A DNA stretch of 26,396 nucleotides from a virus. Of this stretch, positions 1 to 26,396 are shown piece by piece. Each line of letters opens with the position of its first letter. The stretch's first letter is position 1. The notes under the pieces were generated by a model that saw nothing but the letters and a program-made list of their open reading frames with translations, did not search any database and had not been told where the DNA came from. A program made the translations under genes and the position numbers. Location: positions 1-26,396 of the IMG/VR virus record IMGVR_UViG_3300033155_001586, one strand, 5' to 3'.

Positions 1-1
1 C

Positions 2-430
2 GAATTGCAGACGTTAAAAGAAGCCTTGGAGCGGAGGAATTTCCTACTAGAAGAGGGCCTCCTGCACGAACAAAGTAGGATAGCTAAGAAGTGCGGCATG
101 CAGTGTAAGCTTGCCGTCACTACGGGGTTTTTCAGGGAATTTTTTCCTTATGCTGAGGACGCAAACCATGGCATTACGTTCCATGAAATCATGGAAGACA
201 TTATAAAGCTTTTCAAAAAAGAAACTTCTGGTATGGTCTCAGGCTATGCTGAGTTTCCGGTGTTATCTAAAACTCACGTTAAAGAAGTAATTAAACATGA
301 CGAGGTATTAACCTTTACGGACGGTAAGCCCAGAGATAAGCGCACGGTCGTAATGGTTACAGTCATGCCTGATGAGAGAGGGAGAAACTCCCTCGTGTTC
401 GGGGTAAAGGAAAGGTCTTGGCTTAGTTAA
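2..430 (+). CDS. Hypothetical protein, 5' incomplete, convergent with late operon
   Basis: I do not recognise this protein. The frame is open to the left edge of the window, so the true start is probably outside; the first possible internal start is TTG at position 5, which would give 141 aa. The visible part is charged and mixed alpha/beta, with a helical N-terminal stretch (residues 1-30), a CxxxC pair (CGMQC), and a beta-like C-terminal half ending SWLS. It is the only convincing + strand gene. It runs head-on into the leftward operon, and its TAA (428-430) interlocks with the endolysin's TAA (427-429). That orientation suggests a different transcription unit, perhaps early or middle genes, but this is inference from position only. 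An internal 7-bp hairpin (378-394) lies in the ERGRNSL codons. Confidence 0.6.
   Translation, partial: ELQTLKEALERRNFLLEEGLLHEQSRIAKKCGMQCKLAVTTGFFREFFPYAEDANHGITFHEIMEDIIKLFKKETSGMVSGYAEFPVLSKTHVKEVIKHDEVLTFTDGKPRDKRTVVMVTVMPDERGRNSLVFGVKERSWLS
378..394 (-). terminator. GC-rich hairpin, candidate terminator of the late operon
   Basis: A perfect 7-bp inverted repeat (GAGGGAG, 3-base loop, CTCCCTC) lies inside the + strand gene. On the leftward transcript it begins 32 bases after the endolysin stop codon. The bases that follow on the - strand (TCTCATC) are not a U-tract, so it is at best a weak intrinsic terminator. It could instead act as a 3'-end stabiliser, or be coincidental. It is the only strong stem seen near the end of the operon. 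Confidence 0.35.
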
Positions 431-861
431 ATATCAAAGAAACGATGCCCGTTATGAGCTTCTCTTCCGTCGATGTGTACCCAGCCCGAGCCGGGATTGT
501 TTTCCATTCTAATGTCAAAATCATCAAGCACCGGGTGGAGGATCTCTCTTATCCTATCACAACCTATCTTCGGACAGTAAAAATCCATGGCAAGACCAAG
601 TTTATGGGCCGAAAAAACGGCCCCGTTTATACCGTATGGTCTTTTCCATTTATTATAAAGGTAAGGCCTTAGCCCTGAGGTGACAATCATCCTAGCGTCA
701 AGGTAGTTCCTCACCAGCTGGACCTTGGACATAAAGCTCATGATATTTAAGTACTGCTGATCGTCAGGGAAAACATAAACCCCCCACGAAGAACACCTAA
801 GCATCTCGTTCCATCTAAAATTTTTTGTTCCAGGGATGAGTTTATCTAAATCTATTTCCAT
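427..861 (-). CDS. M15-family peptidase endolysin
   Basis: This 144-aa protein fits the zinc metallopeptidase M15 (Peptidase_M15_3-type) fold found in phage endolysins and D-Ala-D-Ala or L-Ala-D-Glu peptidases. The signatures are TSGLRP (61-66), then SAHKLGLAMD (84-93), supplying zinc ligands H86 and D93, and WVHID (127-131), supplying the third ligand H129. It should cleave a peptide bond of peptidoglycan at the end of infection. There is no signal peptide and no cell-wall-binding domain, so it is a single globular domain, as is usual for Gram-negative hosts; export would need a holin. It is the last gene of the leftward operon, 4 bases after the 64-aa gene. The ATG has only a weak ribosome site. 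Family assignment is firm; exact bond specificity is not known. Confidence 0.88.
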   Translation of the reverse strand: MEIDLDKLIPGTKNFRWNEMLRCSSWGVYVFPDDQQYLNIMSFMSKVQLVRNYLDARMIVTSGLRPYLYNKWKRPYGINGAVFSAHKLGLAMDFYCPKIGCDRIREILHPVLDDFDIRMENNPGSGWVHIDGREAHNGHRFFDI

Positions 862-865
862 AAAA

Positions 866-1060
866 CTATCTAGTCGCCGGAGGGTCGAAGATTTCGTTTA
901 AACCTGACATATCCTTACATTGCCTAGCGTCCTTTACCGCCTCAGCAAAACGCTTAGCCTCTCTCTCGTTATTTCCGAAAGAGTCGTCCACAACTATATA
1001 TATCTCCCTGGCAAGCCTAAACCAAATAGGTAAGCTTTTTAGGACTTTAATCCAGCTCAT
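866..1060 (-). CDS. Small hypothetical protein in lysis cluster (64 aa)
   Basis: No family recognised. The N-terminal third is rich in W, F, I, L and V with scattered K and R (residues 1-25), compatible with an amphipathic or membrane-touching helix. The rest is charged and soluble-looking and ends in PPATR. Its ATG overlaps the stop of the 91-aa gene (ATGA, 4 bases), and the endolysin gene begins 4 bases after its stop, so the three genes are probably translated together. Position next to the endolysin makes a lysis accessory role possible, but nothing in the sequence proves it. No lipobox or clear signal anchor is present, so I do not call it a spanin. Confidence 0.62.
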   Translation of the reverse strand: MSWIKVLKSLPIWFRLAREIYIVVDDSFGNNEREAKRFAEAVKDARQCKDMSGLNEIFDPPATR

Positions 1061-1332
1061 TTAAAGGCCTTCATTAGAGCAGGGAGAAGAGACACGGATA
1101 TAGCCTGAACAGCGGCTGCCGGGTCCTCCTTAAACTCATCGTCTATTTTAGATATACCAGAAACAGCGGGCATAAGCTCCGTCATTGCGGCTGTCATAAT
1201 AGCGGGTATATCCTTTGACATATCCCAACCATCAGCAAGAGCCTCTTTAGTTGCTATAATAAAGTTTCCCACACCACTGCCAAGTTCATAGAGCTCCTTA
1301 GGAACTTCCACCTCTATTTTTATTTTCTCCAT
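1057..1332 (-). CDS. Small conserved-looking phage protein (91 aa)
   Basis: Function unknown. The N-terminus is a short amphipathic strand (MEKIKIEVEVPKE). It is followed by alanine-rich helical segments (about 18-35, 44-62 and 70-90), moderately hydrophobic but lacking a clean 18-20 residue membrane span. From memory, podophages often carry proteins of this size and pattern (an IEVEVPKE-like start, then an ALADG and DIPAI pattern) between fibre and lysis genes; none has a role I can cite. The start is supported by AAGGAG upstream. It lies 13 bases after the 105-aa gene and overlaps the 64-aa gene by 4 bases. Because the helices are amphipathic, a weak membrane or virion association cannot be excluded. 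Confidence 0.68.
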   Translation of the reverse strand: MEKIKIEVEVPKELYELGSGVGNFIIATKEALADGWDMSKDIPAIMTAAMTELMPAVSGISKIDDEFKEDPAAAVQAISVSLLPALMKAFK

Positions 1333-1345
1333 GTTTTTTTCTCCT

Positions 1346-1663
1346 TTATTTATTATTGCAATGAAGTGTCATCCGAGAGACCTCTCTGCGTGTTTGCTTA
1401 AGCTCTGAACAGATTAAAGTCATTGACTGGTCCATGTGAGCGAGAGCGTCGGCGAGCTTGTCCATGGAAGTCTCAACACCAGCTTGCCTGTACCATATTT
1501 TAGCCCCGGTCTCAGGGTCAGATACATTGTGCCAGTCCCAGAGGTCTTTTAAAAGTTTTTTGTCGTCAACATCGGATCTTGTTTTTATAAAAGCGAAGAC
1601 CTCTTTAATAACTAAGAGAGCTACCACGCCGCCCATTGCTACTTGACTAAGGTCTCCGCTCAT
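1346..1663 (-). CDS. Single-span membrane protein, holin candidate
   Basis: This 105-aa protein has one clear hydrophobic segment near the N-terminus (about residues 6-26, SQVAMGG to FAFIK), followed directly by a basic residue cluster and a hydrophilic, partly coiled C-terminal region (70-100). A short N-terminal membrane anchor with a cytoplasmic tail, encoded a few small genes before the endolysin, is the arrangement expected of a one-span holin or lysis regulator. It could equally be a membrane-bound virion or lysis accessory protein. There are two cysteines in the C-terminal part. The start has an AGGAAC ribosome site. I see no second span, so it is not a classical two- or three-span holin. 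The functional call is inference from topology and position. Confidence 0.65.
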   Translation of the reverse strand: MSGDLSQVAMGGVVALLVIKEVFAFIKTRSDVDDKKLLKDLWDWHNVSDPETGAKIWYRQAGVETSMDKLADALAHMDQSMTLICSELKQTRREVSRMTLHCNNK

Positions 1664-1678
1664 AATTAAGTTCCTTTT

Positions 1679-2011
1679 TTACTTTAAAAGAATATCAATA
1701 ATTTTTAATATAGCGCTTCGAAGCTCCGGGATGGAGTTTAAAGTTGAAACGTTAAGAGATAAAAGGTCAAGGGATTTAGAAGACCGGTCCAGTTCTCTTT
1801 GTTCTTTAGCTGTTTTAGCCGCAGCTTTCGCAGAAACACTTGACTCTTTTTTTGTAGTGTTAACCACTACATTCCCGTTGACATCTAACTCCAGCCACTC
1901 CGCCTGGTCATCGTCATTAGGCGGTGGACCATAATGGTTTTTTGGTGGGTGAGACCTATTTTCTATTTTTAATTTAGAAGGATCACTAGGATCTTCAAAA
2001 ACATATTTCAT
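1679..2011 (-). CDS. Hypothetical protein downstream of the tail fibre (110 aa)
   Basis: No family recognised. The N-terminal half is polar and proline-rich (SHPPKNHYGPPPND at about 20-34) with a short WLELDVNGNVVV strand, like a small beta segment. The C-terminal half (60-110) is alanine-, leucine- and lysine-rich and could form a coiled coil. Its ATG overlaps the tail-fibre stop (TAATG) and an AGGAG lies 8 bases upstream, so it is translationally coupled to the fibre. That makes a fibre-associated or fibre-chaperone role a reasonable guess, but tail-fibre assembly families were not recognised. It could equally be the first member of the lysis group. Confidence 0.65.
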   Translation of the reverse strand: MKYVFEDPSDPSKLKIENRSHPPKNHYGPPPNDDDQAEWLELDVNGNVVVNTTKKESSVSAKAAAKTAKEQRELDRSSKSLDLLSLNVSTLNSIPELRSAILKIIDILLK

Positions 2012-5000
2012 TATTTTATTCTCCTAGCAAAGACCTTATACCACATATGTCTCAATGAACTAGCGGTTGGCACTATATCAGTTTTATGCTTAAGGTAATA
2101 TGTTGTTGTCTGTGTTACCACAATTTTTGTTTTAAATACGTTAGTCATATTTTGAAAAGTCGCATTCCCGTAAACTGTTAAAGCAGCGTTCTCTCCATAA
2201 ATCAAAGACCCTGCGTTGTTTCCTGCTACCGTATGTATATGCGTATACAAATCGGACGCCGCTCCTGGAGTCACGCCAACTATCCGATGCGCTGACGTAA
2301 CTAATACGTCCCATTCTCCAGGAAGCAAATCAAAATTAGAAATATCAATCCATGTCCCTGCAGCCCACGCCGGGAATGAGAAAGGTGCTCCTTGAATTTC
2401 AACAGTTTGTGTTTGATTAAAAACAGAGAATGAAGAAAAATCAGCCGCACGCTTAATAGAGATAAAATTAAAAATATTACTTCCAGTTAAGGTTAAGTTT
2501 GCGCCTGTTGTTTGTTGCGCTCTTATTGTTACGACATCGCCTTTTATAAGCAATAATGTTGTAGCCCCAGCCAATGGCACAAACGGAGAACTGTTAGCTA
2601 CCATTTCATATCTGTCTAATAAGGCAAGGCTAGTCCCGTTTACAAAAATTTGTACTTGAGCTATCTCTCCGACCGTCCAAGCCACATTAGTAAAAAGCAA
2701 GTTAACTTTAAACTCATACTCGCCACCAAAAGGAGCTATAAAGGCAGGGTCAACCGTCCACGTTCCTGTTCCTGAGTTATATCCAGAGCCAGCCCTCCAT
2801 AGGGAATATTTGTCATAATCAAATGTGCTGGAATTTATATCAAAATCAACTGGAGTTAATATCGAAGTTGGGATAGACAGTGCTGTGTCTGTGCTTCTTC
2901 TTAATTTAGATGTACTGAAAAGTGTTTCTGTAGTTGACTGAAGCGCGCCAGCAGACCACCCAGAGATAGGGATCTTAAAACTAAAATCAAACTCATCCCC
3001 CGTGGCCCATGTGAAAGGAACAGAAGATGTAATACTCGCCTGTCTAGTATGAGAGGTTACCGTGTCAAGTACCCTTAGGACTATATTCGTTGTTGAGGCC
3101 ACTACTGCAATTAAGTCAAACCTTGCCGCGCCAGTGTCTAATATTGCCCCATGTCCGACAACAGTTGTTTCGCTTATCCCGGAAAAATTAGAGTTAATTA
3201 GCTCTGAGCCTGGAAGCGTTAATTCTGGGCCAGTCCCCATAGAGGAGGTGCTCCCTAATGTCACGTTTACAGACCCCAGCATAAACGAACCTTCTCTGTG
3301 CCAGTTAGCTATATCAACAGTACCATTGCCTAAAATAAAGTTAGTAAATGAAGGCGTGAAATCTTGAGGCTCTGTAATAATACTTCCAGGAACAATAACG
3401 TCAGGACCGAAAAAAACATCGTCAAAATCAATGATAGAATCAGCAGAGGGAGAAACTAAAACCTTCATCCTCAGAGCATAACTAGACGAAGTAGGATCTA
3501 ACTCAGCCTTTCCGACAAACTTATTAACAGTCGAGCTATCCCAGATCTTTCCCTCAGTCTCGTTTACGTCAGAGATAGGGATATCAACATTATTAGTTTT
3601 GTCTCGTAGAACAAACTGAACATCGTCAGTGGCAAAAACTCCACTTGTCTTATACAAAAAAGAAATAGGTAAGGATTGGCTTCCCTCAGTATCAGCTAAA
3701 TCAATAGCCTTCATTTCAAAATCGCCAGTGTCAGACGTTATTGCAGAAGAGGCTATCGTTAGTCGTGTCGACTGAGAACCCCTTATAGGAGTGCTTGAAT
3801 TTACTGACTTAGAAATCCCGGCTGTGACAGTAACATAGCCCGTGCCGCTTTCGCCGCCAGGGTTTAAAATATAATTAAGCCCTGATGGTGCGTCGTCGAA
3901 AGGCTCCCATTTTGACGATGTACCGTTAAATTTAAGGGCTTGACCGGCAGTGGGAGAGGATGTCGTCACGTCAACGTCCGAGTGAGTATCTATGCTCCCG
4001 CCCGCGCTCACCTTAGCTGTGTTAGCAGCGACGTTAGTGTTCGCGTCCACCCTGGCCTCAGTGTAATAAAGATTCGCAGCCTCACTCACATCGTCCGTGT
4101 CTAAAGTGACAACACCCGTTTTGCCAGCCACAGAAACAACACTCTCCGTGTTGTCCACCTGCTCCCATACAGGAGTGTCGTTTGAAATGATCCAGTCCTT
4201 AGCATTCCAGTTAGATAACCCATCAATAGTGGTCGAGCCAGAAACACTAACAACATAGTACTGCCCCTTAGTTCCTGAACCGTCAGATAATGTGGGCATG
4301 TTAGTGGCCGCGTTCCAAGTGCCCTGGTACTGAACAGAACCTACGACCGAGTCAGGGAGCTGACCTATAGGGACCTTAGCAGAGCCGTCAAGGCTAGCGT
4401 AACCGCTAGCTGTGCCCTTATTAGATGCCACCTCTCTAGTGTCTATATCTGTTTGAAGCTCGTCAATAGCCGCCTGAGCAGTCGCTGAGGATTGATTTCC
4501 TGATGGTGTAATCACTACGTTCGTTCCAAGAAGACCAGTAAGGGTGTTCGAGCCGCCGTCCATAGTCTTATTAGTGACCGTCTTTATGTCAGTAGTGTGA
4601 AGAATTGTCGGGTCAGCGAGCGCTGTGACCTCCTCTGCTGTGTAATATTTTAAGTTAGTGCCGCCCGTGTTCCAGCCCCAGAAAGTCTCACTGACCGGCT
4701 CAGGGAGATCCATCTGCACGTTCTGTGTAGACTTTGTAAGTAAAGGGGAGCGCGTCAGCTGCTCCTGCATCTGCTGTAAGAGAGCCGCCATTCTGTCAAG
4801 AGCTGTCTCGTTTGTCTCTACCGGAAACTCCGAAGTCTCAAGAAAATCCACCAGCTGAGTGACCGTTAACTCTCTTATTATTAAGATTTTATAAGTGGCC
4901 AGTGGGGCCGTGTTAAACTCCACAGTCGTGGGAAAAGGAGTGGCCGGAGGAACAGCTCCCGTTAAAGTATAGTCAGAACCGGCGCCCTCAGTAAGTAAGG

Positions 5001-5151
5001 TCTCCGTGATAGCTGTAGGGATTGTCTCGTCACGGCGGTAAACTTTCACCTCGCTCGAGGCGTCTTCTATAATGTCAAAAGGGATTAGGAAAGATGTAGT
5101 AGAACCCGTCCCCTGAAGAGTGGTCTTTGTGATTACGTTTGTTAAACTCAT
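2011..5151 (-). CDS. Tail fibre / receptor-binding protein with T7 gp17-type N-terminus
   Basis: A 1046-aa modular fibre. Residues 1-135 match the T7 tail-fibre N-terminal anchor (T.TTLQGTG, PF..DI, VKVYRR, YTLTGA, LIIRE, FPVET..ALDR), which binds the tail hub. Next is a stalk-like region with SVAGKTGVVTL and NLYYTEARV (340-368), common in phage fibres. A carbohydrate-binding-like jelly roll follows (about 425-582, from NYILNPGGESG), then a fibre domain often seen in phages (about 598-735, DFTPSF to GWSAG), a C1q/TNF-like jelly roll (about 745-903, GGEYEF to IFNFISIKRAAD), and a beta-rich tip (905-1046) with HIH and a basic C-terminus. The ATG has GAGGACACC upstream. The N-terminal assignment is strong. 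Downstream domain names are from pattern only. Host range presumably resides in the last 450 residues. Confidence 0.9.
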   Translation of the reverse strand: MSLTNVITKTTLQGTGSTTSFLIPFDIIEDASSEVKVYRRDETIPTAITETLLTEGAGSDYTLTGAVPPATPFPTTVEFNTAPLATYKILIIRELTVTQLVDFLETSEFPVETNETALDRMAALLQQMQEQLTRSPLLTKSTQNVQMDLPEPVSETFWGWNTGGTNLKYYTAEEVTALADPTILHTTDIKTVTNKTMDGGSNTLTGLLGTNVVITPSGNQSSATAQAAIDELQTDIDTREVASNKGTASGYASLDGSAKVPIGQLPDSVVGSVQYQGTWNAATNMPTLSDGSGTKGQYYVVSVSGSTTIDGLSNWNAKDWIISNDTPVWEQVDNTESVVSVAGKTGVVTLDTDDVSEAANLYYTEARVDANTNVAANTAKVSAGGSIDTHSDVDVTTSSPTAGQALKFNGTSSKWEPFDDAPSGLNYILNPGGESGTGYVTVTAGISKSVNSSTPIRGSQSTRLTIASSAITSDTGDFEMKAIDLADTEGSQSLPISFLYKTSGVFATDDVQFVLRDKTNNVDIPISDVNETEGKIWDSSTVNKFVGKAELDPTSSSYALRMKVLVSPSADSIIDFDDVFFGPDVIVPGSIITEPQDFTPSFTNFILGNGTVDIANWHREGSFMLGSVNVTLGSTSSMGTGPELTLPGSELINSNFSGISETTVVGHGAILDTGAARFDLIAVVASTTNIVLRVLDTVTSHTRQASITSSVPFTWATGDEFDFSFKIPISGWSAGALQSTTETLFSTSKLRRSTDTALSIPTSILTPVDFDINSSTFDYDKYSLWRAGSGYNSGTGTWTVDPAFIAPFGGEYEFKVNLLFTNVAWTVGEIAQVQIFVNGTSLALLDRYEMVANSSPFVPLAGATTLLLIKGDVVTIRAQQTTGANLTLTGSNIFNFISIKRAADFSSFSVFNQTQTVEIQGAPFSFPAWAAGTWIDISNFDLLPGEWDVLVTSAHRIVGVTPGAASDLYTHIHTVAGNNAGSLIYGENAALTVYGNATFQNMTNVFKTKIVVTQTTTYYLKHKTDIVPTASSLRHMWYKVFARRIK

Positions 5152-5160
5152 GGTGTCCTC

Positions 5161-8100
5161 TTACTGTGGTTGAAAGTCGGGGTCTTCTCCTGGCTCAGTT
5201 ACTACCTCGCCTACTTGTCCTAAAAGCTGTATCATCTTATCCTGGATGTCAGGCTCATCAAGCTGCAATTGCCCAAGAGCAGCTTGTTTATAAACATTCA
5301 CTATCTTTTTTATAACTAGCCTTTTGTTCTGGTCGTTATCCAAACTCCCAAGCATAGGGTAACCACCAGAGATCTCCTTTTTTAAAGTCTCCTCCAAAGT
5401 CTGACTGCCAAAAGGATTATTGTCTAACCCTATCCCGGCCGATAACTGAACAAGCTTGTCGTACTGCTTCGGAGAAAGGTTTATGTTTTGGATAACACCA
5501 CCACCAGAAACACTGATTGTTTTTGATGGCATACTTAAACTTAAGTGCTGCTCGCCAGGAGGAGGGGTGGCTCTAAAAAGAGGTCCCGCCATGGATAATC
5601 GCAAAAGCTCCTTATCTACCACCGAAGGCTTAGCGTGAGACACCGCTATAGGTGAAGCTATGTCTGGACCTAAGCCCGGAGGATAATGCCTTACCCGGCC
5701 TAACATGTCCCTTTGAGGAGGTAGGTCTTTAGAGTACCCAGGAGTGATGTCCTTAAGAGCGTTTATGGTTTGATCTATAAAATCCCAAGCGTCCTGCTGA
5801 GGTATACGCTGGTCCCTGCGGACGGGGTCTCCCTCTATAACGCCAGGAAGACCTGTCTTTCTTATGTCTCGCAAAAGGCCCGAGAAAGGAACCTGACCTA
5901 CAACAAGAGAATTTACAACTCGCTGAACTCCCTGTCCCTTCTCCGGCGCTTCGATGGCTTTAATCATGTCGCCCATCGCTCCTGTCATAAACTCAGGAGT
6001 CATGGAATTAACGGCCGCCATAGCGATCATTGCAGTTAACGAAGGAAGATCCCTCGATTGGGACTCATCCATGGCGCCAACTATCTCACTTATGTTAGCC
6101 ACAGACTTTAACATTTTTGAGTAAGGCTCCGCCACTCGAGTAAAGTCATGGTAGGTGCCTCCGATTTTTATAGAGTTAGGCTGCCAGCCTGAGTTCTCTA
6201 AAAGTTTTCTGGCCACTGGGTTCTTTGGGCCCTCGCCGGTAACTAAACCGTTCCACGCAAGAAGAGACACCGTACTCATCGCCATACTACCCATTGTAAC
6301 ACGAGCCTTTGCAAGAGCTGCGCGTGAACCACCAGCCGCTATGTCGTCCTTAAAGGACTTTCCTAGAGCGGCAAACGGAGTGCGCTCGTAGGTCTGAGCC
6401 AAGATGTTTAGCTCCACCCTGGAAAAAGGGATCATAAGCTTTAAAGGAGCCGCCCCAGCTAACTGGTCAGAACCTGCGTTTTTAATTATATCGTCAACAC
6501 TAGCCGCCATACCCTCAAGAGCTGACGTGAATTTGTTTGCGTTAGCTTTTTCTACCGCCTGAGCACGGATATCTTTCGCAATAGACCTTAAGTTTCCCGT
6601 AGGCAAAGTGTCTATTGGGTCGTCAGCTAAAGCCTTTATAAGAACGTCAGCCTCGTTGCCGCTTAACCCCCTGCCAGTCGCCTCCCTAGTCGCTAAAGAC
6701 CTCGCTTCCATTCTATAATGGATAGCGCCCACTGCCTGGTCTCCACGAAGAAGAGCCCTACTAGGGGTTCTTATCATCGTGCCCATTAGGTCTATGCCCT
6801 TGCCTAAATTGCCAGTGTATCCGAAAGCCTCAGACGATATCGCATGAGCGAAGTCCTCTGGGTTTACCGTGGTGTTAAAAGTTATCTTGTTTGGGTCTAT
6901 TCTTTCCCTGCCTATAGCGATTAAACGGTCGACAGCCTCGCCCTTTCTTATGGCATCCGAAGCCACCTTAAAGGAGTCCGATAAACCCGCCTGAAAAGAT
7001 CCTATTTGATTCCAAGTCTCATTCTGGTAAGCCCTCGCCTGAGCGCCCACCTCTTTAAAAGTTATCTTATCAACAGGGGACTTTTGCCCCACCTGATATA
7101 AGGCAGCAAGACCTCGCTCAGCAATTTCAACAGGACCCCTTACCATGGCCGAACCTATTGACACAGCCTGAGTCTTAACGCCAGATACTAGCCCGTTAAT
7201 TCTTACCTCATAAGCCGCGTCCCAAAGCTTCTTAAAATTTCCCTTTCTTACAAGCTTTCCCGCTGCCGCGAGCACTGACTCGTCAGAGTTTTCAAAAATC
7301 TCTCTTATCATAGCAGCACTTTGAGAAAGCTCCTCCACACCGCCGTTAAGATGAGTGACCTCGGCGAGTTGTTTTATACGTAAATCCTTTGCCAGGCCTG
7401 AGACCTTTATTTTATGAGCGTTTAAAGCACGCGCGGCCTCTGCACTAGAGCCCTTAACGGAATTAAACATGTTAGAGAAATTGTCATAAGACTCCTTGAA
7501 CACAGCCAAGTCAGCTGGGTTTGCTGAATTTTCAAGCTTTGTCACCATGCCAGATAATTCGTCAGCCGCAACAGATAATCTTATCTCTGCCGCTAACCTC
7601 TCCTCAGCGTTTAATATAGTGCCAGGCTTTCGTCCTAAAACTTTTTTGCTTACAAAATTAGGGTCGTCCGCTAATACCTTAGCTTTTTTTATTGTCTCGT
7701 CAAAGTTCTGGCCCGTGCGTGAAACAGCGCTAACGAACTCCTTGTTGTCAGCCGTGAACTCCTGGATAACTTTGTTAGTGCCAGGGTCGTCAGAAAGTCT
7801 GCCGATCTTAAACTTCGAATGAGATACCTCGCTTAAGTCAGAAGCAACCTCTCGAACCTGAGCTTTACCTTTTAAAAGTGAAGACTCCGCCGCAGGCTTT
7901 GGCTTTAATAGGACAGACTTCTCTATCTGCTCAGGAGTTATATCAACAGATGTCTTTGTTTTTTTTAAAGCACGAGTCGCCTTATGCATCTTCATAGCAG
8001 AAAATATCGGACGAGCTAAACCCACCGATGCACCAACACCAGAGTCCACGATCAAAGACTCTAATGAATTCTTAAGACGACCCTCAAGGCCTGAGTCGTT

Positions 8101-8895
8101 AGGGTCAGAGGCTAAGTAAGCAGTGACAGGATTAGAAAGAGCCGGGCTTGATTGTATAAGATCAGAAAGCCTTTCGTCCTTTGGATCTAATGCAACAAAG
8201 GCAGTGGCAGCGCCTATGCCGCCAGCCTTTGCAGCCAACTGAGCCCCCTTTGCGCCTGCAGCAAAAGCCTTCATGCCAGCGGAAAATGGAACCACATAAC
8301 TAAGGCCCGTGCGCATAAAAGACTCCGCGCCCGACTGAGGAGAAGGTAAATACATGTCAGAAAAATCTACACGGTTATCCTTCGTTAAAAGGTCAGACTC
8401 TTTTAGTCCCTGGCGCTGTAAGAAATCGTCCACGCCGTCAATAATATCTAAAGCTGAATTGGTCGTGTTCTGAGCGAAATCTCCCACAGCCCCTATGACA
8501 GCGTTTTCAAGAGCTGTTTTAGGGTCGCTAGAAGCCAAGCCCTCACGAGACTCCTTAACTCTTTGGAACACTCCAGAGAATCCGTTCTGGTTAAATTCAT
8601 CTATAAGACCAAGCTTTGATTTTTGAGATTCTTCCTTTAAGCCCTCAACCGTCATAGGCTCTGCGCCCTCTTTTGGCTTTTCCTCACCGACTATGGACTT
8701 AAAAATATCTTCCGATGGGTCAGGAAGATCAGTAAGACCCAAGCTGGGGTTCTCGTCAGGAACAGCCTCAGAGTGGCCCGATACTGTGTCGTCAGATATG
8801 CCTAGCTCTTTTTCGATATTAGACACCTGAGCGTCCTCAGAAAGCCTAAGGTCTACGTCGTTTGTAAAAATTTTTTCAGATTCAGTACCTGCCAT
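5161..8895 (-). CDS. Large internal virion / DNA-ejection protein (gp16-like position)
   Basis: 1244 aa, in the position of T7 gp16. It has an acidic, low-complexity N-terminus (1-110), a hydrophobic Ala/Gly-rich stretch (about 195-235), long helical regions, and a conserved core from about 555 to 1060. Patterns familiar from podophage ejection proteins include RINGLVSGVKTQ (565-576), RTPSRALLRGDQAVG (709-723), LMIPFSRVELN (820-830) followed by ERTPFA, and GWQPNSIKIGGTY (903-915). The last region resembles phage internal proteins that carry LPD38-like domains, but I cannot confirm the domain. No transglycosylase motif is visible at either end, unlike T7 gp16. It should be packed in the capsid core and ejected to form a trans-envelope conduit. 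Its start overlaps the 517-aa gene stop (TAATG). Role is good by synteny; detailed homology is unverified. Confidence 0.82.
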   Translation of the reverse strand: MAGTESEKIFTNDVDLRLSEDAQVSNIEKELGISDDTVSGHSEAVPDENPSLGLTDLPDPSEDIFKSIVGEEKPKEGAEPMTVEGLKEESQKSKLGLIDEFNQNGFSGVFQRVKESREGLASSDPKTALENAVIGAVGDFAQNTTNSALDIIDGVDDFLQRQGLKESDLLTKDNRVDFSDMYLPSPQSGAESFMRTGLSYVVPFSAGMKAFAAGAKGAQLAAKAGGIGAATAFVALDPKDERLSDLIQSSPALSNPVTAYLASDPNDSGLEGRLKNSLESLIVDSGVGASVGLARPIFSAMKMHKATRALKKTKTSVDITPEQIEKSVLLKPKPAAESSLLKGKAQVREVASDLSEVSHSKFKIGRLSDDPGTNKVIQEFTADNKEFVSAVSRTGQNFDETIKKAKVLADDPNFVSKKVLGRKPGTILNAEERLAAEIRLSVAADELSGMVTKLENSANPADLAVFKESYDNFSNMFNSVKGSSAEAARALNAHKIKVSGLAKDLRIKQLAEVTHLNGGVEELSQSAAMIREIFENSDESVLAAAGKLVRKGNFKKLWDAAYEVRINGLVSGVKTQAVSIGSAMVRGPVEIAERGLAALYQVGQKSPVDKITFKEVGAQARAYQNETWNQIGSFQAGLSDSFKVASDAIRKGEAVDRLIAIGRERIDPNKITFNTTVNPEDFAHAISSEAFGYTGNLGKGIDLMGTMIRTPSRALLRGDQAVGAIHYRMEARSLATREATGRGLSGNEADVLIKALADDPIDTLPTGNLRSIAKDIRAQAVEKANANKFTSALEGMAASVDDIIKNAGSDQLAGAAPLKLMIPFSRVELNILAQTYERTPFAALGKSFKDDIAAGGSRAALAKARVTMGSMAMSTVSLLAWNGLVTGEGPKNPVARKLLENSGWQPNSIKIGGTYHDFTRVAEPYSKMLKSVANISEIVGAMDESQSRDLPSLTAMIAMAAVNSMTPEFMTGAMGDMIKAIEAPEKGQGVQRVVNSLVVGQVPFSGLLRDIRKTGLPGVIEGDPVRRDQRIPQQDAWDFIDQTINALKDITPGYSKDLPPQRDMLGRVRHYPPGLGPDIASPIAVSHAKPSVVDKELLRLSMAGPLFRATPPPGEQHLSLSMPSKTISVSGGGVIQNINLSPKQYDKLVQLSAGIGLDNNPFGSQTLEETLKKEISGGYPMLGSLDNDQNKRLVIKKIVNVYKQAALGQLQLDEPDIQDKMIQLLGQVGEVVTEPGEDPDFQPQ

Positions 8896-10448
8896 TACTT
8901 ATCTCTTCTTTCTTGACGCTTAATCGCTTGCTCTTTTGCTGTTTGCACGATCTCTTCCTCTAGCTTTAGAGCGTCCAGTCGTTCCTTTATAAGCAAAAGC
9001 CTTCTGTTATATTCTCGCTTATCTATCTGACCCTGTCTAAACCTTATCTTTAAAGTTCTGGCCGCATTAGCTAAGCCAGAAGAGTTTTTCTGCTCCAAAA
9101 GACTAACCCCAGGAACAGACGGTAAAATAGCGGAAGACTGACCGAATTCTCTTATCGCTTGGTTAGACATATCCACAGGATCAGCACTTGGCTGATTACG
9201 TAAAAGCTCGTAGTAACGAATCAAAACATCGTTCTTAAGTACAGCCTTTTCTTTTCCGTTTAAGCCTAAAGAATCAAGCAGCTCCTTTGAGCCATAAACA
9301 GCGTCTATTCTCTTTGTGCCCAAAGAGATTCTTTTATTCGATAACGTTTTATTTCCCGAAGACTGTCTCGCTAAAACTGTTGTTATGTCATTTAATACCT
9401 GACGACCTGTGGACGCCTTTAAAGTCTCCCCGTTTACAGAAAGCTTAACATCCTCTAAAACTGTTTTAGGGTCCTCTCCAGAAGCTAGTCTTGACTCTAA
9501 GTCAAACGCCTGAGAGTCGTCGTTCTCTACGATATCCTCATCCATCATTTTAACGAGGAATGTTTGGTCTGCTTTTTTCATCTGACCCCGAGAAACCATG
9601 CGCTCCATTTCTGTCTCTACAGCGTCCTGCTCAGCGGGAGTAATGGCTTTTTTTGTCTTAATGAAAATAGAACGCATTTTTCTGTTCTGGATAGTCTCAA
9701 TTAGTTTAGATCGCTCAGTTTCTGAAAAAACCTTAGACATATCACCAGTCGTGACACGCTCTATGGCTTTGTCGAAATCACGATTAATTTGTGTCATGCC
9801 GTTCACGGCGGAGAGAGCGTTTTCCTTCACTGCGCTCTCAGATAAACTCTTCGACTGACTTGGAGTTATTATACCCTCTTCAGCAAGCACCGTGTAATGA
9901 AGACCAAGGTCTACGGAGTTTTGCTCAAATAAATCCGGGTCCTGGTGAGAACTTAAATTATAATTTTTCTTTTCTTTTTCTGACATGGTTAAGACAAAAT
10001 CAGCGTGCTTTTGCCTCTGAGCAGATAACACCTTAGATAAATTCTGCACCCTAGCTGAATCAAACATGATCTCAGATATGGCTACGTCCTCGTCAGCAAC
10101 ACCCTCTAAAAAATCTTCCTTAACATCGTTAAAAGTGTTTTCATAGACCTCTAAAGTGTTGCTTCCGTCCGGGAGAACCTCGCCACCACTAACAGCCTCA
10201 TTTAAAGACAAAATAGCCTGCTCACGGGCCGCGTTCTTTGCCCGGTTTCCAGCTAAGTTTTTATTTATACGATCCCTTGACTGAGTGTAACGAGCTATAC
10301 CACCGCCAAACTGACCTATGCCCTGAGCTAAAGACTTCTGAGCACCAGCTACGGCAAGTTCCGTCTGTAGCTTTGAAGCTATGTTGCTGCCAGTAGAACG
10401 GTCTACAGCTAAACTTTTTGTAGAGATAAATTGATTTATCTTAGGCAT
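8895..10448 (-). CDS. Internal virion protein (gp15-like position)
   Basis: A 517-aa, almost wholly helical, charged protein with few cysteines. It lies exactly where T7 gp15 lies, between the gp14-like and gp16-like genes, overlapping both by one base (TAATG at each junction). Residues 1-75 contain Gly/Ala-rich and basic segments (GIGQFGGGIARY, then RINKN). The C-terminal 70 residues form a long, highly charged helix (from KIRFRQGQIDKRE), likely coiled coil. I see no enzymatic motif. T7 gp15 (747 aa) and gp16 assemble a periplasmic DNA-ejection tube; this protein is shorter. The function is inferred from gene order and helical character. Residue-level homology to gp15 was not recognised. Confidence 0.75.
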   Translation of the reverse strand: MPKINQFISTKSLAVDRSTGSNIASKLQTELAVAGAQKSLAQGIGQFGGGIARYTQSRDRINKNLAGNRAKNAAREQAILSLNEAVSGGEVLPDGSNTLEVYENTFNDVKEDFLEGVADEDVAISEIMFDSARVQNLSKVLSAQRQKHADFVLTMSEKEKKNYNLSSHQDPDLFEQNSVDLGLHYTVLAEEGIITPSQSKSLSESAVKENALSAVNGMTQINRDFDKAIERVTTGDMSKVFSETERSKLIETIQNRKMRSIFIKTKKAITPAEQDAVETEMERMVSRGQMKKADQTFLVKMMDEDIVENDDSQAFDLESRLASGEDPKTVLEDVKLSVNGETLKASTGRQVLNDITTVLARQSSGNKTLSNKRISLGTKRIDAVYGSKELLDSLGLNGKEKAVLKNDVLIRYYELLRNQPSADPVDMSNQAIREFGQSSAILPSVPGVSLLEQKNSSGLANAARTLKIRFRQGQIDKREYNRRLLLIKERLDALKLEEEIVQTAKEQAIKRQERRDK

Positions 10449-10903
10449 TACTTCCCCCCCACTGCGCCAGCTATAGAGCCTATACCGCCTATAACGGTTG
10501 CAATATTTGAAAGCTCGTTAGCCTGACTGATATCTTCTTTTTGGCGCCGGATACCCTGAGCACCAGCGCGAAGAAGGTTAGCCTCTGCAACTCCACGACG
10601 CTCTATCTCCTCTCGCTCTACACCTAACTCCCTCTTCGAATTGGCCAATAGTAAAAGAGCCGAGCCGGAAAGATCCACCCCAGCCTTTGCAAAAGAAGAT
10701 GCCGTATCACCAAGAACAACTTCGCCCTTCCTCTTGAAAATATCTATAGAACGCTTCGTCTGACGAATGGACTCCTGAGCCTGTTGCTCTTGTAAAGCCG
10801 CCTGAGCGCTTAAAGCACGCTTGTTAGCGGCCGCCTTTCGGTCGTTCGCCGCTATACTTAAAGGTATTGATATTAGTGTCGCCGCCGCTGCCGCCTGAGC
10901 CAT
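10448..10903 (-). CDS. Internal virion protein, gp14-like
   Basis: A 151-aa protein starting MAQAAAAATLISIPLSIAA, with a hydrophobic N-terminal segment, a central Ala/Gln/Arg-rich helix (25-55) and a C-terminal Gly/Ala/Ile-rich hydrophobic tail (about 133-151). This hydrophobic-helix-hydrophobic layout and a conserved-looking FAKAGVDLSGSA block (about 70-81) are typical of podophage gp14-type ejection proteins, which form the outer-membrane part of the ejection channel. I place the start at 10903, not the upstream in-frame ATG at 10951. The upstream ATG would overlap the gp13-like gene by 47 bases, while 10903 has GAGG ten bases upstream and sits one base after the preceding stop. It is coupled to the next gene by a TAATG overlap. 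Confidence 0.82.
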   Translation of the reverse strand: MAQAAAAATLISIPLSIAANDRKAAANKRALSAQAALQEQQAQESIRQTKRSIDIFKRKGEVVLGDTASSFAKAGVDLSGSALLLLANSKRELGVEREEIERRGVAEANLLRAGAQGIRRQKEDISQANELSNIATVIGGIGSIAGAVGGK

Positions 10904-10904
10904 T

Positions 10905-11345
10905 TTAAAATATCCTCGCGTACAAATTATAGTCAGATCCGTCAGGGCCATACTTTCGCATTAACCCCTCCTTTTTAAACCCTAAACTCTCTACCCACTT
11001 ACAACCAGAAGAATAATCACTCTTCACATCTAGCTGCATTCGATAAAGCTCTTCCTTTCCAGCATAAACCTCAATCACAGACTTTACAGCCTTATGAAAA
11101 GATAGCGGAACCTTTTTTACGTCCTCTGAAATTAAAGCCCAAGCATACATAACGCCAGGCCAAACTATTGAACCACCCAAAATAGATATAACCTCTTCGT
11201 AATTCGTCAAAGAAACTATCCTAGAATTAGGCGCCTCAGACACCGCAAGAGTCCTGTAGTTTATGTCAGGGTCCTGAGCGTAACACCATTTACGGGTCTT
11301 AAGCCTGGCAACATCTTCCTTGCGAAACTCCCTGGCGCTAATCAT
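10905..11345 (-). CDS. GNAT-like virion-region protein (T7 gp13-like)
   Basis: 146 aa. The C-terminal third carries a GNAT acyltransferase-type pattern: a strand (LYRMQLDVKSD), a helix, then W-x-E-S-LGFKKEGLMRKYG-x-DG-x-x-Y-x-LYARIF. The order nozzle, GNAT-like protein, gp14-like protein matches T7 genes 12, 13 and 14. T7 gp13 and its relatives are GNAT-fold proteins needed for virion morphogenesis. The acetyl-CoA-binding loop (Q/RxxGxG/A) typical of active enzymes is not obvious here, so the protein may be structural rather than catalytic. The ATG overlaps the nozzle stop by 8 bases, with GGGGC upstream. Fold and position agree, so the family call is fairly safe; catalytic activity is doubtful. 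Confidence 0.78.
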   Translation of the reverse strand: MISAREFRKEDVARLKTRKWCYAQDPDINYRTLAVSEAPNSRIVSLTNYEEVISILGGSIVWPGVMYAWALISEDVKKVPLSFHKAVKSVIEVYAGKEELYRMQLDVKSDYSSGCKWVESLGFKKEGLMRKYGPDGSDYNLYARIF

Positions 11346-14196
11346 AAGTTATGCCCCTTAATATAATCGCAGTAAGCTCCATAGGCAAAGGCAAGTCTTG
11401 ACGAACAAACACCTGACCCCTTCTGTCAGGGCTTTGAGAAAAATCCAACGTCTTATCGCCAGTAAAAAGAGGAGGAGCTGTGTTGCCTAGTCCCGCAGGG
11501 ATGAATATAATAGTTTCCAAATCATCTTCATCACTACCAAACTTCGCCCCTATAGTTCTGTTAAATCTAAAAGAAGACCTGTCTATACGCTTTATAGCCG
11601 TCTGAGCTGTGCCAATTGAAGAGCCCGCCTCAATAGGCAAAGTCTTAATCTGAGCCGTATAAGGAAGGCCTATGACGGCCTCCTCAGGAACTGTTGCCGA
11701 AGAATTTACGGTGATCTCGCCACTAGCTACTACATACTCACCCCTAAAAGCTCCGTTTATAACAGTCGTCACTGTCTGGCCCTCTAAATATTCAAGGTCC
11801 CTTACCCTACGGCCTCCGCCGTAATACTCTGTGGAATGAGCGACTCCAGATCCATTATAAGGAAGATCATTCTGGATAGTTAGTGCGCCTATTTTATAGG
11901 GCTCCCCGCTCGTAGCGCCCGGCTCGCCTATATAAATAAGGCTTGATGTGCTGTCCATAGTTCTAGTGAGTGACGAAGCCGCCGTAAAGCTAACTCCGTC
12001 AAGCCATATCTTCTGAAGGCCGGTTGTAAAATCAAACTCTAACTCAATGATAATGCTCACGCCAGTAAATATAACCCCACCAAGAAGCCCCGTCGAAACA
12101 ACGCCAGGGTTTATCCCAGAACTATCAGCAAACTCAAACGAAAGTACATTGGTCGTTTTTAATACAAGCTTTAATTTGTTGTGCTCAGTCGAGCTCGGCG
12201 CGTGAGAATGATAGATGGTTGTGTCTGAACTCGGAGCGCCCGTGAATTGTGGCTGGAATTCTATTCTTATATAACCCTTGTCTGCCGTTAAGAGATTTGA
12301 AGAGGCGTTAAATACAAGCTTGTTTATAGACGGGTCAACTATAGTAAGGAGGCCGCCAGATGGAGCCGAAAGCAATGTGGCCGCGCCGTTAACAGACCCC
12401 TCAGCCACTGAGGCATTAAAAACCTCTGATGTGTCATAGTGAAAAGTTACGCCCGAAGGCTTTCGCCTAAAGGTCGCTGAATCACAATAAATCATCTTAT
12501 CTTCTATATTAAAAGAAGAGTTAAAGACTTCGTCTAAAATATATTCTTGTGTTATTTTTTCTACATAAGTAACGTTTGACCCATCGATAGTTCTCTCAAC
12601 AGTTAACCACAAGTCCTCCGTCGTTCCGTCAGAGGAAGGAAGCGAAGCTATACTTTGGATCTTTACTAGGTTTGTATCTAAATTTCCGCCTAGTTTATGA
12701 TAATGCCAAGCCCTTGTGCCAACACCCCTGTCTATAGTCATCGCGTAAAGACCTGAGTTTGAATCTAAAACCCATAATATAGTCTGAGTTGTTTCTTGCT
12801 TTACTATAGCTTTGACAGAAGGGGGAGAGGCTGTTGTACCTCTTAATGAAATTGTTTTTATAGTTAAATGGTTTACTAAACGAGTTAAGTCGTCAGCTAT
12901 AAATGAGTCCTGGTCTCTGTTAAAAACAAACTCCCTTATTTTTCTAGAGTCACGAGATACAAACGCTAAAACATTTTCAATACGAGAAGGAGCCACAAGA
13001 GCTGAACCATACGCTGTCTCAGAACTTACAGATATATCCGTCGCAGAAAGAGCGCCTGAAGAACCTTGAGCTAGATACTCACGACCTAAGGTGCCTATGA
13101 TTAAAGTCTTTCCGCCAGATAACCATTGGATCTCGTTGATCTCGTTAGACGCCATTGTAAACGAAAAAGGATCGGTAGCCACTACTGTGCCAAACCCAGG
13201 GTCGTCAATCCTTCCTATAGCATCAAAATCAAAAAGATCAGCTATCTCAGAACCGTAAGTGGTATCACCCTTACCATAATAGAGACGCTGCTCAAAGATA
13301 GTCACAGAAGAAGGGTAACCCTCCTCTCCGCCAAACGCCGAAAACTCCCAGTTATCTGTTGCAGGCCGAGTGCCCGCTCCACCGCCCTCTGCGGTTACGG
13401 TCACTGTTGTTGAGTCTGTAAAGGCAGTTATGTAAAGATATCTTGTTGCCTGAGTGTCGCCACCAGCCGTATTGTGCTTTACGGCAGCGCCAACCATTGA
13501 AGCTGTAAAAAAAGCCACATTTGATTTCATCGTTGTACCTGCGCCAATAACCTCAAGAGTTATGGACGACTGTGTGTTTACTAACTTAAACGGGATGCCC
13601 TTATCAAACATAGACGTAAAACCAGAACTAGAAATATTTGGAGTCTGATAGTATTGACGTAACTCAAAAGTAGCTGTAGCTGTTCTGGCTATAAAAAATG
13701 GAGGATGATTTTTGTGAACGAAAAAAACTAAGTCTCCGCTCTGAGCATATTGAAGCTCCTCTAGCTCAGCGTCCGTGGTGTAGCCCGTCATATGAGGAGC
13801 GCTGTTCGTGTTAGAAGCAAAGCTAATTGCTATTGACTCGTCTAAATCATTTACATTAGCCATAGACAAAGCCGCTGATCCGGCGTTTATGCGAATAAAA
13901 ATTACATAGGCGTCAGTTCTGGAAAAAATAAAAGGTATTATTCTTACTTTTCCTGTCAAAGCAAAAGCCACGCCGCCGTTTAAAGGAGCGCCAGGGAAAA
14001 CCATAGGATACTGTATTCTGTCACTCAAAAGAAACTGACTTCCAGGGCGCTTATAAGCACCGCCTGGAGTTTTTACAAAAAAATTTGTAATCTCCTCGCA
14101 GGAATTACTATAAGACGGAATATCAGTTCGGCCATGGGCCTCTGCGCTTATTTCCCCACCAGTAAAGTTATTTTGTATATGTCTAAACCTTGGCAT
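11338..14196 (-). CDS. Tail tubular protein B (gp12-like nozzle) with LamG-like insertion
   Basis: A 952-aa tail nozzle. The N-terminus (FTGGEISAEAHGRTDIPSY, then NFFVKTPGGAYKRPGS) is the family signature. FEQRLYYG (301-308), LIIGTLGREYL (365-375) and a VPEEAVIGLPY block (836-846) also fit. It forms the hexameric distal tail tube below the adaptor and carries the fibres. T7 gp12 is 794 aa; the extra length is explained by residues about 575-790, which interrupt the usual step from YCDS (570-573) to LEYLEGQTV (801-809). The insert is a beta-sandwich pattern ending KIWLDGVSFTAASS, IYIGEPG and KIGALTIQND, resembling LamG/concanavalin-like domains. The ATG lies directly after the adaptor stop. 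The nozzle call is strong; the insert's fold is inferred from pattern. Confidence 0.9.
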   Translation of the reverse strand: MPRFRHIQNNFTGGEISAEAHGRTDIPSYSNSCEEITNFFVKTPGGAYKRPGSQFLLSDRIQYPMVFPGAPLNGGVAFALTGKVRIIPFIFSRTDAYVIFIRINAGSAALSMANVNDLDESIAISFASNTNSAPHMTGYTTDAELEELQYAQSGDLVFFVHKNHPPFFIARTATATFELRQYYQTPNISSSGFTSMFDKGIPFKLVNTQSSITLEVIGAGTTMKSNVAFFTASMVGAAVKHNTAGGDTQATRYLYITAFTDSTTVTVTAEGGGAGTRPATDNWEFSAFGGEEGYPSSVTIFEQRLYYGKGDTTYGSEIADLFDFDAIGRIDDPGFGTVVATDPFSFTMASNEINEIQWLSGGKTLIIGTLGREYLAQGSSGALSATDISVSSETAYGSALVAPSRIENVLAFVSRDSRKIREFVFNRDQDSFIADDLTRLVNHLTIKTISLRGTTASPPSVKAIVKQETTQTILWVLDSNSGLYAMTIDRGVGTRAWHYHKLGGNLDTNLVKIQSIASLPSSDGTTEDLWLTVERTIDGSNVTYVEKITQEYILDEVFNSSFNIEDKMIYCDSATFRRKPSGVTFHYDTSEVFNASVAEGSVNGAATLLSAPSGGLLTIVDPSINKLVFNASSNLLTADKGYIRIEFQPQFTGAPSSDTTIYHSHAPSSTEHNKLKLVLKTTNVLSFEFADSSGINPGVVSTGLLGGVIFTGVSIIIELEFDFTTGLQKIWLDGVSFTAASSLTRTMDSTSSLIYIGEPGATSGEPYKIGALTIQNDLPYNGSGVAHSTEYYGGGRRVRDLEYLEGQTVTTVINGAFRGEYVVASGEITVNSSATVPEEAVIGLPYTAQIKTLPIEAGSSIGTAQTAIKRIDRSSFRFNRTIGAKFGSDEDDLETIIFIPAGLGNTAPPLFTGDKTLDFSQSPDRRGQVFVRQDLPLPMELTAIILRGITYD

Positions 14197-14799
14197 TTAT
14201 AGCCTCGCTACGAGCCAGTCGTCGGCCTCAACACGTTTAAGATTGGACTCTTGGCCGTTAAAGGTTCGAGTGTCTCTTAGATGACTCACTAGTCTTCGCT
14301 CCGCAAGCTTAGCTAGTGTTGTTGATTGAGTGATTGGATAGGCAAGATCTGCCGCAAGCATAAAAGCTAAGGTCTCAGCGAAACGCTTGTCAAACTTTTC
14401 TTCACTCACTAATTTTATATATTTTATATTTACCGTCGAAGCATTCGTCACTAAAACTCTCTCACTAGTGAGCGGATTGGTTTCGATGTCCCAAGGGATC
14501 TCTCCAATTGAAGGAGACAAGTTAAGGTCAGTAGATAAAACACGAAGATTATCAGAAGGAATAAGGAAAGATTTCTCATACTCATAAGAAGGCACGTAAG
14601 TACTCTCCGAGAGAGCGACTCTAGTTGTTGCAAAATTCCACGGATGGCTACGCAAAAGATCGTCCCTAAGCTTAGGGTACTGCTCATTACAAAGACGCGC
14701 ACGCTTGTTGTCCTCATTCAAAGCGTTGATACGATCAGCCCCTAACTTAATAAGGGCTGAATTACAAATTGAAACTGCACTCGTTACACTTAAAGGCAC
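14197..14799 (-). CDS. Tail tubular protein A (gp11-like adaptor/gatekeeper)
   Basis: 200 aa, equal in size to T7 gp11 (196 aa). The N-terminus is characteristic: a helix with ICNSALIKLGADRINAL (11-27), then ARLCNEQYPKLRDDLLRSHPWNFA (33-56), a pattern found throughout this family. The middle is a beta region (YEKSFLIPSDNLRVL) and the C-terminal helices include FAETLAFMLAADLAYPIT. It forms the dodecameric ring between portal and nozzle that keeps DNA in the filled head. The start is GTG with AGGAG 6-7 bases upstream. It ends one base before the nozzle gene begins, as expected for proteins made in fixed ratio. Confidence 0.92.
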   Translation of the reverse strand: MPLSVTSAVSICNSALIKLGADRINALNEDNKRARLCNEQYPKLRDDLLRSHPWNFATTRVALSESTYVPSYEYEKSFLIPSDNLRVLSTDLNLSPSIGEIPWDIETNPLTSERVLVTNASTVNIKYIKLVSEEKFDKRFAETLAFMLAADLAYPITQSTTLAKLAERRLVSHLRDTRTFNGQESNLKRVEADDWLVARL

Positions 14800-14808
14800 C
14801 TAAGCTCC

Positions 14809-15270
14809 TTAATCTAAAGAGTATTCGATCTCTACGGAAATCTTCTTACCAGTACCAGTAGTAGTAGCAGTCACAGCGTGAAGTTGGATCTGAGTGATAG
14901 CTCCGAACTCTTTCGCGTAACCAGCCTTACCGGCAGTGTCAGTCATAGCTTCAATCTTAGCCGCTACGAAAGTCATAGTGTTAATGATACCGTCTTGAGA
15001 AATAGGCTCAACAGCGCTAGCCGCCCAACCTAGATCAAAGTCAGTCGCTCCACCGCCACACGCGCCGTCGACAAACATCTTGGCGTTGTAGAGCTTTGCT
15101 CCCGAAGGGATCTTCATCAGTTTAACAATGTCACCCGCGCCGAGCTCAGCCGCTAGGGTGATCTCGTCGTACATAACTCGTCGTCGTCCGTTGTTTTCGT
15201 TTACCTTAAGCTTTACAGAAGGAACGGTAACATCAGCTTTTGTGGCGTTTACGCCATATAAAGTAGCCAT
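14809..15270 (-). CDS. Probable capsid decoration / head-associated structural protein
   Basis: 153 aa, beta-rich, Gly/Ala/Thr-rich, with no enzymatic motifs. The N-terminus (MATLYGVNATKADV) and a central IPSGAKLYNAKMFVDG block with later GWAASAVEP look like structural proteins that follow the capsid gene in many podophages and siphophages. Its position between the major capsid and tail adaptor genes, and a strong AAGGAG ribosome site, suggest an abundant virion protein, probably decorating the head. Codon usage and base content match the capsid gene. I cannot exclude a connector role. Function is from context only. Confidence 0.7.
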   Translation of the reverse strand: MATLYGVNATKADVTVPSVKLKVNENNGRRRVMYDEITLAAELGAGDIVKLMKIPSGAKLYNAKMFVDGACGGGATDFDLGWAASAVEPISQDGIINTMTFVAAKIEAMTDTAGKAGYAKEFGAITQIQLHAVTATTTGTGKKISVEIEYSLD

Positions 15271-15286
15271 TCTTTAAGTCTCCTTA

Positions 15287-16219
15287 TTATGTTTCGTCAC
15301 TTAGAACGATTTGAACTTTTACTTCTTCCATTCGAGTGGCTCCGACTGACATCTCTGCATACGCCTGAGTGGAGTATGACTTGTCAGCTCGCTCACTAAC
15401 TCTAGTCATAATGTCCTTACCAACTGAAGAAAGAAGACCGTCTTTTGCCCATGCAATATTGCGAGTGTAACCGTCAGCATCGCCAGCACCAGCACCAACT
15501 GTTCCAGCAGCAACATCAAAAAGAAGCGCTCCACTCTGAGTTAGAAGTCTCTGCGTGCGCAAAAACTCAAAACCCATGAAGGAGTCAACGTCACCCTGAA
15601 CAAGAGCCTTAACTGTGTTGAAATCACTAGAAGTAATCTCAAGCTCGTTAAGCATGCTCTCTACTCCGTCAGCAGTAGTAGCAAAGTACATTGTGATGTC
15701 CTCGTCTACCTCTTGTCGGCCAAAGTTTCGCTTGGTACGCCTTAGGGCCTGAACGTTTAGGCCAGAGCCAGCACCACCAGAAACAGCAGTCAATCGCTGA
15801 GAGTCAGGGAAAGGAACAGCCGTTTGACCCTCTTCTCCCGCGTAAGCGTTTCCGTCAGCAGCTAGGATGATCTCGTCATCCTTAGCTCTTCCGAAGGCGT
15901 TTACAAAAGCCTTCAAATAATCTGAAGTAGGGTCGATAAGTAAACGAACTTTATCAGCACTGTCAACAAGGTCTGCGTGCTCATAGTCGTTTAAAGTCAC
16001 TCTTCGTCTTGAATGAGGAGTGTCGATCAAAGGGGTGTCACTGTGACGTGAAACCTTTTTAGTTGCCGTTACGGCGCCTAGACGATCGAAAAATTGAGAT
16101 TTACCAGTCTGGCTCTCTCTTCGGACTTTGTCCTGAAAACGAGAACCCTTCTGCTGAGATAAATGCATGAGGCCTGTGTTAAATTGTTTAACAAACGCCT
16201 CGGTAATTTCAAATGACAT
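15287..16219 (-). CDS. Major capsid protein
   Basis: 310 aa. It follows the scaffold gene and precedes the decoration and adaptor genes. N-terminal features are FVKQFNTGLMHLSQQKGSRF, then a basic stretch (RRESQTGK) and FFDRLG, followed by TPLIDTPHSRRRVTLNDYEHADLVD and an AFGRAKDDEIILAADGNAY helix. This is the pattern of podophage capsids of the Phage_capsid_2 type (HK97 fold, BPP-1-like and relatives). It assembles the icosahedral shell around the scaffold. I choose the ATG at 16219 over the in-frame TTG at 16231: a GGAGG sits 5 bases before the ATG, and using the TTG would bury it. The long leader upstream (16220-16437) may allow independent, stronger expression. No frameshift signal was seen at the 3' end. 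Confidence 0.88.
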   Translation of the reverse strand: MSFEITEAFVKQFNTGLMHLSQQKGSRFQDKVRRESQTGKSQFFDRLGAVTATKKVSRHSDTPLIDTPHSRRRVTLNDYEHADLVDSADKVRLLIDPTSDYLKAFVNAFGRAKDDEIILAADGNAYAGEEGQTAVPFPDSQRLTAVSGGAGSGLNVQALRRTKRNFGRQEVDEDITMYFATTADGVESMLNELEITSSDFNTVKALVQGDVDSFMGFEFLRTQRLLTQSGALLFDVAAGTVGAGAGDADGYTRNIAWAKDGLLSSVGKDIMTRVSERADKSYSTQAYAEMSVGATRMEEVKVQIVLSDET

Positions 16220-16224
16220 GAAAT

Positions 16225-16229
16225 CCTCC
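16225..16229 (-). promoter_or_regulatory. Strong Shine-Dalgarno of the capsid gene
   Basis: GGAGG on the - strand, 5 bases before the ATG at 16219. It decides the capsid start over the upstream TTG and fits the high expression needed for the major capsid protein. Confidence 0.8.
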
Positions 16230-16437
16230 AAAGGAATAGTTTGGTTTACAAAGTTGAGAAATATTTTTGTGCCGAACTACCCTCGTGTGAGGATTCGAAT
16301 GTAAATTTTGGAGTTTTCTACCTATGTGCCGGAACCATATAGGTCTACCCGATCTTTTATCAAAATAAAAAACTGTAAGGATCTGCTAAAGACTGCCCCT
16401 TCTTCCATCTTGAGCGAGTTTGGAGGGCTATGTCAAA
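16230..16437 (-). promoter_or_regulatory. Capsid-gene leader / intergenic regulatory region
   Basis: This is the only long gene-free stretch inside the operon. It contains a 9-bp stem at 16320-16344 (ACCTATGTG, 7-base loop, CATATAGGT; one G-T wobble on the + strand, an A-C mismatch on the - strand). It also has a 6-bp A/T stem at 16355-16370, a short CCTC/GAGG stem at 16281-16292, and a near-repeat of GTGCCG(G)AAC at 16269 and 16326. No convincing sigma-70 promoter was found: a TTGACA just after the scaffold stop has no good -10 at the right spacing. In T7 the matching interval carries the promoter for the capsid gene, so a promoter for a phage RNA polymerase or an RNA-processing site is plausible but not shown. 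Confidence 0.45.
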
Positions 16438-17403
16438 CTAAAAAATGGAATTTGTTGGGGCCACTTTTTTCGGGTAGAGGTTTTCATAAAGACTCGACAC
16501 CTCAGCAACCGCCGTCTTATGCCCGGGGTGATCAGCCTTATAATAAGGATGAGCCATGTCGCCAGTGATCTTGGTTATCTGACTCTGATAATCCCCCGGA
16601 GTATGAACAGACTGGGCTCCCGAATCAGCTATCGTGTCCTCCTTCATAAGAGAACCAAACTTCGAAAGCATTTTTATCATCATAGGGTTATCGCCTAGAC
16701 CAGTCTCATTAAGCCAGTCAAAAACATTCTCCATACCAGTGGCCTTAGCCGCTTGCTTTGCCAAATTAACGTTCTGGTCGTAAGCCTGGCCCCACTCTTG
16801 CTTAAGCTGCGAGAGCTCTGTTTGAGTTTCCGAAGCCTGCTGAGCCTGAAGATCAGAAAGAGCCTTGTTGTTTGCTTCAGAATACCACTTAAGAAGCGGC
16901 TCCACCTGACGTGGTAAAATACCCGCACTAAAGGCCTGCTCCTTAAACTGAGTCATAAACCCGTCCTCAAACTGAGAATTCTCAGGAACCTTAAACTCGT
17001 AGTCCGCAATCTTCTCAGGCAAACCTATCTTGCTAAATACAGAGCGCCAATCATCGTCAGTGGCGTGCTTGTCAGGGATGGAAAACTTATCCGAACCCAC
17101 CATTTTTTGAGCGTGGATAAAACTCTTAGCAAGGCCCGGAAGATCCGTGATAGGACCCATATTAGGATCGTTTCTTAAATCTTCCGAAAGGGATTCTTTC
17201 CAGTTATCAGGGATTGAAATGGAAGCGGCGGCTGGCGCAACGACTGAGGGACCTCCTGGCGCTGAAGCCACCTCTGCCGGTGTAGCCGAAGGGGAAAGTA
17301 TTGTTCCTTCTGAAGAGACTGGGGCACCGCCCCCGCCTGCTGTAGTAACCTCCGATGCCACTTCATCACGCATCTCCGAAAATACTATGTTGTTCAAGTT
17401 CAT
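16438..17403 (-). CDS. Capsid scaffolding / assembly protein
   Basis: 321 aa, directly upstream of the capsid gene as in T7 (gp9 then gp10). The N-terminal 60 residues are low-complexity (G, A, P, S, V-rich, disordered). They are followed by IPDNWKESLSEDLRNDPNMG (64-83) and LPGLAKSFIHAQKMVG (88-103), a pattern typical of podophage scaffolds, then a KFSIPDKHATDDDW block. Residues about 170-215 are a Gln/Glu/Ala-rich helix, likely coiled coil, and the C-terminal region ends in an HPYYKADHPGH segment and a basic KK motif. It should co-assemble with capsid protein and exit during packaging. The ATG lies 38 bases inside the preceding Bbp19-like gene, in another frame, and is preceded by AAAGGAC. 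Confidence 0.87.
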   Translation of the reverse strand: MNLNNIVFSEMRDEVASEVTTAGGGGAPVSSEGTILSPSATPAEVASAPGGPSVVAPAAASISIPDNWKESLSEDLRNDPNMGPITDLPGLAKSFIHAQKMVGSDKFSIPDKHATDDDWRSVFSKIGLPEKIADYEFKVPENSQFEDGFMTQFKEQAFSAGILPRQVEPLLKWYSEANNKALSDLQAQQASETQTELSQLKQEWGQAYDQNVNLAKQAAKATGMENVFDWLNETGLGDNPMMIKMLSKFGSLMKEDTIADSGAQSVHTPGDYQSQITKITGDMAHPYYKADHPGHKTAVAEVSSLYENLYPKKVAPTNSIF

Positions 17404-17665
17404 GCTCTTGTCCTTTCTTAATGATATCCCTTAAACGAAGCTCGTCTGTGTCTAATTTTTGTAAAATATGAAGAGCCAATGAACGACGACCTTCGTTAAA
17501 TGCCGTGGTGTGAGAGTCTCCGACCGTATGACTCACAGAAAGCATGCCCGCCTGATTAAGGATGTCCCAAAGCACAGGACTGCCTAGGACACTGTCAAAC
17601 ACACTCTTGTATTTCTGGACTAAATCATGATTTTTCTTTATGACGTCTAGATTCTCTTGACTCAA
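17366..17665 (-). CDS. Bbp19-like phage protein
   Basis: 99 aa. The core VLGSPVLWDILNQAGML (26-42), a polar stretch, then FNEGRRSLALHILQKL (56-71) matches the small family named after Bordetella phage BPP-1 Bbp19: one helix with W, a variable S/T loop, a GRR-centred helix. Members are encoded between portal and scaffold/capsid genes in many podophages; their function is unknown, presumably head assembly or connector related. The start is TTG at 17665, 4 bases after the portal stop, with AGGGG upstream; no better in-frame start exists before residue 41. The last 38 bases overlap the scaffold start. Family recognition is from memory of the motif. Confidence 0.75.
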   Translation of the reverse strand: MSQENLDVIKKNHDLVQKYKSVFDSVLGSPVLWDILNQAGMLSVSHTVGDSHTTAFNEGRRSLALHILQKLDTDELRLRDIIKKGQEHELEQHSIFGDA

Positions 17666-17669
17666 CTAC

Positions 17670-19274
17670 TTACCCCTGACTTGCCACCGCCTGCAAAGCA
17701 GGGCTCACTTTCGAAATGTTTTCCGCCGTATTAGACTTTAACGCCTCGTCTTGCTCCAGGTTCTCCTGGTCCGCACGGTCCTTACGTAGCTTTATAACCT
17801 CACGCTGATTTCTTAAGATAGCTTGCGGGAAGTCGTTGACTCTTGCAAGCACTCTTAATGCTTTATCCCCGTCTATGTTGTCAAGAATAGATGGGTCAGC
17901 AGAAACAAAAGGAGCTATCTGCTCAATCGTCCTAAGGATGGCTTTAGCCGTACCCTGCTTCTGAGCCCTCGCTATAACAGACGAGTACTGTACGTCAATT
18001 TTTCTATCTCTAAGAATATCAGGAGCAGGGTCAATCATACCTCGCCTTTCCATAATGCCAAACACTCGGTCTATAATAGGACGCAAAAGCTCGCTCTGTT
18101 GCCTACCTATAACCGGTCCCATAAACCTAAAGGCCTGCTCCATACGGGCCTCAACCTCTGTTGCCGTCATTTGAGGGCCGCCCTCACGGAGTCTTAGCTG
18201 GTCAGTAAAAAATGCTTCCCTTATTCTCTGTCGTTTCTCTTCATTCGCCTGGAAGCCGAAGTCTATTCTTGCGTCGTTAAAAATTGGTGAAATCCTATCC
18301 TGAGGAGAACTGCCGCCACGGAAGAAGTTTATAGAACCCGGACGAGTTCTTATTGTTCCAATATAGCCGTCGTCAGGAGCCTGTAAAGGAGGGTCAATAG
18401 TCTTCTGAGCTCCCTTGATTGTGGTTTCTACCATTAAGTTTAAAGTCTTACACTCGCTTAAGGCCACCATTCCGGCTGACCTGCCGTACTTTTCCCCCGA
18501 GTGCTTCGTCCATCTCGGAACAGCATGAGGAAATTCCCTAAAACCAGAAACTTTTAAATTTAACTTCTCAGGCTCTAAAACATACTGACTAATAAAAGAA
18601 TTAATGGGCTTGTCTTGGACAATGTCCTTCGGATAAACAGAATGAATTATTTTAAACTTATCAAGAGATCCGTTAGCAAAAGCGCGCTCAAGTATTCTCG
18701 ACTCCCTAACAACGTCCTCCCCAAACTGCTGGATAATTTTATTTATATTCCACTCAAAACGACGATGAAGCTCTATGATCCTACCCTTATTGTCCTCTTC
18801 TATAAAACAAGACTCTAGTGGACGAGTGGAAAACCGAATAACTGTGTCAGGGTCCTCCTCCATATCCATACAAGAAGTACCAAAACAACCTAGGTCAATA
18901 TAAAGTTCGTGGATCTCTGTCTGAAAATTAGAGTTATTTAAAATGTGTAACATCTTTTTAGCAGAGTCCTGAAGCCAAAGCCTTACGTCGTCCCTGTCGT
19001 CAATATCGTCGTTACCGGTAGTTAACTGAAAAAACTGGTCGTTTGGGTTAGTTAGAAGTCCGTGAAGAAAACCCGCAAGGAGTACGTTTGATTGCATGGC
19101 CGTGTTGTCTAATAAAAATTGATTTGTCTTCTCACCCGCCACACGCGTGCGAGTGATAGTGTTTTTTCGCGGAAGGATAAAGTTCGCAAGCTCCTGCCAG
19201 TGATTCTCCCACGTGCCTCGCTCGCCCTTTAGGGTGTCAACTTGCTTTATGATCTGCTCTGGACTTCTTAACAT
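17670..19274 (-). CDS. Portal / head-to-tail connector protein (T7 gp8 type)
   Basis: 534 aa, nearly the same length as T7 gp8 (536). Features of the head-tail connector family include TWENHWQELANFILPRKN (21-38), SNVLLAGFLHGLLTNPNDQFF (62-82), DLGCFGTSCMDMEED (127-141), PRWTKHSGEKYGRSAGM (253-269) and QMTATEVEARMEQAFRFMGP (368-387). The C-terminal 60 residues are helical and charged. Twelve copies would form the DNA entry vertex, binding TerL during packaging and the adaptor afterwards. The ATG at 19274 has GAGG 6 bases upstream. The gene is followed 4 bases later by the Bbp19-like gene. High confidence. Confidence 0.94.
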   Translation of the reverse strand: MLRSPEQIIKQVDTLKGERGTWENHWQELANFILPRKNTITRTRVAGEKTNQFLLDNTAMQSNVLLAGFLHGLLTNPNDQFFQLTTGNDDIDDRDDVRLWLQDSAKKMLHILNNSNFQTEIHELYIDLGCFGTSCMDMEEDPDTVIRFSTRPLESCFIEEDNKGRIIELHRRFEWNINKIIQQFGEDVVRESRILERAFANGSLDKFKIIHSVYPKDIVQDKPINSFISQYVLEPEKLNLKVSGFREFPHAVPRWTKHSGEKYGRSAGMVALSECKTLNLMVETTIKGAQKTIDPPLQAPDDGYIGTIRTRPGSINFFRGGSSPQDRISPIFNDARIDFGFQANEEKRQRIREAFFTDQLRLREGGPQMTATEVEARMEQAFRFMGPVIGRQQSELLRPIIDRVFGIMERRGMIDPAPDILRDRKIDVQYSSVIARAQKQGTAKAILRTIEQIAPFVSADPSILDNIDGDKALRVLARVNDFPQAILRNQREVIKLRKDRADQENLEQDEALKSNTAENISKVSPALQAVASQG

Positions 19275-19277
19275 TGG

Positions 19278-19634
19278 TTACCTCGATAAGATTGTTTGGA
19301 GTCGGCCAGGCCTTTCAGCCGTTAATACCCTCTGCTGCTTAACTAACTGACGAGACTTAAAAAGAGGGCTCGTGCCGTCCTTAGCCTGAGTAAACAAATT
19401 CTTAGCAGCTGTGAAATTATCTATACTTAAATCGCCTGATCCTAATTGAGAAATTATCTCATTCCTTGTCGGGTCAGATATCGTCGTGTTCTTACGGACC
19501 TCGTTTAGAAAATCATCCCCCTGCTTGTTCCGCTGGTCCTGCTTACCACGCTGAATACGGTCAAATACATTGCGCCCATGGCCAGACCCAAAAAGACCCG
19601 TACCACTAGCAAGCTCCGCCTCAATACTAGCCAC
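19278..19634 (-). CDS. Hypothetical protein between TerL and portal (118 aa)
   Basis: No family recognised. The N-terminus is Gly/Ser-rich and flexible (ASGTGLFGSGHGRNVFD). The rest is helical and basic (RIQRGKQDQRNKQ at about 27-39, KSRQLVKQQRVL near the C-terminus), with no cysteine. It starts at GTG 19634, two bases after the TerL stop, with GGAGG 6 bases before it, and ends 3 bases before the portal ATG, so it is made together with both packaging proteins. A role at the packaging vertex or as a small head component is reasonable from position. Its basic charge would suit nucleic-acid contact, but that is speculation. Confidence 0.68.
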   Translation of the reverse strand: MASIEAELASGTGLFGSGHGRNVFDRIQRGKQDQRNKQGDDFLNEVRKNTTISDPTRNEIISQLGSGDLSIDNFTAAKNLFTQAKDGTSPLFKSRQLVKQQRVLTAERPGRLQTILSR

Positions 19635-19636
19635 AA

Positions 19637-20956
19637 CTAACCTCCAAAGATGTCATACCCGTAATCAGACGCCTGAGTCTGCTTGTGGGCGTTCGTAAAA
19701 TCAGACCTAACTGTATCATCAGTAGACCCCATTGCCATAGTCCTAAATGCGTCGGCTCCGTTACTGGACCAGTCGTGAAGTGGCTTGTTAGTCCAGATCT
19801 TATTCTTAGCGTCCCACTTCTTCTGGTAGTTCCTCAATGCTCGTATGCCTCGGTCACATCGCTGTCGGTCAAAATGGCATTTCGGCAAGAGCAGCCTAGA
19901 AGCGTGTATTCCGTCGGCCACGGCTTGCCGTGGAAGCACACGACCTCTGAGGCCAAGCTTTTGGAAACTCTGTATACGCGTAACACCCGTTGAGAGATCC
20001 CTCGCGCCCGCGTCGTGCGGGAAAAGGTGGTCACGATATACATACCCTCGCTTTTTCTGAAGCTCCTTGACATAGTATTCGATCCCCTCTCCAGAGTTTT
20101 CGATGTAGTCTATAAGCCTGTACTGAGTACGGAGCTGCTGCAAGAACCAAATGGCCGTCGTGTCGTTTATCCCTAAATCCCAAAACGTATCCACCTGCAA
20201 GGCCCTGTCATGAGCTAAATCACAAATACGTCCCTCGTCCTCAGCCTGATCTATCAGTTTGCCATAGTAAGCCCCCACAAGAGCCGCCGAGAAAGAACAC
20301 TCAAACTCTTGCTCGAATTCTTCCTCTGTCATCTCACGCTTAGCCGCAGCAAGCTCAGAAGGCAAAATTATATTCGTCTCCGACGCCTTAAGAAGGACCT
20401 GGAACCAATCATGTCCCTGGTTTTGAAGTGCCACCTGATGTACATCGTAAAAATGGTTTTGACCCTTCGGAGTGCCGATAAAAATAGCCCAACCAAGACG
20501 ATCCGAAAGCGCAGGGCGAATAACCTGGGACCATATGGTAGGGTCGCACTCCGCATATTCGTCCTGGATAACGCCGTCAAGGTATATTCCACGAACTGAA
20601 CCTGGGTTCTCCGCTCCAAGTAACATAAATCTAATTCTATCACCTCTGTCTGGACGTGGTATATCCACTCTAAGCTCTTGCTCATTCGTTTGAACCCCCG
20701 GTATAGACCTTGTGAAATCCTTAAACATATCCCACGCAACACGCTTTGCTTGGGTAAACGTAGGAGCTATATAAGCATACTGAGGATTGCGCCTGGGATT
20801 ACGTAAGCCCTTAGATATTGTTTCATTTACCGAAAACACAGTTTTTCCGAAACGTCTGTGACAGACAAGTACGTTAAACCTTTTTAGTTTTTTATGAAGA
20901 TAGGCTTGATGCTTTCTTGGTATGTACCCTGTAGAGACCCTGTCCACTGATAACAC
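19637..20956 (-). CDS. terL: Terminase large subunit (TerL)
   Basis: A 439-aa packaging ATPase/nuclease. Walker A is CHRRFGKT (32-39), with the adenine/arginine-rich lead-in typical of terminases. Walker B and the catalytic acid are in YLDGVIQDEYAE (125-136; D132, E133). Coupling motif III is GTPKG (161-165). The RNase H-like nuclease has WDLGINDTTAIW (259-270; D260), the PHDAGARD segment (313-320) and the final DWSSNGADAFRTMA (395-408; D402). All key residues are present and the length is usual for short terminases of this group. The start is GTG at 20956, sharing one base with the upstream stop (TAGTG). Unusually, its partner TerS lies about 4.4 kb upstream rather than next door. Confidence 0.95.
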   Translation of the reverse strand: MLSVDRVSTGYIPRKHQAYLHKKLKRFNVLVCHRRFGKTVFSVNETISKGLRNPRRNPQYAYIAPTFTQAKRVAWDMFKDFTRSIPGVQTNEQELRVDIPRPDRGDRIRFMLLGAENPGSVRGIYLDGVIQDEYAECDPTIWSQVIRPALSDRLGWAIFIGTPKGQNHFYDVHQVALQNQGHDWFQVLLKASETNIILPSELAAAKREMTEEEFEQEFECSFSAALVGAYYGKLIDQAEDEGRICDLAHDRALQVDTFWDLGINDTTAIWFLQQLRTQYRLIDYIENSGEGIEYYVKELQKKRGYVYRDHLFPHDAGARDLSTGVTRIQSFQKLGLRGRVLPRQAVADGIHASRLLLPKCHFDRQRCDRGIRALRNYQKKWDAKNKIWTNKPLHDWSSNGADAFRTMAMGSTDDTVRSDFTNAHKQTQASDYGYDIFGG

Positions 20957-21267
20957 TAGCTAAGCGCCCCCGAATGGCGCAAAGCTCTTACTATATCCTT
21001 CACTGTAGATTGAACCTCTGGAGTCGTTAGGTTTTCTGATAAATCTAAATCCAATAGACTTTGTATGGCTATATCCGAAGCTGACTGAGTCGACGGATCA
21101 TGAGTGTCTATGACAGATTGAATAGCTGAGGCATCAGGAGCCGCTGCATCTATCACTATAAGACGAGAGCGGCTCAGCCTTATATCGATGAAACCTATGT
21201 CATTTATCTCAGAGATAAGCACTTTGTTGTTTATAACTATAGCTGAAATATTAAAAGTGACACTCAT
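20956..21267 (-). CDS. Small hypothetical structural-type protein (103 aa)
   Basis: No assigned family. The N-terminal half is beta-like and hydrophobic (FNISAIVINNKVLISEINDIGFIDIRL); the C-terminal half is helical with a DASAIQSVIDTHDP segment (about 50-63), reminiscent of short helices in phage structural proteins. The ATG has an excellent AGGAGGAGG 5 bases upstream and overlaps the 64-aa gene stop (ATGA). Its own stop overlaps the TerL GTG. A sampled line of this gene (21181-21240) is about 28% GC, well below TerL, so it may share origin with the AT-rich YkgJ-type gene two genes upstream. Function unknown. Confidence 0.65.
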   Translation of the reverse strand: MSVTFNISAIVINNKVLISEINDIGFIDIRLSRSRLIVIDAAAPDASAIQSVIDTHDPSTQSASDIAIQSLLDLDLSENLTTPEVQSTVKDIVRALRHSGALS

Positions 21268-21458
21268 GTAACCTCCTCCTCTAATATAACAAACATACTT
21301 GTAGTAGCTAAAGCATGATCAGGACAGTCCACGTCCGGATCTAAAACCGTCTGATCTTCATAAATATAATGCCAGCCCTTATTATGACCAAAATCACCAG
21401 AGACAGAGTTTGTGTCCTCCTCATGACATTTTTTTCTAGTCTTATATGTTGTTGCCAT
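21264..21458 (-). CDS. Small hypothetical protein (64 aa)
   Basis: No family recognised. It is acidic, with two cysteines and four histidines (KKCHEED near the start, GHNKGWHYIY in the middle, DCPDHALATT later). The spacing does not form an evident zinc finger. No membrane segment is present. It begins inside the last 17 bases of the YkgJ-type gene, with GGAGAG upstream, and ends in an ATGA overlap with the 103-aa gene. Tight coupling on both sides argues that it is a true gene despite its size. The Cys/His content next to a metal-binding cysteine-cluster protein is suggestive but may be chance. Confidence 0.6.
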   Translation of the reverse strand: MATTYKTRKKCHEEDTNSVSGDFGHNKGWHYIYEDQTVLDPDVDCPDHALATTSMFVILEEEVT

Positions 21459-22098
21459 TTATTCTCTCCATTGCTTCAGGTAAAGTACTTTGTTTTTTTA
21501 CTGCGTTAAAATATGCTGCTGAAACTACCTCAGCCTTATTAGTATAAATAAGTTCTCTATTAGCACCAGTCTCACAAAGCTTAGGGTCAGACTTAGAAAC
21601 TAAAAGCCTACAAACTGAAGGCCTATCATTATAAACAGAGCACTCACCATCATGAGCTAAAAACATGCAACGGGCATTGTGATTTTTTAAGTCAGGCTTA
21701 TTTATAATAGTCCTGCCCCTTAAAAGCTCAGCCTCCTCGTCAGTTACTAATATCTTTTGCTTGCAACAACCAGAACAACCTTTCTTACACTTAACTTTCT
21801 CCCACTCGTTTACATCATGGAACTTACTTAACTGTAACTCAGAATCTATTATATTATGCACAGTCATGGCTCTATCTTTGCCAGGCCTTATTTTTCTTAT
21901 GTTTAAGCCAACAGTTATTATATTTTCATAAGTACTAAGCCAAACACTTTTATATCTATCTACATCTCTTTTCTTAATACCTTTAAGCATAACTAAAGTT
22001 TTAAGAGACAAAGCCAAAGGCCTCATATCTACTTTATCAAGAACAGAATCATCTCCCGTCTCCATAAAATGAATCAATCCTTTCCTTATTTTATCCAC
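21442..22098 (-). CDS. YkgJ-type cysteine-cluster (CxxxCxxCC) protein
   Basis: 218 aa. Residues 1-95 are helical, basic and of no recognised family. Residues 104-112 carry C-K-K-G-C-S-G-C-C, followed by C144, the pattern DGECSVYNDRPSVCR (150-164; C153, C163) and C175. This is the signature of the CxxCxxCC zinc/iron-chelating family (PF03692: YkgJ, with some members called flagellin lysine methylase FliB). Most members are of unknown function and bind a metal or an Fe-S cluster. The gene starts with GTG right after the fibre-like gene's stop and has a weak ribosome site. Four sampled 60-base lines have 30-38% GC, against about 50% for lines in neighbouring genes, suggesting separate acquisition. 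Its role in a virion operon is unknown; protein modification or metal handling are possibilities. Confidence 0.8.
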   Translation of the reverse strand: MDKIRKGLIHFMETGDDSVLDKVDMRPLALSLKTLVMLKGIKKRDVDRYKSVWLSTYENIITVGLNIRKIRPGKDRAMTVHNIIDSELQLSKFHDVNEWEKVKCKKGCSGCCKQKILVTDEEAELLRGRTIINKPDLKNHNARCMFLAHDGECSVYNDRPSVCRLLVSKSDPKLCETGANRELIYTNKAEVVSAAYFNAVKKQSTLPEAMERINGNNI

Positions 22099-22929
22099 TT
22101 AAAAAACCATGTTTAAAAAATCAACCATCACTTTTTCTTTTCCACTATCCGTCGAAGAATCCCACTTAGCTTGTACCTCGTAAATTGCCTCCGCTGAATC
22201 TTGATTACTTACCGTACCAAGATCAATAAGAACCGAAGTAGTATTACTCTGCCCCGTAACCTCAGCAATAGCCAAAGCGTTAGTTAAATCAAAAAGCCTT
22301 AGCGAAAAATCAGCAAGGTCAGACTCCTTATGTGCGATCATTTTTACAGCAGTAAGTGTTCTGGTCGCTGTTCCTAGACCCCTAACTGCGGCAAGCACTT
22401 CATAAGTCGTGAGCTTTGTATCCTCACTACCAAAACTTAAGTTAATCTCTGGAGTGTCAGGATTCACCCACTTAAAACCAATAGATTCCGCAGAGTCGGC
22501 CGTGAGCACCTGGTCATCTGTTCCAATAGGAAGTCTAGCATCTACAGTCGTAAACCCGAATATATCGCCCTTAGTAGTTAGCGGAGATCCAGATGCAGGA
22601 GTCTCCCACTTAAGCCCCGTGACCTCTCCCGAGGCAGCCACAATGTGCTGACCGTTAGAGCCAACACCAAGAGCCGTCTCAGTAGTTGAATAAGTAAATA
22701 TATCACCCTTAGTTGATAGAGGCGTTGATCCCGCAAGCGAATTCCACGTCAAGGGGGAGTCGTCTTTTAAAACATAAAATGTGTCGTCGTCGAGCTGGTG
22801 AGCAAACTTGCCAATATCAGCCGGCAAGAGAGAGGCCGCAAGACGAGCCGTCGCGTCGGCGTACTCGAAAGATATAGGACTATGTATGCCGTCTGAGACA
22901 ACCATGCTTTTATGAAAAACGTTAGCCAT
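22099..22929 (-). CDS. Fibre-like structural protein with tandem TKGDIF repeats
   Basis: 276 aa. The centre contains two 46-residue tandem repeats (70-110 and 116-157) of the form PL(S/T)TKGDIF, then ALGVG or RLPIG, then QH/QVL, and G(L/F)KW, a beta-repeat widely seen in phage tail and head fibres. The N-terminal region (MANVFHKSMVVSDGIHSP, then DDTFYVLKDDSP) resembles fibre attachment segments. The C-terminal 120 residues look like a compact beta-rich knob (FSLRLFDLTNALAI). The ATG has AGGTG upstream. It lies in the block between TerS and TerL rather than with the main tail fibre, so it may be a second appendage such as a head fibre. The fibre character is well supported; its place on the virion is not. 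Confidence 0.75.
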   Translation of the reverse strand: MANVFHKSMVVSDGIHSPISFEYADATARLAASLLPADIGKFAHQLDDDTFYVLKDDSPLTWNSLAGSTPLSTKGDIFTYSTTETALGVGSNGQHIVAASGEVTGLKWETPASGSPLTTKGDIFGFTTVDARLPIGTDDQVLTADSAESIGFKWVNPDTPEINLSFGSEDTKLTTYEVLAAVRGLGTATRTLTAVKMIAHKESDLADFSLRLFDLTNALAIAEVTGQSNTTSVLIDLGTVSNQDSAEAIYEVQAKWDSSTDSGKEKVMVDFLNMVF

Positions 22930-23186
22930 TAAATCACCTGCTCTAAAGAGTTAGAATAAATAAAACATAAGTTATCCGTGAGCATCACGTCGCCTAAGCC
23001 CTGCGTAAACAAGTGCCACGCCCCACTCTGATAGCGCCAAATATTTAAGTTAGACTCATAGTAGAGGTCGTTGTCAACGCCTGTATGCGTAGGCTCAGCG
23101 GTACCACTAGAAATATGGATACCGCTATCACCTAAAGTTATACCGTTACTGGAGACCTCGTAAGATCTGTCCCGCTCTATTGCCAT
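22929..23186 (-). CDS. Small fibre-associated hypothetical protein (85 aa)
   Basis: No family recognised. The middle has a GITLGDSGIHISSGTAEPTHTG segment and then DLYYESNLNIWRYQSGAWHLF. The last pattern (Y, W, W, with GD following) resembles short modules in phage fibres that present a displayed value or chaperone-like knob. I place the start at ATG 23186, where it overlaps the 387-aa gene's stop (TAATG), in preference to an in-frame TTG at 23207 that lacks a ribosome site. The nearest GGAGG is 14 bases upstream of the ATG, so coupling probably matters. It overlaps the next gene by one base. A structural role is inferred from its two fibre-like neighbours. Confidence 0.62.
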   Translation of the reverse strand: MAIERDRSYEVSSNGITLGDSGIHISSGTAEPTHTGVDNDLYYESNLNIWRYQSGAWHLFTQGLGDVMLTDNLCFIYSNSLEQVI

Positions 23187-24349
23187 TAAATGTCTGTACG
23201 CCTCCAAGAAAAAGTCGACGAAAGTGACGCCGTCACAGATAACTGCATGGTCTGAGAACCGCCCGCACCATTTAGAATGACCGAAAAAGTAGGAGGCGAA
23301 CCGCCACCAAGCTTAAGCTTCGTGTGAACACTGTCGTCAGCGCTTGAAGCGTCAGCAGAAGCCGTGCCGTCGTGCATGCCCGTGACCTTTACAAACCTAA
23401 CATTCGCTGGAGTAGCCTCGTCAAATACATGGACCTCCCACTCCGACATTTTTATGCTGTCAACAAGGACAGAATCTAAAACCGTCGCCGTTGTAATGCC
23501 CGTAGTCTGACCACTAGTGGCCACAGACAAAGCTTCGACAAAAGTTTCAAGATCCTGTAATGCCGCGTGAGTCGTCTGCGAGTCTGAAATAGTTGTGCCC
23601 GTAAACGTCCCGTGGTCAGTCGAACCCTGAGACTCTCCCGAAAGAGTCGTAAGATCTAACTGGTTACCGTCAAGCTTCTGTATAGCGCTCTCTACAGTGT
23701 CAGCAGTAGAGACCGTGCCGTTAGCGGCAGCGTAGCCAGAAGAAAGGTTAATGCCTGTAGCAAAGTCCCAGTCAATATCGCCCATCTTAATAGCGTCAGT
23801 GCCGTTAAAGTGAACAATAGCTTGGTTCTCCTGAGAACCGTCAGAGTCAGGTAAGTAGTTCGCACAAATAAAGTTGTCGTCAGCAGCCAAAGCAGGGCTT
23901 GCTGCCGCAAAAGTAACACTAGGAGCCGATATAACCGTGACCTCCCAGAGAGCCTCAGTACCGCCCACACCGCCCAATACAAGGTCGCCCACGGTAAAGT
24001 CAGCAGCTACCATAGTGGTGCCTTCATCGTCCGAGAAAGGACTGGACACTAGGTCCCTAGCTCCCGCCGTGATCGCATCGCCAGTGGCTGCACGAAGTGA
24101 TTTAAACGTCTGGGCGTTAACCTCTGACGTTCTCGCCATTCTAGACCAGTCAGCAGCAGCGCCAGCGTTTGCAAACTTCATGTAGAAATCGCCGTTATCT
24201 TGTAAGTAAGACGATCCAATGGCCGAGCCGTCTTCTATGCCAGCGTCCCCGCCAGGCACTCCTGATCCCGAAATTAAACGAGGACCTGAGTCCGCGTTAA
24301 GTTGGGTTATCTCAAATCCTAATTCCGCTTTAAATGGTACTCGTGACAT
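23186..24349 (-). CDS. Fibre-like structural protein (387 aa)
   Basis: Acidic, Thr/Ser/Ala/Gly-rich and beta-prone. The N-terminus (FKAELGFEI, then GPRLISGSGVPGG and SSYLQDNGDFYMKFAN) resembles head- or tail-fibre proteins of marine podophages, where a short display module includes YLQ and W. The middle holds two related stalk units: TADTVESAIQKLDGNQLDL and SQTTHAALQDLETFVEAL, with a shared A(I/L)Q(K/D)L core, and a GTFTGTTISD step between. The C-terminal region has PANVRFVKVTGMHDGTAS and a GGSPPTFSVILNGAGGS segment. The ATG is preceded by GGAGGAAACTAAA, a strong site. It overlaps the following 85-aa gene by one base. It is probably a trimeric appendage protein; no enzymatic motif is visible. 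Confidence 0.7.
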   Translation of the reverse strand: MSRVPFKAELGFEITQLNADSGPRLISGSGVPGGDAGIEDGSAIGSSYLQDNGDFYMKFANAGAAADWSRMARTSEVNAQTFKSLRAATGDAITAGARDLVSSPFSDDEGTTMVAADFTVGDLVLGGVGGTEALWEVTVISAPSVTFAAASPALAADDNFICANYLPDSDGSQENQAIVHFNGTDAIKMGDIDWDFATGINLSSGYAAANGTVSTADTVESAIQKLDGNQLDLTTLSGESQGSTDHGTFTGTTISDSQTTHAALQDLETFVEALSVATSGQTTGITTATVLDSVLVDSIKMSEWEVHVFDEATPANVRFVKVTGMHDGTASADASSADDSVHTKLKLGGGSPPTFSVILNGAGGSQTMQLSVTASLSSTFSWRRTDI

Positions 24350-24350
24350 T

Positions 24351-24710
24351 TTAGTTTCCTCCCTGAAGTAATCTTGTCGTGTTCACTGTGATAGTGAAGA
24401 CCTCATTGTTCGTGATGGATACACGAAAGTCACTACCTAAGATACTGGGCAGGACCGTTAAGTTCATTTTGCCCACTTTCTCTGAGACCGAGTCAGTAAG
24501 CGTGGCCGTCGTGAGGCCCGTCCTAGTTACTGAGAGGGTAAATGATTTTGTCTTAGTCAATGAGGCGTCGTGGGTTTCTATTCTGTAGATGGCGGAGTGG
24601 AAGGTTGTGCGAGGGATCGTATCTACCTCGACTGTGGTCGAGGACGTTATCGACTTCGTTGACAGTCTCGTCCAGGGAGCCGGGGTGTTTGCCGAAGTTA
24701 CACCCGCCAC
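24351..24710 (-). CDS. Small beta-rich hypothetical protein (119 aa)
   Basis: No family recognised. It is Thr/Ser-rich and strand-rich throughout (SITSSTTVEVDTIP, FTLSVTRTGLTTATLTDSVSEKV, VFTITVNTTRLL), without cysteine or charge clusters, like a small beta-sandwich virion protein. The start is GTG, overlapping the 133-aa gene's stop (TAGTG), with GAGGAG about 9 bases upstream. The 387-aa gene begins one base after its end. It is the third of three consecutive small beta proteins after TerS, which suggests an assembly of coat, connector or fibre-base components, but the sequence gives no specific role. Confidence 0.65.
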   Translation of the reverse strand: MAGVTSANTPAPWTRLSTKSITSSTTVEVDTIPRTTFHSAIYRIETHDASLTKTKSFTLSVTRTGLTTATLTDSVSEKVGKMNLTVLPSILGSDFRVSITNNEVFTITVNTTRLLQGGN

Positions 24711-25111
24711 TACGCTAGCTCCTCAACATCTAAGGGAAGAGCGCCCGTTGCACCTGGCTCAAGCTTTGCGTAAATAATGATAGAGTCTGAAATGCCGTAA
24801 AAGGCCGAGCCCGTGTTTACAACCGTAGAACCGGAGTAGCCCGCAGGGAGGGTGGTTGAGATATAATTTAGTTTTATCTGCCAACCCGTGTAGTTGTAAA
24901 TGTTTATTGTGTTCCTGCCTGCCTGTGGGACGGCAGGGAGAGGTGTCCAAGTGGCCGCGCTTAGTGTAACCTCTGTAAATACGCCACCGATGGTTAAGCC
25001 GGAAGGTGTGAAAGATCCCGTGACAACACCTGCGATCTGTACTTCGTGGTCACCAGAAGTTATATTCTTTTTTATGACCGTCCCAAGGGACGCTAACATT
25101 CCCTTAATCAT
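24710..25111 (-). CDS. Small beta-rich hypothetical structural protein (133 aa)
   Basis: Function unknown. The N-terminus is a short amphipathic helix (MIKGMLASLGTVIKK). It is followed by strands rich in G, T, V and I (SGLTIGGVFTEVTLSAATWTPLP, then GRNTINIYNYTGWQIKLNY) and a C-terminal SDSIIIYAKLEPGATG. The NTINIYNYTGWQI-to-IIIYAKLE pattern resembles small virion proteins with a jelly-roll or beta-sandwich core. It is joined to the upstream gene by an ATGA overlap and to the downstream gene by TAGTG, with AGGAG before its ATG. It was probably acquired or inherited as a unit with the flanking 121- and 119-aa genes. Confidence 0.67.
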   Translation of the reverse strand: MIKGMLASLGTVIKKNITSGDHEVQIAGVVTGSFTPSGLTIGGVFTEVTLSAATWTPLPAVPQAGRNTINIYNYTGWQIKLNYISTTLPAGYSGSTVVNTGSAFYGISDSIIIYAKLEPGATGALPLDVEELA

Positions 25112-25473
25112 TCAAATGGCTCCTGGTATTCAGTGTAAAATACAATAAGTTTATCGCCGGTGGTGATTCCGTTAAACCAAATGTCAGAGAGAAGTATGTA
25201 ACCGTCAAGAGCGCCAAAGTTATCGGCAGCGATCATAAACTGATCTACTGGACTAAATAAAGTATATCTATTTGTAGAGGTGGCTAGGTTTTCGTCCGTA
25301 GCGATGTACATCTTATCGGAAGAAGGCTCAAGTTGGATTGTTATCGACCTAGCTTTGATCGGCGGAAATGTAACTATCGGTCCGGTAGGGTAGAGCCTCT
25401 CCGGAGTGTTCGCTAGAGTTAGGGTCGGCTGCGGGACCAATGTCTTGAAGATCTGTTTCTGAGTTGATGCCAT
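25108..25473 (-). CDS. Small beta-rich structural-type protein overlapping TerS (121 aa)
   Basis: Residues 20-120 have the layout of a small phage structural protein: TPERLYPTG (23-31), AR-SITIQLEPSSDKMYIA, a serine/threonine loop, LFSPVDQFMIAADNFGALDG, then LSDIWFNGITTGDKLIVFYTEY. This 'displayed value' beta pattern occurs in many phage proteins of 110-125 aa with no assigned role. Its ATG at 25473 is weakly sited (AGAGA 7 bases upstream). Its first 41 codons overlap the TerS 3' end by 125 bases in another frame, including residues that appear to belong to the fold, so both frames seem to be used. It couples to the 133-aa gene by ATGA. Confidence 0.72.
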   Translation of the reverse strand: MASTQKQIFKTLVPQPTLTLANTPERLYPTGPIVTFPPIKARSITIQLEPSSDKMYIATDENLATSTNRYTLFSPVDQFMIAADNFGALDGYILLSDIWFNGITTGDKLIVFYTEYQEPFE

Positions 25474-26287
25474 CTGTTGTCTCTTTGGTGTCTATTTGTT
25501 TTATGTCTTCGTCAGCTATTAATAACGTGTGATCGTCGTTCGTGTGCTCCGGCGTTATGTCTTTTGGGTATTGAGTTGTTTGCGTTTCACTGTCCGGGAG
25601 AGGAACGCCCGTGTCAATAATTAACTGTAGTGGTGCCGAAGCGTCCCCTACGATCTTTGTCTGGTTACCAAAAGCCGATTGGTTTCCTTTCTCTGCGGCC
25701 CACTTGTAAGCGTCCATCTTTAGACGTGCTGCCGGGATCTCGTCCTTAGATAAGTGCTTAGAGCTGCCATCGTCGTTTTTTGGGTCCGCCGTGTCTATTA
25801 ACTTGTCGTGGTAGACGTGGGCGCGGTCCTGGAAAGCTAAGTTGATTGCCTTGTCGAAATCAGGGTAACTCCTCCTCCATCTCGCTATGGTGTTAAATGA
25901 AGGCAAGTCTAAGTCGACGTAATTTTTTGAAATTTGAGTGATCGTTTCGCCTTCGGCTATTTTTTGGCAAATTATGTCAGCAAGTTCTTCCGAGAAAGGA
26001 ACGGTGGGCGAAGGTAAGTGTTTTGTGTGGTCTAAGGTTTTATCTATATAGTACGTGGCTCCGTCTTTGTTTTTATATTCTGTGAATTTGTCTTTTTGTA
26101 AATCATAAGAGTCAGTTAGCGAGGATTGAATCTGTAAGACTTGGCCCGTTCTTTCTGAGACTATCTCTATTAAGTTATCCTTGTTTAGTCTTGCGAAAGT
26201 GTTGTCGTAGGTGCTTGCGGGTTTCTTTGTTGACGCGGCTGGGGTTAGGGCGGCTGGGGTTTTTATTGGGTCTGGGAGCTTTGTCAT
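25349..26287 (-). CDS. terS: Terminase small subunit (TerS)
   Basis: 312 aa. The DNA-recognition part is about 97-170: FSEELADIICQKIAEGETIT, then ISKNYVDLDLPSFNTIARWRRSYPDFDKAI, an HTH with the IA-x-W-x-x-x-x-PDF motif of phage terminase small subunits. It is followed by RAHVYHDKLIDTAD and by ARLKMDAYKWAAEKGN (187-202) to LQLIIDTGVPLPD (220-232), which usually closes such proteins. The first 95 residues (Pro/Thr/Lys-rich, then a YKNKDGATYYID segment) and the last 80 (acidic, disordered) are extra. It binds the packaging start site and hands DNA to TerL. The ATG has no good ribosome site, but no better start is seen. Its last 125 bases are shared with the next gene. Confidence 0.85.
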   Translation of the reverse strand: MTKLPDPIKTPAALTPAASTKKPASTYDNTFARLNKDNLIEIVSERTGQVLQIQSSLTDSYDLQKDKFTEYKNKDGATYYIDKTLDHTKHLPSPTVPFSEELADIICQKIAEGETITQISKNYVDLDLPSFNTIARWRRSYPDFDKAINLAFQDRAHVYHDKLIDTADPKNDDGSSKHLSKDEIPAARLKMDAYKWAAEKGNQSAFGNQTKIVGDASAPLQLIIDTGVPLPDSETQTTQYPKDITPEHTNDDHTLLIADEDIKQIDTKETTDGINSETDLQDIGPAADPNSSEHSGEALPYRTDSYISADQS

Positions 26288-26396
26288 TCTTGTAGTGGGG
26301 TGGGGTTTTGTTTGATTGTCAAAAGGTTTTCGCCTGAGGGGCCTCTGAAAGTGTTCCTATTATGTGGTGCGTTAGTTTTGGTAGGGGGAGGGGTGG
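26288..26396 (-). promoter_or_regulatory. G-rich leader upstream of TerS (window edge)
   Basis: No gene seen. The + strand has several G runs (26297-26306 and 26382-26394), so the leftward transcript would start with C runs. A CATAAT at about 26364-26369 on the - strand resembles a -10 box but no -35 is found 16-18 bases above it. The region probably carries the end of an upstream unit and the start of the late operon; the promoter is not identified. Confidence 0.3.

Follow-up and report, generated by a model that had tools for sequence, protein, structure and literature searches.

Proteins with a clustered cysteine motif of the PF03692 (YkgJ) type occur in cells and in phages, and the domain remains uncharacterised in both. 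A described protein with a related motif is FliB, the flagellin lysine methylase, in which a CX4CX3CC motif holds a [4Fe-4S] cluster required for flagellin methylation (PMC8598068). Among phages, ORF 123 of vibriophage R21Y is a PF03692-like protein that has already been annotated (PMC10671443). Our searches of the open literature turned up no work on the function of YkgJ proteins from phages, and open papers, which cannot show absence, yielded no description of a recurrence of PF03692 genes near the terminase.

The stretch of DNA analyzed here, hereafter the window, is 26,396 nucleotides long and is a fragment (26.4 kb, IMG/VR) of a marine-type podovirus of the HTVC010P type. Along most of its length, its terminase large subunit (TerL) was 43-47% identical to those of HTVC010P-type Pelagibacter phages, and the gene order was as in that group, with portal, scaffold-like, capsid, tail tube A/B and acetyltransferase-like genes. 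The nearest TerL relatives among viral contigs were L002 (61%), L003 (57%) and L074 (55%). The features of the window considered in this study are as follows.

19637-20956, minus strand, terminase large subunit, TerL (PF03237, phrog_2)
20956-21267, minus strand, 103-aa ORF between the 64-aa ORF and TerL, 41.3% GC (no family recognised in Pfam or PHROGs)
21264-21458, minus strand, 64-aa ORF, 38.5% GC, sharing 17 bp with the end of the YkgJ gene (no family recognised in Pfam or PHROGs)
21442-22098, minus strand, YkgJ/PF03692-type eight-cysteine protein of 218 aa (ORF; Pfam PF03692, E 3.8e-10)
21574-21789, minus strand, cysteine core of that protein, with C104, C108, C111, C112, C144, C153, C163 and C175 together with E122, R159 and R164 (invariant, 33 homologues)
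21790-22098, minus strand, N-terminal region of that protein, about 103 residues, predicted to be mostly helical and common with Bacteriovoracia homologues (alignment A7 and AlphaFold2 model)
22099-22929, minus strand, fibre/tail-like repeat protein directly upstream of the YkgJ gene (phrog_32934, E 5e-19)
20956-25349, minus strand, block of about 4.4 kb separating TerS and TerL, with fibre-like genes, the YkgJ gene and two small ORFs (tblastn of window proteins against L002-L006)
25349-26287, minus strand, terminase small subunit, TerS, of Sf6 type (PF20901, E 2e-20; phrog_1482)

A reading made from the sequence alone had assigned the gene at 21442-22098 to the YkgJ family, and the Pfam search bore this out, with a match over residues 103-167 that scored 40.8 bits against a curated cut-off of 23; matches of the protein in PHROGs were weak. 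The motif reads C104-KKG-C108-SG-C111-C112, that is CxxxCxxCC. All eight cysteines, as well as E122, R159 and R164, were unchanged across 33 aligned phage and cellular homologues (33/33 for the cysteines). The cysteine pattern is therefore present in relatives of the protein, and the candidate metal ligands are conserved. The AlphaFold2 model (mean pLDDT 76, pTM 0.71) was mostly helical outside the cysteine core. A PDB sequence search, a Foldseek search against the PDB and further structural alignment yielded no solved relative, and a search of BFVD gave two weak matches only, to phage proteins whose annotations read Fe-S oxidoreductase and zinc/iron-chelating.

The gene begins with a GTG that abuts the upstream stop codon (TAAGTG), and an alternative ATG at codon 12 is preceded by AGGAAAGGA; the N-terminal part may therefore comprise 92 residues rather than 103. 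The YkgJ gene follows the stop codon of the fibre-like gene without a gap and shares 17 bp with the ORF after it. It thus belongs to one compact operon with TerL, which agrees with the proposal that it is embedded in a tightly packed virion/packaging operon. Its placement between a fibre-like gene and TerL held on the upstream side, where the product of 22099-22929 showed 60% identity over 45 aa to minor tail proteins of Microbacterium phages, while two small AT-rich ORFs intervene before TerL.

With 34.7% GC and 28.3% GC3, the YkgJ gene had the lowest values among the 29 predicted genes of the window (z -3.2 for GC and z -2.4 for GC3), and only 0.4% of 657-bp stretches of the window were equally AT-rich. 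Its AT-rich, foreign look was thus confirmed. The flanking genes were richer in GC, as the sequence-only reading had proposed, but not about 50% throughout (45.6% in the fibre-like gene and 48.0% in TerL).

In five close relatives with both genes (L002-L006), tblastn placed the TerS homologue only about 0.2-0.5 kb before TerL, and no PF03692 gene was found in any of 47 TerL-related records, many of them partial, including HTVC034P, HTVC010P and Venkman. We therefore rejected the YkgJ gene as a normal, routine component of HTVC010P-type phages. These results suggest that the gene is acquired cargo. The unrelated cyanophage Syn30, searched alongside those 47 records, gave a sub-threshold PF03692 match. 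The other ORFs of the 4.4-kb block had no tblastn match in the loci compared, and the block at 20956-25349 resembles an insertion or a second fibre module. No close homologue that would allow a selection analysis of the YkgJ gene was found.

A first broad alignment was too diverse for scanning. Bacterial and archaeal genomes were scanned with a small alignment, and this gave 44 relatives. The best matches, which were nearly full-length, were chromosomal genes of Bacteriovoracia (L108-L111), with 29-32% identity over residues 25-215, the N-terminal region included. The part of about 103 residues that had earlier gone unrecognised is accordingly not unique to the window, as R76, A77, H81 and D85 are invariant in alignment A7. 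Unlike the window protein, the Bacteriovoracia homologues carry some 25 additional residues between the two groups of cysteines, and their neighbours look chromosomal, not phage-like. In a tree of 54 domains the window protein took a moderately supported position close to the Bacteriovoracia sequences (no starred clade). Phage PF03692 sequences were scattered across this tree at several positions, a pattern that suggests repeated exchange, with a single origin as a less likely alternative.

Annotated YkgJ proteins were also found on plasmids, with similarity to the window protein over the cysteine core. Some of their genes lie near Abi, uracil-DNA glycosylase or macro-domain genes; in a conjugative plasmid of P. 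aeruginosa (L093), the YkgJ gene directly precedes a uracil-DNA glycosylase gene. Additionally, near-identical YkgJ genes adjoining TonB-receptor-like genes were observed in three MAGs labelled as different phyla (L124, L130 and L132), and this near-identity across supposed phyla suggests mis-binning or mislabelling.

Used as a single query, the window YkgJ protein had no match among phages at E <= 1 and none in viral contigs, and the PF03692 domain alone as a query gave weak phage matches only. Scans of viral contigs recovered PF03692 relatives of a long type and of a small type of about 105 aa, the latter with at least 150 members (L163-L241, IMG/VR). Ten phage members scanned against PHROGs gave weak matches at most. 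A common occurrence of the small type among cultured phages was rejected, since its L158 and L105 members had no tblastn match in 50,697 phage records. The view that a protein of this kind is not expected in such an operon proved too strong: related genes were present in at least 150 viral contigs, several of them in head/packaging operons.

The positions of these genes varied. In several lineages, profile searches verified that the adjacent genes encode TerL and TerS. The order was TerS-YkgJ-TerL in L098; in L154 a TerS-like gene and two other ORFs preceded a YkgJ gene overlapping TerL by 8 bp; in L158 and L102 the YkgJ gene stood just after TerL; and in L200 it lay between TerS and a convergent TerL. 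The contig L155 (IMGVR_UViG_3300033144_004189) resembled the window in its succession of fibre-like genes, AT-rich YkgJ gene (35% GC against 42% GC), small ORFs and TerL, but it has another TerL type (phrog_38), and its YkgJ protein shares 35% identity over the cysteine core. In Caudoviricetes sp. vir524, a Methanomicrobiales virus (L088:3836-4192; BK063669.1, about 14479-14832), we observed an unannotated YkgJ-like ORF after a head-morphogenesis gene. T7-like contigs (L173, L185-L187, L195 and L199) recurrently carried TerL, then the thymidylate synthase gene ThyX, then YkgJ, and in one group the ThyX-YkgJ pair lay 1.1-1.6 kb downstream of TerL. At L105:7198-8306 and in its relatives L163-L192, a glycosyltransferase family 2 gene and a small YkgJ gene formed a conserved pair, some 6 kb upstream of TerL and often accompanied by an FkbM-like methyltransferase ORF.

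A rule that the gene always stands next to TerL was rejected. In the largest small-type group about 6 kb separates TerL from the glycosyltransferase-YkgJ pair upstream of it, and several lineages have the gene far off: L180 near replication or repair genes, and L103, L099 and L106 at 20-110 kb from TerL. In an exploratory count, for which the lineages and the 2.5-kb threshold were hand-chosen after seeing the data and the null was uniform placement, the PF03692 gene lay within 2.5 kb of TerL in 9/20 hand-grouped viral lineages against 2.3 expected (P about 1e-4). With contigs of at least 15 kb only, the count was 8/19 against 1.9 expected; in these counts TerL was located with three PHROG models, contigs with no detected TerL were omitted, and many contigs are fragments. 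Together with the fibre-like neighbourhood of L155, this supports the suggestion that the vicinity of TerL or of fibre genes is a recurrent location for PF03692 genes.

Taken together, we consider it somewhat probable that the window carries an acquired PF03692 accessory gene, with an eight-cysteine putative metal centre, that lies in a cargo block between TerS and TerL and is translated with the late/virion genes. The YkgJ gene would have been acquired horizontally, presumably from the cellular gene pool, and would sit in a fibre-like cargo block inserted between TerS and TerL; we infer late expression from the operon packing. By analogy with the PF03692 family and with FliB, the most likely role of the eight invariant cysteines is to hold a metal centre, either an Fe-S cluster or zinc, and a zinc or purely structural metal site would be as compatible as an Fe-S site. 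During assembly the protein might help to modify or mature a late product (e.g., a fibre protein), or a host protein, in a metal-dependent step that we propose only tentatively. The occurrence of PF03692 genes far from virion genes (L180, L103, L099 and L106) indicates that a role in the virion would not be shared by all of them.

Proximity to terminase and fibre genes favours modification or maturation of a late protein, or a metal-carrying part of the virion, and the variety of neighbours slightly favours host-directed cargo in a permissive slot. The modifying enzyme could be a FliB-like lysine methyltransferase, or a similar Fe-S-dependent enzyme, whose target would be a fibre protein, a capsid protein or a protein of the host surface. 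The sequence-only reading had raised this idea, and the clustered cysteine motif in common with the flagellin-methylating, [4Fe-4S]-binding FliB (PMC8598068) and the position directly downstream of a fibre-like gene, with a comparable neighbourhood in L155, speak for it. We regard this as improbable, given that the NCBIfam FliB model NF038110 had no match to the window protein at E <= 1, that the cysteine spacing differs (CX3CX2CC vs CX4CX3CC), that no SAM-binding domain was recognised in the protein with Pfam, and that many small relatives of only about 105 aa are essentially the cysteine domain alone. By the sequence tests available the window protein is not FliB, and apart from the cysteine motif that the two have in common, no connection with lysine methylation is supported.

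A phage protein of this kind could also act as a metal-binding component of the virion, a zinc/iron carrier for delivery or storage in the particle, or a chaperone loading metal into a tail protein. The presence of iron in phage tails has been hypothesised ('Ferrojan Horse'), and the invariant cysteines and the virion operon position with adjoining fibre-like genes are consistent with such a role; we nevertheless think it unlikely, as packaging of the protein is putative and many relatives are not near tail genes. A better, though still minority, chance attaches to an accessory gene for host physiology (redox, metal homeostasis or counter-defence) that occupies a permissive slot by the terminase and has no virion role. 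The AT-rich island formed by the gene, the neighbours that vary across phages (glycosyltransferase, ThyX or a sulfotransferase-like ORF) and the plasmid relatives, some of them near Abi, uracil-DNA glycosylase or macro-domain genes, are in line with this explanation, and the proximity to TerL above uniform expectation in hand-grouped lineages speaks against it, though a permissive slot would also give that. A more far-reaching possibility, which we consider doubtful at present, is that the junction of terminase and fibre genes has repeatedly received a possibly Fe-S protein with eight cysteines because it performs a conserved and undescribed step of virion maturation or virion-protein modification. 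If true, this would reveal a widespread, overlooked class of late-gene metalloproteins that environmental viruses commonly carry and cultured viruses rarely do. Irrespective of the function, the recurrence of this uncharacterised domain beside the terminase in at least nine hand-grouped viral lineages provides a concrete set of loci for asking whether it takes part in building the virion or is cargo that occupies a permissive slot.

In comparison with known systems, the individual gene of the window is new, and the PF03692 domain is known and has earlier been annotated, but not characterised, in phages. The window protein shares with PF03692 proteins (CxxCxxCC / YkgJ family cysteine cluster proteins, UPF0153) the cysteine core and the CSVYxDRPxxCR signature, and it differs from the family generally in its location in a phage packaging/virion operon and in its helical N-terminal region, shared best with Bacteriovoracia. 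FliB likewise has a four-cysteine cluster in a PF03692-like motif (PMC8598068), with the motif at the N-terminus, whereas in the window protein it occupies residues 104-112, after about 103 residues. The cyanophage group phrog_9155 (e.g., Syn30 CPRG_00030) also has a PF03692-like domain in a phage genome, but the Syn30 copy scores under the Pfam cut-off and lies beside Dam methylase and helicase genes, not the terminase. The window is thus a clear case of a foreign, AT-rich PF03692 copy inside a fibre block that splits TerS from TerL.
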